From Selenomonadaceae bacterium (GTDB lineage Bacteria > Bacillota > Negativicutes > Selenomonadales > Selenomonadaceae), in NCBI GenBank assembly GCA_017634675.1, contig JAGBMX010000134.1:1-64000 (forward strand): DNA of 64,000 bases, written 5' to 3'. Under the pieces are notes generated by a model. The model saw only the letters and a program-made list of their open reading frames with translations. It searched no databases and had not been told where the DNA came from. Below are positions 1 through 64,000 of this stretch, piece after piece. A program made the translations under genes and the position numbers. The stretch's first letter is position 1, and every line of letters begins with the position of its first letter.

Positions 1-47
1 TAGTTTTTTCTTCTGGCGAAGAAAAAACTTGAATTAAGGCATTTTAA
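1..47. repeat. 47-bp hairpin repeat, copy 1
   Basis: Positions 1-47 are identical to 1249-1295, so two direct copies flank lpxC. Each contains a perfect 12-bp stem (2-13 with 18-29) closed by a TGGC loop, followed by a shared AT-rich tail. The left boundary is not visible because the window starts here. Copy 1 is fused at 45-48 to the right half of a MITE-like element, whereas copy 2 is not. Function is unknown. Confidence 0.85.
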
Positions 48-175
48 TAGAAAAGTCACCTTCACGTTGCCTCCCCTGAAAGGGGAGGGGGACCGCGAAG
101 CGGTGGAGAGGTCGACCATGAACGGCACTAATTCACCTTTCGCGCCACTATGTTGTATTACCCGTGAATAGTAAC
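45..175. mobile_element. Right half of a MITE-like hairpin element
   Basis: These 131 bases match 36577-36707, the right half of a complete inverted-repeat element, with two substitutions. The segment ends in the same terminal inverted repeat (cccgtgaatagtaac). The left arm, if present, lies outside the window. The centre differs from the complete copy: it carries the 47-bp hairpin repeat instead of the short spacer. No coding capacity is visible. Confidence 0.8.
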
Positions 176-214
176 TTCAGTGTTGACACTTGAAAAACTT
201 TAAAATTTTTTCTC

Positions 215-243
215 TTGCAGGAAATTTGAATTTAATATAGAAT
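215..243 (+). promoter_or_regulatory. Putative sigma-A promoter for the lpxC operon
   Basis: TTGCAG at 215-220 and TAGAAT at 238-243 are separated by 17 bp and lie about 65 bp before the lpxC start. A second -35-like TTGACA at 183-188 has no well-spaced -10. Apart from the two repeats, the 1-309 stretch shows only this promoter and the lpxC ribosome site. This is a consensus-match inference without transcript data. Confidence 0.55.
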
Positions 244-309
244 ATGAAAGGTTGAAAATGAAAATTTAAAGAAAAAGTCTTAAACGAAAGCAGGGGAGGA
301 AAGGCTTAT

Positions 310-1128
310 ATGCAAGAAACTTTGATGCGGGAAGTTGCTTATGAGGGCGTGGGACTTCACAGCGGAAAAAAGGTTTCCCTTACGCTTAAACCTGCCTCTG
401 AAAATACGGGAATTATTTTTGTAAGAAGCGATATTGAAGGATTTCCTAAAATTCGCGCCTTGGCAAAAAATGTTACGGCAACAGCAAGAGCCACTACGCT
501 TGAAGAGGATGGAGTTAAGGTTTTTACCGTAGAGCATCTTATGAGCGCCCTTCACGGCTACAAAATAGATAATTGCGAAGTTGTGATGGATGCAGAAGAA
601 CCTCCGGTTGCCGACGGAAGCGCTAGGGTTTTCTTTGAGTTATTGAAGGAAGCCGGAAAAACGAAACAAACTGCGCCGCGTAGGGAAAAGGTAATTGATA
701 AAATTTATAGGATAGACGATGGTGAAAAATTTGTAATCGCTCTGCCTTACGACGGTTTTAGAGTATCATTTACATCAGTTAATCCGCATCCTCTGGTGGG
801 TGTGCAATATAAAGATTTTGAGGTAACTCCTGAGACTTATGAAAAAGAGATAGCGGGCGCTAGAACCATAGCCTACGAAAAAGAAGTTGAAACGCTTCAT
901 AAAATGGGTTTGGGATTAGGCGGTACTCTTGAAAATGTTATCGTATATAACGATGAAGGATGGATGAATGAGTTGCGCTACCCCGACGAACTCGTGCGGC
1001 ATAAGATATTGGACGCTATAGGAGATCTTCGATTGGCTGGAACTATAAAGGGGCATATCATAGCCGCCGCTTCGGGGCATTCGTTAAATACCAAACTTGC
1101 AAAGTTGATAGAAGAAAACATCGGATAA
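310..1128 (+). CDS. lpxC: UDP-3-O-acyl-N-acetylglucosamine deacetylase LpxC
   Basis: This cytoplasmic zinc enzyme removes the acetyl group from UDP-3-O-acyl-GlcNAc, the committed step of lipid A synthesis. At 272 aa it is a little shorter than the Escherichia coli enzyme (about 305 aa). The zinc ligands are visible as H76 (in VEHLMSAL), H231 and D235 (in HKILDAIGD), and H257 lies in the SGHSLN motif. E75 fits the general base. The ATG at 310 follows a strong GGAGG at 295-299. It is the first gene of a lipid A block; its usual partner lpxD is not in the window and may lie upstream. The family assignment is secure. Confidence 0.97.
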   Translation: MQETLMREVAYEGVGLHSGKKVSLTLKPASENTGIIFVRSDIEGFPKIRALAKNVTATARATTLEEDGVKVFTVEHLMSALHGYKIDNCEVVMDAEEPPVADGSARVFFELLKEAGKTKQTAPRREKVIDKIYRIDDGEKFVIALPYDGFRVSFTSVNPHPLVGVQYKDFEVTPETYEKEIAGARTIAYEKEVETLHKMGLGLGGTLENVIVYNDEGWMNELRYPDELVRHKILDAIGDLRLAGTIKGHIIAAASGHSLNTKLAKLIEENIG

Positions 1129-1150
1129 AAATTATGTATATAACAAGACT

Positions 1151-1248
1151 AGATGTCCCCCACCTCTTAGGTGGGGGTCTATATCGGAAGAAAGGCGGGA
1201 GTTTAAATCTTCCGCCTCTCGGACGTCTTGTTGAAATGCTGACGTATG
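1151..1248. repeat. Dispersed stem-loop repeat, copy A (possible IS200/IS605 end relic)
   Basis: Roughly 100 bp align with 47926-48020. The best conserved part is a 22-base core at 1194-1215 (ggcgggagtttaaatcttcc, then gc) that folds into an 8-bp stem. An additional perfect CCCCCACC/GGTGGGGG stem (1157-1164, 1170-1177) is present in this copy but decayed in the other. Such hairpins resemble the 3' ends of IS200/IS605 elements. That is recollection, not a search result. No transposase is present. Confidence 0.5.
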
Positions 1249-1295
1249 TAGTTTTTTCTTCTGGCGAAGAAAAAACTTGAATTAAGGCATTTTAA
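1249..1295. repeat. 47-bp hairpin repeat, copy 2
   Basis: This is an exact direct copy of positions 1-47, including the perfect 12-bp stem (1250-1261 with 1266-1277) and TGGC loop. It ends about 38 bp before the fabZ start and lacks the adjoining MITE arm found beside copy 1. Confidence 0.85.
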
Positions 1296-1332
1296 ATTTT
1301 ATGAATTTTGATATATGTTAGGGGAGAAGAAT

Positions 1333-1773
1333 ATGGAACTTGATATTAACGAAATTCAACAAATACTTCCGCATCGTCCGCCTATGCTTTTGGTGGACAG
1401 GATTATCGAAATCGAACCGTTTAAATCTGCGGTAGGAATTAAAAACGTCACAATGATGGAGCCGCATTTTATAGGGCATTTTCCGGGGAAACCCATAATG
1501 CCGGGTGTGCTTTTGCTCGAAGCTATGGCGCAGGTAGGCGGCGTGGCTATGCTTTACCCGGAGGAAAACAGAGGGAAACTCGCGCTGTTTGGCGGCATGG
1601 AGAACGTAAAGTTTAAGCGTCCCGTGGTGCCGGGGGATCAGGTTGTGACGAAAGCTGAGATAGTAAAAACCAGAGGACCTTTTGGAACTCTTCACGCAGA
1701 CGCTTATGTTGACGATGTGCTCGTAGCTTCCGCAGATTTTAAATTTGCGTTGAAAGCAAACGAAGAATTATGA
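1333..1773 (+). CDS. fabZ: 3-hydroxyacyl-ACP dehydratase FabZ
   Basis: This hot-dog-fold dehydratase (146 aa) converts 3-hydroxyacyl-ACP to trans-2-enoyl-ACP in fatty-acid elongation and balances flux with LpxC and LpxA, which use the same hydroxyacyl pool. The family motif is present as PHFIGHFPGKPIMPGVL, with catalytic H49 and E63 (in LLEAMAQ). An in-frame ATG exists at 1315, but the ATG at 1333 is chosen because ggggag at 1321-1326 is well spaced before it and the protein then begins MELDINEIQQ, as family members do. It lies between lpxC and lpxA, a common arrangement in LPS producers. Confidence 0.96.
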   Translation: MELDINEIQQILPHRPPMLLVDRIIEIEPFKSAVGIKNVTMMEPHFIGHFPGKPIMPGVLLLEAMAQVGGVAMLYPEENRGKLALFGGMENVKFKRPVVPGDQVVTKAEIVKTRGPFGTLHADAYVDDVLVASADFKFALKANEEL

Positions 1774-1779
1774 TAATGA

Positions 1780-1810
1780 CTCCTTTTGTATAGGAAAACG
1801 GAGATTTTTT
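1780..1810 (+). terminator. Possible rho-independent terminator after fabZ
   Basis: A stem of CTCC-TTTT (1780-1787) with AAAA-c-GGAG (1795-1803) is followed by six T at 1805-1810. The stem has a bulged C and a modest length, so it may only attenuate. It suggests lpxA and later genes could also have their own promoter in the 170-bp gap. Confidence 0.4.
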
Positions 1811-1943
1811 CCATATAAACGCAAATAATCGGAATTTTTAATGGAATTTGAGACGCTAAAAAAAACAAAAGTGGTGGACTGTAGTGTTAGAAGATTTATG
1901 CGTTGAAACGGAAAAATACAATAAATTGAAAGGAGTCGGCGAA

Positions 1944-2759
1944 ATGCTTAGCGTAGTAAGAGAAGACGAAGCGTCGATTCATGAGACGGCGGTTGTGGAA
2001 CCGGGCGCAATTATAGGCGCGGGAGCAGTTATAGGACCGTACTCTGTAATCGGCGAACACGTTGAAATAGGCGAAGGTACTTGGATTGGACCTCATGTTG
2101 TAATTTCGGGTTGGACAAGTATCGGTAAGGATTGCAAAATTTATCAGGGCGCATCCGTTGGAGAAGTACCGCAGGATTTAAAATTTAAAGGCGAAAAAAG
2201 CTATTGCATAATAGGCGATCGTACTGTTATCAGGGAAGGCGCAACCGTTCACCGCGCAACGGGCGAGGGCGAGGAAACCAAAATCGGCTCCGATTGTCTT
2301 TTGATGGCTCTGACTCATGTGGCGCATAACTGCATAGTAGGCAATCATGTTATTATGTCGAATTTAGGTAGTCTTGCAGGACACGCCATTGTAGAAGACA
2401 GAGCTGTTATAGGCGGTATGGCGGGGGTGCATCAATTTGTAAAAATCGGCAGAAACGCCATGGTTGGCGGAATGGCGAAATTGGTGCAGGATGTTGTGCC
2501 TTATACGATAGTGGACGGACATCCCGCTAAAGTTGTAGGTTTAAACAGCGTGGGAATATCTAGGGCAGGAATTCCGCTAGAAACACGCCGTTCCATAAAA
2601 AAGGCCTATAAGATACTTTACCGTTCGGGTTTGTCTTTGCCTGAGGCCATTGCTGTGATAGAGCAGGAAGTTGATTCGTCTGAAGAAGTGGAGCATTTTC
2701 TTCGCTTTTTGAGAAATGCCGATAGAGGAATATGTCGCGAAAGAAGAAACAGCGATTAA
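1944..2759 (+). CDS. lpxA: UDP-N-acetylglucosamine O-acyltransferase LpxA
   Basis: This trimeric left-handed beta-helix acyltransferase (271 aa) moves a 3-hydroxyacyl chain from ACP to UDP-GlcNAc, the first lipid A step. Hexapeptide repeats of the IGxxAVIGPYSVIG kind fill residues 12-190. The catalytic histidine motif THVAHNC (H125, H128) and the HQF and DGHPAKVVGLN segments are all present. A GTG at 1884 would add 20 residues, but the ATG at 1944 has aaggag nine bases upstream and starts right before the helix, so it is preferred. It is followed by lpxI after 12 bp. Confidence 0.96.
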   Translation: MLSVVREDEASIHETAVVEPGAIIGAGAVIGPYSVIGEHVEIGEGTWIGPHVVISGWTSIGKDCKIYQGASVGEVPQDLKFKGEKSYCIIGDRTVIREGATVHRATGEGEETKIGSDCLLMALTHVAHNCIVGNHVIMSNLGSLAGHAIVEDRAVIGGMAGVHQFVKIGRNAMVGGMAKLVQDVVPYTIVDGHPAKVVGLNSVGISRAGIPLETRRSIKKAYKILYRSGLSLPEAIAVIEQEVDSSEEVEHFLRFLRNADRGICRERRNSD

Positions 2760-2771
2760 GGAGTGAAATTG

Positions 2772-3575
2772 ATGCAGCGAATTGGGCTTTTGGCGGGCGC
2801 GGGACATCTTCCGGCAGAGTGCGCAAAGGCGGCTGTGGCGCTAGGTTTTGAAGTTTATGCCGTGGGTTTGTTAGACGAAACGGAAGATGAGCTTAAAGAT
2901 GTCGCTACAAATTACGAGAAAATAAGTATCGGTCAGCTTGACGCTCTCCTTAGGCATTTGAAAAATAATGACATTAAACAGGTAACTATGATTGGAAAAG
3001 TTACCAAAGAACTGTTGTTTAACGGTAAAGTGCAACCCGACGCGTCCATGCTTAGACTTTTAATGTCCCTTCCAAACCAAAGCGACGATACGGTTATGCT
3101 CGCTTTTATAGACGAACTTAGAAAAGCAGGTATGGAGGCTTTTGATCAAACCAAACTCATAAAAGCGCTAATGCCGGAAAAAGGTGTGCTTACTAAGCGC
3201 GAGCCTACGGAAAGCGAACAGAAAGATATAGAATTCGGATTTAAAATGGCGAAGGAATTGGGTCGTCTTGATGTTGGGCAGACCGTTGTGGTGAAAAATC
3301 TTGCCGTTATGGCGCTTGAAGCGATAGAAGGTACGGATGCTTGCATTTTGAGAGGCGGGGAACTTGCCAAAGGCGACGCTGTTGTGGTGAAGGTTGCAAA
3401 GCCTGAGCAGGATAATAGATTTGATGTGCCGACAGTTGGACTTAAAACCATTGAATCAATGGTAAAAGTCGGAGCGAAAACACTCGCCATTGAAGCTAAG
3501 GAAACGCTTTTGGTGGAACGTGAAAAGGTTTTGGTGTTGGCGGAAGCCAACGGAATTTCAATTGTCGCGGTGTAG
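2772..3575 (+). CDS. lpxI: UDP-2,3-diacylglucosamine pyrophosphatase LpxI
   Basis: LpxI hydrolyses UDP-2,3-diacylglucosamine to lipid X and UMP. It replaces the unrelated LpxH in many bacteria, and no LpxH is seen here. The 267-aa product shows the LpxI/DUF1009 features: an N-terminal GLLAGAGHLP segment, a central CILRGGELAKGDAVVVKVAKP region and the RFDVPTVGLKTIE motif near the C-terminus that carries the metal-binding Asp in family members. The ATG at 2772 is chosen over GTG 2763, because aaggag at 2758-2763 overlaps the GTG. Its position between lpxA and lpxB fits the pathway order. Confidence 0.94.
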   Translation: MQRIGLLAGAGHLPAECAKAAVALGFEVYAVGLLDETEDELKDVATNYEKISIGQLDALLRHLKNNDIKQVTMIGKVTKELLFNGKVQPDASMLRLLMSLPNQSDDTVMLAFIDELRKAGMEAFDQTKLIKALMPEKGVLTKREPTESEQKDIEFGFKMAKELGRLDVGQTVVVKNLAVMALEAIEGTDACILRGGELAKGDAVVVKVAKPEQDNRFDVPTVGLKTIESMVKVGAKTLAIEAKETLLVEREKVLVLAEANGISIVAV

Positions 3576-3631
3576 TGTATAGACGCGGAGAGTGTCCGCG
3601 TCTTTTCTGCGTAGTTATAGGGGGCGTGTCT

Positions 3632-4759
3632 ATGAAGATTATGCTTTCTGCGGGCGAAGCCAGCGGAGACCTTCATGGAGCGGCGCTTGCAAAGGCTTTG
3701 AAAGAACTTAAAGGCGATATTGAAATCGTGGGTTTTGGCGGCGATATGATGGAAACCGCCGGGGTGCATTTATGGGCGAATTATAAGAGTTACAATGTGA
3801 TGGGGGTTTTGGAGGTTGTTTTGAACCTTCGCCGCATTTTAAACTTGTTGGATTTTTTAGCGAAAAAAATAGAGGAAGAACGCCCTGATTTGCTTGTTTT
3901 GATAGACTATCCGGATTTTAATTGGAGGCTTGCAAAAAAAGCGAAGGCTTTGGGTGTTAAAGTTTTTTCGTATATTCCCCCTTCCGCTTGGGCGTGGAGA
4001 AGGGGACGCGCTAAAGATTGCGCTCGTATAGCGGATGAATTTGTGGCGATATTTCCACATGAGCTAGAGCCTTATGAAGAAGTCGGCGCAAAGATTTCTT
4101 TTTTGGGGAATCCCCTTGTAGATACGGTCGTTCCCACAATGACCAAAGAGGCGGCAAGGGAGTATTTTGAGGTAGATAATGAACCGGTTGTTCTTCTTTT
4201 GCCGGGAAGTCGGTTGCAGGAAATCCGCAGGATTTTTCCCATAATGTTGAAAGCCGCTAAACTCTTGCTTGAATATCGACCTGATACTCGATTTTATTTG
4301 CCTGTTGCGGATAATATAGATGAAAAATTATTGCAAAATTATATCGGTGAAGCGAATATTTCGGTGACATTTGCGCGCCAGAAAAGATACGATTTAATGC
4401 AGATTGGGGATTTTGCGCTTGCAACCTCCGGCACGGTTGTGATGGAGGCGGCGTTGTTGGAACTTCCCTGTGTTGCGCTTTATAAAATGAGCGCGTTTAA
4501 CTATTTTATAGCTAAGCTTTTCGTTCATGTGGAGCATTTTACTTTGCCAAATCTCCTCTTGAAAAAGCGGGCTATACCCGAACTTTTGCAGGAAGAAGTG
4601 ACTTCGGAAAATATTTTTTCCGAAGCGAAAAAACTTTATGAGGGCGAAGCGGAAAGAGAAATCGTCATTAATGACTTAAAAGCGGCTAAAGCTGTTTTGG
4701 GAGAGAACGGCGCGACAAAAAGGATAGCAAAAAAAATTTTAGATGCGACAAAATCTTAG
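3632..4759 (+). CDS. lpxB: Lipid-A-disaccharide synthase LpxB
   Basis: This GT19 glycosyltransferase (375 aa) condenses lipid X with UDP-2,3-diacylglucosamine to form the beta-1',6 tetra-acyl disaccharide at the inner membrane. It opens with SAGEASGDLHGA, and has a membrane-associating VLEVVLNL segment near residue 60, PDLLVLIDYPDFNW, and the nucleotide-binding LLPGSRLQEIRR block. An open frame reaches back to 3575, but the ATG at 3632 has a taggggg ribosome site and gives the normal family N-terminus. It ends the lpxA-lpxI-lpxB run. A triplex-capable repeat follows. Confidence 0.96.
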   Translation: MKIMLSAGEASGDLHGAALAKALKELKGDIEIVGFGGDMMETAGVHLWANYKSYNVMGVLEVVLNLRRILNLLDFLAKKIEEERPDLLVLIDYPDFNWRLAKKAKALGVKVFSYIPPSAWAWRRGRAKDCARIADEFVAIFPHELEPYEEVGAKISFLGNPLVDTVVPTMTKEAAREYFEVDNEPVVLLLPGSRLQEIRRIFPIMLKAAKLLLEYRPDTRFYLPVADNIDEKLLQNYIGEANISVTFARQKRYDLMQIGDFALATSGTVVMEAALLELPCVALYKMSAFNYFIAKLFVHVEHFTLPNLLLKKRAIPELLQEEVTSENIFSEAKKLYEGEAEREIVINDLKAAKAVLGENGATKRIAKKILDATKS

Positions 4760-4808
4760 AAGATAGAACTATAAAAATAATCAAAACTAAAAAAGAACGA
4801 TATTAAAG

Positions 4809-4890
4809 TTTTTTCTCTCTCTTTCTTTTCTTTGCTTCTTTCTTTTCTTTCTCTTTCTTTTTTACAAAAAAGAGAGAGAAAGAAAAGAAA
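4809..4890 (+). repeat. Mirror-plus-inverted polypyrimidine/polypurine element 1 (upstream of msbA)
   Basis: There are three 25-nt arms: Y1 4809-4833, Y2 4839-4863 and R 4866-4890. Y1 has run pattern T6 C T C T C T C T3 C T4 C T3. R is its base-by-base complement in the same 5'-3' order (25 of 25). Y2 is the mirror of Y1 with one change and pairs antiparallel with R. The Y1-Y2 linker is GCTTC and R is followed by GAAG, which extends the stem. It is preceded by the sequence attaaag shared with elements 3 and 4. Confidence 0.85.
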
Positions 4891-4931
4891 GAAGAAGTAT
4901 GTTGTTTACACTAATGTAAGGAGGGGCGGAT

Positions 4932-6659
4932 ATGCGTAATTACAAACGGTTGCTTATGTATATTCGCCCTTATTTGAAGCGGTTGTTTATAGCTATTATA
5001 TTTATAGTGCTTGCGGCATCCGCTAATTTATACCTACCTTGGATTATTAAAGACATGGTGGACGATGTACTTGCCGCAAAGAATATGATGATGCTTAATT
5101 TTATAGCGGTAAGCATTGTCGTGGTGTTTGCCTTTCGAGGAATTTTTTATTATGGACAATCGTATCTTGTTTCATATATAGGTCAAAGAGTCGTAATAGA
5201 CATTCGCGAGGTGCTTTTCAGGAAATTTCAGCGAATGCCGATTTCCTATTTTGACAAGCATCAAACCGGCGAGACCATGAGCTATCTGACAAACGACGTG
5301 AACGCCATGCAGAACGCTTTGGTGGATAATCTTATAGAAGCCGTGACGGAGAGCGCAATTTTAATCGGTTCCCTTATTATGATGGTATATCTTGATTGGA
5401 AACTGAGCCTCCTAACTCTTACGGTTATTCCCCTTGTGGGGCAAGCTATGAAGATTTTCGGCAGGAAGATAAAGATTACTGCGAAAGTTATTCAGGAGCG
5501 GCTTGCCGATATTACGTCGCTTTTGCAGGAGAGCATATCTTCCATCAGAGTCGTAAAATCTTTCGTTCGTGAAGAATATGAAATAAAGAGGTTTTGTAAA
5601 GAGAACGATTTAAATTTCCAAGCGGCGATGAAAAACATTCAGCTTACCAGTATGCTTACGCCGACGGTGGAGCTGCTCGCCGCAATAGCGGTTACGTTTA
5701 TCGTTTGGTTCGGCGGTTATGAAGTGGTAAACGGCGAGATTACCGCCGGCGCGCTTATAGCGTTTTTAACTTATGCGGTAAATCTTGCAAACCCTGTAAA
5801 GCGTTTGTCTAGGGTATATGGAAATATACAAAAGGCAATGGCTGCGGTTGACCGCGTGTTTGACGTTATAGATTTAGATGAAACCGTAAGCAATAAAGAA
5901 GGCGCTGTTGATTTACCGGAAGTTAAAGGTCATGTCAGCGTCAGAGATGTTGTCTTTTCATACGATACAGAAAAACATCCTGCTTTAAACCATCTTTCGC
6001 TTGAGGCAAAACCTGGCGAGATGATAGCCTTTGTGGGACCGAGCGGCGCGGGAAAATCTACGGTTGCGAATTTGATCCCTAGGTTTTACGACGTGACTTC
6101 GGGCGCGATTTTAATAGACGGGCATGATATAAGAGATGTTACCGTTGAATCTTTAAGAGCGCAAATAGGCATTGTGCCGCAGGAAACCATGCTTTTTAGT
6201 TCAAATGTTCGCGAGAATATTCGTTACGGCAGGCTAGACGCTACGGATGAAGAAGTGATTGAAGCTGCGAAAGCTGCCAACGCAGACGTATTTATAAAAG
6301 AACTTCCCGAAGGTTACGATACCGAGATTGGAGAGCGAGGGCTAAACTTGTCCGGCGGTCAGCGTCAAAGAATCGCCATAGCCAGAGCGATTTTAAAAAA
6401 TCCCGCTATTTTGATATTGGACGAAGCGACAAGCGCTCTTGATACGGAGAGTGAAAAAATTGTGCAGGCGGCTCTTGATAAACTAATGGTAGGACGCACC
6501 TCTTTTGTTATCGCTCATAGGCTTTCAACGATTTTTCATGCGGATCACATATATGTAATAGACGCGGGAGAAATCAGAGAACATGGCACGCATGAAGAAC
6601 TTTTGAAATTAAAAGGGTTGTATTACAGCCTCTATCAAATACAATTTGGTAACGTTTGA
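4932..6659 (+). CDS. msbA: MsbA-type lipid flippase, ABC exporter
   Basis: This half-size ABC exporter (575 aa) has six N-terminal membrane helices (about residues 15-300) and an ATPase domain. Walker A GPSGAGKST is at 369-377, the Q-loop at VPQET, signature LSGGQ at 473-477, Walker B ILILDE at 493-498, and the switch histidine H529 in IAHRLSTI. The family includes lipid A flippases and multidrug exporters; its place between lpxB and waaA-lpxK favours flipping the lipid A core across the inner membrane. The ATG at 4932 has aaggagg upstream. A triplex-capable element ends 41 nt before the start. Confidence 0.88.
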   Translation: MRNYKRLLMYIRPYLKRLFIAIIFIVLAASANLYLPWIIKDMVDDVLAAKNMMMLNFIAVSIVVVFAFRGIFYYGQSYLVSYIGQRVVIDIREVLFRKFQRMPISYFDKHQTGETMSYLTNDVNAMQNALVDNLIEAVTESAILIGSLIMMVYLDWKLSLLTLTVIPLVGQAMKIFGRKIKITAKVIQERLADITSLLQESISSIRVVKSFVREEYEIKRFCKENDLNFQAAMKNIQLTSMLTPTVELLAAIAVTFIVWFGGYEVVNGEITAGALIAFLTYAVNLANPVKRLSRVYGNIQKAMAAVDRVFDVIDLDETVSNKEGAVDLPEVKGHVSVRDVVFSYDTEKHPALNHLSLEAKPGEMIAFVGPSGAGKSTVANLIPRFYDVTSGAILIDGHDIRDVTVESLRAQIGIVPQETMLFSSNVRENIRYGRLDATDEEVIEAAKAANADVFIKELPEGYDTEIGERGLNLSGGQRQRIAIARAILKNPAILILDEATSALDTESEKIVQAALDKLMVGRTSFVIAHRLSTIFHADHIYVIDAGEIREHGTHEELLKLKGLYYSLYQIQFGNV

Positions 6660-6703
6660 TTTTTTTTTAATTGTCGGTTATACTAGATTAGAATTTAATA
6701 AAA

Positions 6704-6779
6704 TTTTTTCTTTCTCTTTTTTCTTTGTTACTTTCTTTTTTCTCTTTCTTTTTTATAAAAAAGAAAGAGAAAAAAGAAA
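6704..6779 (+). repeat. Mirror-plus-inverted polypyrimidine/polypurine element 2 (upstream of waaA-lpxK)
   Basis: There are three perfect 23-nt arms: Y1 6704-6726, Y2 6732-6754 and R 6757-6779. Run patterns are T6 C T3 C T C T6 C T3 for Y1, its exact mirror for Y2, and the complement of Y1 in the same order for R. With the TTA/TAA flanks, 6728-6783 is a perfect 56-bp palindrome. The middle T6 run is six long in all three arms, while element 4 has four in all three. The linker is GTTAC. Confidence 0.9.
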
Positions 6780-6822
6780 GTAAATGCGAAACTAACGGCG
6801 TAAGAAGAAAGGGGAGAGACGG

Positions 6823-9321
6823 TTGCAGATTTTGTATGATATCGCGGCGGTTGTGTTGTTTTTCCCCGTGCTTTTAATGTTTTTAGTGCGCGCGACCAGA
6901 GAAAGAGGTTTTGTTGAAAGAATACGACAGAGTATGTTTGGCATTTTTCCGGAGCACGCTTTGGACTCGGTTGAAAAGAAGAATTGTATATGGGTTCATG
7001 CGGCATCCGTTGGGGAAGTTGTGGCTACAAGTCCTCTTATTAAGGAGTTTAGGCGGGAATTTCCCAAAAGTCCGATTTTGGTGTCTGTGGTAACGGCGAG
7101 CGGTTATGAAATGGCGAACCGTATAATAAAAGATGCGGACAGCATTATATATTATCCCCTCGATTTTCCGTGGATCGCAGGACGCGTGCTTCGTCGTATT
7201 CGTCCCAGGGTTTTTTTACCTGTGGAAACGGAACTTTGGCCGAATTTCTTAAAAGCCGCAAGGGAACTTCGCATACCCGTTATGATGGTAAACGGGCGCA
7301 TAAGCGACAAGAGCGTAAAACGGTATCATCATTTACGGAGTATGCTCGACGATATGATTGGAACCATTAAAAAGTTTGCAATGCAGTCGCCGATTGACGC
7401 CGAATATATAAAGCGATTGGGAGCGCCTGAGGAACTTGTCACTATAACGGGCAATACTAAGTTTGATCAGACTTATACGGACGTTTCATCGGAAGAAAAG
7501 GAAACGATTTTAGGAGAACTTGGATTTTCTAAAGATGATAAGATTTTTCTTGCGGGAAGTACCCATCGCGGAGAAGAAGAATATGTGTTAAAAGCTTTTA
7601 AAAAGGTTCGGGAGAAACATCCTACGGCTAAACTTCTGATTGCGCCGAGAGAACTTTTGCGCACTATGGAAGTTACCCATATAGTAAAAAGCGCTGGGTT
7701 TGTCGTTGCGACTCGTACAAAATTGCAAAAAAAACACGATACGAAACACGATGTCGTGGTTTTGGATACTATAGGCGAATTGGGAAAAATTTACAGTATC
7801 GGCGATGTTATCTATGTAGGCGGAAGTTTGATTTCACACGGCGGACATAATATATTAGAACCGGCGGCGCATGGTAAAGCTATCGTGGTCGGGCATAATA
7901 TGTTCAATTTCAAAGATACCCACGCCCTTTTTACGAAAAGGAACGCCTGTATAACGGTTGCGGATAGCGATGAACTTTCAAAGGAAGTAGCGAGACTTTT
8001 TGACGACGAAGCTGAAAAAAACCGTATGGAAGCCGAGACTCTCGCTATTGTCAACGAAAACAAGGGGGCGGCGCGAAAATCCGCCGTATTGCTAAAGGAA
8101 ACTTTGGAGTGTTACGAAGCGAAAGAACGGTTGCTTCATATAAAAACTACTCAAAAAATTGAAAACCTCCAGACTTATTTTATAAACCTTGTCCACAGTA
8201 AAAACGTGGAAGGCGTCGGCAACAATGTTCTGATTGCGTTCTTATATTGTTTTTCTCTTATTTACAGGATGTTGGTAAATTTAAAGTTAGGGGTTTATAA
8301 GATAGGGCTGTTCCATAAGGAAAGCTTGTCCTGTTTCGTAATAAGTCTCGGAAACGTCACCGTTGGCGGCACGGGGAAAACCCCTACGGCGCAATGTTTG
8401 GCGAGAGAAATTCGCGATATGGGATATAGAGTGGTTATCTTAAACCGCGGGTATAGAGCGAAATGGCACGGAGAAGTCGGTGTTGTGTCCGATGGCGAAA
8501 CCCTTCACATGGATGCAAAAGAAGCCGGCGACGAGGCTTTTATGCTTGCAAAGCATTTGCCCAATGTTCCCGTGTTGATAGGCGCTGAACGAGCCATTAC
8601 GGGACGGTACGCCATAGAGCATTTCGGAGCGGAAGTTGCGATTTTAGACGACGGTTATCAACATTGGCAACTAAACCGAGATATTGACATATTGCTTGTG
8701 GATGCGGTAAATGTTTTCGGTAACGGGCATATTTTGCCCCGCGGAACTTTAAGGGAGCCTATTTCTCATATAAGCCGAGCAGACGTTTGTCTTATGACAA
8801 AGGTGGATCAGGCGGCGGAAGGTTCGATTGAATACATCAGAGATACCGTTCATAAACACAACGATAAGGCTTTGATAGTGGAAAGCATTCATCAGCCCAA
8901 GACTTTTATACCTATGGAAAGATGGTTCGATCATATAGGGGAAGTGGGTATACCGGTATCGGAAATAAAGGGACGGCGTATTATGGCAGTGTCGGCCATA
9001 GGAAATCCCGCCTCTTTTGAACAGACGCTTTCGGACTTGGGCGCGGTTATCGTTGAGAGTTTGCGTTATCCAGATCATCACGAATACACCGTAAAAGAAA
9101 TGGAAAGCGTCTTTAGACAAGCTGACAGCGAGGATGCGGAAGCCATTGTCATAACCGAAAAAGATGCGGTGAAATTCCCGCCGGAAGTTTTGGGCGGCGA
9201 AATTAAAATTCCGGTTTATGTTATTTCCGTTGAAGTAACTTTCCAAGAGGGAGCTAAAGAATTTAGGGAACTTTTGAAATCAAGGATAGAAGAAGCGGTG
9301 TCTAAAAGGGAGAAAGGATGA
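6823..9321 (+). CDS. waaA-lpxK: Fused Kdo transferase (WaaA/KdtA) and lipid A 4'-kinase (LpxK)
   Basis: One 832-aa frame joins two consecutive lipid A enzymes. Residues 1 to about 430 are a GT30 Kdo transferase, with an N-terminal hydrophobic anchor, the catalytic-type glutamate E65 in ASVGE, and GGSLISHGGHNILEPA near its end. After a roughly 40-50 residue linker, the rest is LpxK, with an extended Walker A GNVTVGGTGKTP at 510-521 and the DDGYQHW motif. LpxK phosphorylates the disaccharide at 4', then WaaA adds Kdo. The start is a TTG at 6823, as the only suitable codon after aaaggggaga at 6809-6818. The frame is uninterrupted across the junction. Confidence 0.93.
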   Translation: MQILYDIAAVVLFFPVLLMFLVRATRERGFVERIRQSMFGIFPEHALDSVEKKNCIWVHAASVGEVVATSPLIKEFRREFPKSPILVSVVTASGYEMANRIIKDADSIIYYPLDFPWIAGRVLRRIRPRVFLPVETELWPNFLKAARELRIPVMMVNGRISDKSVKRYHHLRSMLDDMIGTIKKFAMQSPIDAEYIKRLGAPEELVTITGNTKFDQTYTDVSSEEKETILGELGFSKDDKIFLAGSTHRGEEEYVLKAFKKVREKHPTAKLLIAPRELLRTMEVTHIVKSAGFVVATRTKLQKKHDTKHDVVVLDTIGELGKIYSIGDVIYVGGSLISHGGHNILEPAAHGKAIVVGHNMFNFKDTHALFTKRNACITVADSDELSKEVARLFDDEAEKNRMEAETLAIVNENKGAARKSAVLLKETLECYEAKERLLHIKTTQKIENLQTYFINLVHSKNVEGVGNNVLIAFLYCFSLIYRMLVNLKLGVYKIGLFHKESLSCFVISLGNVTVGGTGKTPTAQCLAREIRDMGYRVVILNRGYRAKWHGEVGVVSDGETLHMDAKEAGDEAFMLAKHLPNVPVLIGAERAITGRYAIEHFGAEVAILDDGYQHWQLNRDIDILLVDAVNVFGNGHILPRGTLREPISHISRADVCLMTKVDQAAEGSIEYIRDTVHKHNDKALIVESIHQPKTFIPMERWFDHIGEVGIPVSEIKGRRIMAVSAIGNPASFEQTLSDLGAVIVESLRYPDHHEYTVKEMESVFRQADSEDAEAIVITEKDAVKFPPEVLGGEIKIPVYVISVEVTFQEGAKEFRELLKSRIEEAVSKREKG

Positions 9322-10067
9322 AGTTTATGAAAAGCCTTTGCGTTATTCCTGCGCGTTATTCCTCAACCAGACTGCCGGGGAAACCTCTTAGAGATATTGC
9401 GGGTCTTCCCATGATTGTTCGCGTATATCGTCGCGCAAAGAAAGCTGCGCGTGTTACTGACGTAATAGTTGCGACAGACGATGAACGCATATTTAAAGCG
9501 GTCGAAGAAAACGGCGGACGTGCGGTTATGACAAGGGCGGATCATAATACCGGGACGGATAGGTTGGCTGAAGTTGCGGAAAACTTTTCCGATGCTGATT
9601 TAATAATAAATGTGCAGGGCGACGAGCCGTTAATCGATCCGATTTTAATCGACGAACTTACGGGTCTGTTTGAAAATGACGAAAACCTTCAAATGGCGAC
9701 CGTTAAAACCGAATTGAAGGATGAAGCCGAAAAAAATAATCCTAATAACGTAAAGGTAGTAACCGATAAAAACGGGTACGCTTTATATTTTTCCCGTTCC
9801 CTTATACCTTATCCGAGAAAAGAGGGAATTTCAAAGGTTTATAAGCATATAGGCATTTATGCGTATAGACGGGAGTTTCTTTTGAAATACGCAAAGATGG
9901 AATCTACTCCTTTGGAACTTACGGAATCTTTGGAGCAACTTCGCGCTCTCGAAAACGGCTATAAAATTAAGGTGATAGAGACCGACAAAGAATTTGTAGG
10001 CGTAGATACGGAGGAAGATTTGGCGAGGGTGAACGAGATTTATAAGAGAATGGAGGGCGCATTATGA
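9318..10067 (+). CDS. kdsB: 3-deoxy-manno-octulosonate cytidylyltransferase KdsB
   Basis: KdsB activates Kdo with CTP to CMP-Kdo, the donor used by WaaA. The 249-aa length is typical. The nucleotide-binding start [14 protein letters not shown], the VATDD motif and the NVQGDEP motif match the family. It overlaps the end of waaA-lpxK by 4 nt (ATGA), indicating translational coupling. An alternative ATG at 9327 would shorten it by three residues. It is followed by kdsA with another 4-nt overlap, so the Kdo genes form a tight operon. Confidence 0.96.
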
Positions 10068-10888
10068 ACAAGGTTAAGATTGGCGATTATTATATAGGCG
10101 ACGGCGAACCTCTTATGCTTTTTGCCGGACCTTGCGCATTGGAGAGCTTGGAGCGTTGCCTCTTAATAGGCAGTACCATTAAGGAAATTGCAAAACGCCT
10201 GAATATGCCCTATGTGTTTAAAGCGTCCTTTGACAAAGCCAACAGATCTTCTTTTCATAGCTATAGAGGGCCGGGGCTTGAAGAAGGCATTAAGATGCTC
10301 AAAGAGATAAAAAAAGAGTTGAATGTGCCGATTATAACCGACATTCACGAAACATATCAGGCAAAGCCCGTGGCGGAAGTGGCTGATGTTATTCAGATAC
10401 CGGCGTTTTTATGTAGGCAGACGGATTTACTATATGCGGCAGCGCAGACCGAGCGCGTTGTTAATGTAAAGAAAGGTCAATTTTTGGCGCCGGGGGATAT
10501 GCGAAACGTTGTGGACAAGTTGCATGAAACCGGCAACGAGGGCATACTTTTAACCGAACGCGGCGCATCGTTTGGCTATAACAATCTTGTGGTGGATATG
10601 AGAACATTCCCTATAATGCGTTCTTTCGGTTATCCCGTGATTTTTGACGGTACGCATAGCGTACAGCTTCCCGGCGGCGCAGGAACGAGATCCTCCGGAA
10701 ATCGGGAATATGTGGAATATTTAGTTCGCGCGGCTGTTGGAGCCGGAATTGACGGACTTTTCTTAGAGGTGCATGATAATCCGGAAGAAGCCTTGTCTGA
10801 CGGTCCTAACATGATTTATTTGGATAAACTTGAGGAACTTTTAACGGACGCAATAAAGATTCATGAGATAGTGCGGGGTAAGAATTGA
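10064..10888 (+). CDS. kdsA: 3-deoxy-8-phosphooctulonate synthase KdsA
   Basis: KdsA condenses arabinose-5-phosphate with phosphoenolpyruvate to Kdo-8-phosphate. The 274-aa TIM-barrel protein contains [38 protein letters not shown] and the [10 protein letters not shown] segment. CALESL near the N-terminus and DGTHSVQ near the C-terminus hold residues that distinguish metal-dependent from metal-independent forms; the subtype was not assigned. It overlaps kdsB by 4 nt and kdsD by 1 nt. Confidence 0.97.
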
Positions 10889-11853
10889 TGAGATCGGCTG
10901 CAATAGAAGCGTTGAAAATAGAGATGGAAGCAATTTCGCGGTTGATACCGCGGATTGACGATGAATTTGAACGGGTTGTCCGTGCCATACTTGATTGCAG
11001 AGGGCGAGTAATCGTAACAGGCATGGGAAAGAGTGGGCATATCGGGCAAAAAATCGCAGCCACTTTTGCAAGTACGGGAACCCCTTCTTTTTTCATGCAT
11101 CCTGCCGAGGCTTTTCACGGCGATTTAGGGATGGTGACGGAGAAAGATATAGTTATGGCTATATCAAACAGCGGCGAATCCGCCGAAGTTGTCAACATTT
11201 TGCCCATCCTGACTCGTATCGGCGCAAAGATTATCGCTCTTTGCGGCAGACGAGATTCGGCGCTTGGAAATCACTGCGATTTCTACATAGATATAAGCGT
11301 TGAAAAAGAAGCTTGCCCATTAGGGCTTGCGCCTACGGCAAGCACTACGGCGACTCTTGCCATGGGAGACGCTCTTGCGGTTGCACTTATGGAGGAGAGA
11401 AACTTCACTTCGGAGGATTTTGCTCTGTTTCATCCCGGCGGCGCTCTCGGAAGAAAATTATTGCTTAAAGTTGAGAACGTTATGCACACGGGAGAGGATA
11501 ATCCTATCGTTAAACGCGGCATGACGGCAAAAGACGCGCTCTTTGTCATGACTGATAAAGGGCTTGGCGCGGCAAGCGTGGTGGATGAAAACGGCAAATT
11601 TATCGGGCTTATTACGGACGGCATAATTCGCCGCGCTCTTCATAAAGATAATAATTTCTTGGACGAGCCGGTTGAGAGCGTTATGTTTAAAACGCCGCTT
11701 GTGATTACGCCGGGACGTTTGGCGGCGGAAGCGTTGTCTATCATGGAAAAGCACAAGCCGCGTCCTGTTACCGTGCTTCCCGTTATCGGCAGAGAAAATA
11801 TTCCCGTGGGAATTGTGCATTTGACCGACCTCCTAAGGCAAGGAGTTGTTTGA
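10888..11853 (+). CDS. kdsD: Arabinose-5-phosphate isomerase KdsD
   Basis: KdsD isomerises ribulose-5-phosphate to arabinose-5-phosphate, the Kdo precursor. Residues 1 to about 190 are a sugar isomerase (SIS) domain (TGMGKSGHIGQKIAATFAS, SNSGESAEV, and the APTASTTATLAMGDALAVAL helix). The remainder is a CBS-domain pair from about residue 200 (NVMHTGEDNP, ITDGIIRRAL). The 321-aa length is standard. ATG 10888 overlaps the kdsA TGA; TTG 10885 is an alternative with no better ribosome site. It couples to kdsC downstream. Confidence 0.96.
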   Translation: MRSAAIEALKIEMEAISRLIPRIDDEFERVVRAILDCRGRVIVTGMGKSGHIGQKIAATFASTGTPSFFMHPAEAFHGDLGMVTEKDIVMAISNSGESAEVVNILPILTRIGAKIIALCGRRDSALGNHCDFYIDISVEKEACPLGLAPTASTTATLAMGDALAVALMEERNFTSEDFALFHPGGALGRKLLLKVENVMHTGEDNPIVKRGMTAKDALFVMTDKGLGAASVVDENGKFIGLITDGIIRRALHKDNNFLDEPVESVMFKTPLVITPGRLAAEALSIMEKHKPRPVTVLPVIGRENIPVGIVHLTDLLRQGVV

Positions 11854-11854
11854 T

Positions 11855-12409
11855 TTGGATTTAAAAGATAGAGCAAAAAAAATAAAGGTTATAGCTTTTG
11901 ACGTGGACGGGGTTTTAACCGACGGCGGCATTTATACGGGCGCAGATGGAGAAATTTTTAAACCTTTTCATTGCAGAGACGGTTTAGGAATTAGCTTGGC
12001 GAGAAATGCTGGATTGAAGCTTGCCATAATAACCGGCAGAAAATCGCCGCAAGTCGCTTATAGAGCGAAGGAATTAAAGTTTGACGCTCTTTGGCAGGGA
12101 GTAATGGATAAACGAGAGGCCTATAAAGAGTTAAAGGAAAAATTTTCGGCGACGGACGAAGAAATCTGCTATGTGGGCGATGATTTGATAGATTTGCCGA
12201 TTTTGACGCAAGTCGGATTAGCGGCGGCCGTAGCGGACGCAATGCCGGAGGTTATAGAAAGAGTCCATTACGTCGCAAAATTTTCCGGCGGTCATGGCGC
12301 GGCGAGAGATGTAATAGAATGTATATTGAAGGCTCAAGGTAAGTGGGAAGGTATTATTGAAGGTTATCTTGCGAAGGTATCGCCTAAACAGGAAAAAATT
12401 AATCAATAA
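11855..12409 (+). CDS. kdsC: Kdo-8-phosphate phosphatase KdsC
   Basis: This HAD-superfamily phosphatase (184 aa) makes free Kdo from Kdo-8-phosphate. Motif I is FDVDGVLTDG near residue 18, motif II is IITGR, and motif III is GDDLIDLPIL. It is a capless C0-type protein expected to be tetrameric. The start is assigned to TTG 11855, because aggag at 11841-11845 sits nine bases upstream; TTG 11846 would directly abut that site. It begins one base after the kdsD stop codon. This completes the four-gene Kdo pathway kdsB-A-D-C. Confidence 0.95.
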   Translation: MDLKDRAKKIKVIAFDVDGVLTDGGIYTGADGEIFKPFHCRDGLGISLARNAGLKLAIITGRKSPQVAYRAKELKFDALWQGVMDKREAYKELKEKFSATDEEICYVGDDLIDLPILTQVGLAAAVADAMPEVIERVHYVAKFSGGHGAARDVIECILKAQGKWEGIIEGYLAKVSPKQEKINQ

Positions 12410-12464
12410 AATCATAGATAAATCTAAATGACGTAAAAATAAAAAACAAACAATAAAAAGTACC

Positions 12465-12541
12465 CGGGAGTCCAGAGGGCAACGCCCTTTGGCAGGGTCA
12501 AGGGGCAGCGCCCCTTGTGGGGTTTGGGGCGAAGCCCCAAC
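12465..12541. repeat. GC-rich multi-hairpin repeat, copy A
   Basis: A chain of short GC hairpins (gggcaacgccc, aggggcagcgccccttg, ttggggcgaagccccaa) fills most of the gap before the lpxL-like gene. It is present in inverted orientation at 14711-14785. The two copies bracket lpxL-like, lptC and lptA. An open frame that starts in this repeat and runs into lpxL is not the true gene start. Confidence 0.8.
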
Positions 12542-12561
12542 AAAGAAAGGAGATGAAGAAT

Positions 12562-13470
12562 ATGTTATACAAAACGCTGATGTTTATGAGTTTTTGCGCC
12601 AGGCATATTCCTTATCGCCTTTTGATGGTTGTGGGTTATGTTTTTGGACAGCTTTATTATTTGATAGTGAAGAAGCAGAGAAACCGCGCCATAGAGCAGA
12701 TGAAGCTTTCGCTTAAAGTTGACGATAACGAAGCGAGAAGGCTTGTAAGGGAGTCGTTTGTAAACCTTGCGAAAAATATGCTTGAGATTTTGTATATGCC
12801 GAAGTTGAACAGAGAAAATCTATCGGAATATATTACTATTGAGCATTTTGAACGGGTAACGGAAGCCATGGCTGAAGGTCATGGATTGGTCGTGATTACC
12901 GGACATATCGGCACATGGGAATGGATGAGCGCGTCTATGGCGATTATGGGGGTAAAAACTACGGCTATCGCAAAACCTCAGCCAAATATGGATTATACTA
13001 GGGCTTTAGACGATTTAAGAGCTATGGTTGGGGTTGAAATTTTTTCAAGGGGAACAAGCGAACTTTTGGCGGCGGGTCGCGCATTAAAAGGCGGTAAACT
13101 CTTGGGTTTTTTGATGGATCAGGACGCAGGTCCCGGCGGCGCTTTTATGGAATTTTTGGGACGCGTTGCGTCAACTCCCATGGGGGCGGCTGTTTTTGCG
13201 AGGAAATTCAAGTCTCCCGTTGTTTCCATGTTTATTTTAAGGCAAAAAGACGGTCGGCACATTATAAAAGTCGGCGAAATTATGCACTATGAGGATACGG
13301 GGGATACCGACGGGGATCTTTATAAGTTTACGGAAAAAATGACAAAGGAAATAGACGCTGTTATAAGGGAAAATCCGACGCAGTGGATATGGTTCCAAAA
13401 GCGATGGAACACGGCGCTCGATATGCAGCGTAAGAAACATCATGTGGTGAAGGAGCAAAAGGAAGAATGA
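12562..13470 (+). CDS. lpxL: Lipid A late acyltransferase (LpxL/HtrB family)
   Basis: A 302-aa inner-membrane acyltransferase that should add a secondary acyl chain to Kdo2-lipid A (the E. coli homologue is LpxL). The N-terminal hydrophobic stretch (MVVGYVFGQLYYLIV) and the catalytic HX4E motif in GHIGTWEW match the family, as do FLMDQDAGPGG and NPTQWIWFQKRW. ATG 12562 is selected because aaaggag lies at 12546-12552; upstream frame sequence is repeat DNA. It overlaps lptC by 4 nt. Whether it acts as LpxL or LpxM cannot be told, and no second late acyltransferase is in the window. Confidence 0.88.
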   Translation: MLYKTLMFMSFCARHIPYRLLMVVGYVFGQLYYLIVKKQRNRAIEQMKLSLKVDDNEARRLVRESFVNLAKNMLEILYMPKLNRENLSEYITIEHFERVTEAMAEGHGLVVITGHIGTWEWMSASMAIMGVKTTAIAKPQPNMDYTRALDDLRAMVGVEIFSRGTSELLAAGRALKGGKLLGFLMDQDAGPGGAFMEFLGRVASTPMGAAVFARKFKSPVVSMFILRQKDGRHIIKVGEIMHYEDTGDTDGDLYKFTEKMTKEIDAVIRENPTQWIWFQKRWNTALDMQRKKHHVVKEQKEE

Positions 13471-14033
13471 ACAAGAAGCAAAAAATAATAATAGCGCTTA
13501 TGATTTTTGCTTTCTTGGCTCTTGTGGGGTGGGTACTTTCAACTATTCCCGAAGCTCCCGAGAATACGGAACCTAAAGATGAAAAGCGAATAATGTCGTA
13601 TGAGGGAAATACTTTGGTGTCGGAAAAAGACGGAAGACGACAGTGGCTTTTAAAAGCGGAAAAGATGTCTGTTGACGTTGATACGCAAGACGCTTACATG
13701 GAAGGTATCGAGGTAGAATTTTACAACGCAGACGGCACTACGATGAAACTAACGGCGCCGAAAGGGCTTTATTATTACCACGATAAAAATTTTGGGGTTT
13801 ATGACGGGACTAAGGTGATAACTTCCGACGGCGCGGAGCTTACTTGCGATAAACTGTATTGGTTGTCAAAGGACGAGATGTTAGTTGCCGAAGATAATGT
13901 TAAGGTGAAAAAGGACGATTTTTTTGCGAGCGGCAACAAAGCTGAAAGCAGAAACGGATTTTCCCATTTTAAGATTATAGGCAAGGCTCATGTAGAAAAA
14001 GGAGTTAAGCATGAAGAAAATAAAAAAGGGTAA
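13467..14033 (+). CDS. lptC: LPS export protein LptC
   Basis: LptC is the bitopic inner-membrane component that passes LPS from the LptB2FG extractor to LptA. The 188-aa protein has one N-terminal membrane helix (about residues 7-26) and a periplasmic beta-jellyroll domain with repeated short strands. The assignment rests on topology, size, the LptC-type jellyroll pattern and the position directly before lptA. It overlaps the acyltransferase by 4 nt and lptA by 23 nt, so all three are probably co-translated. Confidence 0.88.
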   Translation: MNKKQKIIIALMIFAFLALVGWVLSTIPEAPENTEPKDEKRIMSYEGNTLVSEKDGRRQWLLKAEKMSVDVDTQDAYMEGIEVEFYNADGTTMKLTAPKGLYYYHDKNFGVYDGTKVITSDGAELTCDKLYWLSKDEMLVAEDNVKVKKDDFFASGNKAESRNGFSHFKIIGKAHVEKGVKHEENKKG

Positions 14034-14709
14034 ATTTTTGATTGCTTTTGTATTTGCAATTTTAATGTGTACGGCAAATATCTTTGCCGCGCCGGAAAAG
14101 GATAAGGAAGGCGCAACCCTTGACGCGGATACGGTGGAATATGATATGAAAACTGGACAGGCGAAAGCCGAAGGCAACGTGCTTATGACAAGAGGACTCA
14201 CCAAACTTACGGGAAAATACGCCGAATACAATTTAAACACTAAAGTCGGGACAGTTGAAGGTAATGTTATCGGCGTTAGAGAAAAGATGCGTATTACCTG
14301 CGATAAATTGAGAAGCGAAGGTCCCGAGCATATGTTCGCCACCGGCAACGTAAAGGGTAGGGAAGAAGACAAAACCTTTGAAGGCGACTATGTGGAATAT
14401 TTTCCCGAACAGAACGACTATGTAAAAATTCCCGGCAAAGGCAAGATAACAAGCAAAGACGGAGTATTTACCGCCAATATGATGGAAGGTTGGTTAAAAG
14501 ACGAGCATTATGTCGGCGTAGGCAACGCTCATTTGATAAGCCCGCCGAACGACTTGGAAGGCGGCGGGGACAGAGTCGATTATTTCGGCAAAGAAGAAGG
14601 CAAAGCGATTTTGACGGGAAACGCATGGGCGTTTCAGGATAATCATATGGTTAGAGGCAATAAAATAACCATTTATCTTGCAAAAGACGGTAAGGCAAAG
14701 ATAAGATAA
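14011..14709 (+). CDS. lptA: Periplasmic LPS-bridge protein LptA (OstA family)
   Basis: LptA subunits stack into the periplasmic bridge carrying LPS to the outer membrane. The 232-aa product has a cleavable signal peptide (about residues 1-26, ending ANIFAA) and repeated OstA strands (LDADTVEYDMKTGQAKAEGN, GKYAEYNLNTKVGTVEGNV). The start at 14011 lies inside lptC, with aaggag nine bases upstream. The partner lptB follows after a repeat-filled gap that contains a triplex-capable element. Confidence 0.92.
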   Translation: MKKIKKGKFLIAFVFAILMCTANIFAAPEKDKEGATLDADTVEYDMKTGQAKAEGNVLMTRGLTKLTGKYAEYNLNTKVGTVEGNVIGVREKMRITCDKLRSEGPEHMFATGNVKGREEDKTFEGDYVEYFPEQNDYVKIPGKGKITSKDGVFTANMMEGWLKDEHYVGVGNAHLISPPNDLEGGGDRVDYFGKEEGKAILTGNAWAFQDNHMVRGNKITIYLAKDGKAKIR

Positions 14710-14710
14710 T

Positions 14711-14785
14711 GTTGGGGCGTTGCCCCAAAACTAACAAGGGGCGCTGCCCCTTGACCCCGGCAGGACTTTGCAGCCCTGCACCCGC
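14711..14785. repeat. GC-rich multi-hairpin repeat, copy B (inverted)
   Basis: This is the reverse complement of most of the repeat at 12465-12541, sharing the two outer hairpins and the gtcaaggggcagcgcccctt core with some divergence at the far end. It begins 2 bp after the lptA stop. The inverted arrangement around three genes could permit inversion or cassette movement, but nothing shows that it has occurred. Confidence 0.8.
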
Positions 14786-14802
14786 AATAAATTTTATTAA
14801 AG

Positions 14803-14928
14803 TTTTTTCTTTTCTCTTTTTCTTTGTTACTTTCTTTTTCTCTTAGCTACACATATAAGATTCGCTAAGTGCTAAAGCACTAAGCGAATCTAACATCTTT
14901 TTTACAAAAAAGAAAAGAGAAAAAGAAA
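14803..14928 (+). repeat. Mirror-plus-inverted polypyrimidine/polypurine element 3 (upstream of lptB), interrupted
   Basis: Y1 (14803-14825) has pattern T6 C T4 C T C T5 C T3, and R (14906-14928) is its exact complement in the same order (23 of 23). Y2 is split into 14831-14844 and 14897-14903 by a 52-nt insert. The T4 and T5 runs distinguish this copy from elements 2 and 4, and the change is seen in Y1 and R together, with the T5 also in Y2. The linker is GTTAC. Confidence 0.85.
14845..14896. repeat. Nested 52-nt hairpin insert
   Basis: The insert splits the Y2 arm of element 3. It contains a 16-bp near-perfect stem (agattcgctaagtgct with agcactaagcgaatct, one mismatch) around an AA loop. 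It has no coding capacity and no obvious target duplication. Confidence 0.65.
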
Positions 14929-14965
14929 GTAAAGAACTGACCTGTTTATATTGGGAGGCGTGTTT

Positions 14966-15685
14966 ATGCAGATTGAGGCTAAAGGATTGGTGAAGCAGTT
15001 TAAGGCTCGTACTGTGGTAAACAATGTCTCTTTGTCTGTGAAAAAAGGCGAGATAGTGGGGTTGCTTGGACCTAACGGCGCGGGAAAGACAACTACGTTT
15101 TATATGATAGTGGGACTGGAGAGACCTACGTTTGGAGAAGTTTATCTTTCCGATATAAATATTGCAAAATTTCCCATGAATAAAAGAGCGCAACTTGGCA
15201 TCAGCTATCTTGCGCAGGAAGCGTCGATTTTTAGAAAACTGACTGTTGAGGAAAACATCGCTTCGATTTTGGAAACCACGAAGTTGTCAAAGGACGAGCA
15301 AAAAAAGAAACTTGACGAGTTAATAGAGGAGTTTCACATAGAACACGTTCGTACGCACAAAGGAACGCAACTTTCCGGCGGTGAGAGGCGGCGCGTTGAA
15401 ATCGCAAGGTGTCTTGCGTTAGAGCCGCAGTTTATACTGCTAGACGAACCGTTTGCGGGGGTAGACCCTTTAGCTGTTGCGGATATACAGGATATTATCG
15501 AGTATTTGAGAAAACGCGGTATGGGAATTTTGATAACGGATCATAATGTCAGGGAAACTTTGCAGATAGTAGACCGCGCTTATATTTTAAATAACGGGGA
15601 AATACTTTTAGAGGGCGATTCAGAAACAATCGCAAACAGTCCCATTGCCCGTAAATTCTATTTGGGCGATAAATTTACAATGTAG
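14966..15685 (+). CDS. lptB: LPS export ATPase LptB
   Basis: LptB is the cytoplasmic ATPase that powers LPS extraction by the LptB2FG complex. The 239-aa protein has Walker [10 protein letters not shown], signature [16 protein letters not shown] and Walker [14 protein letters not shown]. The signature and the FAGVDP stretch after Walker B are characteristic of LptB among ABC ATPases. The ATG at 14966 is preferred over TTG 14951 because gggagg at 14953-14958 is correctly spaced. The permease gene follows after 9 bp. A triplex-capable repeat ends 37 nt before the start. Confidence 0.95.
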
Positions 15686-15694
15686 GAGAGAGCT

Positions 15695-16792
15695 ATGCAC
15701 ATCCGAATTTTGGACAAATATATTTTTCGCGAAGTCACCATGACTTTTATCTTCGGGATATGCGCATTTTCCGCCGTGTTTATTGGGTCGGGTACACTTT
15801 TTAGAATTTCGCAGTATATAACCGATTACGGGGCGAGCTTTTCTTCCGTTGTTAAAATTTTTGTATTGGGACTTCCAAGTATCGTTATATGGACGTTCCC
15901 TATGTCTATGCTATTAGCTGTGCTTTTGACTTTCGGAAGGCTTTCAAGTTCCAGCGAAATTACCGCTATGAAATCTTGTGGTATCGGTTTTTCCAGATTG
16001 GCAATGCCGGCGATTATACTTGGCATAGGGGTCAGTATTTTTGCTATTCTGTTTAACGAATATGTGGTGCCTCAGGCAAACAGTATGTACAGCAACGTGC
16101 TTTATTATGAAATACAACATAATACCCAACCGAAATCTCAGGACCATATTATTTTAAAATCCATAAAGGACGGTAAAATCCAACAGCTTATATACGCTAG
16201 GCGTTACGATGGCGAGAAAAACGAAATGCAAAGCGTGACCATGCAAGATTACGGCACGGAAGGCAACGTCAAAAGGGTGGAGACTGCCGAATACGCCACT
16301 TGGGACGGCAAGGGCTGGCTCTTGCATGACGGCGTTATATACGATGTGGCGGAAGACGGACAGGAAAATCACCGCATGCGTTTCGATGCGCAAAAACTTC
16401 CTGTGGATACAAGCCCAACGCAGATTGTGCGCGAACAGAAAAAACCCGAAGAACTTACCATGAAAGAGCTAAGGGAACAGATTGACATAATGCGGACGCA
16501 ATTTGTCGATACAAATAAACTTGAAGCGGAACTGTACCAGCGTGTGACGGTACCGATGGCAAGTTTGATATTTGCCTTGGTGGGAATACCTTTGGGGTTG
16601 CAGCCTGCAAGAAACAGTTCTTCAAAGGGATTTGCTTTAAGTGTGCTTATAATTTTTTGCTATTATTCTATTATGACTCTCGCGAACGCTATTGCCCGCG
16701 CAGGTACGATTTCTCCCATGATTGCCGTGTGGATTCCGAATATCATAGGACTTATCGCGGGTTGTTATCTTATGAAGCGCGCGTCGAGATAA
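15695..16792 (+). CDS. LptF/LptG family LPS permease (YjgP/YjgQ)
   Basis: This 365-aa transmembrane partner of LptB has three N-terminal helices (about 15-35, 60-80, 100-120), a large periplasmic jellyroll domain (about 130-280) and three C-terminal helices (about 285-360). The N-terminal LDKYIFREV and the MKSCGIGF coupling segment are typical. E. coli needs an LptF-LptG heterodimer, but only one such gene lies here, so either a homodimer forms or the second gene is elsewhere. LptF versus LptG identity cannot be decided from sequence by eye. Confidence 0.92.
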   Translation: MHIRILDKYIFREVTMTFIFGICAFSAVFIGSGTLFRISQYITDYGASFSSVVKIFVLGLPSIVIWTFPMSMLLAVLLTFGRLSSSSEITAMKSCGIGFSRLAMPAIILGIGVSIFAILFNEYVVPQANSMYSNVLYYEIQHNTQPKSQDHIILKSIKDGKIQQLIYARRYDGEKNEMQSVTMQDYGTEGNVKRVETAEYATWDGKGWLLHDGVIYDVAEDGQENHRMRFDAQKLPVDTSPTQIVREQKKPEELTMKELREQIDIMRTQFVDTNKLEAELYQRVTVPMASLIFALVGIPLGLQPARNSSSKGFALSVLIIFCYYSIMTLANAIARAGTISPMIAVWIPNIIGLIAGCYLMKRASR

Positions 16793-16805
16793 AGGAGTGT
16801 CGGTT

Positions 16806-18017
16806 TTGTACGGCGTAGTTTTGATTGTGTCGCTTATAGTGACGGGCGGGGTTATCGCTTTTATTGGCGATAGACTCGGTACGAAAATCGGAAAAAAGAG
16901 GCTTTCTATTTTCGGTCTTCGCCCTAGGTATACCTCGATAATAATTACGATTTTAACGGGCGCATTTATTACTACCCTTACTTTCGGCGCTTTAGCTGCG
17001 ACTTCTGAAAACGTAAGAACCGCTCTTTTTGGGATGGAGCAATTAAAACAGGAGATGGCGACGCGCGCCGAGGAACTTTCAAATACCACGAAACTTCTTG
17101 CTGATGTGGAACGGGAGCAGGAGGAAACCAACGAAAAACTTGCCAAGTCCAAAGTGGAAATGGAAAAATTACGGCAAGAGCAAGCGGAATTAGAAGCGGA
17201 ATCCGAAAAATTAAAAGCCGGAAATGCTGAGTTGGCGGAGGCTAATGAAAATTTAAAGGCGCAAGCGGAGGAACTTCAAGCGCAAAACGAAACGATAGCG
17301 AAGGAAAACAATAGTTTAACCGAAAAAAATACGGAACTATCAAAGAATAACGCCGATCTCGAAAAGCGCGCCGAGGTTTTGCAGACCGGACTTATTACCA
17401 TGCGCGAGGGAGATATTATGATTCGCGCAAACGAGGTTTTAGCGAGCGGGGTTATAAGGGGCGGCAGAACAAAAGCCGAGGTAGAGGCGGATTTTGCCGT
17501 GCTTGCAAATCTTGCGAGTCGGAATATTTCGGCGCAGTACGGCGTAAATATTACAGACAGCGATATTTGGATATACCCGCCGGAATATGAAGCCGCTGTT
17601 CAGGAGATTGTAAACCGTAAGGAAGATTCGGTTGTGCGCATATTGGCGGCGGGCAATTTGCTTCGCGGCGAAGCGGTGCGTTCAAGTCTTGAGGTATATC
17701 CTAACAGTGTGATTTATCAAAAAGACGAATTTATTCTCGCAAGGGCTTATACCATAGATGATTCGAGGGCGAATATGTCCGAAGAAATGGTTATGGATTT
17801 CTTCCGTCAGATAAACGCCGAAGCCGTGCGGAAAGGAATTTTGGCAGACCCGATAAAAGGCTCTGTCGGAGTTATGGACAGCGAGGAATTTTACGCTATA
17901 CTAAACGGCGTGCGGCCGTTAAAAGGCAACATTGTGCTTTCCGCTTACGCGAAATATGCTACGGATGCTTTGGGACCGTTAAGATTAAATGTTCATTGGG
18001 AGAAGATGAATCGTTAA
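16806..18017 (+). CDS. DUF3084-type membrane-anchored coiled-coil protein
   Basis: The 403-aa protein has two N-terminal membrane helices (about 3-22 and 45-65, with GLRPRYTSIIITILTGAFI between), then a long coiled coil (about 75-200, rich in E, K, Q and L heptads), then a globular C-terminal domain. The layout and opening sequence fit DUF3084 proteins, whose function is unknown. A TTG at 16806 is chosen as start because aaaggag ends at 16797, eight bases earlier; GTG 16797 would overlap that site. It immediately follows the LPS permease and overlaps the next gene by one base, suggesting an envelope role within the same operon. Confidence 0.75.
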   Translation: MYGVVLIVSLIVTGGVIAFIGDRLGTKIGKKRLSIFGLRPRYTSIIITILTGAFITTLTFGALAATSENVRTALFGMEQLKQEMATRAEELSNTTKLLADVEREQEETNEKLAKSKVEMEKLRQEQAELEAESEKLKAGNAELAEANENLKAQAEELQAQNETIAKENNSLTEKNTELSKNNADLEKRAEVLQTGLITMREGDIMIRANEVLASGVIRGGRTKAEVEADFAVLANLASRNISAQYGVNITDSDIWIYPPEYEAAVQEIVNRKEDSVVRILAAGNLLRGEAVRSSLEVYPNSVIYQKDEFILARAYTIDDSRANMSEEMVMDFFRQINAEAVRKGILADPIKGSVGVMDSEEFYAILNGVRPLKGNIVLSAYAKYATDALGPLRLNVHWEKMNR

Positions 18018-18433
18018 TGAATACTGTTGCGGCTCTTGATCCGGGACGGGACAAATGCGGTTTTGCCGCGCTTTCTCTTGAAGGCGCGGTACTTTTTCAA
18101 AAAGTTATATCTACTTCGGAACTGGAAAAAGAAATTTTAAAGTGTAACGACGAATTTTCATTTGATGTATTGATAATTGGAAACGGCACCACAAGCAAGG
18201 CGGCGCAAGAACGCGTCAAAAACGTCTTGTCAAATCTTGAAATAAAAGTTGTTGACGAATATAAAACCACTGAACTTGCAAGAAGCGAATATTTTAAAAT
18301 TAACCCGCCTAAAGGTTGGAGAAGACTGTTGCCGATAACGATGCAGACTCCGCCTGTGCCGGTTGACGATTATGTTGCCGTTATTTTAGCGAAAAGATAT
18401 TTGGCAAAATTGGGAAGTGAAAGCGATGGATAA
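18017..18433 (+). CDS. YqgF/RuvX-like RNase H-fold protein
   Basis: A 138-aa protein with an RNase H-like opening (VAALDPGRDKCGFAAL), a central LIIGNGTTSKAAQERV segment and a C-terminal VDDYVAVILAKRYL helix. This resembles the YqgF/RuvX family (pre-16S rRNA maturation nuclease or Holliday-junction resolvase-like), but it is divergent and may be a separate subfamily. ATG 18017 overlaps the preceding stop codon by one base. It overlaps the dCMP deaminase gene by 8 nt. Confidence 0.65.
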   Translation: MNTVAALDPGRDKCGFAALSLEGAVLFQKVISTSELEKEILKCNDEFSFDVLIIGNGTTSKAAQERVKNVLSNLEIKVVDEYKTTELARSEYFKINPPKGWRRLLPITMQTPPVPVDDYVAVILAKRYLAKLGSESDG

Positions 18434-18884
18434 GCAGAACCGCCCCGCTTGGGACGATTACTTTTTAGATATTGCAAAAGCCGTGGGCAGGCGCGCCACT
18501 TGCCTTCGTCGTCGTTACGGGGCGATTATCGTAAAAGACAATATTATAATCAGCACGGGGTACAACGGCGCGCCTAAAGGCGAAGCGAACTGCATAGATA
18601 CGGGGCTTTGCGAAAGAGAGCGGCTTCATGTGCCAAAAGGTCAAAATTATGAACTCTGCGTTGCGGTACACGCGGAACAAAATGCGATTATAAACGCAGA
18701 CCCGATAAAGATGAGGGGCGCTAAAATATATGTGGCGGGTTTTAACGCCGACGGCACGGCGGCTTCGGGGAAGCCTTGCCTTTTGTGCCGTCGTATGATA
18801 AGAAACGCAGGGATAGCGGAAGCCGTTTATCTGGAAACAGACGGCAGCATTGTCAAAGTTGTACCCGAGAATATAACTGATTAG
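18426..18884 (+). CDS. dCMP/cytidine deaminase family protein
   Basis: A 152-aa zinc deaminase of the dCMP deaminase (ComEB-like) group, expected to convert dCMP to dUMP for thymidylate synthesis. The zinc and catalytic motif HAEQNAI and the second motif PCLLCRRMI are intact, and the N-terminal W-DDYF and [12 protein letters not shown] segments are typical. ATG 18426 has gggaag upstream; GTG 18417 would overlap that site. Its place between envelope genes is probably operon hitch-hiking rather than function. Confidence 0.9.
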
Positions 18885-18897
18885 AGGCGGCGTTCGT

Positions 18898-19827
18898 ATG
18901 AAAATTTCGTTGATTGTGCCGGTATATAACGAAGAACAGGCGATACCGCTTTTTTATGATGCGGTAAGAAATTATGATTTTTTTAAGGATAAAGAGGTTG
19001 AAATTATCTTTGTAAGCGACGGCAGTACGGATAAAACGGAAGAAATCGTACTGTCATTGGCCGAAAAAGATAGTTTAGTTACGCCTCTTTTTTTTATGCG
19101 GAATTTTGGGAAGGAATCCGCCCTTATGGCTGGACTTGTGGCATCTAAGGGAGATGCGATAATTCCAATAGACGTTGATTTGCAAGACCCGATTGAGGTT
19201 ATAGAAGAACTTGTGCAAAAGTGGCAAGAAGGCGCGGATGTTGTACTTGCAAAGCGAGTGGACAGGAGTACGGACAGTTTTTTGAAAAGGCAAAGCGCCG
19301 CTTGGTTTTATAAAGTGCAAAATTTCCTTAGCGACCTTCATATAGAAGAAAACGTGGGGGATTTTCGTTTGCTTGATAGGCGAGTAGTGGATGAGATTGT
19401 AAAGCTTCCCGAAAGGAATCTCTTTATGAAAGGGATTTTGTCTTGGGTAGGGGGGAAAGTTGCCATTGTAAACTATGTTCGCGCCGAACGGGCAGCGGGG
19501 GATTCGAAATTCAACGCGCGTAAACTCTGGAATCTTGCTATGGAAGGAATTACCAGTTTTTCCACGGCGCTTCTAAGGATTTGGACATTTATCGGGGCGG
19601 CTGTGGCTTTTTCCGCTTTTTCTTACGGCGCGTACCGCATTATATCAAAGTTGGCGTTCGGAAACGACGTTGCTGGGTATTCGTCTTTGATGGTTGCTAT
19701 TGTATTTTTGGGCGGTGTACAGCTTATAGGCATAGGCGTGTTGGGCGAATATATCGGAAGAATTTATATCGAAACCAAACGGCGGCCTAGGTATGTGCTA
19801 AAGCATATTGAAAAAGGTGAGAAATAG
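18898..19827 (+). CDS. GT2 glycosyltransferase, polyprenyl-phosphate type (GtrB/DPM1-like)
   Basis: A 309-aa membrane-bound GT-A enzyme. Residues 1 to about 225 form the catalytic domain with [33 protein letters not shown] (metal-binding Asp residues) and the FKSA-like [10 protein letters not shown]. Two C-terminal helices (about 230-255, 265-290) complete the typical GtrB topology. Such enzymes charge undecaprenyl phosphate with a sugar at the inner face for later transfer by a GT-C enzyme. The next gene is a likely GT-C partner. The sugar cannot be predicted. Confidence 0.88.
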
Positions 19828-21594
19828 TTGACAGAGCGAGTTTTAAACGGGAAAAAGTTTTGCGCCGCTATGATTACGGTCGCTGTTTTTATAGTGAGTG
19901 TCCCGCTTTTGTCGGATTCGCTCATTTTCGGCCATGATGTGATTTTTCATATCCAACGGATTGAAGGTTTAAAAGACGGTCTTTTATCAGGACAATTTCC
20001 CGTAAAATTGTACGGTCATTTTTTTAAAGATTACGGTTATCCCGTAGGGTATTTTTACCCCGATTTGTTTTTGTATATTCCGGCAATTTTTCGTCTTTTA
20101 GATTTTTCAATGTTGTTTTCCTACCATGTTTTTTTGTTTATTATAACGGTGGGAACGGCGTTTATTGCGTGGTACGCTTTTACAAAACTGTTTGAACACT
20201 TGTTGGAAGGAAGCAATGAAACTGCTCACGTTTACGGAGCTGTTGCAGCTATATGCTATACGGGGTCCCTTTATCGTTTGATTGATCTCTATGTTCGCTC
20301 CGCGGTGGGAGAGAGTGTTGCCATGTGCTTTTTCCCGCTGGCGCTTATAAGCTTATTTTTGCTTTTAAAGGGGAAGAAAGCTTCTTGGATAGGACTGACC
20401 ATAGGGGTAACAGGCGTTTTGGAATCGCATATCTTAAGCGCTCTTATGCTCTTTTTTGCTATGCTTTTTATGTGCCTGTTTTTTTATAAACGTGTCTTAG
20501 ATAAAGATGTATTAAAACAATTATTTAAAGCGGTACTGTTTATAATCCTTTTAAATCTTTGGTTTTATGCGCCGTTTATCGGAATGTATGAGATTTACGA
20601 TTTTCACATAAAATTCGATTTGAAAGCTGCAAGTTTAATTTATGTATTTTCTTGGGACAAACTTTGGGATTACAAATTTTTTATTGGAATATTGCCGTTT
20701 ATCGCGATAGCATTAGTGTGTTTTTCGTTAAAGAAATTGAAAGAACATCGGCGTATATTTAGCGCGTTTTTATCATGCGGTATTCTTTTGATGGGTATTT
20801 TAATTTTAATATCGCCTCTTATGGATTGGCAAAAGGTATCGATTATTCCCATTATTGGAGAAAAACTGGGAGTTTTGCAATTTTCTATGCGTTTAATGGT
20901 CTTTGGATCGCTGTTGATTTCAGTAATTTTAGCTATAATTTTTGTCAAAATCCGATTGATTTTTATTTCATTCGTATTCGTTTTGGAAAGTATGTTTTAC
21001 TTAACGATGTCCGATGTAACATACGAAAATTTTATGTTGGCGCTTCGCTATGAAGACAAAATCGCATTGGTTAATGCGTTGCCTAACCTTAAAGATACCG
21101 AAGTTGAACATATACCAATGTCCTCTCTTCATATGGCGACTAATTATTCTTTTTTTCCATATATTGATTATTTTTACGGCGATACGCCAATATCAAATTT
21201 TCAAAAGTTTAACGACGATACGAAGTTAAATTTTTGGGAAAGCGTAATAAACGAGGATTTATCGCTGCTTGACCCTAATGAAATTAAACCGTCTTATGTG
21301 GTCGTTGATTTTTCGAGGATAAGTACGAAATTAGCGTTAAAGACCAAAACCGAGGCAGAAACAGCTATTATGTTGCCTCTTTGGTATTTCCCAAAATGTT
21401 ACGGCGCAACAATAGACAATAAAAGCGCGGAAGTCTTTGAGATGGCGGAGCATCGTTTGGGAATAAAAGTTCCCGAAGGCGAGCATGAAATAAAAATATT
21501 TGCAAAGCAACGAACACCCTATAGGAATGCCTGCATAATTTCTCTGATTGGATTGGCGCTCTTTGTTTTTGCGATAAAAAGGGAAACCGTTTAA
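19828..21594 (+). CDS. Polytopic GT-C-like membrane glycosyltransferase (putative)
   Basis: A 588-aa protein with about ten to twelve membrane helices and a C-terminal extracytoplasmic region. The first loop contains FGHDVIFHIQRIEG, where the HD-type acidic pair resembles the loop-1 catalytic motif of GT-C enzymes that use polyprenyl-phosphate sugars. This fits a role as acceptor transferase for the upstream GtrB-like enzyme. The start is a TTG directly after the GT2 stop with aaaggtgag upstream. The family is inferred from topology and motif; the acceptor is unknown. Confidence 0.6.
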   Translation: MTERVLNGKKFCAAMITVAVFIVSVPLLSDSLIFGHDVIFHIQRIEGLKDGLLSGQFPVKLYGHFFKDYGYPVGYFYPDLFLYIPAIFRLLDFSMLFSYHVFLFIITVGTAFIAWYAFTKLFEHLLEGSNETAHVYGAVAAICYTGSLYRLIDLYVRSAVGESVAMCFFPLALISLFLLLKGKKASWIGLTIGVTGVLESHILSALMLFFAMLFMCLFFYKRVLDKDVLKQLFKAVLFIILLNLWFYAPFIGMYEIYDFHIKFDLKAASLIYVFSWDKLWDYKFFIGILPFIAIALVCFSLKKLKEHRRIFSAFLSCGILLMGILILISPLMDWQKVSIIPIIGEKLGVLQFSMRLMVFGSLLISVILAIIFVKIRLIFISFVFVLESMFYLTMSDVTYENFMLALRYEDKIALVNALPNLKDTEVEHIPMSSLHMATNYSFFPYIDYFYGDTPISNFQKFNDDTKLNFWESVINEDLSLLDPNEIKPSYVVVDFSRISTKLALKTKTEAETAIMLPLWYFPKCYGATIDNKSAEVFEMAEHRLGIKVPEGEHEIKIFAKQRTPYRNACIISLIGLALFVFAIKRETV

Positions 21595-21611
21595 TTTTTA
21601 GGAGTTACCTT

Positions 21612-23063
21612 ATGCTCTTTAATTCGTATGAATTTATATTTTTGTTTTTTCCAGTGGTTTTAACCGTGTATTTTTTGCTTGGAAAATATAACGAACACTC
21701 TAAGGCGAACGCTTCTCTCGTACTTTTCAGCTTGATTTTTTACGCTTATTGGGACGTCCGCTTTTTGCCGTTGCTTTTAATCAGCATAGCGGCGAATTTT
21801 TTGATATATAAACTAATCTCGAAATTAAAAAATCATAACAAAAAATCTCGGGCAAAGTATGTTTTTTACTGTGGCATTGCTTTTAATTTAGGTTTGCTTG
21901 GGTATTTCAAATATTTTAATTTTTTCCTTGGTACTTTAAACGATTTGGGCGCGAATTTTGAGATTTTGCCCATAATTTTGCCGCTAGGCATTTCATTCTT
22001 CTCTATAACGCAGCTTCTGTTTTTATGGGACTCATACGCAAGCGAAGTAGAGGAGACCAACCTTTTAAATTATTCATTGTTTGTGTCTTTTTTTCCGCAT
22101 CTTTTGGCGGGACCTATCCTTTATCACCACCAAATGATTCGCCAATTTAAGGACAGTTCGCTCTGCAAAGTAAATTGGGATAACTTTTCCAAAGGCTTGA
22201 CGCTTTTTACAATAGGTTTGATGAAAAAAACCATGATAGCGGATGCGCTTTTTCCTTATGTTAATTTTGGTTTTGCAAATACGGATGAGATAACTCTTTT
22301 TACGGCGTGGCTTATTTCTGTATGCTATATGCTTGAACTCTATTTTGATTTTTCCGGGTACAGCGATATGGCGGTAGGACTTGCGAAAATGCTGAATTTT
22401 GATATTCCGGTAAACTTTAATGCGCCATTTCGAGCCACAAGCATGATAAAATTTTGGCAAAACTGGCATATTTCCCTTACAAACGCTTTGACAGCCTGCA
22501 TTTATATGCCCATAATGAGAAAGTTTAAAAAGCCGTCTTTAAGGCACACAATTTTTGCGGCTTCGACTACGATGTTTTGCGTTGGAATTTGGCATGGCGC
22601 AGGGTGGACGTTTGTAATTTTCGCCGCCATAAGCGCCGTTGCCGTTGCTTTCAATTATCTTTGGAAACAGACGCATATTGTTATGCCGAATGTTTTATCA
22701 AGGTTCCTAACACTCATTACAATACTGTTTGGCATGATTTTTTTCAGGGCGGACAGCGTGAATGAAGCTATGAATGTTATTTACGCCATGTTTGGTGCAA
22801 ATGGAATAATATTGCAAGAGAGTTATTTTGCCGTAAAGGGAGGACTGCCCCAGTTGCTCCTCCCTGTGGAAAATCCGCCGGGTTTTTTCTTTCAACTGGC
22901 TTTTTTCTTGTCTGTTTTAATTGTATCGTTTTCGCCAAGTTCGAATAATCTGGTAAAAAAATTTAAACCTAACGTTTTATGGATGTTTTTTATAGGAATC
23001 GGATTTTTCCTTTCGTTTTTAGCTATGACGAAACCTACGGAATTTTTGTATTTTCAGTTTTGA
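21612..23063 (+). CDS. MBOAT family O-acyltransferase (AlgI-like)
   Basis: A 483-aa polytopic membrane acyltransferase with the AlgI/PatA/DltB layout. The catalytic-type histidine is H328 in GIWHGAGWTF, and conserved LPLGISFFSI and DFSGYSDMAVGLA segments are present. Such proteins carry an acyl group, usually acetyl, across the membrane for transfer to a glycan. The start is well supported by taggag. The next gene encodes an SGNH protein, the usual periplasmic partner. The pair probably acylates the glycan made by the two upstream enzymes. Confidence 0.92.
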   Translation: MLFNSYEFIFLFFPVVLTVYFLLGKYNEHSKANASLVLFSLIFYAYWDVRFLPLLLISIAANFLIYKLISKLKNHNKKSRAKYVFYCGIAFNLGLLGYFKYFNFFLGTLNDLGANFEILPIILPLGISFFSITQLLFLWDSYASEVEETNLLNYSLFVSFFPHLLAGPILYHHQMIRQFKDSSLCKVNWDNFSKGLTLFTIGLMKKTMIADALFPYVNFGFANTDEITLFTAWLISVCYMLELYFDFSGYSDMAVGLAKMLNFDIPVNFNAPFRATSMIKFWQNWHISLTNALTACIYMPIMRKFKKPSLRHTIFAASTTMFCVGIWHGAGWTFVIFAAISAVAVAFNYLWKQTHIVMPNVLSRFLTLITILFGMIFFRADSVNEAMNVIYAMFGANGIILQESYFAVKGGLPQLLLPVENPPGFFFQLAFFLSVLIVSFSPSSNNLVKKFKPNVLWMFFIGIGFFLSFLAMTKPTEFLYFQF

Positions 23064-23075
23064 TGGGGGAGTAGA

Positions 23076-24050
23076 GTGAAGCATAAATCTTATGTTTTCG
23101 GAGTCCTCGGCATTTTTGTGTTTCTCTTTTTGTTATCCGATTTATGCATATGGTTAATACCTCATATGTATTACGGAGATATTGAATATCCCTATTGGGA
23201 AGAGCAAAAGGATTATATTACGGAAGGTGGCAAAGATAATGAAATACTGTTTATGGGGGATTCCGTGCCCAAGGTTGGCATTTTGCCCGATGTGATTTCG
23301 GATAAGTCCTATAATATCTCCATAGGCGGGGTGACGGCTATTGAGATGTATTATGCGCTTAATACTTATCTAAAGAGTAATGCGTCGCCGAAAAAAATAT
23401 TTATCGCCTTTTCGCCCATTCATTACGCACATTTAGAGTGGTTTCACACGAGAACGGTTTATTTTCATTATCTAAGTTTTAGTGAGATGATGGAGGCTGA
23501 AGGGGTAATATTAAACGACGAAGATATATTGTTTTATGAAAAACCGGGAATTTTGCTTGACGATATCGAGTGTTTTTTGAGGTTTCCCAATAAATATTAT
23601 TTGACGATAAGAGACAGTCGGTTGAATAGAAAGGCTTTAAACGACGAAAAATATCGTTTAACACGAGAAGCGAAGGGAAGAATGTATTTTCCGCCCGTAC
23701 CCGATTGGAAAGAAGAATATGAAGATAATAAATATTTAAAGTATGGTTTTAAGAAAAGAGAGAGCATAGAATATTATTTAAAAAAACTTTTATACCTTGC
23801 AGGGCAAAACGATATAGAAGTTCATATAATTCAAATGCCGGTGAATAATTTGACTTATCAATCCATAAAAAATTCTGGGTATTTGGCGGATTTTGAAAAT
23901 TATATGCAAAGTTTAAAAAACGAAACGGGAGCCGATATTGAAACCAAAATTCCCGTGTACGATTCTCTTTATTTCGACGATCAAATGCACCTTTCAAAAC
24001 AAGGCGCAAAAATTTACAGTAAATTTTTAAAGGAAAAGTATAAATTGTGA
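23076..24050 (+). CDS. SGNH/AlgX-DltD-like O-acyl transfer partner
   Basis: A 324-aa protein with one N-terminal membrane helix or uncleaved signal (about 7-27) and an extracytoplasmic SGNH-hydrolase-like domain. Block I is FMGDSVPKVG near residue 62 (nucleophile serine); the C-terminal catalytic pair is in DDQMHLSKQGA. The absence of clean G and N blocks makes it more like DltD or AlgX than a free esterase. A GTG at 23076 follows gggggag. Coupled with the MBOAT gene it should complete acyl transfer to a periplasmic or surface glycan. Confidence 0.75.
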   Translation: MKHKSYVFGVLGIFVFLFLLSDLCIWLIPHMYYGDIEYPYWEEQKDYITEGGKDNEILFMGDSVPKVGILPDVISDKSYNISIGGVTAIEMYYALNTYLKSNASPKKIFIAFSPIHYAHLEWFHTRTVYFHYLSFSEMMEAEGVILNDEDILFYEKPGILLDDIECFLRFPNKYYLTIRDSRLNRKALNDEKYRLTREAKGRMYFPPVPDWKEEYEDNKYLKYGFKKRESIEYYLKKLLYLAGQNDIEVHIIQMPVNNLTYQSIKNSGYLADFENYMQSLKNETGADIETKIPVYDSLYFDDQMHLSKQGAKIYSKFLKEKYKL

Positions 24051-24117
24051 AGAATATAGGATAAGGCAGATATAATATATTTTGACACATAATCGTAACA
24101 CTAAAAAATTATTAAAG

Positions 24118-24187
24118 TTTTTTCTTTCTCTTTTCTTTGTTACTTTCTTTTCTCTTTCTTTTTTTCAAAAAAGAAAGAGAAAAGAAA
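24118..24187 (+). repeat. Mirror-plus-inverted polypyrimidine/polypurine element 4 (upstream of chemoreceptor)
   Basis: There are three perfect 21-nt arms: Y1 24118-24138, Y2 24144-24164 and R 24167-24187. Y1 is T6 C T3 C T C T4 C T3, Y2 is its exact mirror and R its complement in the same order. The linker is GTTAC and the Y2-R loop is TC. With TTAC/GTAA flanks, the Y2-R hairpin spans 24140-24191 with 25-bp arms. It is preceded by attaaag. Confidence 0.9.
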
Positions 24188-24218
24188 GTAAGAACTGACG
24201 TAATTGGGAGGGTTGTAT

Positions 24219-25904
24219 ATGAGTTTGCGGGCGAAGACTATTATTGCGATATCGTGTATTATCGCCGTTGCTTGCGGGTGTATGGGACTGTTGGGGTATA
24301 AGAGCGCAAGCGACGGTTTTGCGAGATCGCTTGAGATGAAGGCTCATTCAAATGTGCTTTCACTTATGGAGATAATGAGATATAAATACCCGGGCGATTG
24401 GCGGATAGAAGGCGGAGCGCTTTATAAGGGCGAAACTAAGATAAGCGGCGCAGAAGATGTGGTGGATTACTTTGGGAACATGGTGAATGGACACGTCACA
24501 ATGTTTTTGGGCGATACCAGAGTAGCCACCACCGTGAAGAAGGATAACGGCGAACGCTCCGTTGGAACAAAGGCTTCTGAAAATATTATAGATACGGTTA
24601 TTAAGGGTGGAAGATCCTTTACCGGCGAAGCTATTGTTGTGGGGAAAAGCTATTATAGCGCATACGAGCCGATTAAGGATGCTAAGGGCAACGTTATCGG
24701 CATGATTTTTGTGGGACTTCCCGAAGATGAGATGGATGACGTTTATAGAGAATTTGTAATAGAGATAATTATTTCGACGATACTAATAAACATAATTTTG
24801 GGAATACTCGCAAATTTGGCGATTCGAGGGGAAATTAGCTCTTTAAAGCAGGTATCTCAAACTTTAACGCAAATTTCGGAAGGAGATTTAAGAGAGGCTG
24901 ATTTACCCATAAATTCTGACGATGAGATTGGTCAGCTTTCTAAAGCTACCAATTACATGAAGGAACATTTGAAAGGACTTTTGAAAAACGTAACGAAATC
25001 CGCCGAAGCGGTGGCGGCATCCGCCGAACAGTTTACCGCAAATGCGGCGCAGACGGCGGATTCCATACAACACGTTGCGGAAAGTACCGTGCATATGGCG
25101 GAGAGCACTTCGGCGCAAACGGGAACTATAAACGCGCTTCAAGAGAGTATCGGCGATATGCGAGCTAAAATGGAAGACTTGAGAAGCAGTGCTCAAACTA
25201 TGGACGACGCGGCTAAAGAAACCCAGCATAACGCTGCGAACGGGCGCAAGACGGTAGCGACGGCGATAGAGGAGATAAACGGTATAGCGGAGCAGGTTAA
25301 CGCTTCTGCTGAGATGGTGAGAAGTTTAGGCGAGCAATCTAAGGAGATTGATTCAATCGTAGGCACTATTTCAGAAATTGCGGAGCAAACCAATTTGCTT
25401 GCGTTAAACGCCGCCATAGAAGCTGCAAGAGCCGGCGAAGCGGGACGAGGCTTTACCGTCGTTGCGGACGAGGTGCGAAAACTTGCGGAAGGATGCGCTC
25501 AGGCGGCAAGCAGTATTTCCAAGCTAGTAGCTGATTTGCAAGCGAAAACTCGATCGGCGGTTACGGCTATGGAAGTTGGCAATCAAAAAGTGCAAGAGGG
25601 CGCGCAGTCCATAAAAGCCACCGGAGAAGCTTTTACAAGTATTGAAAATCAGGTTGACAAGTTAAGTGAGAACATTGAGCAATCTATAAAATATATTGGT
25701 GTTGTCAGCGGCACGGGAGAAAATATTCAAAGTTCCATCGAAGAAGTTCAGCAAGAGAGCAGCAACGCCAACAACAAGGCGCAAAACGTATCTGCGGCTA
25801 CAGAGGAGCAAGCCGCCACAATGCACGAAATGACGGAAGCCAGCCATAAGTTGGCAGATCTTGCAAGCGATTTACAGAAGGAAGTCGAGCATTTTAAGAT
25901 TTGA
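24219..25904 (+). CDS. Methyl-accepting chemotaxis protein
   Basis: A 561-aa chemoreceptor. It has a first membrane helix at about 5-25, then a periplasmic single-Cache-type sensor (about 35-180, with [23 protein letters not shown] strands), a second helix at about 185-205, a HAMP domain and a long cytoplasmic signalling domain. The hairpin-tip signature [19 protein letters not shown] is intact, so it should couple to CheA/CheW. The ligand is unknown. ATG 24219 follows gggaggg at 24206-24212. No other che or flagellar genes are in the window. A triplex-capable element ends 31 nt before the start. Confidence 0.95.
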
Positions 25905-25910
25905 AAATTA

Positions 25911-25945
25911 AAAACGGACTTGGCGTAACCGCCAAGTCCGTTTTT
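25911..25945. terminator. Bidirectional rho-independent terminator
   Basis: A 15-bp stem (aaaacggacttggcg with its complement) around a four-base taac loop, ending in a T run at 25941-25945 and preceded by A residues on the other side. It serves the converging chemoreceptor and SYLF-domain genes. Confidence 0.9.
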
Positions 25946-25949
25946 GTGT

Positions 25950-26603
25950 TTACTTATTTTTAGTGTCTTGATTAAGTTTCTTGTAGGGATAAATCTTCGT
26001 TCCTTTAATGGAAGCGTCAAGCGTAAGGCCTTTTTTAGTCATCTGATAAACCCAAACGCCTTTTGCGGCAATTGACGCTCCTTCAACAGAATCGCCGGTC
26101 TTTCCGTCGCTAGCGCCTGCTTCAGCGGAAGACGCAAATTTTATATCGCCCGAGATAAAGGATTTCCATGCCGTTTCATTACTTATTACGAAAATTAAAT
26201 CGTACTCTTTCACCCCAAGACCAATTCCAATGCCCATTTCATTCATTCGCATATAGACTTTTTCGCCCGTGACATTGTTTACCGCAAGTCCCCTACCGTG
26301 AGCATCGCCTAATATGCCGAGTTTCATTCCCGTATTGCTTAAAGTTGCGTAAGCGTAAGATTTCGGAATAATTCTCTTTGCCGCCGGAACTTTTTCGTAA
26401 AGATTAGTCAATGCTTTAGCAGAGAGTTCGTCAATCTCCCTTTTCTCCTTGGCTATTTTTGCCTGTTCCTTAGCAATTTTGGCTTGTTGTTTTGCGATTT
26501 TTGCCTGTTCTTTTGAGGTTTTGTCCGTGTCCGCCGCAAACGCCACGGTGGTCATAAAGCAAAACATAAAGAGCGTAATAAGCCACACCACAGTTTTTTT
26601 CAT
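25950..26603 (-). CDS. Exported SYLF/Ysc84-domain protein
   Basis: A 217-aa protein with a signal peptide ending near AFAAD (residues 22-25). It then has three seven-residue repeats of the AKIAKEQ kind (about 34-54), and a C-terminal SYLF (DUF500) domain containing GVWVYQMTKKGLTLDASIKG. The family binds lipids or phosphoinositides in eukaryotes; bacterial members are exported proteins of unknown role. AGGAGG precedes the start on the minus strand. It is convergent with the chemoreceptor gene and lies downstream of the RND genes but has its own ribosome site and a hairpin upstream. Confidence 0.82.
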   Translation of the reverse strand: MKKTVVWLITLFMFCFMTTVAFAADTDKTSKEQAKIAKQQAKIAKEQAKIAKEKREIDELSAKALTNLYEKVPAAKRIIPKSYAYATLSNTGMKLGILGDAHGRGLAVNNVTGEKVYMRMNEMGIGIGLGVKEYDLIFVISNETAWKSFISGDIKFASSAEAGASDGKTGDSVEGASIAAKGVWVYQMTKKGLTLDASIKGTKIYPYKKLNQDTKNK

Positions 26604-26629
26604 AAATATTTGCCTCCTAGGTAAAAATT

Positions 26630-26683
26630 TTACTTTCTTTCTTTTCTATTTTTTTGAAAAAAAAGAGAAAAGAAAGAAAGTAA
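26630..26683. repeat. Polypyrimidine/polypurine hairpin without third arm
   Basis: About 26-bp near-perfect arms (TTACTTTC outer, T-run inner) resemble the Y2-R part of elements 1-4 and share the trailing gtaagaact. No mirror arm lies on either side, so a triplex of the same kind is not predicted. It sits between the SYLF and RND genes. Confidence 0.75.
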
Positions 26684-26693
26684 GAACTTAATT

Positions 26694-29600
26694 TTATTCC
26701 TCAACAGGCTTTTTGCCCGTCAATTTTATTGAAATCCACACAACTATCACATAAAGCACCGGGATTAGGAAAATTCCGAGGCAGGTTGCAAATAACATAC
26801 CGCCAACAACAGCCGTTCCCATACTGTTTCTTGCCGCAGCTCCTGCGCCATGCGCCATAGCAAGAGGTAAGCAGCCTATGATAAACGCCAACGAGGTCAT
26901 GATTATCGGACGCAAGCGCAAACCCGCAGCTTCTATCGCCGCTTTTACCGGTTCCATGCCTTTATCCACGCGAACTTTTGCAAACTCCACGATAAGGATT
27001 GCGTTTTTCGCCGCCAAACCCATTATCATAATAACGCCGATTTGCATATAGACGCTGTTTTGCAGTCCCGGATTAATATGACCCAAGCTTGCTTCTAACA
27101 TTAAGAGAGCGTACTGCGAGAAGAATGCGCCGAAAAGCCCTGTGGGAATTGTCAAAAGTACGGCGAAAGGCACGCTCCAGCTTTCATAAAGCGCAGCCAA
27201 GCAGAGGAACACAAAGAGTAACGCAAGAGCCATAATTTGACCCGTTGAACCCGAGGATTTCTTTTCTTCGCGACTCTGCCCCGACCATTCAATGGTAAAT
27301 CCTGCGGGCGCAGTCTGTCTTACGACTTCTTCCATTGCCGCGATAGCTTGTCCGGAGCTGTATCCTTCAGCTATGCCGCCTTGGATACTGACGCTTCTCG
27401 TGCCGTTAAAGCGGGAAATTATAGAAGTCGAAGTCGAAAGTTTAGGAGTAAGCACGCTGTCAAGAGGCACCATTGAACCCTCGACGTTTCTGACATAGTT
27501 GAATTTTAACGCTTCTTTTTCGCTTCTGTACTGAGCGTCGGATTGCATAATAACTTTATATGTGCGACCGAACTGCACAAAGTCGTTTACCTGCGCGCCG
27601 CCGTAGTTGACCTGTAGCGCCGTAAAAACGTCCGAAAGATCTACGCCTAATTGCTTTACTTTCTCTCTGTTTACGTCGAATCTACAGATAGGCGAATCTA
27701 TCGAATATGTAGTATAAACATTCATAAGCTCGGGGCGTTTGTTTGCCGCCGCCAAAATTTCTTTGGTGATATTGTCCAATTCCTTGTCGGTATGCCCCGT
27801 CATATCCAAAAGTTCCATACTCCAGCCGCCGACCATACCAAGTCCGGGGAGAGCGGGAGTTGTAAACGCCATAACAGTAGCTTCGGGATGGTTTAACCCC
27901 AACATGTTCGCTTTGTCAACAATAGAACTTATGGCAAGATCTGAAGAAGTGCGTTTGCCCCAAGAATCAAGTCCTACGAAAATAGTGCCGCTGTTAGACT
28001 TAAAGCCCGAAGAAAGCACGTCGTAACCCGCTATTTTCATAACGTTCTTTACGCCCGATAGTTCCGAAAGCTCCTTGCTTACCGCATCCATCGTTTCATA
28101 GGTACGATTTAAAGATGTTCCGTCCGGCATTGTCACAGACGCTACAAAATAACCTAAGTCCTCGTCTGGGACGAAAGTCGATGGCAAGAGCTTAAAGCAT
28201 ACCCCCGCCAAAACGCAGATAACGAGAAGAGACGCTACGCCTGTTTTAGCATTACGGATAAACCAAGCCACCGCGCCGGTATAACGGTTTTGAGTACGCT
28301 CGAACCAATCGTTAAAGCTATCGAAGAAACGATCCAAAATATTTTTCTTCTTCTTGGGATTGTGCGGTTTCATTAAGAGAGCGCAGAGCGCAGGAGTCAG
28401 CGTTAAAGCGATAAAAGCGGAAAGCGCCATAGATACCGCTATAGTCAGAGCAAACTGACGATAAAGCACACCCGTTGTACCGCCTAAGAACGCGCAGGGA
28501 ATGAACACCGCAGACAATACGAAGGCGATAGCCACAACGGGGCCTTGCACTTCGTCCATAGCTTTTTCCGTGGCTTCCACAGGACCCAATCCGTCCTTTT
28601 TCATGTGGGTTTCCACGTTTTCTATAACGACTATAGCGTCATCGACAACAAGACCGATAGCAAGCACCATAGCAAAAAGCGTCAACGTATTGATTGTAAA
28701 TCCCAAAGCCACGAAACTTGCAAACGTACCCACCAACGATACGGGGATAGCAAGCACCGGGATAAGGGTTGCGCGCCAACTTTGGAGAAAGAGGAACACA
28801 ATGATGATAACAAGTATTAAAGCTTCTTTGAAGGTATTTACAACCTCGCCGATGGATTCGTCGATATATTCGGTGTTATCTATGATAGTTTTATAAACCA
28901 AATCGTCCGGGAAATTTTTCGACGCTTCTTCCAATACTTTTTTTACTTCTGCGACGGTTTCCATAGCGTTGGCGTCATCGGTAAGCTTAATACCGAAACC
29001 TGCGCTGGGCGCGCCGTTGGTGTCTGAGATCATTGCGGTGGTTTTGGCGCCGGTTTCGACCCGTCCTACGTCCTTAATACGCACATAAGTACCGTCCGCA
29101 TTTGAGCTGAGAATAACATTTTCAAATTCCTGCGGCGTGGCAAGGCGACCTTCGACTTTGCCCGTATATTGTTTCTCCTGATTCATGGGAGTAGGGAGCA
29201 TTCCTATGGTTCCCGCAGGGGCTTGTACGTTTTGCTCTCTGATGGCGTTTTCAACGTCGCCAACTGTTAAGCCTAAATCCGAAAGCCTTGCAGGATTCAG
29301 CCAAATGCGCATAGCGTGGTCAGAGCCGAAGGTAGTGACATCGCCCACGCCTTTAATGCGCTTCAAAGCGTCAACTATGTAAATTTTGGCGTAATTCATT
29401 ATAAAGGTGCGCTTAAAAGTTCCGTTTGGGGAATAGAGGGAAAACATATACGCCATATCGCTTGACGCTTTTTTGGTTGTAACGCCCACCGCTTGAACGG
29501 CCGCCGGTAAGCTGGCGTTCGCTATCGAAACGTTGTTCTGCACTAAAACTGCGTCCATGTCGCTGTTCGTGCCAAGCTCGAATTTAACGCTTAATTCGTA

Positions 29601-29861
29601 GTTGCCCGTGTCGTCGGAACTTGAGTTCATATAGTTCATTCCTTGGGTTCCGTTGACTTGTTGCTCGATAACCTGCGCCACCGTTTGATTTATAACGCTT
29701 GCGTTTGCGCCGGTGTAATTGGTGGTTACGGTAACGGTGGGCTGCGTTATTTGCGGATATTGGGCGATTGGGAGGTTAAGCCCGGAAATTATGCCGAGAA
29801 TAAGTATAATTACGGAAATAACTATAGCGAAAATGGGGCGATGAATAAAAAATCGTGACAT
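26694..29861 (-). CDS. RND multidrug efflux pump, AcrB/HAE1 family
   Basis: A 1055-aa inner-membrane proton antiporter of the hydrophobe/amphiphile efflux family. The opening MSRFFIHRPIFAIVISV and the proton-relay pair D407-D408 in GLVVDDAIVVIENV match AcrB numbering; two large periplasmic loops and twelve helices are expected. It forms a tripartite pump with the adaptor encoded 12 bp upstream. No TolC-like outer-membrane channel gene is present in the window, so one must be supplied elsewhere. Substrate range cannot be predicted. Confidence 0.96.
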   Translation of the reverse strand: MSRFFIHRPIFAIVISVIILILGIISGLNLPIAQYPQITQPTVTVTTNYTGANASVINQTVAQVIEQQVNGTQGMNYMNSSSDDTGNYELSVKFELGTNSDMDAVLVQNNVSIANASLPAAVQAVGVTTKKASSDMAYMFSLYSPNGTFKRTFIMNYAKIYIVDALKRIKGVGDVTTFGSDHAMRIWLNPARLSDLGLTVGDVENAIREQNVQAPAGTIGMLPTPMNQEKQYTGKVEGRLATPQEFENVILSSNADGTYVRIKDVGRVETGAKTTAMISDTNGAPSAGFGIKLTDDANAMETVAEVKKVLEEASKNFPDDLVYKTIIDNTEYIDESIGEVVNTFKEALILVIIIVFLFLQSWRATLIPVLAIPVSLVGTFASFVALGFTINTLTLFAMVLAIGLVVDDAIVVIENVETHMKKDGLGPVEATEKAMDEVQGPVVAIAFVLSAVFIPCAFLGGTTGVLYRQFALTIAVSMALSAFIALTLTPALCALLMKPHNPKKKKNILDRFFDSFNDWFERTQNRYTGAVAWFIRNAKTGVASLLVICVLAGVCFKLLPSTFVPDEDLGYFVASVTMPDGTSLNRTYETMDAVSKELSELSGVKNVMKIAGYDVLSSGFKSNSGTIFVGLDSWGKRTSSDLAISSIVDKANMLGLNHPEATVMAFTTPALPGLGMVGGWSMELLDMTGHTDKELDNITKEILAAANKRPELMNVYTTYSIDSPICRFDVNREKVKQLGVDLSDVFTALQVNYGGAQVNDFVQFGRTYKVIMQSDAQYRSEKEALKFNYVRNVEGSMVPLDSVLTPKLSTSTSIISRFNGTRSVSIQGGIAEGYSSGQAIAAMEEVVRQTAPAGFTIEWSGQSREEKKSSGSTGQIMALALLFVFLCLAALYESWSVPFAVLLTIPTGLFGAFFSQYALLMLEASLGHINPGLQNSVYMQIGVIMIMGLAAKNAILIVEFAKVRVDKGMEPVKAAIEAAGLRLRPIIMTSLAFIIGCLPLAMAHGAGAAARNSMGTAVVGGMLFATCLGIFLIPVLYVIVVWISIKLTGKKPVEE

Positions 29862-29873
29862 TTCGTCGCCTCC

Positions 29874-31064
29874 TTAGGATTTATCCATAACTTCCGAAGT
29901 TTCGTACACGGAAAAGCCCATCTCCTCGGGAGTTACGGTGACAACCTCAAGTTCTGCGCCGCTCTTTAGATTCGTCAAACCTTCCACTATAACTGAGTCG
30001 TTGTCTGAAAGCCCGCTTTCAACAATATAGTAACTTCCGACTTTTTCGCCTAGTTTTACCTTTTTGGAGACAGATTTTCCGTCCTCTCCCACGACCAACA
30101 CAAAGGTTTCGTCCAAAAGCTGTTGCACGGCGCGCTGAGGCACGAGGAGCGCATTTTCTGCGATTATGTCCACAAAATGCACTTGCGTAAACATTCCGGG
30201 AAGCAAAACTCCTTGAGGATTTGGTATAAGAGCTTTAATGGTAAGAGAGCTTGATTTTTCCGATAAAGCGCGGTCTGACGTTACTATTTCTCCAGTATAT
30301 GGATACTCCCTGCCGTTGCTCAAGGTGATTTTGATTTTAGGCGGTTCGTTAAAATCTTCTTCAATATTTGCGCCCTTATCATAAGCCTCAGCCAAAACAT
30401 TTAAGTATTCGGTTTCGCTTATGCTAAACTGCACGAAAATAGGATCGGTGGTGCCTATACTGACAAGACTGGTAGCGCCTGCCGTAGCGTAGGTTCCGAT
30501 TGCCACATCGTCAACGGATGCTCTACCGCTCATCGGCGCATAAACTATGGTGTCGTCTAAATTTTCCTGAGCTTTTCTGACAACGGCGCGTTCCGATTCG
30601 ACAGTCGCAAGATAGCCGTCTACTTCCGCGCGTTTGTTGGTGAGCAGCTGTTCTGCTATAGCTTTGTCTTTCCAAAGCAATTCATATCTTGCCAAATCTT
30701 CGCTGGCGTTTCTTAAATTGGATTCGGCTCTGTGAACTTTTGCTTGCGCCTCTAATACGGCGGTTTCATATTGACGAGCGTCAATTTTATAAAGCGGCTG
30801 ACCCGCTTTAATCAAATCGCCGCCATGGAAATATTTTTCAACGATGCTGCCCGATACCCTGGAATGTACCTCAACTTCGTCCCGCCCCTGCAAATGCCCT
30901 GGAAATCCGTAAGATACCGGCGTATCCTGACGCAAAACTTTCATGACTTTGACTTGCGTCTTCATTGCTTGCGGCGCTTCTTCTCCGCCGCAACCCGCTA
31001 TGAGTACGCTTAGCGACAGCGTAGCGATTGCAAGAAAACCGCTTGCTTTTTTCCATAATCGCAT
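29874..31064 (-). CDS. RND efflux periplasmic adaptor, lipoprotein (AcrA-like)
   Basis: A 396-aa membrane-fusion protein with a lipobox at LIAGC (Cys25), a barrel-sandwich lipoyl domain (GSIVEKYFHGGDLIKAGQPLY and its mate VYAPMSGRASVDDVAIG) flanking an alpha-helical hairpin (about 105-165), then beta-barrel and membrane-proximal domains. It should be tethered to the outer leaflet of the inner membrane and join the RND protein to an outer channel. It is first in a two-gene operon. The start has aaggag on the minus strand, and a palindrome lies about 80 bp upstream. Confidence 0.95.
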   Translation of the reverse strand: MRLWKKASGFLAIATLSLSVLIAGCGGEEAPQAMKTQVKVMKVLRQDTPVSYGFPGHLQGRDEVEVHSRVSGSIVEKYFHGGDLIKAGQPLYKIDARQYETAVLEAQAKVHRAESNLRNASEDLARYELLWKDKAIAEQLLTNKRAEVDGYLATVESERAVVRKAQENLDDTIVYAPMSGRASVDDVAIGTYATAGATSLVSIGTTDPIFVQFSISETEYLNVLAEAYDKGANIEEDFNEPPKIKITLSNGREYPYTGEIVTSDRALSEKSSSLTIKALIPNPQGVLLPGMFTQVHFVDIIAENALLVPQRAVQQLLDETFVLVVGEDGKSVSKKVKLGEKVGSYYIVESGLSDNDSVIVEGLTNLKSGAELEVVTVTPEEMGFSVYETSEVMDKS

Positions 31065-31141
31065 ATTTTATTACTCCTTCGTTTGTATTTTTTTCTAAAA
31101 GCCAAAAAATCTGCATTTTATTTTACTATATTTTATTTGAT

Positions 31142-31176
31142 AAAACAAGAGTGTTCCAGAATGTCACTCTTGTTTT
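31142..31176. promoter_or_regulatory. 12-bp inverted repeat upstream of the RND operon
   Basis: Arms aaaacaagagtg (31142-31153) and cactcttgtttt (31165-31176) enclose an 11-base spacer. On the plus strand a T run follows, so it resembles a terminator, but no plus-strand gene ends here. On the minus strand it lies next to a -10-like tatagt in front of the adaptor gene, so an operator is at least as likely. Confidence 0.45.
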
Positions 31177-31211
31177 TTTTTCTTTATATGGTTAAATTAG
31201 TGTAATGTTTT

Positions 31212-31297
31212 AGTAAACGAAAAAAATAGTTGTGCTTGATTTGGCTGCCCCGCCCGAAGGGCGGGGCAGCCAAACACAAAACTTTATTTCGTTTACT
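31212..31297. repeat. Long compound hairpin with GC core
   Basis: Outer arms agtaaacgaaa (31212-31222) and tttcgtttact (31287-31297) surround a strong GC stem (ggctgccccgccc with gggcggggcagcc, loop GAA). The core resembles the hairpin at 60443-60515. It lies between the divergent RND operon and two-component genes. Confidence 0.75.
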
Positions 31298-31334
31298 GTT
31301 AAAAAAAGTAGAATAAAGGAAAAGAGTATAAAAC

Positions 31335-31943
31335 ATGAATATACTTTTTGCGGAAACTTTAAAAAAAATTCGAATGGATAAAGGACTTTCCCAACAGAAT
31401 TTGGCGGAGCTAATGTATGTCACCCGTTCAACCGTCGCCAGATGGGAAAACGGCAGCAGACTGCCGGACGCTATGATGATTTTTCGGCTTTCAAAATGTC
31501 TTGACGTTGATCTCAACACATTACTTTCAGCAGCGGCGGAAAGCGATGATGCGCCAAACGTCATTATGGTGGACGACAGAAAAATGTTTCTCTCGGGCGC
31601 ATTGCCAATTTTGGAAGCAATAATGCCAAATGCTATAATAACTGGCTTTACAAAACCGTCGGAAGCTTTGGAATACGCAAAAGCGAACAGAATTGCGCTT
31701 GCCTTTTTGGATATTGAACTTGGAAAAATGAACGGGCTTGATTTATGCGGCGAACTTATCACAATTAATCCCCGCACAAACGTGGTATATCTTACCGCGT
31801 ACAGCGAGTACGCTTTTGATGCGTGGAGCACTGGGGCTTGCGGTTTTCTGTTAAAACCGATTACGGAAGAGAGCGTAAGAACGCAGCTTAAGAACCTACG
31901 TTATCCATTTTTTTCCGGGAGGGGGATGGATGTGGATGATTGA
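31335..31943 (+). CDS. XRE-REC response regulator (DNA-binding domain first)
   Basis: A 202-aa protein with a Cro/C1-type helix-turn-helix at residues 5-62 (KGLSQQNLAELMYVTRSTVA) and a receiver domain at about 75-190. The receiver has acidic residues D80-D81, phospho-acceptor D126 in FLDIELGKMNG, T154 and K174. Response regulators normally have the receiver first; here the order is reversed. It overlaps a LytS-type kinase gene by 14 nt, its evident partner. The REC is of the LytTR-regulator type (ends FDAWSTGACGFLLKPI). Targets are unknown; the divergent RND operon is one candidate. Confidence 0.85.
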   Translation: MNILFAETLKKIRMDKGLSQQNLAELMYVTRSTVARWENGSRLPDAMMIFRLSKCLDVDLNTLLSAAAESDDAPNVIMVDDRKMFLSGALPILEAIMPNAIITGFTKPSEALEYAKANRIALAFLDIELGKMNGLDLCGELITINPRTNVVYLTAYSEYAFDAWSTGACGFLLKPITEESVRTQLKNLRYPFFSGRGMDVDD

Positions 31944-33195
31944 CTGGACAGACTTGCTAAAATTAGGTTTAAACAGTTCGATTTTGACACTGATTGTGGT
32001 TGGGGGGTTAATATCCGCCGTTATGCCCGGTGTTGACAAATGGAACAGACGTTACTTTGTGAGCCTTTTTCTTACGCTTACGCTGTGCTTAACGGTTGTG
32101 CTCATAGATTTATTGGTATGGAAAAATCCCGATATGGCGACGGTGGAAAAAGTTTGCATATTTTTTCAGTATTTGCTAATTCCCTTGCCGATGCCTATGT
32201 TTACTGCGTATTTGTTGCGTATTTGCGGTGAAAAATGGCAAAAGAGCGGACTTTTTCTGAGCGTATTGTCTACTTTGATTTGTTTATTTATCCTGCTTAT
32301 AATCGCCCAGTATACAACCTTTATGTATTATATTACGCCAGATAATAGGTTTTTTCGGGGCGATTGGAATTTTTTGTTGATGATTGCGATGATTTTGCCC
32401 ATGATTTTAAATCTAATCGGCGTAATCCGTCGGCGTAAAAAATTGTCTAAAAAATACTACGCGGCTTTTATAATTTATCTTTTGCCTTTGACAATTACTT
32501 TAATCATTCACACCTTTAATATGATAGACCCTCTTGTTTTTTTGGGTATGGTTCTTTCTACATTTTCAATGTTCGCAATCATTCTTTACGACCAAATCGA
32601 CAGGTATATGCGCCAACAAAAGGAGATAGCAAGGCAACGGGTTAGCATTATGGTGCTTCAAATGCGCCCGCATTTTATCTATAACGCCATGATGAGCATT
32701 TACTATCTCTGCGAGAAAAACCCCAAAAAAGCCCAACAGGTTACTTTGGATTTCACGGCATATCTAAGGAGAAACTTCACCGCCATCGCAAGCGAAAATC
32801 CCGTTCCCTTTTCGGATGAGTTGGAGCATACAAAGGCGTACCTTGCCATTGAACAGGTTCAATTTGAGGATAATCTTTTGGTAGAATATGATACTCCGCA
32901 TAAGGACTTTCGCTTGCCGCCCCTAACTCTCCAACCCATCGTGGAAAATGCGGTAAAGCACGGCATGGATCCGGAATATGCGCCCCTTCAAATTTTAATT
33001 CGCGCCCGTAAGACGGATTTTGGCAGCGAAATAACAGTAGAAGATAACGGTCATGGCTTTACTTCCAACGAAAAAAAAGCGCCGCATACGACGCTTTCCA
33101 ATATACGAGAAAGGCTAGAAATGATGTGCGGGGGAAGACTTTCGATTGAGGAAAAGGAAGGTGGCGGAACTGTGGTAAGGGTGACGATACCGTAA
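31930..33195 (+). CDS. LytS-type sensor histidine kinase with membrane sensor
   Basis: A 421-aa kinase. About six to seven membrane helices occupy residues 10-220 and resemble a 7TM-type sensor. A short coiled segment leads to the His-kinase box (LQMRPHFIYNAM, phospho-acceptor H248) and then an ATPase domain with N-box PIVENAVKHG (336-345) and G-box EDNGHGF (371-377). This is the PF06580 class usually paired with LytTR-type regulators. The start at 31930 lies inside the regulator gene with gggaggggg upstream; ATG 31936 is an alternative. The signal sensed is unknown. Confidence 0.9.
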   Translation: MWMIDWTDLLKLGLNSSILTLIVVGGLISAVMPGVDKWNRRYFVSLFLTLTLCLTVVLIDLLVWKNPDMATVEKVCIFFQYLLIPLPMPMFTAYLLRICGEKWQKSGLFLSVLSTLICLFILLIIAQYTTFMYYITPDNRFFRGDWNFLLMIAMILPMILNLIGVIRRRKKLSKKYYAAFIIYLLPLTITLIIHTFNMIDPLVFLGMVLSTFSMFAIILYDQIDRYMRQQKEIARQRVSIMVLQMRPHFIYNAMMSIYYLCEKNPKKAQQVTLDFTAYLRRNFTAIASENPVPFSDELEHTKAYLAIEQVQFEDNLLVEYDTPHKDFRLPPLTLQPIVENAVKHGMDPEYAPLQILIRARKTDFGSEITVEDNGHGFTSNEKKAPHTTLSNIRERLEMMCGGRLSIEEKEGGGTVVRVTIP

Positions 33196-33210
33196 AAGTC
33201 GGGAAAAAAT

Positions 33211-33263
33211 AAAATTTCCGCTAAAGAAACTTATTTAATCATTGTTTCCTTAACAGAAATTTT
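33211..33263. terminator. Inverted repeat between convergent genes, probable terminator
   Basis: Twenty-base arms (33211-33230 and 33244-33263) pair at 17 positions, with A- and T-rich outer ends suitable for termination in both directions. It lies between the kinase gene and the mutase gene, which converge here. Confidence 0.6.
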
Positions 33264-33281
33264 AGAGATGTCCGTTGGTAA

Positions 33282-34838
33282 TTATGTTAATTTTACTTCG
33301 TCAAGTTTGTCAAATTTGTTAAGCAACTGTTTTACTTTATCAAATATTTCGCCGACCCCGCCTTCTTTTCGACTTTCGATGTTTAAAACCAGCAATGGAT
33401 CATGCAAAGACATCCTAAGCAGGAAAAATCCGTATTCAAATTTAACCCGTATTCCTTCATAACACATGTCGTCTACGGATAAACCCGCCTCTTTTACGTC
33501 TTCGAACAGGGTTTTTATTATATTGTCGCCGTAAGTCTTAAAATCCTCGGCATTGATTTTTATGCGGATTTCCCTTTCCTCTTTGGGATATTTTAAATCC
33601 TTGATAAGATCGGCTAATTCCCTCTTAAAATGTCTTTCCCTTGCGGCGGCGATAATAAGCTTTACCGCCAGATACGCTCCGTCGTCCAAAAAGTAATTTT
33701 CCGACAATGCGCCGTGACCGCTGGTTTCAATGGCAAGCGGTGAAATCTCTCCGTTCTCGTTCAATTCTTTGCACTTATTGATTACGTTCTTATATCCTCT
33801 CTTATATCGTAAATGCTTTAACCCTATTTTTTTGAGGAAATCGGAAAGTTCATCACTTGTGACGGAATCGGTTACGATAACGCTTTCGGGATAATCCTTT
33901 GCGACAATGGCGGACATCATGGCTATAAGGGCGTTGCGGTTTACCGTTTTACCGCCTTTTAATACTGCGCTCATACGATCCACATCGGTATCGAAAATTA
34001 TCCCTAAATCTGCGTCCGAAGTTTTGACTGCGTTTTGAATGGAAACAATAGCTTCCTCGTTTTCCGGATTTGGAATATGGTTCGGAAAATTTCCGTCAGG
34101 GTCTAAAAATACGCTGCCGGAGATATCCGCGCCAAGTGGAGAGAGCACTTTTTTCGCAAAAAATCCGCCTGCGCCGTTGCCGGCGTCTACTACGATATGC
34201 AAGCCTTTAAGCGGCTCATAATCTTCGATTTCGGATATGATTTTCTCTCTCAAAGAGCGGGTATAAATTTCCATTAAGGGGATTTTGCTTACGCTGTCCA
34301 CATCAAAGTCTTCTATTGTTTTTTTTGAGTTTCCATATTTCTCGAATGTCAAAGTTCTTTCCATATCGGAGAAATTTGGGTCGCTGTCGTCGTAAGCGGC
34401 AAGTTTCAATATTTCTTTAATATCTTCCTTTTCAAGGCCTCCGTCTTTTGTGAAAAATTTTATTCCGTTTCTGTCAGCGGGAAGGTGACTTGCTGTCAGC
34501 ATTATTCCGCCGTCGGCGTTTATGGCGTCAAATTTTGTCGCCATAAACATTGCGGGGGTCGACGCAAGTTCGGCGTCCAAAGGAAATGATTTTTGAGACG
34601 AAACAGCCGCTAACGCCGCTTTTTTTAAAGCTGCCGCAGAAATTCTCGAATCATGCCCTACAGCAATGCTTAAATGTTTAGTGGGTTTTTTTAATTTCCA
34701 AGAGAGAAAAGTAACAAAAGCAGACGTCACCGCAAACACAATCTCAGGCAAAAGAGTCGCTATAGAGTTTTCCGAAGGAACCGCGACTCCTCTGATGTCG
34801 CTGCCGTTTTGAAGTTTAAAAAATTCTTTTAATTTCAT
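33282..34838 (-). CDS. Phosphomannomutase/phosphoglucomutase family protein
   Basis: A 518-aa alpha-D-phosphohexomutase. The active-site phosphoserine loop is TASHLPADRNGIKF, where the more common form is TASHNP. The metal loop FDTDVDRM and the C-terminal sugar loop ETSGHGAL are intact. The Leu-Pro variant is known in some bacterial and plastid members. The start is taken at 34838, because gagga lies 5 nt upstream; a 34-residue extension would run into gmhA. It follows gmhA, so heptose- or hexose-phosphate conversion for surface glycans is plausible, but the substrate is not determined. Confidence 0.85.
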   Translation of the reverse strand: MKLKEFFKLQNGSDIRGVAVPSENSIATLLPEIVFAVTSAFVTFLSWKLKKPTKHLSIAVGHDSRISAAALKKAALAAVSSQKSFPLDAELASTPAMFMATKFDAINADGGIMLTASHLPADRNGIKFFTKDGGLEKEDIKEILKLAAYDDSDPNFSDMERTLTFEKYGNSKKTIEDFDVDSVSKIPLMEIYTRSLREKIISEIEDYEPLKGLHIVVDAGNGAGGFFAKKVLSPLGADISGSVFLDPDGNFPNHIPNPENEEAIVSIQNAVKTSDADLGIIFDTDVDRMSAVLKGGKTVNRNALIAMMSAIVAKDYPESVIVTDSVTSDELSDFLKKIGLKHLRYKRGYKNVINKCKELNENGEISPLAIETSGHGALSENYFLDDGAYLAVKLIIAAARERHFKRELADLIKDLKYPKEEREIRIKINAEDFKTYGDNIIKTLFEDVKEAGLSVDDMCYEGIRVKFEYGFFLLRMSLHDPLLVLNIESRKEGGVGEIFDKVKQLLNKFDKLDEVKLT

Positions 34839-34839
34839 G

Positions 34840-35493
34840 TCATTCCTCGCCGAAAAATTCTTCCTCAACCGCAATACAAAGGGCGTGATAAACTGGAAGA
34901 TGCAGTTCTTGAATCTTATATGTCTCCTCTTCTGGAACATTTATCAAAATATCCGCCATATCTTTAAGGGCGCCGCCGGATTTTCCCGTGAGCGCTATGG
35001 TTGTGAGTCCCTTAACTTTAGCAATATCAACGGCGTATAAAATATTTTTGGAATTTCCGGAAGTAGATATGGCGATAAAAACATCGCCGTTATTTCCCAT
35101 TCCTAAAATCTGCTGGGCAAATACAAGATCCGCAGCCTGATCGTTGGCAAAAGCGGTGCCGAGCGCTACTTGATTTACAAGAGAAATCGCCGAAAGCGGC
35201 ATTTGAAGATTTTTTATCAAATAGTCCGCCGCATTTGGTCTTGAATTTTCACGAATTTTGCCTATAGTGGTTTCGTCAAGCAACCGTTTGGAGATAAATC
35301 CCTTCATCAATTCTCCCACAATATGTTCCGCATCCGCTGCGCTGCCGCCGTTGCCCGCCGTAATTACCTTATTGCCGTTTGCATAGCAATCAATTATCGT
35401 TTGAGCCGCCTCTGTAGTCCCTTCTTTACAAGATGAGAGGGACGGATACCTTATAAAAAGTTCGTTTAATTTCTTTAAAGAATTTTCTTTCAT
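34840..35493 (-). CDS. gmhA: SIS-domain isomerase, GmhA-like (sedoheptulose-7-phosphate isomerase)
   Basis: A 217-aa sugar isomerase with the GmhA signature GNGGSAADAEHIVGELMKGF near residue 47, STSGNSKNI, and a C-terminal helix ELHLPVYHALCIAVEEEFF. GmhA converts sedoheptulose-7-phosphate to D-glycero-D-manno-heptose-7-phosphate for LPS core or S-layer heptose. DiaA (replication) is a close relative that lacks isomerase residues. The insert around KIRENSRPNAADYL makes it longer than E. coli GmhA (192 aa). It lies upstream of the mutase with a single base between them. No kinase or heptose adenylyltransferase gene is nearby. Confidence 0.82.
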   Translation of the reverse strand: MKENSLKKLNELFIRYPSLSSCKEGTTEAAQTIIDCYANGNKVITAGNGGSAADAEHIVGELMKGFISKRLLDETTIGKIRENSRPNAADYLIKNLQMPLSAISLVNQVALGTAFANDQAADLVFAQQILGMGNNGDVFIAISTSGNSKNILYAVDIAKVKGLTTIALTGKSGGALKDMADILINVPEEETYKIQELHLPVYHALCIAVEEEFFGEE

Positions 35494-35502
35494 GGCTTTG
35501 CC

Positions 35503-36135
35503 TCAACGGGAACGATAACGATCCGCCATGGTCTTAGGGTTATAACCGTCTTCGTAAGTATTGGAAGCGCTCCCAATCGGCGGTATTTTTATGTCGTTAC
35601 TTTGCGTATAAGTATTTTCGTTGCTTCTTGCGTAAACGTTTTCGTTCCTGTTTCGATTTTTAAATTTGTTCCAAAGGAACCGTACTGCGATAACTGCCAA
35701 AACTACAAAGAAAATATTCGCCAGAATTCCGAATATGTCGCCAAGTCCGCCAAGTCCCAACGCATTGCCTATAAGGGAACCTAGGAGCATGCCGCCTGCG
35801 AAAAGTCCGATGTTTCTCATCATGTTGCCCATACCGCTAGAGGCGTTGGCAGCTGCGTTCGTTGCAGTCGAAGGAGCTGCGGAATTTGCTTTGGGAGCTT
35901 CCTTGTTTAAATCCTTTGCGCTTTTAGAAGGCGCGTATTCCTTTTGATTGGGGCCGGTTTTGGGCGCAGTTTCCTTTACGGAAGATTTCGGCGCCGCAGT
36001 TTTAGGAGCCGATTTAGGCGCAATCCTAGCCCCTCCTTTTGCCGCATAAACCGTCGGTAAATCAGCAATAACGGGAGTTGCGGCAAATATAAATGCGCAG
36101 ACCGTCAAACCTGAAAAAAATTTTTTCATATCCAT
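35503..36135 (-). CDS. Exported Ala/Pro-rich membrane protein, Tim44-like N-terminal layout
   Basis: A 210-aa protein with a signal peptide (about 1-25), an Ala/Pro/Lys-rich linker (about 30-105), a glycine-rich membrane segment (GLFAGGMLLGSLIGNALGLG and the following ILANIFFVVLAVIAVRF helix) and a short basic tail. The layout resembles the front half of bacterial Tim44-like proteins but the Tim44 domain itself is absent. Function is unknown. ATG 36135 is preferred, with gtgagg upstream; GTG 36150 would add five residues. It lies 9 bp upstream of gmhA. Confidence 0.65.
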   Translation of the reverse strand: MDMKKFFSGLTVCAFIFAATPVIADLPTVYAAKGGARIAPKSAPKTAAPKSSVKETAPKTGPNQKEYAPSKSAKDLNKEAPKANSAAPSTATNAAANASSGMGNMMRNIGLFAGGMLLGSLIGNALGLGGLGDIFGILANIFFVVLAVIAVRFLWNKFKNRNRNENVYARSNENTYTQSNDIKIPPIGSASNTYEDGYNPKTMADRYRSR

Positions 36136-36146
36136 AAAGTTTATCC

Positions 36147-36425
36147 TCACTCTTCTTTAAAAGATTTAATATCGTCGGGAAAGGCGTAGATTTCTCCTAA
36201 GGTGTCAAGCTCGCCTGAAATATACCTATCTATATCGTCAACGTCAATATAAAGTTTGCAATCAATATCGAGATATCCTTGTTCCTTTGCGTTCGACAAA
36301 TCTCGTATGGCGATAAGTTTCTCTCGAAGCCTTAGACATTCGCTCTTGGTTGCGTGAATATCCAGTTTAATTTGCGGCGCCCCGTACTCTTTCAGTACCT
36401 CTGCCATTGTCATTCTCTCCGACAA
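36147..36425 (-). CDS. Small acidic hypothetical protein
   Basis: A product of about 92 aa that I do not recognise. It is acidic, largely helical in pattern, and ends in ISGELDTLGEIYAFPDDIKSFKEE-like acidic sequence. Start choice is uncertain: TTG 36425 is eight bases after aaaaggag, whereas ATG 36431 is only two bases from it. The coding frame abuts the next gene closely (operon-like), which supports its being real. A complete MITE-like element begins 34 bp upstream of the start. Confidence 0.55.
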   Translation of the reverse strand: MSERMTMAEVLKEYGAPQIKLDIHATKSECLRLREKLIAIRDLSNAKEQGYLDIDCKLYIDVDDIDRYISGELDTLGEIYAFPDDIKSFKEE

Positions 36426-36459
36426 TTTCATCACTCCTTTTACCTTCTGCTATTCGACA

Positions 36460-36707
36460 GTTACTATTCACGGGTAGTAAAAAAAGAAAAATATTGCTCT
36501 TTATGGTCAACCCCTCTGCCCTTCGGGCACCTCCCCTTTCAGGGGAGGCTCTCTGATTTCTCATTTTGTGGATATATAATAGAAAAGTCACCTTCATGTT
36601 GCCTCCCCTGAAAGGGGAGGGGGACCGCGAAGCGGTGGAGAGGTCGACCATGAACGGCACTAATTCACCTTTCGCACCACTATGTTGTATTACCCGTGAA
36701 TAGTAAC
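36460..36707. mobile_element. Complete MITE-like element with 8-bp target duplication
   Basis: A 248-bp non-coding element bounded by 17-bp perfect terminal inverted repeats (gttactattcacgggta at 36460-36476 and its complement at 36691-36707). The 8-bp sequence attcgaca flanks it on both sides (36452-36459 and 36708-36715). The inner arms form a further long hairpin (cctcccctttcaggggagg region) with compensating differences. No open frame encodes a transposase. Its right half is repeated at 45-175. It would be mobilised in trans by an unidentified transposase. Confidence 0.88.
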
Positions 36708-36747
36708 ATTCGACATTAAAAAGGAAAATCCTGCGCGCTTAAAAATA

Positions 36748-36776
36748 TGGAAAAATTTTCCGATATGGTGTATAAT
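36748..36776 (+). promoter_or_regulatory. Putative promoter with internal palindrome
   Basis: A consensus TATAAT at 36771-36776 is 17 bp after a weak TGGAAA. Between them lies a perfect 13-base palindrome (ggaaaaattttcc, 36749-36761) that could be an operator. It starts about 40 bp beyond the MITE and about 40 bp before the next gene. The rest of the 36426-36814 gap is the MITE. Confidence 0.5.
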
Positions 36777-36814
36777 CCCCCTGTGAATAGTTATATTTTT
36801 AAGGAAAGTGAATT

Positions 36815-38317
36815 ATGACAAACGTTTACGACAGGTTAAAGAATTTTTACGATGAAAATCCGGATGCAAAAGCCCTTTTTGCGGAAAATACATTAGAAAA
36901 ACACATCAGAAAATGCGCTTGGCAAGGTGAGAAAGAGGAAGACCTGCAACTTAGATTTTCACTGTTTGAAAAAATCATATTATACGCTGTTGATATTGAT
37001 TTAGATACTGTTTTAGAACTTTTACCGGAAGATTATCTGGAAATTTTTTATGAATTGGCAGATATTGAAAAAGGGGAACTTAACGAAAACCTTGTAAAAA
37101 AATATATAACTTATATTGAAGAATTGTATATAGAGCGGGAAGAAGAAGGGTTTGACGGAAAAATCGACGAAATAGAGGCGCTTCGTATGTTTTTTTACGA
37201 CGAAGGAAAATTTACCCTTATGAAACCTGAGAAAAAAAGCGAGTATAAAAGCAAATACAGAAGAGGAGAAGCGTCATTCGAAGAAATTGAGGCGAGGGAT
37301 AGAATAAAAAATAATTTGTTAAATATAATTGAGCGTTATTTTGAAACAAGAGTTGCTTTCAAGGAAGATATAAAACGGGTTCGGCGGATGTTTTATGGCG
37401 ACCGCCCTGTTTTAGATAAGGCTAATGATTTCAGAGATTATTTTTTATTTGATTATCACTTGATACATACCGATGAAACGCCCATTTGTTATTTTTATCG
37501 CGAAGAAAGAGAGCGCTTTGATAAGGAAATAACGTCCATAATGAGAGAATTATTGAATTCTCGTTTTACTTGTTTTTATGTAAAATATCCTAAAGACGAT
37601 ACTTTTATCTGTGCGGATATGTTTCGCGAACGAGAATTTATACTGCCTTTTTCCACAGAAGATTTTCCCGAATATAAGAACATGGTTTTTTATGGTCACA
37701 TTGAGCCTGGGAGCGTACCTGAGCCTACCTATATCGGTTGGTTCTCTGCAAACGAAAGATTGCAAAAACGAATTGAGGATGAGGTAATCGCTGCGTATAA
37801 ATTATATCGCTATATCGACAAAAAGGCGAATTTTACCGACTTCTTTGCCCGTCACGCTTTGGCGGTAAGACAGATTTTAGGCGAATTGACAAACTCTTTC
37901 AGGCTAAATGTAGTTCCTGAGGCGGCAGACGTTGAAATCATAAAAATCGACGAAGATATTTTGGAAGATTACGAAGATGCCGTAAAAAAACTTGCCCATT
38001 ACGCAAAACAAGCAAATTTTGATATCTATACGATAGGGCTTTTAAAAAAATATTACCACGATTTTCTGGTTAAATCAAAATTGCCAAGGGCAAAGAACGA
38101 AAGCCGTACCACATTGCTTGCCGTCATAAAAAATTTTGCGAGTATAAATTCTGGGAAAGAAGCGCAATATGGTAATTATACCGATGAAAAAAGCGTAAGA
38201 GAGATGTCCGAAAGCATAAAGCAAACCCTAAAAAGCGAGTATTTCGATCCGAGATATCTTACGGAAGAAGGATTTTCCAATTTAATCCGTTTTTTCCCCA
38301 ACCAAAATAATTTTTAA
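36815..38317 (+). CDS. Large hypothetical cytoplasmic protein
   Basis: A 500-aa protein that I do not recognise. It has no signal peptide or membrane segment, is rich in charged residues and appears mainly alpha-helical, with acidic N-terminal (about 1-130) and C-terminal regions around a mixed central part (about 200-330, FTCFYVKYPKDDTFICADMF). No enzymatic motif was found. It is a single-gene unit with a putative promoter and a ribosome site aaggaaag. The MITE lies just upstream. Coding is supported by length and by codon use like its neighbours. Confidence 0.7.
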   Translation: MTNVYDRLKNFYDENPDAKALFAENTLEKHIRKCAWQGEKEEDLQLRFSLFEKIILYAVDIDLDTVLELLPEDYLEIFYELADIEKGELNENLVKKYITYIEELYIEREEEGFDGKIDEIEALRMFFYDEGKFTLMKPEKKSEYKSKYRRGEASFEEIEARDRIKNNLLNIIERYFETRVAFKEDIKRVRRMFYGDRPVLDKANDFRDYFLFDYHLIHTDETPICYFYREERERFDKEITSIMRELLNSRFTCFYVKYPKDDTFICADMFREREFILPFSTEDFPEYKNMVFYGHIEPGSVPEPTYIGWFSANERLQKRIEDEVIAAYKLYRYIDKKANFTDFFARHALAVRQILGELTNSFRLNVVPEAADVEIIKIDEDILEDYEDAVKKLAHYAKQANFDIYTIGLLKKYYHDFLVKSKLPRAKNESRTTLLAVIKNFASINSGKEAQYGNYTDEKSVREMSESIKQTLKSEYFDPRYLTEEGFSNLIRFFPNQNNF

Positions 38318-38425
38318 TACTTTAAAAATTTTGCAGGGATTTTAACAATTACAAAGAATTCTATAGGTAGTGAATAAGAAAAAGAACACCACCGTAACCA
38401 AAGAAATTGAGTCCGTTCATTTATT

Positions 38426-38490
38426 TTATTTTTATCTTTCTTTGTTTCTCTTTTCCTTTTTTCACAAAGGGTAGGGGAAAGAAAGAAGTT
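38426..38490. repeat. Degenerate pyrimidine/purine hairpin
   Basis: A pyrimidine-rich stretch followed by an imperfect purine complement (ctttctttg... and ...ggggaaagaaagaag). It is related in composition to elements 1-4, but the arms mismatch and no mirror third arm is seen. It ends about 60 nt before folB. Confidence 0.5.
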
Positions 38491-38505
38491 ATGTGTGTCT
38501 TCATT

Positions 38506-38539
38506 TTTTTGTGTTTGTAAGGTTTTTGTGTTTGTAAGG
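38506..38539 (+). repeat. 17-bp tandem duplication at the folB ribosome site
   Basis: The unit tttttgtgtttgtaagg occurs twice head to tail (38506-38522, 38523-38539). The second copy supplies the aagg of the folB Shine-Dalgarno sequence, which continues as aaggag. The first copy lacks the final ag and has no start codon at the right distance. Confidence 0.85.
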
Positions 38540-38549
38540 AGTGACTGTT

Positions 38550-38915
38550 ATGGCAAAAATTCGAATTCATAACATGATGTTCTACGGATTTCATGGTATT
38601 TATGAGTACGAGCGGGAGCAGGGGCAGAAATTTTTTATCGACGTGGAAATCGAAATGAAAGATGAAAAATCCATCGCCTCCGACGATGTAAAAGACGGCG
38701 TAGACACTGCGGCAGTTTACGATATCGTTGGAAATGCAGTAAAACACAAACGTTTCACGCTTTTAGTTTCTCTTTCGGCGCATATCGGCGATCAGCTCTT
38801 GCAAAAATATCCTCACTTCGACGCAGTAACGGCGACAATAAGGAAGCCGTCGGTGCCTATCTCGGGACCAATCGATTATGTGGAAGTCGAAACCACAAGA
38901 TATCAGCAGAAATGA
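38550..38915 (+). CDS. folB: Dihydroneopterin aldolase FolB
   Basis: A 121-aa tunnel-fold enzyme cleaving 7,8-dihydroneopterin to 6-hydroxymethyl-dihydropterin and glycolaldehyde in folate synthesis. The family features FYGFHGIYEYE (with the catalytic glutamate region) and the C-terminal lysine motif IRKPSVPISGP are intact. ATG 38550 is eight bases after aaggag; the frame is open to GTG 38541 inside the ribosome site. It stands alone: no folE, folK or folP gene is adjacent. A bidirectional terminator follows. Confidence 0.92.
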   Translation: MAKIRIHNMMFYGFHGIYEYEREQGQKFFIDVEIEMKDEKSIASDDVKDGVDTAAVYDIVGNAVKHKRFTLLVSLSAHIGDQLLQKYPHFDAVTATIRKPSVPISGPIDYVEVETTRYQQK

Positions 38916-38916
38916 T

Positions 38917-38961
38917 AAAAAAACTCCCTTTACGAAATTTATTCGTAAAGGGAGTTTTTTT
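38917..38961. terminator. Bidirectional rho-independent terminator
   Basis: A 19-bp stem (A-run plus actccctttacgaa and its complement) around a short loop, with A and T runs at its ends, between convergent folB and the M23 peptidase gene. It overlaps the last codon of the latter. Confidence 0.92.
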
Positions 38962-40084
38962 ACAGATAACCGTAAGGACTAACCACAGAACCGTTTACCC
39001 GAACTTCAAAATGGCAATGAGGCCCTGTTGAATTGCCGGTAGAACCGCAATAAGCGATGGTTTCGCCTTGGCTTACCGTTTGCCCGACCGATACGGCAAA
39101 ACCTTGATTGTGTCCGTATAGAGTAGTCACTCCGCCACCGTGGTCTATTATAACTGTATATCCGTAACCTGAAATCCAGCAAGCGTCCGTCACTACGCCG
39201 GAAGCTGCGGCATGAATATGTTCGCCGTAATCGCCTCCAATATCTATTCCGCTGTGAAATTTTTGAGTGCCGGTTATGGGATGCACTCGCCAACCAAATT
39301 CTGAGGTGATTGGTCCTGAAAGCGGCCATATCATGCCGCCGCCCCCTCCGCCGGTGTAGCTTGCGTATGAACCTGAAACTCTGGATTTCCTTGCGGCTAT
39401 CATTTCTTCTATTTTTTTGGAAGCCGCTACAAGTTCGTCGTATTGCCTATCTACAACGGCTTTGTCTGTTTTCATTCGTTCTAGGAGAGCCGCCCGTTTC
39501 GCCTGCTTTTCAAGCATGATGTTTTGGGCTTTTTCCGCTTCTTTTACCTTTGGAGTGTGCATGGCGCGGTCTTGCTCCAACGTAATTTTTATTTTGTTTA
39601 TCTCATTCTTGGCTTTTAATACGGCGTTTAGTAAATTATAATCCTGTTTAACTACCCTTTTCAACAAATCCATTCTGGTCATTAAATCGTTGAAATCTTT
39701 AGCCCCGAATAGGACGTCGATATAGTTGATTCGACCGTGAATATAAATATCCCGCACTCGTTTTCCCAAGATTTGTTGCTTCTTTTTCCGCTCTATCTCA
39801 AGTTCTTCTAATTTTTCCGTATTCTCCTCTATTCTCTCCTCAATCTCATCCAGTTCGCTTTTTAACACCCGATATTTTGCAATTGCATCGTCGGTTTCTA
39901 TGTCGATGAGTCGCTTTTCTTCCGAAATGGAGTCGATTTCAGCCTGAATTCGACCGCTTTCCTCTAATTTTTGCTCCGCCTGCGTATCGTAAGATTCCTT
40001 TTCGTCTTCAAGCTCGTCGGCAAAAACCGGAACACATAGCGTGAGAGAAATAATAAGCGCAAGGAATTTTTTCCCCATTATCAT
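38960..40084 (-). CDS. EnvC-like murein hydrolase activator, M23/LytM domain
   Basis: A 374-aa exported protein with a signal peptide (about 1-22), a long coiled coil (about 25-245), a glycine linker and a LytM domain (about 255-374). The zinc-site motifs HSGIDIG and HCHFEV are intact, so it may be an active endopeptidase, unlike E. coli EnvC, which is a degenerate activator. It lies directly downstream of ftsEX. In E. coli and other bacteria FtsEX uses a coiled-coil partner to turn on septal murein hydrolysis; the gene order supports that role here. Confidence 0.9.
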   Translation of the reverse strand: MIMGKKFLALIISLTLCVPVFADELEDEKESYDTQAEQKLEESGRIQAEIDSISEEKRLIDIETDDAIAKYRVLKSELDEIEERIEENTEKLEELEIERKKKQQILGKRVRDIYIHGRINYIDVLFGAKDFNDLMTRMDLLKRVVKQDYNLLNAVLKAKNEINKIKITLEQDRAMHTPKVKEAEKAQNIMLEKQAKRAALLERMKTDKAVVDRQYDELVAASKKIEEMIAARKSRVSGSYASYTGGGGGGMIWPLSGPITSEFGWRVHPITGTQKFHSGIDIGGDYGEHIHAAASGVVTDACWISGYGYTVIIDHGGGVTTLYGHNQGFAVSVGQTVSQGETIAYCGSTGNSTGPHCHFEVRVNGSVVSPYGYL

Positions 40085-40090
40085 TTCACC

Positions 40091-40978
40091 TCACACTTGC
40101 AGGAAACGCTTTAAAGATATTGCGCTTCCTAAGGTGCCTATCGCCATACCGCTCAGAATAATGGCAATCGCCACATAATTCATAAAAGGATATTGGGGCA
40201 TTAGCGGGAAAAAAGTTAGAGTACCGTATATTTTGGCAGCCATCGCCGCATAAAAGCTTCTAAGCGCCACCGCAGCCAAAATTCCGCCTATAAATCCTAA
40301 AACCATGCCTTCCAATATAAAAGGCCAACGAATAAACCAATCAGTTGCACCCACATATTTCATTATGGCGATTTCTTTACGCCTAGCAAAAACCGTGAGC
40401 CGGATAGTGTTTGCTATTATAAAAATGGTTGCGCCGGCAAGAAGAATCATCAACACAAGACCGAATATACGCACCAATCTGGTTATGTCAAAGAGATGCT
40501 CAATAACGTCTTGCCCGTATTTCGCCTCTTCCACGACCTCTATTTTTGAGATGGCTTTAGCCGCTGTTTCCACCATATCCGGGCGTTTAACCACAACTTC
40601 CAAAGAATCCGGCAGAGGATTTTCGTTGTCCAAGGATTCCAAAAGATATTTTTGATCACCTAAACGCTCTTTAAGTCGATTCATTGCTTCTTCGCGGCTT
40701 ACGAAATGCACGCTGTCGATACCTTGCATATCCCGTATCAATGCGGCCGCTTCCCTTTCCTTTGCCGCAGTTGCATCGTCTTTAAAATAAACGCTTATTT
40801 GCACTTGAGATTCTAATGTTCCTGCCAAACGGTTGAAATTTAGCACCAGTATTAAAAATACGCCGAGAACAAAAAGCGAAACGGCCACGGTACCGATAGA
40901 CGCTATGGACATAAGATTTTTTCTTCGAAGAGAAAGCGCCACTTCTTGAAAAAAATATTCAAAGGTGCTAAACTTCAT
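40091..40978 (-). CDS. ftsX: Cell-division permease FtsX
   Basis: A 295-aa type VII ABC permease with one N-terminal helix (about 23-45), a periplasmic loop (about 50-165), and three C-terminal helices (about 175-290). The GATDWFIRWPFILEG segment before the last helices is typical. The start is taken at ATG 40978, nine bases after aggag; ATG 40984 is too close to it. It overlaps the ftsE stop by 11 nt. FtsX transmits FtsE ATPase activity to the periplasmic EnvC-like partner encoded next. Confidence 0.94.
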   Translation of the reverse strand: MKFSTFEYFFQEVALSLRRKNLMSIASIGTVAVSLFVLGVFLILVLNFNRLAGTLESQVQISVYFKDDATAAKEREAAALIRDMQGIDSVHFVSREEAMNRLKERLGDQKYLLESLDNENPLPDSLEVVVKRPDMVETAAKAISKIEVVEEAKYGQDVIEHLFDITRLVRIFGLVLMILLAGATIFIIANTIRLTVFARRKEIAIMKYVGATDWFIRWPFILEGMVLGFIGGILAAVALRSFYAAMAAKIYGTLTFFPLMPQYPFMNYVAIAIILSGMAIGTLGSAISLKRFLQV

Positions 40979-41657
40979 AACCATACACTCCTCTTGCCTC
41001 GTCGCGGACAATCTTCCCGTCTTCAATGGCGATTACTCGGCGGCGCATAGTGTCTACTATATGTTTATCGTGGGTTGCCATAACTATGGTGGTACCCGAA
41101 GAATTTATCCTATGGAAAATATCCATAATATCCCATGAAGTTTCGGGATCTAAATTTCCCGTAGGCTCATCGGCAATTACGAGAGAAGGACGATTGACAA
41201 TGGCTCTCGCTATTGCGACTCGTTGTTGCTCACCGCCGGATAATTGTGATGGAAAAGCCTTGTATTTTTCCTGCAATCCCACAACATCCAACACATTATT
41301 GACGCTTCTTTGTATTAATCGGCGGGGGGCTTCGATTACCTGCATCGCAAACGCAACGTTTTCATATACGGTTTTATCCGGGAGCAATCTATAGTCTTGG
41401 AATATAACCCCAAGAGTGCGTCTGAAGGCAGGCACTTCGTTTTTCTTAAGCCCCGGCACGTCAACGCCGTTGACGATAAGGGTTCCATCGGTAGGCAAAA
41501 CCTCGCGAAAGAGCAGTCGGATAAAAGTAGATTTCCCGGAACCCGATGCGCCCACGATAAAGACAAATTCCCCGGCTTCAATGTCAACGCTGATATTGTC
41601 AAGAGCTAAAGCTCCGTTGTCTTCATAAATCTTGGTAATTCCCTGCATGTGAATCAT
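40968..41657 (-). CDS. ftsE: Cell-division ATPase FtsE
   Basis: A 229-aa ABC ATPase. Walker A is GASGSGKST near residue 36, the signature is LSGGEQQRVAIARA, Walker B is LVIADEPTGNLDP and the switch histidine is in MATHD. FDYRLLP-type sequence (FQDYRLLPDKTV) after the Q-loop is characteristic of FtsE. ATG 41657 is used, with gaggggg upstream; the open frame extends 37 residues further without a better start. It leads an ftsE-ftsX-M23 operon and is divergent from bioY. Confidence 0.95.
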   Translation of the reverse strand: MIHMQGITKIYEDNGALALDNISVDIEAGEFVFIVGASGSGKSTFIRLLFREVLPTDGTLIVNGVDVPGLKKNEVPAFRRTLGVIFQDYRLLPDKTVYENVAFAMQVIEAPRRLIQRSVNNVLDVVGLQEKYKAFPSQLSGGEQQRVAIARAIVNRPSLVIADEPTGNLDPETSWDIMDIFHRINSSGTTIVMATHDKHIVDTMRRRVIAIEDGKIVRDEARGVYGYEV

Positions 41658-41757
41658 ATTGCGCCCCCTCATAAATAGCGTACTTAACAAGAAAATATCA
41701 TATAAATATGAAAAGAATAAGGGTGAATAAAGAATGGGAAAAATTTTACAAAACTGC

Positions 41758-41790
41758 GCTTTAATCACTTAAAGCAGGAATTTCCTTTTT
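41758..41790 (+). promoter_or_regulatory. Hairpin in the bioY leader
   Basis: GCTTTAA (41758-41764) and TTAAAGC (41769-41775) form a perfect 7-bp stem, followed by ggaatttcc and a T run. It could be a leader attenuator or an operator. Only an unconvincing half-site for a BirA-type box was seen in this gap. Confidence 0.3.
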
Positions 41791-41809
41791 TTCGTCGAAT
41801 ACCATCTTG

Positions 41810-41877
41810 ATGTGAAAGGAAGTAGGAAGTTTAATGAAGTTTAATGTGAAAGGAAGTAGGAAGTTTAATGAAGTTTA
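41810..41877 (+). repeat. 34-bp tandem duplication spanning the bioY ribosome site and start
   Basis: Two perfect head-to-tail copies of a 34-base unit occupy 41810-41843 and 41844-41877. Each contains aaaggaagtaggaag and an ATG 24 bases from the unit start (41834 and 41868). Because 34 is not a multiple of three, the upstream ATG opens a different frame that overlaps bioY for 109 codons. Confidence 0.95.
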
Positions 41878-42413
41878 CAACCAGAGAAATTACCCTTGCT
41901 GCGCTGTTTGTCGCTTTTATCACAATCGGCGCTTATGTAAAAATTCCCTTTGGGAGCTATGTTTATACCTTACAGTTCCTCTTTACACTTATGGCGGGGA
42001 TTGTTTTAGGCGCCAAGTTGGGCGCTTTTTCCGTGTTCGTATATGTATTGATGGGGCTTATTGGAATTCCTGTTTTTACCGCGGGGGGCGGACCGCAATA
42101 TGTGTTAAATCCGACTTTCGGGTATTTGATAGGTTTTATTATTCAGGCTTACGCTTGCGGTAAATTTTCGAGAAATATAAAAGTTCCGGATTTTAAAAAA
42201 TTATTCGCCGTAAATTTAATCGGTTTGGTTATCGTTTATGTTTTCGGTATAAGTTGGTTTTACGCGGCTTCAAACTATGTGTTGAATACGCCTATATCGG
42301 CGTGGGCTGCTTTGTTTTACTGCGGCATAGTGCAAATTCCGCCGGATTTGTTGCTTGCGGCAGCGGCGGCTAAAATCGGATTGAAACTTTACCGCGCGGG
42401 TTTTTGGATTTGA
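41868..42413 (+). CDS. bioY: Biotin transporter substrate-binding protein BioY
   Basis: A 181-aa S-component of an ECF-type biotin transporter with six predicted helices. The FTTREITLAALFVAFITIGAYVK-like opening and the GGGPQYVLNPTFGYLIGF segment are characteristic of BioY. It may work alone or with a shared ECF module encoded elsewhere. Its start is the second of two duplicated ribosome-site/ATG units. bioA follows after 22 bp, giving a biotin uptake-plus-synthesis pair without bioB, bioD or bioF nearby. Confidence 0.93.
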   Translation: MKFTTREITLAALFVAFITIGAYVKIPFGSYVYTLQFLFTLMAGIVLGAKLGAFSVFVYVLMGLIGIPVFTAGGGPQYVLNPTFGYLIGFIIQAYACGKFSRNIKVPDFKKLFAVNLIGLVIVYVFGISWFYAASNYVLNTPISAWAALFYCGIVQIPPDLLLAAAAAKIGLKLYRAGFWI

Positions 42414-42435
42414 TGTTGGAGGAACGATAAGTAAC

Positions 42436-43785
42436 ATGAACGAAATGAAATCATGGCAAGAACGAGATATAGCGCATATATGGCATCCTTGCTCTCAAAT
42501 GAAGGACTACGAAACTTTGCCCCCCATTGTGGTTGAGCGCGGAAAAGGCGCATGGCTTTACGATATTACGGGGAAAAAATATCTTGATATAATAAGTTCT
42601 TGGTGGGCAAACCTATTGGGACATTCAAACGAAAAGATAAACGAAGCGATAAAAGAGCAACTTGACAAATTGGAACACGTTATTTTTGCAAATTTCACTC
42701 ATACGCCCGTTATTACCCTTGCGGAAAAATTGGTCGAAATTTTGCCCAAAGGATTGAACAAAATTCACTTTAACGACAACGGTTCCGCCGCTATAGAATG
42801 CGCCCTTAAAATGTGTTTTCAATATTGTTTGCAGACGGGTAAACCGAAGAAAAAGTATTTTATGTGCTTAACGGAAGGTTATCACGGCGAAACAATAGGC
42901 GCTCTTTCTGTGGGAGCCGTCGATTTATACACCAAACTGTACGCTCCCATGATGATGAAAACCTTCCCCATAGAGGCGCCGGACTGTTATCGTTGCCCGT
43001 ATGCCCAAAACAGGGATTGTTGCGATGCGCCTTGTATTGAGAAAGCAAAAAAAGTTTTTGAGGAAAAAGCGGAGGAGACTTGCGCTCTTATTTTGGAACC
43101 ATTATTACAAGGCAGCGCAGGCATGAGAATATACCCTTCGATTTATCTTAAAAAAATTCGAGAACTATGCGATAAATACGATGTAAAGTTAATTGCCGAC
43201 GAAATTGCCACAGGTTTCGGACGTACGGGAAAGATGTTTGCGGTAAATCACGCAGATATTTCTCCCGATGTCGTGTGCCTTTCAAAAGGACTTACCGGCG
43301 GATATATGCCCATGTCGGCAACTTGCGTGACGGATGAAATATACGACGCTTTTTACGCCGATTACAACGAAGGAAAGGCTTTTCTTCACAGTCATACCTA
43401 CGCGGGAAATCCGCTCGGCGCTGCCGCTGCTCTTGCCGTGCAAAAAATTCTCCGGGAAGACGGTATTTTGGAGAAAGCCAAAGAAAGAGCAGTCTATCTC
43501 ACAAAACGAATGGAAGAAACCTTCCTGCCTCATAAAAACGTAGGGGAAGTTCGTCATATCGGGCTTATTCACGCTGTTGAAATCGTTGCCGACAAAAAAA
43601 CAAAAGAGCCTTTCGACGGCAAAAAACGCACGGGGTACGCAATATATAAAAAGGCTTTAACTAAAGGATTGCTTCTTAGACCATTGGGAGACGTGCTTTA
43701 TTTTAATCCGCCCCTTATAATAACGGAAGACGAATTGGAATTTGCCATAAAGACCATGAAAGAAGCAATGGATGAGGTTTTATGA
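42436..43785 (+). CDS. bioA: Adenosylmethionine-8-amino-7-oxononanoate aminotransferase BioA
   Basis: A 449-aa class III PLP aminotransferase making 7,8-diaminopelargonate in biotin synthesis. The N-terminal IWHPCSQMKDYE, SSWWANLLGH, the YHGETIGALSVG block and the PLP lysine K284 in LSKGLTGGYMP fit BioA. The cysteine-rich CYRCPYAQNRDCCDAPC insertion is seen in one BioA subgroup. A lysine-using BioK-type donor preference cannot be ruled out by eye. It overlaps the next gene by 4 nt (ATGA), so a PilP-like gene is translationally coupled to it. Confidence 0.92.
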   Translation: MNEMKSWQERDIAHIWHPCSQMKDYETLPPIVVERGKGAWLYDITGKKYLDIISSWWANLLGHSNEKINEAIKEQLDKLEHVIFANFTHTPVITLAEKLVEILPKGLNKIHFNDNGSAAIECALKMCFQYCLQTGKPKKKYFMCLTEGYHGETIGALSVGAVDLYTKLYAPMMMKTFPIEAPDCYRCPYAQNRDCCDAPCIEKAKKVFEEKAEETCALILEPLLQGSAGMRIYPSIYLKKIRELCDKYDVKLIADEIATGFGRTGKMFAVNHADISPDVVCLSKGLTGGYMPMSATCVTDEIYDAFYADYNEGKAFLHSHTYAGNPLGAAAALAVQKILREDGILEKAKERAVYLTKRMEETFLPHKNVGEVRHIGLIHAVEIVADKKTKEPFDGKKRTGYAIYKKALTKGLLLRPLGDVLYFNPPLIITEDELEFAIKTMKEAMDEVL

Positions 43786-44363
43786 CCCGCGAAGGCAAGT
43801 GGACGATAGGTATTTTGCTTTTGGTTTTAGCTGTTGTTTGGTTAATTCCGGAGGAGGATGCGTCAAATGCGGAGAATTCGGCAAAACTTACACAATCCGC
43901 AGAACAAAAAGCGGCGAAGATAAAGAAAGATAAGTTAAATGAGAAGGTAACGATAGAGCGTCCCGTTAACGGGCGAGTTGAAATTAAAGGATTGAAGATT
44001 GCCAAAGAAAATATCGAACTTAGAAATCCGTTTACTTATCGGCATGAAACCAGAAACGAAAAAATTTCTTTGGTGATATCGCCTGTAGATACCTGTCCAA
44101 AGCCAATGTTGGAAAATGTAGTTGCGCCTATGCCTACCGGCGCAAATTCAGCGCCGCAGCAAAAATCTGCCGCTCGGTGGGAATTAAGGGGAATTATTAT
44201 TTCTGACGATTATAAACAAGCTATCTTATCGAGGGGAGAGGAAAATGTAACCCTTAATCCGGGAGATACGTTTGACGGCAATGTGGTTTTAGATATAACA
44301 AAGGACGAGTTGATTTACGAAGGACAAAGCGGAAGAGACAGCTTAAAAATATCGGGTCAATAA
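43782..44363 (+). CDS. PilP/GspC-like secretin-associated protein (putative)
   Basis: A 193-aa protein with a single N-terminal membrane helix (about 7-22), a charged linker, and a small C-terminal beta domain (about 130-193: WELRGIIISDDYKQAILSRG, LNPGDTF, DELIYEGQSG) that matches the homology-region layout of PilP and GspC proteins. These bind the N-domains of secretins in type IV pilus or type II secretion machines. The adjacent downstream gene is a secretin, which supports the call. No pilM, pilN or pilO gene precedes it; bioA does. Confidence 0.7.
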   Translation: MTREGKWTIGILLLVLAVVWLIPEEDASNAENSAKLTQSAEQKAAKIKKDKLNEKVTIERPVNGRVEIKGLKIAKENIELRNPFTYRHETRNEKISLVISPVDTCPKPMLENVVAPMPTGANSAPQQKSAARWELRGIIISDDYKQAILSRGEENVTLNPGDTFDGNVVLDITKDELIYEGQSGRDSLKISGQ

Positions 44364-44373
44364 GGAGTAAGAT

Positions 44374-45720
44374 ATGATTTTAAAAAAGAGTTTAGTCCTC
44401 TTAATATTTTTACTTTTTTATTCGACGATTTCTTTTGCTGCGCCTGTCACCATGCGAGCCGTGGACGCAGACGTTCGCGCCCTTTTGTCTTCTGTGGCTC
44501 ATGTGGGAAACTTAAGCGTTGTAATCGATCAAACCGTAAACGGAAAAGTTACGGCGAATATAAACGGTTTGGAGCCTAAAGACGCTTTATACATGATAGC
44601 GAAAGCCAGAGGGTTTACCGTAGAAAATATAGGCGGCACATTTATAATAACAGACGTTGGTCGCGCCGTAAATTTTCGGCAAATTTATACTTTTCCCGTG
44701 CAACATGCGGAACTTGAAACGATAAAAACCGCATTGCAGCTCGCCTTAAAAAATTCCGTTGCAAAATCTGTCGCGTCTTCCAATCAAACAAAAACTAAAG
44801 ATAAAGCGGCGGACGCAACAAAAATCACCTCTGCGAACTTTGAAACCGAAAATCGGGTAATGACGGATGTGGCTCATGGCGCAATTATATTTTACGGTAC
44901 CCAAAGCGAAGCCGAAAAAGCCCGCTCTCTTATAGCTTCTTTAGACACTCCGCCGAAGCAGATTTCTCTCATGGCAAAAGTTGTGGCTATTCAAAAAGAC
45001 GCATCAAAGAATTTGGGGGTTGAATGGCGGTGGTCTGCGCTGCCGCAATATCCTGAAAGTCGCATAACGTACGAATACGAATATGCAGACGATGACAGCA
45101 CCCGTAGGCGACGCACGTCAACCCGCGAATATGAGCGCAGTTTCGAAGGATCCGACAATATCCCGGGCATTATTCGATTCGGTAAGGGACCCGAAGGGTA
45201 TCCTTATGAATTTTATTATGAAGCCAAAATAAACGCTTTAATAACAGATGGCAAGGCGAAAATTTTATCTCAGCCGAATATAACCACTCTTCAAGGCAAG
45301 GAAGCCGTTATAAACATAGGAGGCTCCGTGCCGGTGCCCACCGTATCCACAACAAATTCAACGGTCACTACCTCCATTCAATATCGTAACGCAGGCATAA
45401 TATTGAGATACACGCCAAGAGCCAGCAATGACGGTTATATAACAGCGGACGTACATACTGAAGTCAGCTCGCCGTTATATGTAGAATCACTGAAAGCATA
45501 CCGTTTTCAGGAACGAAGCGCAGACACCACGGTGCGCCTTAGGAACAATGAAACCATGGTAATAGGCGGTCTTATAGGAGAGGAGGAGTCAAAGAGTTTT
45601 TCTAAGGTGCCTTTTTTGGGGGATATTCCGATTTTAGGTGCGCTGTTTAAAAACAACAAACGAACGAAGTCCGAATCGGAGCTTATGATTTTTTTAACCG
45701 CAAAGGTGCTAGATGAGTAA
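44374..45720 (+). CDS. Secretin (PilQ/GspD family)
   Basis: A 448-aa outer-membrane secretin with a signal peptide (about 1-22), an STN/N0 domain (about 25-95), an N-domain of NolW type (about 105-195) and a beta-rich secretin domain (about 270-447) ending in the hallmark VPFLGDIPILGALFK. It is shorter than most PilQ and GspD proteins. It should form a multimeric gate for pilus or protein export. Apart from the PilP-like gene, the remaining machine (ATPase, platform protein, pilins) is not in the window. Confidence 0.92.
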   Translation: MILKKSLVLLIFLLFYSTISFAAPVTMRAVDADVRALLSSVAHVGNLSVVIDQTVNGKVTANINGLEPKDALYMIAKARGFTVENIGGTFIITDVGRAVNFRQIYTFPVQHAELETIKTALQLALKNSVAKSVASSNQTKTKDKAADATKITSANFETENRVMTDVAHGAIIFYGTQSEAEKARSLIASLDTPPKQISLMAKVVAIQKDASKNLGVEWRWSALPQYPESRITYEYEYADDDSTRRRRTSTREYERSFEGSDNIPGIIRFGKGPEGYPYEFYYEAKINALITDGKAKILSQPNITTLQGKEAVINIGGSVPVPTVSTTNSTVTTSIQYRNAGIILRYTPRASNDGYITADVHTEVSSPLYVESLKAYRFQERSADTTVRLRNNETMVIGGLIGEEESKSFSKVPFLGDIPILGALFKNNKRTKSESELMIFLTAKVLDE

Positions 45721-45758
45721 CCCAAAAGAGTGATTTATGTTTTTATCGGGAGGTTTTT

Positions 45759-46820
45759 ATGAAACTTTTATCCATAGCAAAGAAAACAGCGGCGACATTA
45801 AGCGCAGCGGCGATGATTTTTACGGTGTCCGCCCCAAAAACGGAAGCTGCGGATTTGTGGGGCGTGCTAATAGGCGGCGCAGTTTATTCTGCACAATTAG
45901 ACAGTGAAATCCGGGCTGTAAACAACGACGAAAAGGGACGACGACAATTTTTCGAAGCCATGAAACAAAAATACGGAGTTAATAACGATCCCAATCTCAA
46001 CCAAAGACTAGATACCATAATGTATAATTTAACCGAAGCGATTGGAAAGGTCGATCCTTCGATTAACGAAAAGCCATACAATTATTTCATAAATACGGAT
46101 ACAAGTTTTAACGCCTTTTGCACACTAGGTCATAATATCTCCGTAAACACGGGGCTGTTCAATCATCTTGAAAGCGATGATGAAATCGCCGTAGTGCTTG
46201 CACATGAAATGGGACACGGACAGAAAGATCATCCGGCGAAAGGCGCAAGAAAATCCATTTTGCCTATGATTGTAGCCTCTACCGTAAATAACATAGGCGG
46301 CGTGCTTCTTGCCAACGCCCTTAACAATCAAGGCATAACCAAGCCAATGGAAAGGGAAGCGGACGCTCTTGCCTTTGATTACATAACTCATTCAAATTAT
46401 AATCCCGGAGCCTGCGCCGCAGTATGGCAGCGGGTAATCGACCAATCGGGCGACAATCCCGACAATTTTGTCACATTCCTTGCCGGCGGCTCGGATCATC
46501 CGTCCCACGCAAGTCGCCGCGATACGTATGCAAAAAAACTTTACGAATACAGCAAGAAAAAAGTTGAGGTAAGCGAAGATATTGTGAAGGTAAAGGGCAA
46601 AGAATTTGCTAAGGTTGCGCCTGCGGGAAGCATGAGTTCAAAAGAGAGGGCATTCTTCATAGCGGGAAATCTTGCCGCCGCATACAAAAACGGACATGAT
46701 AAAGGAGAAGTCGTCGCTAAAAACAATGTTATCTATATGGGGCCGCAGGCGATTATAACGGTTTTGGACGGGGACGAAAATATCGGCACTCTAATAGACA
46801 GATTAAGTGCTTTAAAATAA
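45759..46820 (+). CDS. Exported M48-family metalloprotease
   Basis: A 353-aa protein with a signal peptide (about 1-31, ending TEAAD) and an M48 peptidase domain. The zinc site HEMGH is at 149-153 with the downstream EREAD motif at about 198-202. The rest of the C-terminus is family-specific. Periplasmic M48 proteins (BepA, LoiP, YcaL types) handle outer-membrane protein quality control; the secretin just upstream could be a client, but that is only inferred from position. The gene has its own gggagg ribosome site. Confidence 0.88.
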   Translation: MKLLSIAKKTAATLSAAAMIFTVSAPKTEAADLWGVLIGGAVYSAQLDSEIRAVNNDEKGRRQFFEAMKQKYGVNNDPNLNQRLDTIMYNLTEAIGKVDPSINEKPYNYFINTDTSFNAFCTLGHNISVNTGLFNHLESDDEIAVVLAHEMGHGQKDHPAKGARKSILPMIVASTVNNIGGVLLANALNNQGITKPMEREADALAFDYITHSNYNPGACAAVWQRVIDQSGDNPDNFVTFLAGGSDHPSHASRRDTYAKKLYEYSKKKVEVSEDIVKVKGKEFAKVAPAGSMSSKERAFFIAGNLAAAYKNGHDKGEVVAKNNVIYMGPQAIITVLDGDENIGTLIDRLSALK

Positions 46821-46848
46821 TTTCGCTGCTTTCTTGAAAGGTTTATCA

Positions 46849-47889
46849 ATGAATTTAAAAACTTACCGCGTGTCTTTTTTGATAGTGGTGTCAATCGCGT
46901 TTGTAATATCTTTATTTTGGCTGATACCATCTTTGGCTTTCATAATTTTCTTATCTCTGCTCCTAGCTCTTTTTCTACGTCCGGTTGTGGACTTCTTGTC
47001 AAAAAAAATGCCCCGCGCTTTTGCCGCGGGGCTTGCCCTTTTATCGTTTCTGTCGTTATTTATACTTTTAATTACTTTAATCTCGGGAAGCTTTATTCCG
47101 GCTTTTACGGCGTTTATCGCTGATTTTCCCAATATATCCCGACAATTTTACGAACGCACCGATTCCCTTGATTTAAAGTTTTTAACAACAGATCTCGATT
47201 CTATGTGGAACGAAGTCTTTAACACGGGGCTTGCGGCGTTAAAATCTTCATTGGGATTGTTGTTGTCGCTTTTTAATAAAGTTATCGACGGAGTGGTTAT
47301 AATCTTTGTAAGCTTTTATTTTATGAAAGATAAAGAGATTTTAAAAGCTGAAATCACTTCGCTTTTCCCTGAACAAAGCGAAAAGAGAATATCAAATTTG
47401 ATAGAAAATATTTTAACGGCTCTGAGAGCTTATCTAACAAGTCAACTCATTATATGTACAAACACGGGACTTATAGTGTTCGTATATTTTATGATAATGG
47501 ATATCCCTTATGCGCCCGTATTTGCGGTAATCTCCGCCGTAGCTGAATTTGTGCCGGTATTGGGGCCTACCGTTGCGTCGTGTTTCGGCATTTTAATAGC
47601 CCTCACCATATCCCCGATGACAGCTGTACAAACAGCTATATTTTATCTTGTTTTAACGCAGTTTAATCACAATGTAATTTATCCGAACATCATAGGAAAA
47701 TCGTTAAATCTCCACCCCATAACCATAATTTTGGGCATAATATTAGGAGGCGAACTTTTGGGCGCCGCCGGTATGTTTTTGGCGGTGCCTATAATCACCG
47801 TAATAAAAGTAATCATTAAGGATGTGCGTAATGATTATAGAGAGAAGTTTTTAAGTATGGAAAAATCCAGATGGCTTAGACGAAAATAA
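46849..47889 (+). CDS. AI-2E/PerM family membrane protein
   Basis: A 346-aa polytopic protein of the AI-2E transporter superfamily (PerM, TqsA and YtvI types) with about eight helices. Features are the early LFLRPVVDFLSKKMPR region, the EFVPVLGPTVASCFG segment and the C-terminal GIILGGELLGAAGMFLAVPIITVI. Members act as antiporters or exporters of small molecules; the substrate cannot be inferred. ATG 46849 is preferred over TTG 46834, as gaaagg lies between them. Confidence 0.85.
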   Translation: MNLKTYRVSFLIVVSIAFVISLFWLIPSLAFIIFLSLLLALFLRPVVDFLSKKMPRAFAAGLALLSFLSLFILLITLISGSFIPAFTAFIADFPNISRQFYERTDSLDLKFLTTDLDSMWNEVFNTGLAALKSSLGLLLSLFNKVIDGVVIIFVSFYFMKDKEILKAEITSLFPEQSEKRISNLIENILTALRAYLTSQLIICTNTGLIVFVYFMIMDIPYAPVFAVISAVAEFVPVLGPTVASCFGILIALTISPMTAVQTAIFYLVLTQFNHNVIYPNIIGKSLNLHPITIILGIILGGELLGAAGMFLAVPIITVIKVIIKDVRNDYREKFLSMEKSRWLRRK

Positions 47890-47925
47890 GAGAAATATAT
47901 TCGATCTTTCAGAATATAACAGGGT

Positions 47926-48020
47926 TAGATGTTTAGAGTTTCTTATATTTGGATTTATATTGGAAAAGGGCGGGAGTTTAAATCTTCCGCTTTTCTGATA
48001 CTTTGATTAAAAACGCGCGA
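47926..48020. repeat. Dispersed stem-loop repeat, copy B (possible IS200/IS605 end relic)
   Basis: It aligns over about 95 bp with 1151-1248. The 22-base core at 47969-47990 is identical to that copy, whereas the second hairpin has lost pairing. It occupies much of the gap between the PerM-like gene and codY. No transposase remains. Confidence 0.5.
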
Positions 48021-48089
48021 ATGTATTTTTTCTCATAACGAAACAAAGAATTTTCCAAACATAGGTAACTATAGAATATTAAAAAAAAT

Positions 48090-48117
48090 TTGACAATTTC
48101 GAAAAATGTGATAGAAT
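48090..48117 (+). promoter_or_regulatory. codY promoter with extended -10
   Basis: TTGACA at 48090-48095 and TAGAAT at 48112-48117 are 16 bp apart, with TG one base before the -10 (extended -10). A sequence resembling a CodY box (aattttccaaacat, about 48052-48065) lies upstream, matching the consensus at roughly 11 of 15 positions, which hints at autoregulation. Confidence 0.75.
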
Positions 48118-48160
48118 GAACAAAATGGGATGAAAGTTTTCTCTGAAAGGAAGATTAAGG

Positions 48161-48940
48161 ATGGCAACTTCACTCCTTGAAAAAACTAGAAAGATTAACA
48201 GACTCCTCCAGAGATCCGAGAACGTGGAATACGACGATATTTCGCGGGTTTTGAGCGCGGTTTTAGAAGCTAACGTTTATATTACCGATAAAAAAGGCGA
48301 AATCTCCGGACACGCTCTTGTAGATGATTTTGAATGCGATTTAATGCTAGACAAGGTCATAAACCAGAAAATATTCCCCAAGCCATATGTAAATTGGCTG
48401 ATGCGACACGACGAAACTAACGCCAACCTTCATTCCAAAAGCGGAAAGTGCGTATATGACGATGGCGTGGCGTGTATGTTTAAGAAAAAAAATACCACAA
48501 TCGTTCCCATATACGGAGTTGGCGAGCGGATAGGGACGCTTATAGTCGCCAAATACGATTCTCTGTTTAACGACGACGATGTTCTGCTTGCCGAATACGG
48601 CGCGACTGTTGTTGGGATGGAGATGCTTAGGGATAGGTCGCAAAAAATAGAGACGGAAGCGAGAAAAAAAGCTACGGTGCAGATTGCGTTTTCTAATCTT
48701 TCGTATTCCGAACTAAAAGCGGTAAAAAAGATATTCAAGAAACTTAAGGGATTTGAGGGTCTGTTGGTGGCGTCTAAAATAGCGGACGAAGCTAAAATCA
48801 CCCGATCGGTTATAGTGAATGCGTTGAGAAAATTTGAATCCGCCGGGGTTATTGAAGCAAGATCTTTAGGTATGAAGGGAACTTTTATAAAGGTTACGAA
48901 TGAGTACCTTTTAGATGAAATCAAAAAAATAGAGCCGTAA
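48161..48940 (+). CDS. codY: GTP-sensing global regulator CodY
   Basis: A 259-aa regulator of nutrient-limitation responses in Firmicutes. It has an N-terminal GAF domain (about 1-155) for branched-chain amino acids and a C-terminal winged helix (about 185-250) with the highly conserved VASKIADEAKITRSVIVNAL recognition region and SLGMKGTFIKV wing. CodY with isoleucine and GTP normally represses biosynthetic and transport genes. Here it is monocistronic with a good promoter and terminator, instead of following xerC-hslV-hslU as in many Bacilli. Confidence 0.96.
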   Translation: MATSLLEKTRKINRLLQRSENVEYDDISRVLSAVLEANVYITDKKGEISGHALVDDFECDLMLDKVINQKIFPKPYVNWLMRHDETNANLHSKSGKCVYDDGVACMFKKKNTTIVPIYGVGERIGTLIVAKYDSLFNDDDVLLAEYGATVVGMEMLRDRSQKIETEARKKATVQIAFSNLSYSELKAVKKIFKKLKGFEGLLVASKIADEAKITRSVIVNALRKFESAGVIEARSLGMKGTFIKVTNEYLLDEIKKIEP

Positions 48941-48943
48941 GAA

Positions 48944-48976
48944 TAAAAAGGCTGGGCATAACGCTCGGCCTTTTTA
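48944..48976 (+). terminator. Rho-independent terminator after codY
   Basis: The stem aaaaaggctgggc with gctcggccttttt (two G-U wobbles) around an ataac loop ends in a T run, four bases after the codY stop. Confidence 0.9.
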
Positions 48977-49052
48977 TTTTATTTTTTTAATCTCATATAT
49001 TTTTAATCTTTGAGTGTTATTCTAAAAAAAAGATATTTGTGGAGAGATATGT

Positions 49053-49928
49053 ATGTCGAAAAAAATTTTTTTATTGTTGTTTACGTTTTTTGTTTTTACC
49101 GGGCATGCTCTTGCGGAGGAAGTGACTGTCGAAGGGTACGGAAACGACAGAGAAGCCGCTTTAAGCGATGCGAGGAGAATAGCTGTAGAACGCGTTGTCG
49201 GCGCTTATGTGGAAGGAACAACGGTTGTAGAGGCAATGGCGGTTGAACTAGATGAAATTTATACGAGGGCGGATGGATTTTCAAAAGTCGTTGGCGTGTT
49301 GGAAGAAAATTTTTCTGGGAGCGTTTACAGGGTTAAAGCTGTAATTGATGTAGATACCAATCCTCAAAACGATTTTATGAGCAATTTGCAGATGATTGCA
49401 AGGTTGAGAGATCCTAAAATTGCCGTTATTGCCCTTAGAAACGGCGATTATGGTTTTCATGAGGTAAATGCGGAAACAATCATAAACGAAAGCCTGATAA
49501 ATTTGGGGTTTACCAATGTGCTTAACGTATCTCAAGTAACTTCAATGTATGATTCAAAAACCCTGCAAAATATTTATCATGGAGTTCAAGTTGCGGACTT
49601 AAGTTCAAACTACGGCGCAGATATGGTTATTATAGGTCATTCAACGGTTAAAGCCGAAAAGATAAAAATTCCCGATTATAAAGGAGGTTATAAGGAAGTA
49701 GCGTTAAATTCCGGTGTTGCAAGTTTTGCGATGAAGATTGTAAATCCGTATAACGGACGAATTTTGGACACTTTTTTAGCGGAAGGCAAAGCGATGGGAA
49801 TAGATAGAGCAGAAGCGGAGCGGGAGAGTTTGCGGGCTGCTTCTTTAAACGCAGCGAAAATGATTGAAGAAAAATTAAAGAAGCTAAGCGCAAGAACTTT
49901 GACGACTACTTCGGTGAAGAATAAATGA
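49053..49928 (+). CDS. Exported FlgT-like protein
   Basis: A 291-aa protein with a signal peptide (about 1-21, ending HALAEE). Residues 22-110 resemble the FlgT N-domain (EVTVEGYGNDREAALSDARR, then AVERVVGAYV). The remainder has a CsgG/ABD-like pattern: KIAVIALRN strand, YGADMVIIGHS, and NPYNGRILDTF near the end. In Vibrio, FlgT is part of the flagellar H-ring beside the outer membrane. It is first in a six-gene run of exported proteins. The family call is by eye and should be confirmed by structure comparison. Confidence 0.6.
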   Translation: MSKKIFLLLFTFFVFTGHALAEEVTVEGYGNDREAALSDARRIAVERVVGAYVEGTTVVEAMAVELDEIYTRADGFSKVVGVLEENFSGSVYRVKAVIDVDTNPQNDFMSNLQMIARLRDPKIAVIALRNGDYGFHEVNAETIINESLINLGFTNVLNVSQVTSMYDSKTLQNIYHGVQVADLSSNYGADMVIIGHSTVKAEKIKIPDYKGGYKEVALNSGVASFAMKIVNPYNGRILDTFLAEGKAMGIDRAEAERESLRAASLNAAKMIEEKLKKLSARTLTTTSVKNK

Positions 49929-49953
49929 TAATGAGATTAAGGAGGTGGATTTT

Positions 49954-50496
49954 ATGAGAGCCGTACGTTTTGCGTTAATAGCGATGGTTTTGATGATGTC
50001 ATGCGCGGCTGGATACGCAAATCCACGTGTGGCAGTGCTTCCTCCCGCCAACAAAAATCCGCTTCCGACAGGACTTGATGCGACGGTTGATTTTTCATCG
50101 TTGTTGGATATTGTAACAGACGCTATGGGTAATCCTAAGCTCGGATTCGAACCGTATGAAAGAGGAGAATTAGAGGCATTAATAACCGAGCAGCATTTGA
50201 GCCATACAGCATTGTTCGATCAAAATACGGCGGCGAAATTTGGAAAACTAATCGGAGCGGAGTATGTGATGATAACGAATATAACGGGGCTCAGTAAACA
50301 TGAAGGTAAGATTGTGGTGAGAATGTACGGGCGAGTTGTTGACGTTGAAACGGGTAGAATCGCATGGACAGGTCGAGGGTTGGGAATAGCGAGGGATTTA
50401 TCGGAGGCCTTTGAACGAGCCGCAGACGATATGGTTACGGGAAGAAAAGGATTGTTAGAGAGAATGAAAGGGTTGGAGCGGTATGAGAAAGGTTAA
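49954..50496 (+). CDS. Exported CsgG/FlgO-like protein
   Basis: A 180-aa protein with a signal peptide; MMSC at residues 13-16 could be a lipobox. The mature part follows the CsgG-type pattern: RVAVLPP strand, GFEPYERGELEALITEQHLS, a FGKLIGAEYVMITNITG strand-helix-strand, and VVDVETGRIAWTG. This fold is shared by CsgG, LpoB and FlgO. ATG 49954 has aaggaggtg upstream; GTG 49945 overlaps that site. It overlaps the following gene by 14 nt. Whether it forms a pore, as CsgG does, cannot be told; the transmembrane-strand insertions of CsgG are not evident. Confidence 0.65.
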   Translation: MRAVRFALIAMVLMMSCAAGYANPRVAVLPPANKNPLPTGLDATVDFSSLLDIVTDAMGNPKLGFEPYERGELEALITEQHLSHTALFDQNTAAKFGKLIGAEYVMITNITGLSKHEGKIVVRMYGRVVDVETGRIAWTGRGLGIARDLSEAFERAADDMVTGRKGLLERMKGLERYEKG

Positions 50497-51091
50497 AATT
50501 TGCATATTCTTAGCCATTTTTTTTATATCTGCGCCAATAGCAGTTGAGGCTGTGGAAACTATAGGTATTGCCGGATGTTTTTCTCGCGAAAACGTGACAA
50601 ACATGCCAAAAGAGCGGGGGAAACTTTATTCGATAGTTAATATATGCCTGATGGATGGCATTGAATCCATTCCCGGAGTAATGCCGGTGGATTTAAGCGA
50701 AGATGCTAAACAGGCTAGATTGGATGAGGCTTATCTGGGAATTGCTTTTAAAAATCTTGAAAGCGGGAATGTTTCGGAAATTGTAAAGGAATTTGATACA
50801 AAGCCCGACTATATTGTTTACGCTTATTTAACAGGACTTACCGTGACTCATAGGGAGTCGATAAACGGGGCTAATATGGCGGTGCGGGCGGATATCAGCG
50901 CAAGAATTTTAAATACCGATACGGGAAGGGTTGTTTTCGTTGCAACCGGTACGGGAGATGCGGATTCTCATCAATCTTCCGGCGGAGACGATATTTACAT
51001 TGGTAAGGATAAAGTGCCTATGGATACTTTACATAACGCTATAGATAAGGCTTGCGAGAAAATTCAACGTAAGATGCGTGAAAACATTTAG
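50483..51091 (+). CDS. Exported protein with divergent CsgG-like pattern
   Basis: A 202-aa protein with a signal peptide (about 1-23). It is not recognisable by family name, but PDYIVYAYLTGLTV followed by ARILNTDTGRVVFVATGTG repeats the strand pattern seen in the upstream CsgG-like product, suggesting a diverged paralogue. The C-terminal helix (HNAIDKACEKIQRKM) ends the domain. Its start lies inside the preceding gene, indicating co-translation. Confidence 0.55.
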   Translation: MRKVKICIFLAIFFISAPIAVEAVETIGIAGCFSRENVTNMPKERGKLYSIVNICLMDGIESIPGVMPVDLSEDAKQARLDEAYLGIAFKNLESGNVSEIVKEFDTKPDYIVYAYLTGLTVTHRESINGANMAVRADISARILNTDTGRVVFVATGTGDADSHQSSGGDDIYIGKDKVPMDTLHNAIDKACEKIQRKMRENI

Positions 51092-51111
51092 AGGCAATGA
51101 GAGGTAATGAG

Positions 51112-51936
51112 ATGAGAATTTACGGTATCGGCGCGATTTTATGTTGCGTGTTGGAAATTGCCATGTTATTCGTAAATTGCAGCATATCAGAAGCGGCTTT
51201 ATTCAATAAATCAAAGACCGGACCCGCTATTTTGTTGGCAGACGTTGGTTGCTACGGATACAATAAATTGCAAGACGGGTTTTTGGAAACTTTTTGGGAG
51301 GTTATGGCGGAAAAAGTTCAATCCGATAAGGATTTCAATTGCAATTTAGTTACTCCCGGCGCAGAAGATGCGAAGGCGTTTAAAGTCGCGCATATCGACG
51401 CTATAGTACGAGGTCCGTTGTATGAGAGAGAAAACGTCGCTTCGGAAGTCGTCAGATACGGCGACGAGGTTTTCGGAAGAGAATATTTTTGGAACGAAAA
51501 AAAACTTGCCATTCGAAAAGAGAAGCGGGGTCGACCGTATTTTTTGGGAGAAGATCAAATTATTACCCTGCGGGAATTGGCGAAAAAATACGACGCAGAA
51601 TATTTTTTGTTCTGCAACTTGAGAAATGTTGATACCAAACTTAAAAAATCTATCTTTAATGTCGATACAAACTATGAGGAACGCGCAAAGGAAATTAGAG
51701 TTGAAACGGAGTACTACTTAATAGACGCAAAAGAAGGACGAGTTTACGAGGGGCAGAACATCACAGGCAAAACTTCGCAGATTTTAAACATAGTCATAGG
51801 AGAATACGGTAAAGGCGCAAGTGTTCAGCAATTGATGCAGGTGATGTTCGAGGAGCAATCAAAAAGAATTGTTGAGGACATAAAAAAGAAAGGATTAAAA
51901 ACCTTACGAAACGAGGAAATTAGTTCAGAGGATTGA
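51112..51936 (+). CDS. Exported hypothetical protein, divergent CsgG-like pattern
   Basis: A 274-aa protein with an N-terminal hydrophobic segment (about 3-27) that may be a signal peptide; cysteines near 11-12 and 22 do not form a clean lipobox. Later parts include LAKKYDAEYFLFCNLRNVD and YYLIDAKEGRVYEGQ, again the ABD-like strand and TGRV-type turn found in its neighbours. A middle charged region (about 85-140) is specific. ATG 51112 is preferred to ATG 51097 because gagagg fits it better. Function is unknown. Confidence 0.55.
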   Translation: MRIYGIGAILCCVLEIAMLFVNCSISEAALFNKSKTGPAILLADVGCYGYNKLQDGFLETFWEVMAEKVQSDKDFNCNLVTPGAEDAKAFKVAHIDAIVRGPLYERENVASEVVRYGDEVFGREYFWNEKKLAIRKEKRGRPYFLGEDQIITLRELAKKYDAEYFLFCNLRNVDTKLKKSIFNVDTNYEERAKEIRVETEYYLIDAKEGRVYEGQNITGKTSQILNIVIGEYGKGASVQQLMQVMFEEQSKRIVEDIKKKGLKTLRNEEISSED

Positions 51937-52017
51937 TATTGAAACAAAATCGGACATTAGCGCGCTGATAAGTCCGTAGGGTGCGCGCTGTTTGGCAGCG
52001 CCACGATAAAAGGAAGT

Positions 52018-53271
52018 ATGAATATGAAGAAAGTAGTGGCGTTGGTTTTGCTGTTGGCGATGCCTGTGGTGGCAATGGCGCATGGGCAGCTTTGGTACGA
52101 TAAGAAATCTTATGTGGCTCGTTACAAGAAAGTTATAGTATATCCGTTAGGATGGATAAATTCGGATAAGCTTTTTTACGATGATGATGAAAGTAGCAAT
52201 GCTTACAAAATGAACGACTATTTGGATAAAAAGCTTGCTAAAAGGTTTAAGACTGTTTCTCTGGGGCGGATTTTGAGGGAAAATAAAGACGTAAGAACCG
52301 ATGAAGAGCGGTATAAGCCGTTGTATGAAGCTTTTAAGGACGAAGAAAGCAGGTCTAAGCAAATTCGGGAAATTGACGCAGGTGCCAACGGATATTTAAT
52401 GCCATATTTTACGGAAAACAGAGACGAGCCGCATTTATCGCCTGCGGCCTATGTAAATGTAAGAATGACTTCTTACACGGAAGAAACGGGAGGTCCTAAT
52501 GGAAATAAGATTTACGATAGGCAAAATTGGACGGAAAGGGTGCTTATCCCGCAGATGCAACGAAATTTGCATCATATGGGATTGGAATTTATACTCTATG
52601 ACGAAAACGGAAAAAAAGCGTTGACATTTAAGAACGAAGCCCACGAATACGACGATAGCAGAATGAGGCGTACGGAATTTAGTATGTATAAGGATTTGGT
52701 GGACGAATTCGAAAGCGACTTAAAAGAGATGGTGAAAAAGCGCGACGCAGAGGATTATGAGGAGCGTACGGGAAAGAAGATAGGGTTTAAAATTGTAACC
52801 ATGCCGGAAAATGTGAGTAGCAACGATACTCTTGCAAAATCTATATATTATACCGTAAAGAGCAGAGCCGAAAGAATCGGAAAAGCCAGAGTCTTATACG
52901 GAAATGACGACTTAGCGGATTACTTCGTTGAAGGAAATATTGCTAAATACGCCTTAGAAAGAGAATGGAGACCGCCTAGGGCTTCGACATACACTTCTTT
53001 AAAATCTCACAGAACAAGGAAGTGGAGGGATAGACGCGGTAAGGAACATACCATGCACATCAGACGATACGAAACAAAGGTGTCAACTTATCCCGGAGAA
53101 TGGGTATATACCGCTAAAGTATATGGGAGATTTAACTTGGTAGACGCAAGAACGGGGAAGGTGATAGTATCGCATGAAGCGATGGAGGAGGACGATAAAA
53201 CCGGCGACGCGCTGATACATTTGATGGATAATTTTTATTCAAAGGTAAAACGAGCTGTTTATGATGATTAA
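52018..53271 (+). CDS. Exported hypothetical protein of 417 aa
   Basis: The protein has a signal peptide (about 1-22, ending VAMAHG) and no family I recognise. It is strongly charged, with an acidic first half and a basic patch around residues 320-350 (HRTRKWRDRRGKEHTMH). It shows the local pattern ANGYLMPYFTEN early and FNLVDARTGKVIVSHEA near the end, resembling the other members of this gene run. A gap of 81 bp separates it from the previous gene, but no terminator is evident, so it probably belongs to the same operon. Confidence 0.55.
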   Translation: MNMKKVVALVLLLAMPVVAMAHGQLWYDKKSYVARYKKVIVYPLGWINSDKLFYDDDESSNAYKMNDYLDKKLAKRFKTVSLGRILRENKDVRTDEERYKPLYEAFKDEESRSKQIREIDAGANGYLMPYFTENRDEPHLSPAAYVNVRMTSYTEETGGPNGNKIYDRQNWTERVLIPQMQRNLHHMGLEFILYDENGKKALTFKNEAHEYDDSRMRRTEFSMYKDLVDEFESDLKEMVKKRDAEDYEERTGKKIGFKIVTMPENVSSNDTLAKSIYYTVKSRAERIGKARVLYGNDDLADYFVEGNIAKYALEREWRPPRASTYTSLKSHRTRKWRDRRGKEHTMHIRRYETKVSTYPGEWVYTAKVYGRFNLVDARTGKVIVSHEAMEEDDKTGDALIHLMDNFYSKVKRAVYDD

Positions 53272-53290
53272 GTACAAGGAGGAATAGTTT

Positions 53291-54136
53291 ATGAAGAAAA
53301 AATTTTTATTGTTTTCGTTATGTTTAGCGGTAGTTTTAATGCTCTCTTCAAGCGCATTTGCCGCAAACGGCGCCGATTGGGAGAACGAGAAGATAATTGC
53401 GACGGGTATGGGTGTTGCGCCGGCGAATGTAAGAAATCAAGAGCAAGCTCGAATGATGGCTCGTCGCGCCGCTATGGTGGACGCTTATCGTCAACTGGCG
53501 GAATTTGCGCAAGGCATAAATATTGACGCTGAAACTACGGTGAAAAACATGGTGGCGGTCAACGATACCGTCAATACTAAGGTGAGCGCCGTGATAAAAG
53601 GCGCGCGGATAGTGAACGAACGATCCCTTGCCGGCGGCGGTTACGAAGTTACGATGGAAGTTCCGCTCTACGGCGTTAAAAATTCGTTGGCGGCCGCTGT
53701 TATAACTCCACCTAAAGTTAGAGAAAGTTTTCCGTCTCCCATTCCCGACGTAACGCCTTCGGTGCCTATGGGAAAAGTTGCGGCCGATGCGCCTCCCGGC
53801 AGAGCTATCGGCGGATATACGGGTCTTATCGTTGATTGCAGAGGGCTGGATTTAAGCCCCGTTATGAGTCCTGTTATTAAAAATGAGAACGGTGCGCCTA
53901 TTTATGGTTACAGAAACCTTGACATTGACAGAGTTATAGCTGAAGGCATGGCTTCTTACACATATGACATAGACAGTGCGCCCCGCGCCGGAAACAATCC
54001 CTTAATCGTGCGCGCCATTCGGCTTGACAACCATAACGCCAATCCCGTAGTTTCTCTTGCGGATGCTAATCGCATACTAATCGAAAACGGCGCTACTCAT
54101 TTCTTAGACAGCATTAAAGTTGTTTTTGTAAGATAA
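53291..54136 (+). CDS. Exported LPP20/FlgP-like protein
   Basis: A 281-aa protein with a signal peptide (about 1-24, ending AFAANG). The N-terminal half has the LPP20-type helix QARMMARRAAMVDAYRQLAE and strands (GYEVTMEVPLYG). The second half contains GYTGLIVDCRGLDLSPVMSP and ends ATHFLDSIKVVF. LPP20 family proteins include Vibrio FlgP, an outer-membrane flagellar accessory. It closes the six-gene run with a clear terminator 9 bp after its stop. The FlgT-like, CsgG/FlgO-like and FlgP-like set in one operon is the main argument for a shared function. Confidence 0.65.
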   Translation: MKKKFLLFSLCLAVVLMLSSSAFAANGADWENEKIIATGMGVAPANVRNQEQARMMARRAAMVDAYRQLAEFAQGINIDAETTVKNMVAVNDTVNTKVSAVIKGARIVNERSLAGGGYEVTMEVPLYGVKNSLAAAVITPPKVRESFPSPIPDVTPSVPMGKVAADAPPGRAIGGYTGLIVDCRGLDLSPVMSPVIKNENGAPIYGYRNLDIDRVIAEGMASYTYDIDSAPRAGNNPLIVRAIRLDNHNANPVVSLADANRILIENGATHFLDSIKVVFVR

Positions 54137-54144
54137 ATCAAGAT

Positions 54145-54173
54145 AGAGCGATGTTTTGCGTCGCTCTTTTTTT
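54145..54173 (+). terminator. Rho-independent terminator of the exported-protein operon
   Basis: The stem agagcga with tcgctct (54145-54151, 54161-54167) is followed by a T run to 54173, directly after the LPP20-like gene. Confidence 0.88.
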
Positions 54174-54251
54174 ATTGAAATTTTTCTGGCAAATCCATTG
54201 ATTTTAATGTATAATAATGAACCATGATTAAGAAAGTGAGGAGAAGGTTGT

Positions 54252-55523
54252 ATGCTCGATATAAAGTTTGTGCGAGAACATTTGGACGACGTCAAAACTA
54301 TGCTGAAAAATCGCAATAATACTCTTGATATCAGCGATTTTACGCGTTTTGACGAAGAACGTCGCCGCCTGTTAAACGAAGCTGAAGAGTTAAAAGCCAA
54401 GAGAAACGCTGTGTCTAAAGAGGTAAGCGTCCTCAAAAAAGAGGGTAAGGACGCTACGAAAATAATTGAAGAAATGCGTAAGGTTGGGGACAGTATCGCA
54501 GAACTTGACGCTAAGGTAAAAGATGTGGAAGTGAAATTACGGAATTTGCTTCTTCACATTCCTAATATGCCCAAAAGCGATGTTCCCATAGGTAAAGACG
54601 AAAACGATAATCCAGAAGTTAGGCGCGTTGGCGTTCCCCGAGAATTTTCTTTTGAACCTAAGGAGCATTGGGATATAGGTTCCGATTTGGATATATTGGA
54701 CGCAGATAGAGCGGCAAAAGTAACGGGAGCGAGATTTACCTTTTATAAAGGATTGGGCGCAAGACTTGAACGCGCCTGTATAAATTTTATGATGGATCTT
54801 CATGCAAACAAGCATGGATATACTGAAATGCTTGCGCCGTATATCGTAAATGCGGACAGCATGATAGGCACGGGACAGCTTCCAAAATTTGCGGAAGATA
54901 TGTTTAAACTTGAAGGTCTTCCTTACTATTTAGTACCAACTGCGGAAGTTCCTACCACTAATTATCATAGAGAAGAAATCCTTGATGGAGATAAACTTCC
55001 CGAGTATTATAGCGCGTACACAGCTTGTTTCAGGGCCGAAGCGGGCAGCGCCGGCAGAGATACCAGAGGACTTATCCGTCAGCATCAATTTAACAAAGTT
55101 GAGCTAATTAAATTCGTAAAACCGGAGTCTTCTTGGGATGAACTTGAATCCATGGTGGATGCGGCGGAGGACGTGCTTAGAGAGCTTGAACTTCCGTACC
55201 GCGTAATTCAGCTTTGCACGGGGGATATGAGTTTCACGTCTGCAAAAACTTATGATATAGAGGTATGGTTCCCGGCGCAAAAGAGGTACAGAGAAATTTC
55301 TTCCTGTTCAAATTGCCTTGATTATCAAGCTCGTCGCGCTAATATAAAATTCCGTCCCGCGCCTAAAGCAAAACCCGAGTTTGTGCATACATTAAATGGT
55401 TCGGGGCTTGCGGTCGGAAGAACGGTTGCGGCTATACTGGAAAATTACCAGGAAGAGGACGGTTCGGTAAGGGTGCCTAAGGTTTTAGTCCCGTATATGG
55501 GCGGGGTTGAAATTATTAAGTAA
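54252..55523 (+). CDS. serS: Seryl-tRNA synthetase
   Basis: A 423-aa class II synthetase of normal length. The N-terminal long coiled-coil arm (about 28-105) binds the tRNA-Ser variable arm; the catalytic core has motif 2 ([20 protein letters not shown]) and motif 3 ([18 protein letters not shown]), with the serine-binding TAEVP present. The ATG follows gtgaggag. The leader is only about 115 bp, with a TATAAT at 54210-54215 but a weak -35; no T-box structure was found. Rubrerythrin follows after 27 bp and may be co-transcribed. Confidence 0.97.
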
Positions 55524-55550
55524 GTGTGTGATTTTAAAGGAGAGATTTTC

Positions 55551-56084
55551 ATGGAGTTAAAGGGAAGTAAGACAGAAGCCAATTTGTGGGCGGCTTTTGC
55601 CGGCGAGTCTCAGGCGAGAAATAAGTATACTTATTTTGCGTCTAAAGCCAAAAAAGAAGGATTTGTGCAAATTGCCAATATCTTTCAGGAAACGGCCGAC
55701 AATGAGAAGGAACACGCTAAAATTTGGTACAAACTGGTTGAAGGTGTAGCGGATACGAAGGAGAACTTAAAGCGCGCCGCAGCGGGAGAAAATGAGGAAC
55801 ATACAAGCATGTATCCTGAATTTGCCAAAGTTGCCAGAGAAGAAGGTTTCGACAAAATAGCGAAACTTTTCGAAGCGGTGGCAAAAATCGAAGCAGAACA
55901 CGAAAAACGCTATAAGATACTCCTTCAAAACATTGAAGACGGCGTTGTATTCAAAAAGAACGAGAAGATTTTGTGGCAATGCTTAAATTGCGGTTATGTG
56001 TTCGAAGCGGACGCAGCTCCCGATACCTGCCCCGTGTGCGATCATCCCCAATCTTATTTCCAAAAATTAGTGGCTAACTACTAA
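55551..56084 (+). CDS. rbr: Rubrerythrin
   Basis: A 177-aa non-haem iron peroxidase protecting anaerobes from hydrogen peroxide. The N-terminal four-helix bundle has the diiron motifs (FAGESQARNKY, ETADNEKEHAK, KIEAEHEKRY). The C-terminal rubredoxin-like domain has two Cys pairs (CLNCGY and CPVCDH). ATG 55551 is eight bases after aaaggag; an upstream GTG at 55524 is not supported. Its presence fits an anaerobic or microaerophilic host. A terminator follows. Confidence 0.97.
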   Translation: MELKGSKTEANLWAAFAGESQARNKYTYFASKAKKEGFVQIANIFQETADNEKEHAKIWYKLVEGVADTKENLKRAAAGENEEHTSMYPEFAKVAREEGFDKIAKLFEAVAKIEAEHEKRYKILLQNIEDGVVFKKNEKILWQCLNCGYVFEADAAPDTCPVCDHPQSYFQKLVANY

Positions 56085-56090
56085 GCGAGA

Positions 56091-56129
56091 AAAGATGCGT
56101 ATTTGAAGTTTCGAATACGCATCTTTTTT
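56091..56129 (+). terminator. Rho-independent terminator after rubrerythrin
   Basis: The stem aaagatgcgtatt with aatacgcatcttt around a short loop is followed by a T run, just after the rubrerythrin stop codon. Confidence 0.9.
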
Positions 56130-56302
56130 GATGAATAATAAAGTTTGTTAAAGTTGCCAAAAACTCTTCAAGATCTTTCACCCAAAAATCACAAAAAAAT
56201 ATTACAATAAATATTAATTTTCTATATTTTTTCGCCATTAGTAATTAAACGAGAAATAAGTTTATCCGTAAAAAAATATTATGCTTTGGGAGGGCGCAAT
56301 AT

Positions 56303-57484
56303 ATGGTCTTTGAGGATTTGGATCTTCAACGAGAGATTGTAAAAATGAAAGTATTCGGCGTTGGGGGCGGCGGCAACAGTGTACTTGTTCGTATGTCCGA
56401 AAAAGATATAGGCGATGTGGAATTGGTTGCTGTCAATACTGACGAGAAACAACTTGCCAGAGCCAAACAAGCCGGCGTTACTCCTTTATTAATAGGTCAG
56501 GCACTAACCAAGGGTCGCGGCACAGGCGGGAGCGTGGAAGTTGGAGAAGCTGCCGCAAATATGGATGAACGCAAAATTCGTGAAATGATGCTCGATGCCA
56601 ATTTAATATTTTTGACGGCGGGCATGGGAGGTGGCGTAGGCACAGGCGCAACCCCCGTTGTGGCTAAGATTGCAAAGGATATGGGTATTCTTACCATTGG
56701 CGTAGTGACTGTTCCTTTTTCGTTTGAAGGCGCAAGGAAGCAGCGGATTGCCATGGAAGGTATAAAAAAGATGCAAGCGGATATGGACGCTCTTTTGGTT
56801 GTGCATAACGATAATTTAATGAAAATAGCCGATAAAAAATTGTCGCTTGTAAACGCTTTTAAATCTGCTGACGATGTTTTGCGGCAGGCTATTCGTTCTA
56901 TTGCAGAGCTTATTTTGACAACCGGTATTGTAAATGTCGACTTTGCGGATGTGGAAACAATTTTTACCCAAAGCGAATCCTCAGATGCGCTCTTAGGTAT
57001 TGGCAAAAGCAACAACAGCGCCGTAGAAGCGGTAAAATCAGCTGTGACAAGTCCGCTTATTGATAAGACGTTGACAGGCGCACGGGGGCTTATCTTAAAT
57101 ATTACCGCATCTAACGCCTTAACGCTTTACGATGTGAATGAGGCTACGGAATTTATTTACAAAAACGCCGATGAGACTGTAAACATAATTTTCGGTGTGG
57201 TTATAGATAATGAAATGGGAAGCACTATTCAAGCTACGATTATAGCGACGGATTTTGCGGGTTCGTCGGCTCTTAAGGCTGTGAGAGAGGAAAAAAATAA
57301 AAACGATAACGATAATACAACGCCAAAAGTTCCGTTTACGCCTGCGTCACTCTCGCAAGAGCCTGCTGATATTGCTTTTGATTTGCCTAAATTCATGCAA
57401 AAAAGCGCGAATAAATCGGCGAGTTCGAACAATTCGGGTAATGCTTTTGCTCTTCCCGCTTTTAAACTTACGGATGGCAAATAA
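56303..57484 (+). CDS. ftsZ: Divergent FtsZ-family GTPase
   Basis: A 393-aa tubulin/FtsZ-like protein. The P-loop region GVGGGGNSV (19-27), the T7 loop NVDFADV (211-217) and the NIIFGVVID strand are clear. Several family-invariant spots deviate: the tubulin signature reads GGGVGTG at 109-115 (V112 for Thr), the TRGLGAG loop is TKGRGTG, and GVVTKPF is GVVTVPF. The usual MGIG is LGIG. A DLPKFMQK stretch resembles the C-terminal partner-binding peptide but is followed by about 28 more residues. The gene is not in a dcw cluster and has no ftsA beside it. It is probably a second FtsZ, though a main but divergent FtsZ is possible. Confidence 0.88.
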   Translation: MVFEDLDLQREIVKMKVFGVGGGGNSVLVRMSEKDIGDVELVAVNTDEKQLARAKQAGVTPLLIGQALTKGRGTGGSVEVGEAAANMDERKIREMMLDANLIFLTAGMGGGVGTGATPVVAKIAKDMGILTIGVVTVPFSFEGARKQRIAMEGIKKMQADMDALLVVHNDNLMKIADKKLSLVNAFKSADDVLRQAIRSIAELILTTGIVNVDFADVETIFTQSESSDALLGIGKSNNSAVEAVKSAVTSPLIDKTLTGARGLILNITASNALTLYDVNEATEFIYKNADETVNIIFGVVIDNEMGSTIQATIIATDFAGSSALKAVREEKNKNDNDNTTPKVPFTPASLSQEPADIAFDLPKFMQKSANKSASSNNSGNAFALPAFKLTDGK

Positions 57485-58162
57485 ATGGATGAACGATTAA
57501 CAAGAACGGTTAAATTAATAAGCGAAGAGGGAGTAAAAAAACTTTTTTCTTCTTATGTGGCGATTTTTGGAGTAGGCGGCGTAGGTTCTTTTGCTGCGGA
57601 AGCCGTTGCAAGATCCGGAGTTGGGCGTATTGCCATAATTGATGGCGATACGGTTTCCGTATCTAATATGAATCGCCAACTTTTAGCGACGGTTAAAACT
57701 CTGGGATGTCCAAAAACTGAGGCTATGGGACAAAGAATTTGCGATATTGCGCCTGGTGTTGAGATCACAAAATTTCAAGGGACTTATCCCAATATAAATA
57801 TTGATTTGACAGATTTTGACTTTATAATTGATGCTATTGACGATGTTAAGGCAAAAGTTGAATTGATAGTTACGGCAAAGAATGCAAACATTCCTATAAT
57901 CAGTTGTATGGGGGCGGGCAATAAGTTATATCCCGAATTATTTGAAATAGCTGATATTTATGAAACTCGAGAAGATCCTCTTGCTAGGGTCATGCGAAGA
58001 AAATTAAAGGCGCGGGGCGTAAAAGATTTACCTGTTGTATATTCAAAGGAACGATTAAAAAAAACTAACAGCGATGATAGCACCATAGGCAGCGCAGTTT
58101 TTGCAACCGGAACAGCCGGGTTGATAGCTGCGGGGTTTGCGGTAAGGCAATTGTTATACTAG
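57485..58162 (+). CDS. tcdA: TcdA/ThiF-family tRNA t6A cyclase (E1-like)
   Basis: A 225-aa E1-like ATP-binding protein. The Rossmann motif GVGGVGS (about 30-36), VSNMNRQLLA and the DAIDDVKAKVELI segment place it with TcdA (CsdL/YgdL), which cyclises t6A in tRNA to ct6A. The zinc-binding cysteines of MoeB and ThiF are absent, consistent with TcdA. It starts directly after the ftsZ stop codon, so the two are coupled. A strong hairpin begins at its stop codon (58161-58204). Confidence 0.88.
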   Translation: MDERLTRTVKLISEEGVKKLFSSYVAIFGVGGVGSFAAEAVARSGVGRIAIIDGDTVSVSNMNRQLLATVKTLGCPKTEAMGQRICDIAPGVEITKFQGTYPNINIDLTDFDFIIDAIDDVKAKVELIVTAKNANIPIISCMGAGNKLYPELFEIADIYETREDPLARVMRRKLKARGVKDLPVVYSKERLKKTNSDDSTIGSAVFATGTAGLIAAGFAVRQLLY

Positions 58163-58204
58163 AGCAAGTTAGAATTTTCCGAAGGAAAAGCTCTTACTTG
58201 CTCT
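58161..58204 (+). terminator. Hairpin at the tcdA stop codon
   Basis: agagcaagt (58161-58169) pairs with acttgctct (58196-58204), and tttttcc-type inner arms (58175-58180 with 58184-58189) extend it. There is no T run, so it may stabilise the 3' end or partly terminate. Confidence 0.5.
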
Positions 58205-58243
58205 GCATATACCGCAGACGAAACTGACAAACAGGAATAGTTT

Positions 58244-58280
58244 TTCTTTTGCGAGTATAAAAAATTGATACGCAAAAGAA
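58244..58280 (+). promoter_or_regulatory. 10-bp inverted repeat in the carD leader
   Basis: ttcttttgcg (58244-58253) and cgcaaaagaa (58271-58280) are exact inverted copies separated by 17 bases, and the second ends directly before the gggggtgagg ribosome site. It could be an operator or a leader hairpin. Confidence 0.5.
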
Positions 58281-58292
58281 GGGGGTGAGGAC

Positions 58293-58781
58293 TTGCTACA
58301 GATAGGCGATGTTGTGGTTTATCCTATGCACGGGGCCGGAGTTATTGATAAGATTGAGCGTTGCGAAGTTTGCGGCGAGGAGAAAGTTTATTATGTGTTA
58401 AGACTTCCGATGGGGAGTATGAAGGTTATGATTCCGGTAGATAATGCGGAGAATATCGGGTTACGCAATGTTATTGGAAAAGAAGAACTGTCAGAAGTGG
58501 TGGAGGTGTTAAAAAGTAAACCTGAAAAACTCGGCGGGAGCTGGAACAAACGCTTTCAAATGAATTTGGACAGCATGAAGACAGGGGATTTAAAGAACGT
58601 CGCAAAAGTAGCGAGAAACCTCATCAGACAAGATAAAAACAGGCGTATTTCAAGCGGAGAAAAAAGACTTATGGATTTAGCGAAACAGATTCTTGTAAGC
58701 GAGCTTGTATATGCGTCAGGGAAAAGTTTGGAGGAGGTTGATAAATGGTTGGACGAGCTTTTGAAGTCACCCGTATCATGA
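58293..58781 (+). CDS. carD: CarD/CdnL-family RNA polymerase-binding protein
   Basis: A 162-aa protein with a CarD N-terminal Tudor-like domain (about 1-60: IGDVVVYPMHGAGVIDKIE), which contacts RNA polymerase beta, and a helical C-terminal domain (about 65-160, MDLAKQILVSELVYASGKS) that contacts promoter DNA. It stabilises open complexes in other bacteria. The start is TTG 58293 with gggggtgagg upstream. A CXXC pair (CEVCGEE, about 24-30) lies in the first domain. The YacL-type gene follows, a common Firmicute arrangement. Confidence 0.93.
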   Translation: MLQIGDVVVYPMHGAGVIDKIERCEVCGEEKVYYVLRLPMGSMKVMIPVDNAENIGLRNVIGKEELSEVVEVLKSKPEKLGGSWNKRFQMNLDSMKTGDLKNVAKVARNLIRQDKNRRISSGEKRLMDLAKQILVSELVYASGKSLEEVDKWLDELLKSPVS

Positions 58782-58835
58782 TTTTGCCTTTATGACTGGG
58801 CAAAGTGTAATCTGCATTTGAAAGGAAGTGAAAAA

Positions 58836-59957
58836 ATGCTGGATTATGTTATCAGGATTTTCGTGGCGCTTTTGTTTGCTTTTGGCGGCGGCGCCTTGCT
58901 GCAACTTTTCGCTTCAAATTTGACGGATTTTTTCATCAGTATGTCGATTCTTAGGGAGGATATGGGTTTTTTCAGACTGACTGGCGCGCATTTCATATTG
59001 ATATTGATAGGCGCGGTTTTGGGCGGTATATTGGGTTATGTGCTGTCTTCCGTGATTTTGCAGCAGTTAAAACGGTTTAATTTCTGGGTAGAGACTCATT
59101 TAAACAAAATGCCGCTGCACGACGTCATTGCCGGCGCAATTGGACTTGCCATGGGGCTTGTTTTGGCCGACCTTTTGGGGTATTCTTTTTCGCGTATTCC
59201 GGTAGCGGGTAATTATATACCGGTTTTATTCAGCGTGGTGTTCGGTTATCTGGGCATTCACATAATGATAAAAAAGCGAAAGGATTTTTCAGAATTTTTT
59301 GCGGGATTACCTAAAGGACTGAAAGGCGCGGTTCATTCCAAAGGCGTAAAGCCGGGCGATTATCCTAAGTACAAACTTTTAGACACAAGCGTTATAATAG
59401 ACGGAAGGATTGCGGATATTGTTGAGACTGGTTTTTTAGAGGGAGTGCTCCTTATTCCGGTATTCGTACTTGAGGAACTTCAACGAATAGCTGATTCAGC
59501 GGATTCTTTAAAACGGGTTCGCGGTCGGCGAGGACTTGATATCCTGCAAAAAATCCGTTCCCACTCGACAAAACTTACCGTAGAAGTAACCAACGATGAT
59601 TTTGAGGATATAACGGAAGTTGATTCTAAACTGGTAAAATTAGCGCAAAAAGTCGGCGGCAAAATTATAACGAACGATTACAACTTAAACAAAGTAGCGG
59701 AATTACGAGGCGTTAAGGTATTAAACATTAACGAATTGGCTAATGCGGTAAAACCCGTGGCTATTCCCGGCGAAGCCATGGATGTTATGGTGGTAAAAGA
59801 AGGCAAGGAATTGGGGCAAGGTGTGGCGTACCTTGACGATGGTACTATGATTGTTGTTGAAAACGGGAAAAAATTTATTGGAGCAAACGTACGGGTAGAA
59901 GTAACTTCGGCTCTCCAAACGGCAGCCGGAAGAATGATTTTTGCAAAACCGAAATGA
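58836..59957 (+). CDS. PIN-TRAM membrane protein (YacL family)
   Basis: A 373-aa protein with four N-terminal membrane helices (about 1-150), a PIN nuclease domain (about 180-300: KLLDTSVIIDGRI, LEELQRIADS, TNDYNLNKVAEL with the acidic residues) and a C-terminal TRAM RNA-binding domain (about 318-372). PIN domains are usually Mg-dependent RNases; the cellular target of YacL-type proteins is not established. ATG 58836 follows aaaggaag. The downstream neighbour in many Firmicutes is ispD, but here a terminator and csoR follow. Confidence 0.93.
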   Translation: MLDYVIRIFVALLFAFGGGALLQLFASNLTDFFISMSILREDMGFFRLTGAHFILILIGAVLGGILGYVLSSVILQQLKRFNFWVETHLNKMPLHDVIAGAIGLAMGLVLADLLGYSFSRIPVAGNYIPVLFSVVFGYLGIHIMIKKRKDFSEFFAGLPKGLKGAVHSKGVKPGDYPKYKLLDTSVIIDGRIADIVETGFLEGVLLIPVFVLEELQRIADSADSLKRVRGRRGLDILQKIRSHSTKLTVEVTNDDFEDITEVDSKLVKLAQKVGGKIITNDYNLNKVAELRGVKVLNINELANAVKPVAIPGEAMDVMVVKEGKELGQGVAYLDDGTMIVVENGKKFIGANVRVEVTSALQTAAGRMIFAKPK

Positions 59958-59984
59958 AATTATCTTAAGTTTATTATCCCCTGA

Positions 59985-60010
59985 AGCGTCGGCATCGTCC
60001 GGCGCTTTTT
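59985..60010 (+). terminator. Rho-independent terminator after the PIN-TRAM gene
   Basis: agcgtcgg with ccggcgct (one G-U pair) is followed by a T run. It may also serve the convergent csoR gene. Confidence 0.82.
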
Positions 60011-60036
60011 CTTTTTTGGGTACATTTGAACTTCTT

Positions 60037-60366
60037 TTACTCCATCATTTTATCCATTGCGTCTTTTAATTTTTTTATTGTTTTTTCGTCGCCGTTTTGA
60101 ACGGCATCCACTATACAATGTTCTACATGGTCCTTTAAAATGATGGATTTTAGTTTTCTGACGGAGGAACTTATTGCAGAAAGTTGTATCAAAATTTCAC
60201 TACAGTCGCGACCTTCTTCCACCATGTTGGTTACGCCTTCAAGATGACCGATGATATTTTTTAAGCGATTTTTTACCTGCTTTGTTTGGGTATGAGAATG
60301 AGAATGAGTATGAGAATGGCGAACAATCGAGCCGTCCGATAAAACGTGTTTGTGAAAATCTTCCAT
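60037..60366 (-). CDS. csoR: CsoR/RcnR-family metal-sensing repressor
   Basis: A 109-aa all-helical repressor. The sensor residues fit the Cys-His-Cys pattern of copper-type CsoR (Cys in GRDCSEIL, then His and Cys in DHVEHC). Before the fold is a histidine-rich extension (HSHTHSHSHT at about 17-26) not usual for CsoR, which could bind extra metal. ATG 60366 is seven bases after aaggaagg; an ATG 12 codons upstream is less supported. No metal exporter or chaperone gene is adjacent, so the regulated gene is unknown. Confidence 0.85.
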   Translation of the reverse strand: MEDFHKHVLSDGSIVRHSHTHSHSHTQTKQVKNRLKNIIGHLEGVTNMVEEGRDCSEILIQLSAISSSVRKLKSIILKDHVEHCIVDAVQNGDEKTIKKLKDAMDKMME

Positions 60367-60442
60367 AGCTGTTCCTTCCTTTTTTTTGAAAAATTCTATC
60401 ATAAAAAAATCCTAACATCAAATTTTTTTGTTGTAGGCATCT

Positions 60443-60515
60443 CTAAAAACTTGCTTTTTATAACTCCCCGCCCCTTCGGGGCGGGGAGTTATAAAAGAAA
60501 TTTGATAGTTTTTAG
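60443..60515. repeat. Compound hairpin with GC core
   Basis: Outer arms ctaaaaact (60443-60451) and agtttttag (60507-60515) enclose an inner perfect stem tataactccccgcccc with its complement around a ttc loop. It is organised like the element at 31212-31297 and shares the GC core type. It lies between csoR and the methyltransferase-like gene. Confidence 0.75.
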
Positions 60516-60588
60516 AAGTTGGTTTGTATAATTTTCTTGTGATAAAAAAGTTTTTTTAGTATACTTTATTGATATGGAGGGGATTTTT

Positions 60589-61443
60589 TTGGATTTATGC
60601 GAATTTTTATCCGGCGGACCTTCGTCTTTTAAAATTTTAACCGTCGAAAGTTCCGTTTATTTGCCGAAACTTCGAGAGCTTTTCCCTAATGGAGATCTTT
60701 TCGCCATAACAAAATATTCTGAAGTCGCAAACTACGAACCATATAAAAAATTGAATATACATTTTGAAATTTCTGAAAATGTCAAAATTTTTCAGGAAAA
60801 ATATTTTGATATTATTTTAGGCGAATCCTTGCTTACATACGCTAAAAATTCTTATGACGAGTTAATGGCAGTGAGCCAAGCTCTAAAGGATACGGGATTT
60901 TTTTTGGGAAGTTTTTTGAATGTTCGATACGCGCCTATCCTCAACGAATTAAGGGAAGGTCGTTTTCCATTTCGCAACGAGAAGCCTTACGCTAAGGATG
61001 AAATTGTGAAAATGCTTAACGACGCTGTTTTTAAGGAAATCTCTTTTTTACCTATGGAACAGAATTTTCAGCTTGACGATATGGTATCTTCATTTGTTAA
61101 GGCGGGATTTGAGAATTATAACCGGGATTTGTCGACTAAAAGCTGGATGTTTAAAGCCTCCCGTTCAACTGCTGAGGTTGTGGCTTTGAAAGAACTCTAT
61201 ACGCAAGAAATAAGAAAAGAATTGTCTAGGTTATTGCATAGAATTGAATTTGGAGTGAAGCGTAACGAAAATCTTTCGGCGTTATGGGATTTTATTGAAA
61301 GAGAGAATATTTTTCCGGATTATTTATTGGGATTTATTGAAGAAGTTTCATTTAATAAAAAAGCTTTATGTGAAATATTGCTATTGTCGGCCAAAAAAGA
61401 AGGATTGGAGTATTTTGTCTCGGAGATTGGAGAGAGGATTTAG
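60589..61443 (+). CDS. Methyltransferase-like protein with degenerate SAM motif
   Basis: A 284-aa protein whose first 150 residues follow a class I methyltransferase pattern (YFDIILGESLL followed by a LKDTGFFLGSFLNVRY-type strand), but the glycine-rich SAM loop near the N-terminus (KILTVESSVYLPKL) lacks the usual GxGxG. It may be inactive or bind another ligand. The C-terminal part (about 190-284) is helical. TTG 60589 is chosen over ATG 60574, which overlaps the ggagggg site. It overlaps the radical-SAM gene by one base. Confidence 0.55.
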   Translation: MDLCEFLSGGPSSFKILTVESSVYLPKLRELFPNGDLFAITKYSEVANYEPYKKLNIHFEISENVKIFQEKYFDIILGESLLTYAKNSYDELMAVSQALKDTGFFLGSFLNVRYAPILNELREGRFPFRNEKPYAKDEIVKMLNDAVFKEISFLPMEQNFQLDDMVSSFVKAGFENYNRDLSTKSWMFKASRSTAEVVALKELYTQEIRKELSRLLHRIEFGVKRNENLSALWDFIERENIFPDYLLGFIEEVSFNKKALCEILLLSAKKEGLEYFVSEIGERI

Positions 61444-62324
61444 TGAATTTAGACTCTTGCGATATTTGTCCAAGGTTATGTAAAATTTCAAGATATAAAG
61501 AAATCGGTTACTGCGGCGCAGGAGTAAATGTGAAAGTCGCCCGCGCTATGCTTCACCAGTGGGAAGAGCCGTGTATTTCGGGGAAAAATGGCGCAGGCGC
61601 AGTATTCTTTTCACATTGCAACTTAAGATGTGTCTTTTGTCAAAACCGCACGATAAGTCATGAGGGGAAGGGGATAGAGATTACTGTAAAACGGCTTGCG
61701 GAGATTTTTATTCGACTTGAAAGAGAAGGCGCGGCAACTATTGACTTGGTAACTCCCACTCATTTTGCGCCACAGATTTTGGAGGCTTTAAAAATTGCAA
61801 AAGGTAGTGGATTGCATATTCCCGTCGTGTACAACACAAGCTGTTACGAGAGAAAAGAAACGATAGAGGGTTTAAAAGGGCTTATAGACGTATATATGCC
61901 CGACTTTAAATTTTTTTCGGAGGAAATAGCAGCAAAATATTCCGGGGCGAGCGACTATGTAAAACAGGCTAAAGAAGCGATTTTTGCCATGTTCGATCAA
62001 GTGGGGAAGTTTGAAATAGCAGACGGCGTCATGCGAAAAGGTTTGCTCATACGGCATCTGATTTTGCCCGGACATCGCCGTGACAGCATGAAATTTCTTG
62101 ATTGGGCATGGGAGAATTTCGGAGATACTGTATATTTAAGTTTAATGCGACAGTATACGCCTCAAGAGGGCGCTTCTGGGAATTTGGCAAGACGGCTTAC
62201 AACATTTGAATATGAAAGCGTCGTCGAATACGCAGCCTCTTTAGGTTTTACAAACGCTTACACTCAAGAAAAAACCGCCGCATCAAATGAATTCGTTCCT
62301 TCATTTGACGGCAGCGGTTTATAG
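61443..62324 (+). CDS. Radical SAM protein, PflA-like
   Basis: A 293-aa radical SAM enzyme. The [4Fe-4S] cysteines are in CNLRCVFC (first Cys at about 59), preceded by an extra N-terminal cysteine cluster (CDICPRLCKI and YCGAGV). This matches PflA-related proteins of the COG1313 type rather than true pyruvate-formate-lyase activase. The substrate is unknown. The GTG start overlaps the preceding stop codon by one base, so the pair is translationally coupled. No glycyl-radical enzyme gene is near. Confidence 0.85.
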   Translation: MNLDSCDICPRLCKISRYKEIGYCGAGVNVKVARAMLHQWEEPCISGKNGAGAVFFSHCNLRCVFCQNRTISHEGKGIEITVKRLAEIFIRLEREGAATIDLVTPTHFAPQILEALKIAKGSGLHIPVVYNTSCYERKETIEGLKGLIDVYMPDFKFFSEEIAAKYSGASDYVKQAKEAIFAMFDQVGKFEIADGVMRKGLLIRHLILPGHRRDSMKFLDWAWENFGDTVYLSLMRQYTPQEGASGNLARRLTTFEYESVVEYAASLGFTNAYTQEKTAASNEFVPSFDGSGL

Positions 62325-62333
62325 TCTAACGAT

Positions 62334-62957
62334 CTATTTTAACAATCCTGCGCGAATTTCTTCAACTAAACCATGTTCGATTTCAAAGTCAATACCCATG
62401 GAGGGATTGTCTTTGACAAAGTAGACGGCATGATCCTTATCTTTTAGATTAGGTTCGCCGTAAGCTTTTACGATATCTTCAAAAGTCGAACCGACGCCTA
62501 TGTTTTTGCTTGTGCGAAGTCCGTTCAACCGGTCTAGTTTTATGGCGTGTACAATGCCGTCAACTACATAAAGATCAAAAAGCGAAGGATATTCGTAAAC
62601 GGTAGCTTGCGTTCTGCCATGCCATTTATGCTTGTTTTCGATTTTGTAAGGTTCTCCGTGAGCTGTTCTGACATCGTTTATGGATGCGCCCACTGATATG
62701 CCGCCGATTGCCAAATCCGCTTCGGTAAGCGTTCCGTTTGTTGCAACAGTGGGAGCAGCGGGACCTTTGGGAGCGGGTTCTTTGGGGTTGCCTGCGGTAG
62801 ACGGTTCAATGGGCGGCGGGGCGGATTCCGTTCTTGCGGGAGGTACCGGCGGCGCATTCCACGCATTGTTTAACCTGTCAAAATAAAAATAAGCGGATGT
62901 GCCTCCGATGCCGACCAAGAAGGCAAAAACTACGGCTAGGATGACTTTTAAATTCAT
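62334..62957 (-). CDS. Membrane-anchored protein with two internal repeats
   Basis: A 207-aa protein with an N-terminal membrane anchor (about 5-24), a Pro/Ala-rich linker (about 33-75) and a C-terminal domain (about 80-207) made of two similar halves. Each has a VG-start helix and an HGEP or YGEP turn (GISVGASINDVRTAHGEP, NIGVGSTFEDIVKAYGEP). The repeat resembles SmpA/BamE-type small beta-domains, but I do not assign a family. It converges with the radical-SAM gene with 9 bp between. Confidence 0.6.
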   Translation of the reverse strand: MNLKVILAVVFAFLVGIGGTSAYFYFDRLNNAWNAPPVPPARTESAPPPIEPSTAGNPKEPAPKGPAAPTVATNGTLTEADLAIGGISVGASINDVRTAHGEPYKIENKHKWHGRTQATVYEYPSLFDLYVVDGIVHAIKLDRLNGLRTSKNIGVGSTFEDIVKAYGEPNLKDKDHAVYFVKDNPSMGIDFEIEHGLVEEIRAGLLK

Positions 62958-63057
62958 ACTATCACCTCAAAATTTTATCATAAATTTTTCTTCTCTGCGA
63001 TATTCACATTTTATCACAAAATAAATTTTTTTGCATATAGAAAAATAGGAGGGCGTC

Positions 63058-63903
63058 ATGAAAGTTTTGGTTACAGGGGTTACCGGTCAACTTGGGTTTG
63101 ATGTTGCGCGGGTTTTAAAAGAAAAAAACGTTGAAGTTTTCGCAGCAAATCGAAATGATTTTTCACTTACGGATTACAGGAAGGCTCAAGAAGTAATGCG
63201 TAAATTTAAGCCGGACGTCATAATTCACGCCGCCGCTTATACCGCCGTTGACAAGGCGGAAGAAGAAAAGGAACTTGCCTTTAAGGTAAACGGTGAGGGA
63301 ACGCGAAATCTTGCGAAAATCGCAAAAGAGCTTGACTCAAAATTTGTTTACATAAGCACGGATTATGTTTTTCCAGGGGAAGGGGATAATTTTTATGCGA
63401 CTACGGATAAAACAGCACCGCTTAACGTCTATGGCGCATCCAAACTTATGGGAGAAGAGGCTGTTCGGGAAATTTTAGAGAAGTATTTTATAGTTCGAAT
63501 ATCTTGGGTTTTTGGTGTGAACGGCAAAAATTTCGTCAAAACCATGCTAAGGCTTGGAAAAGAAAGGGAAGAACTTCGAGTGGTTTCGGATCAGGTAGGT
63601 TCTCCCACATATACCTATGATTTAGCGAAACTTCTTTCGAATATGATAACAACCACAAAATACGGAATATACCACGCTACTAACGAAGGCGTGTGCTCTT
63701 GGGCAGAATTTGCGGAGGAAATTTTTAAACTGTCGAATATAAAAACAAAGATTATCCCCATCGTATCGGAGGAATATCCGACTCCCGCAAAAAGACCGAA
63801 AAATTCCAGACTTGATAAAATATCGTTGGATGAAAACGGATTTAATCGCCTGCCACATTGGAAGGATGCGCTTAAACGGTATTTGGAGGAGATAGAACTA
63901 TGA
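63058..63903 (+). CDS. rfbD: dTDP-4-dehydrorhamnose reductase RfbD
   Basis: A 281-aa short-chain dehydrogenase making dTDP-L-rhamnose in the last step of the rhamnose pathway. The NADPH motif TGVTGQLG is at residues 6-13, STDYVFPG carries the active-site Ser/Thr, and the YGASK motif gives the Tyr-Lys pair. The C-terminal TPAKRPKNSRLD segment is typical. The rfbA, B and C partners are not visible. It ends in a 4-nt overlap with the next gene. Confidence 0.94.
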   Translation: MKVLVTGVTGQLGFDVARVLKEKNVEVFAANRNDFSLTDYRKAQEVMRKFKPDVIIHAAAYTAVDKAEEEKELAFKVNGEGTRNLAKIAKELDSKFVYISTDYVFPGEGDNFYATTDKTAPLNVYGASKLMGEEAVREILEKYFIVRISWVFGVNGKNFVKTMLRLGKEREELRVVSDQVGSPTYTYDLAKLLSNMITTTKYGIYHATNEGVCSWAEFAEEIFKLSNIKTKIIPIVSEEYPTPAKRPKNSRLDKISLDENGFNRLPHWKDALKRYLEEIEL

Positions 63904-64000
63904 CAGCGCTTTTTGAAAAGGCAGAAGAACTCATAGATAAAGGTAAAGCTAAAGAAGCGTTGGTTTTGCTAAACGAGCTGGTTGAAGACGATGAAGTAAA
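63900..64000 (+). CDS. TPR-like protein, 3' end outside window
   Basis: Only the first 33 codons are visible (MTALFEKAEELIDKGKAKEA and onward), a helix-turn-helix pattern typical of a tetratricopeptide repeat. The ATG at 63900 overlaps the rfbD stop and has ggagga nine bases upstream. The gene runs off the right edge. Confidence 0.6.
   Translation, partial: MTALFEKAEELIDKGKAKEALVLLNELVEDDEV

Follow-up and report, generated by a model that had tools for sequence, protein, structure and literature searches.

A conserved operon of exported CsgG-type and FlgP-type proteins in Selenomonadaceae, a candidate periplasmic assembly unlinked to the flagellum

Introduction

FlgO, FlgT and FlgP are mostly regarded as components of the flagellar motor, where they increase torque or make the flagellum more stable. 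The window analysed here, a stretch of 64,000 nucleotides from a rumen-type Selenomonadaceae bacterium (a Firmicute with two membranes), contains an operon for six proteins, of which the initial annotation had likened the first to FlgT, the second to CsgG/FlgO and the last to LPP20/FlgP. Inspection of the neighbourhood confirmed its remark that no flagellar genes lie near the operon. The question is whether this locus serves the flagellum from a distance or encodes an envelope assembly of its own.

Operon structure

The six open reading frames occupy exactly positions 49053-54136 of the plus strand and are named A to F in operon order. Successive genes are separated by 16, -14, 5, 81 and 19 nt. 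The features of the region are as follows.

48940..48980, plus strand: intrinsic-terminator-like hairpin between codY and the six-gene unit, 18-pair stem with T-rich tail
49053..49928, plus strand: gene A, 291 aa, exported; FlgT_N/LPP20-type and CsgG/FlgT-middle-type domains
49945..50496, plus strand: gene B, 183 aa; exported, with a CsgG/LpoB/FlgO-type domain that lacks both membrane hairpins of CsgG
50483..51091, plus strand: gene C, 202 aa; diverged CsgG-type paralogue
51097..51936, plus strand: gene D, 279 aa; CsgG/FlgT-middle-type paralogue, diverged and carrying a helical insertion
52018..53271, plus strand: gene E, 417 aa; CsgG/PelC-type domain twice in tandem, long beta-hairpins
53291..54136, plus strand: gene F, 281 aa; FlgP/LPP20-type domain and C-terminal Treponema Tp0624-like domain
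54145..54167, plus strand: intrinsic-terminator-like hairpin at the end of the unit, before serS, 10-pair stem with T-run

A to F are considered one bounded unit because strong terminator-like hairpins stand directly after codY and directly after F. Terminator-like sites are no more numerous here than in shuffled sequences, and it is the positions of the hairpins that carry the argument. All six products begin with a basic N-terminus, after which come a hydrophobic segment and a site resembling A-x-A, as judged by eye, and are predicted to carry signal peptides and to be exported, in agreement with the initial annotation.

Domain composition

Only two building blocks are found in A to F, each familiar from annular assemblies of the flagellum and of secretion pores. 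The CsgG/PelC/LpoB/FlgT-middle type occurs six times, once each in A, B, C and D and twice in E, and the FlgP/LPP20/FlgT-N type occurs twice, in A and F. Protein A joins a FlgT_N/LPP20-type domain (about 49119-49364) to a CsgG/FlgT-middle-type domain (about 49404-49904), so that both FlgT-like parts are found in one putatively exported protein. Its score against Pfam FlgT_N (16.8 bits, below the cut-off of 28.8) denotes likeness and not filed membership; its profile matches the FlgP-type chain 9hmf_C at 8.3e-8, and hhalign aligns it with B at 1.3e-21 and with F at 1.9e-8. Protein B exceeds the cut-offs of both Pfam CsgG (PF03783; 37.0 bits, cut-off 20.8) and Pfam LpoB (34.9 bits, cut-off 22.3). 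When B was compared with solved structures as a single sequence, nothing was returned and family profiles were required, with which CsgG is matched at 1.4e-5 and LpoB at 5.4e-4. The alignment leaves 18 and 14 residues in B at the positions of the two CsgG membrane beta-hairpins, which are thus absent; both insertions are likewise shortened in its closest relatives, while some B orthologues carry insertions of 30 and 35 residues there. Protein F exceeds the cut-off of Pfam LPP20 (PF02169; 31.3 bits, cut-off 25.9). It consists of a FlgP/LPP20-type domain (about 53396-53665) and a Tp0624-like C-terminal domain (about 53792-54133), and its profile matches 9hmf_C at 1.7e-18, 5jir_B at 2e-9 and Vibrio FlgP at 1.4e-6. 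These matches bear out the three likenesses first proposed, that of A lying below the Pfam cut-off.

The three intermediate proteins had been thought to be diverged paralogues sharing a repeated pattern, an AD/AEY strand followed by a D-x-x-TGRV turn. The pattern is real and proves to be the signature of the CsgG-type domain, and C, D and E are regarded as diverged paralogues because profile and structure comparisons give this domain in each. Protein C scores 14.2 bits against Pfam CsgG, which is sub-threshold, but hhalign aligns it with B at 5.6e-24 across 196 columns. The sole relevant row of its profile search is FlgT (E 0.19-0.28); a match of this profile to WD-repeat proteins (FBXW7, about 6e-5) was rejected as a coincidence of repeat motifs. 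Protein D has no Pfam match. Its AF2 model (pLDDT 84.9) matches FlgT in Foldseek at 1.6e-5 to 2.8e-5, with VIA Z of 12.4 for FlgT, 10.4 for CsgG and 10.3 for PelC, and hhalign aligns D with B at 1.8e-7. Protein E, whose Pfam matches are all sub-threshold, was likewise modelled with a pLDDT of 84.9. Its C half (about 52762-53268) has PelC as its best structural match (Z 13.1, rmsd 2.3, 116 aligned residues), and its N half (about 52087-52761) aligns weakly with other families, the best structural rows being LptE at Z about 8 and rmsd 5-6. The two halves align with each other at 2e-5 (prob 53). The long hairpins of E suggested a membrane barrel, which was rejected for their charge (about 26-34% of residues). 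Common folds, and not unrelated ones, were thus obtained, although a fold in common does not by itself reveal function.

The helix-to-second-strand segment of the SHS2-type domain is kept in both A and F, without a gap in A and with one in F relative to 9hmf_C. In the FlgP-type family, ring formation goes along with an insert that follows the helix and precedes the second strand (PMC12222027), and we read the segment kept in A and F as this insert.

Location of the products

No conserved lipobox was found in the products, a strict lipobox is present in none of 11 B orthologues, and LolA is absent from the 13 genomes searched. According to the literature, Negativicutes have no Lol pathway. Since a conserved lipobox and LolA are both lacking, A to F are probably, judging from sequence, soluble periplasmic versions of proteins that are mostly lipoproteins elsewhere, and would exemplify outer-membrane proteins, normally lipidated, that occur in soluble form. 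'Periplasmic' is also a safer label than 'outer-membrane' because B has no CsgG-type hairpin and the hairpins of E are charged.

Conservation and gene fusions

The six-gene set is inherited together as a conserved block in Selenomonadaceae. D is present in 17 of the 62 genomes, and D and E are neighbours in 14 of these 17. The break-up of the operon that would have told against the initial annotation was not observed. The order A-B-D-C-E is found at many loci. The N-terminal part of A is fused to B at loci L045 and L049, the L045 fusion protein scoring 28.6 bits against FlgT_N (cut-off 28.8), and D is fused to C at L103-L105 and probably also at L045. F is not constant in the block, being absent beside E at L046, L050 and L051, and may therefore be replaceable or come from a different locus. 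A search of named organisms returned only five close relatives, all of them Selenomonadaceae-type MAGs, mainly from the rumen. A trio of FlgO/FlgT/FlgP-like proteins is found more widely, in other Negativicutes families including the FlgI-lacking genomes G105 and G084, and also in FlgI-lacking G007, from the same family as the window genome; elsewhere in the class its members score as FlgO and FlgT_C. The A-F set thus looks like a Selenomonadaceae-specific expansion of a Negativicutes-wide trio that also occurs in non-flagellated members.

Relation to flagella

A to F might form an accessory of the flagellar outer ring, equivalent to a T-/H-ring or basal disc and encoded away from the flagellar genes. 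FlgT, FlgP and FlgO are their best-known relatives, and the host genome is itself flagellated, with six flagellin matches and the P-ring protein FlgI. Among the 48 good genomes of the family set, however, no positive association of D with FlgI was found: FlgI is missing in 4 of 13 D-bearing and 3 of 35 D-lacking genomes (Fisher p 0.07), a direction opposite to a flagellar link. Three of the four FlgI-less genomes with D (G010, G039 and G057, genus g11) are 99-100% complete and lack flagellin as well. Because these near-complete genomes keep the block, and most flagellated relatives are without it, co-occurrence speaks against a flagellar role, which had served only for comparison in the initial annotation. 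The upstream neighbour codY precedes flgB-flgC-fliE-fliF-type genes in several relatives, which could be taken as a sign of flagellar control; this was rejected, as that arrangement belongs to other genera and the adjacency of codY to the operon is not kept even within the genus. The adjacency is ascribed to local chance, since the operon sits elsewhere in other genomes and the flgB-type link lies outside this genus. We consider it improbable that A to F are a flagellar accessory.

Possible functions

The best explanation, to which we give about an even chance, is that A to F form a heteromeric soluble periplasmic assembly that faces the outer membrane or the peptidoglycan and is independent of the flagellum. 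It builds on the domain composition, the export signals, the conservation of the block, the gene fusions and the occurrence without flagella. The six products would bind each other; the FlgP-type domains of A and F, which retain the ring-linked segment of FlgP and FlgT, may polymerise into a ring or disc, on which the CsgG-type domains would sit as stacked collars or adaptors. The likely job of such a scaffold would be mechanical or organising, at the interface of outer membrane and peptidoglycan, where it may surround another envelope machine or regulate wall growth.

Alternatively, the products could act as an LpoB-like regulator of peptidoglycan synthesis that contacts penicillin-binding proteins in the periplasm. 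This agrees with the Pfam and structural matches of B to LpoB and with a cluster of paralogues elsewhere in this genome, in which SH3, dockerin and ricin-lectin domains occur together with a match to NlpC/P60 that is sub-threshold. B, however, scores only 33.2 against TIGR02722, the NCBIfam LpoB equivalog (cut-off 110.55), matches to CsgG and FlgT are equally strong, no PBP gene adjoins the operon, and we know of no Lpo system that includes two FlgP-type proteins; such a regulator is rather unlikely. A CsgG- or PelC-like gate for the export of protein or polysaccharide is quite unlikely. The PelC match of the C half of E, the CsgG matches of B, D and E, and the longer insertions of some B orthologues speak for it, against which stand the shortened insertions of B and its closest relatives, the charged hairpins of E, and the lack of adjoining genes for a barrel partner, a synthase or a fibre subunit. 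It is hardly credible that LPS transport has its missing LptE-like partner in E or in one of the other products, in spite of the LptE rows for the N half of E and for D (Z about 9). LptE has the same general fold and the alignments have an rmsd of 4-7; LPS transport should be universal, whereas D is confined to 17 genomes, and the LptE identity of E and D was rejected on this distribution.

The periplasmic assembly preferred here need not be annular: a ring is not forced, because proteins that are monomeric or form no ring, such as LpoB and TolB, have CsgG-type domains too. In favour of a ring, known relatives form such structures, PelC as a dodecamer (PMC12141448) and FlgP as a disc (PMC12222027). 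As an unlikely extension, A to F would be a ring machine not described before, acting in the envelope of a diderm Firmicute independently of the flagellum and made of concentric or stacked FlgP-type and CsgG-type rings. In that case the FlgO/FlgT/FlgP rings of proteobacterial motors would be a specialisation, for the flagellum, of a wider envelope system that persists in its own form in this organism. A literature search, mostly not extending to subscription papers, found no publication that describes a set of this kind in Negativicutes and none pairing LPP20 with Negativicutes.

Comparison with known systems

The domain of the CsgG curli secretion pore is found in B, and its fold is common to C, D and E; in contrast to the pore, B lacks the residues for two membrane hairpins and a lipobox, and no curli-type neighbours were noticed around the operon. 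PelC, the dodecameric lipoprotein ring of Pel export, is resembled by the C half of E, but E carries the domain twice and its hairpins are longer, and no pel-like genes, including that for the PelB barrel, adjoin the operon. LpoB, the activator of PBP1b, is matched by B above the Pfam cut-off but far under that of the equivalog; unlike LpoB, B does not appear to be a lipoprotein and belongs to a multi-gene set. The Helicobacter HP1454-HP1456 (LPP20) cluster likewise encodes LPP20-type exported proteins in an operon, in which we know of no series of CsgG-type paralogues. That cluster, unlike A to F, is linked to the flagellar motor, and its products have been reported to contact FlgP (PMC11756786).

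Both domain types of A to F are shared with the FlgO/FlgT/FlgP outer rings, namely the T-/H-ring of the Vibrio sodium-driven motor (LPHT ring 8z5n, FlgT 3w1e) and the FlgP basal disc of Campylobacter. A has the FlgT-N to FlgT-middle order of FlgT, and F has the FlgP domain with its post-helix segment. Those rings have one or two CsgG-type genes, whereas A to F have five; A to F also lack a conserved lipobox, F bears the extra Tp0624-like domain, and neither genome position nor occurrence links the set to flagella. That bacteria which have lost flagella retain this domain set, and that one family has expanded it, suggests a separate envelope role for ring-forming modules.

Operon organization and export signals

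The six genes, designated A to F in order, are tightly packed, with successive intergenic distances of 16, -14, 5, 81 and 19 nt, and lie between two terminator-like hairpins:

49053-54136, + strand: genes A to F (n=6, ORF calls in the window)
48940-48980: terminator-like hairpin 3' of codY, upstream boundary of A-F
54145-54167: terminator-like hairpin 3' of F, downstream boundary of A-F

As judged by eye, all six products possess an N-terminal hydrophobic export signal ending in an A-x-A-type site. A strict lipobox, searched for across orthologues, is absent from A, B, E and F. It is matched by 2 of 11 C orthologues, including that of the window, always inside strand 1 of the mature domain, and by 2 of 10 D orthologues, window D not among them. 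The codY gene (48161-48940) is found directly 5' of flgB/flgC/fliE/fliF-type genes (named by sequence recognition) at four loci in relatives (L095, L100, L101, L102), as it is in Bacillus, and away from them in the genus of the window.

Domain types

CsgG-type domains are found in B, C, D and the second half of A. B matches CsgG and LpoB in Pfam, C matches CsgG below threshold, and D and E have no over-threshold Pfam match. Alignment of orthologue profiles relates B to C (5.6e-24), to A over its second half (1.3e-21) and to D (1.8e-7); a second D alignment gave stronger values because it takes in D-C fusion proteins. In a PDB search the B profile retrieved CsgG (1.4e-5) and LpoB (5.4e-4). The AlphaFold2 models of D and E each have a mean pLDDT of 84.9. 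That of D is nearest to FlgT (Foldseek 1.6e-5 to 2.8e-5; VIA Z 12.4), with CT253, PelC and CsgG also near. That of E shows two consecutive domains, each set with long hairpins; the C half is nearest to PelC (Z 13.1, rmsd 2.3, 116 aligned), then to CsgG and FlgT, and aligns moderately with the N half (E 2e-5, probability 53%). Profiles and models thus bear out the initial annotation, in which C, D and E, then unrecognised, were suspected to be diverged paralogues: they share one fold, and the repeated motif noticed there is its strand-and-turn.

The second type, FlgP/FlgT_N, is the first domain common to A and F (profile alignment 1.9e-8). A matches FlgT_N in Pfam below threshold, and F matches LPP20. 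Chain 9hmf_C, deposited as a putative lipoprotein and which we take, from its sequence, to be C. jejuni FlgP, is matched by both profiles (A, 8.3e-8; F, 1.7e-18), with no gap in A and one in F across the post-helix stretch. The F profile also matches Vibrio FlgP, identified by name (1.4e-6), and the C-terminal domain of F matches 5jir_B (2e-9), deposited as an OmpA-OmpF porin and presumably Treponema Tp0624. Single paralogues occur outside clusters in the window's own genome, one F-like (L156:11255-12160, contig C154) and one A-like (L157:6206-7240, contig C36).

Conservation and relation to flagella

Full-length D and E co-occur almost exclusively within a single family; those of its members that bear a name are Selenomonadaceae MAGs, mostly from the rumen. 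Of the 62 family genomes, 17 carry D, which adjoins E in 14; the three exceptions belong to one genus, and gaps in MAGs may conceal genes. The common order is A-B-D-C-E, with F present or absent, and differs from that of the window, where C precedes D. The N domain of A is fused to B in two genomes (L045, L049), and D to C in three and probably at L045. Inheritance as a block and these fusions argue for joint function.

The host genome is itself flagellated. Among 48 good genomes no positive association of D with the P-ring protein FlgI was found: FlgI is absent from 4 of 13 genomes with D vs 3 of 35 without, a difference that runs the other way (Fisher p 0.07). G045, among the four with D, is highly fragmented; the other three, all of one genus (g11), are 99-100% complete, also lack flagellin and still carry A-B-D-C-E. 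By its distribution, the block is independent of flagella. In the same family, Mitsuokella multacida is reported to have lost its flagellar cluster (PMC5491611).

Related clusters in the class

Across the class, F-type proteins were identified in 46 of the 120 genomes, often adjoining A- and B-type genes. Such trios (FlgO/CsgG-, FlgT_N- and LPP20/FlgP-like) are seen in at least seven genera of several families; their B-type members score CsgG, and at L154 additionally FlgO and FlgT_C. The trio or F occurs in six genomes without FlgI (G084, G105, G127, G146, G158, G007). Two related sets lie elsewhere in the window's own genome:

L036:7624-10607 (contig C82): trio
L035:4563-14484 (contig C8): longer paralogous set (gene types A, B, C and F) that adds SH3, ricin-lectin and dockerin domains

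We regard the six-gene operon most readily as a larger, family-specific version of the class-wide trio. Further trio loci (L141, L142, L143, L144, L154, L155) belong to flagellated and non-flagellated Negativicutes, some of their FlgO/CsgG-like members having an FlgT_C match. Longer clusters of the same four gene types as C8 are also found at L140, where dockerin is fused to a CsgG domain, L145, which like C8 adds ricin-lectin and dockerin domains, and L153; the longer clusters are possibly linked to the cell wall or surface.

Other features of the window

An 832-aa ORF (6823-9321) fuses a Kdo transferase (N-terminal Glycos_transf_N) to LpxK. A small protein (31335-31943), which adjoins a probable histidine kinase, has an Xre-type HTH ahead of a response-regulator receiver domain. 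A stand-alone secretin gene (44374-45720; Secretin 160 bits) lies between a 193-aa ORF without Pfam match, upstream, and an M48 protease gene.

Proposed function

We infer that the A-F products, with their export signals, two domain types and conserved block, form a periplasmic assembly. This would be a putative ring- or disc-shaped scaffold where outer membrane and peptidoglycan meet, a reading to which we attach about an even chance and which is favoured over all four rivals. An LpoB-like regulator of the wall, which the matches of B to LpoB would suit, is unlikely. An export gate is a little less likely still: window B holds 18 and 14 residues at sites holding 30 and 35 in some orthologues, and the hairpins of E are about 26-34% charged, which together make a pore unlikely. 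A flagellar accessory is improbable, since D lacks a positive link to FlgI and the block is kept in g11 genomes devoid of FlgI and flagellin. An LptE-like role, suggested by alignment of the E N half with LptE (Z ~8), is very improbable.

Known relatives of these proteins form rings. The CsgG ring is a 9-mer. That of PelC is a 12-mer (PMC12141448); FlgP assembles into concentric rings, FlgT into rings associated with the outer membrane, and within their family an insert after the helix accompanies ring formation (PMC12222027). It is through this stretch that A and F align with 9hmf_C. Because Lol genes are absent from Negativicutes (PMC5491611) and LolA was not found in the 13 genomes searched, the A-F products fit soluble, rather than lipidated, versions of such proteins.
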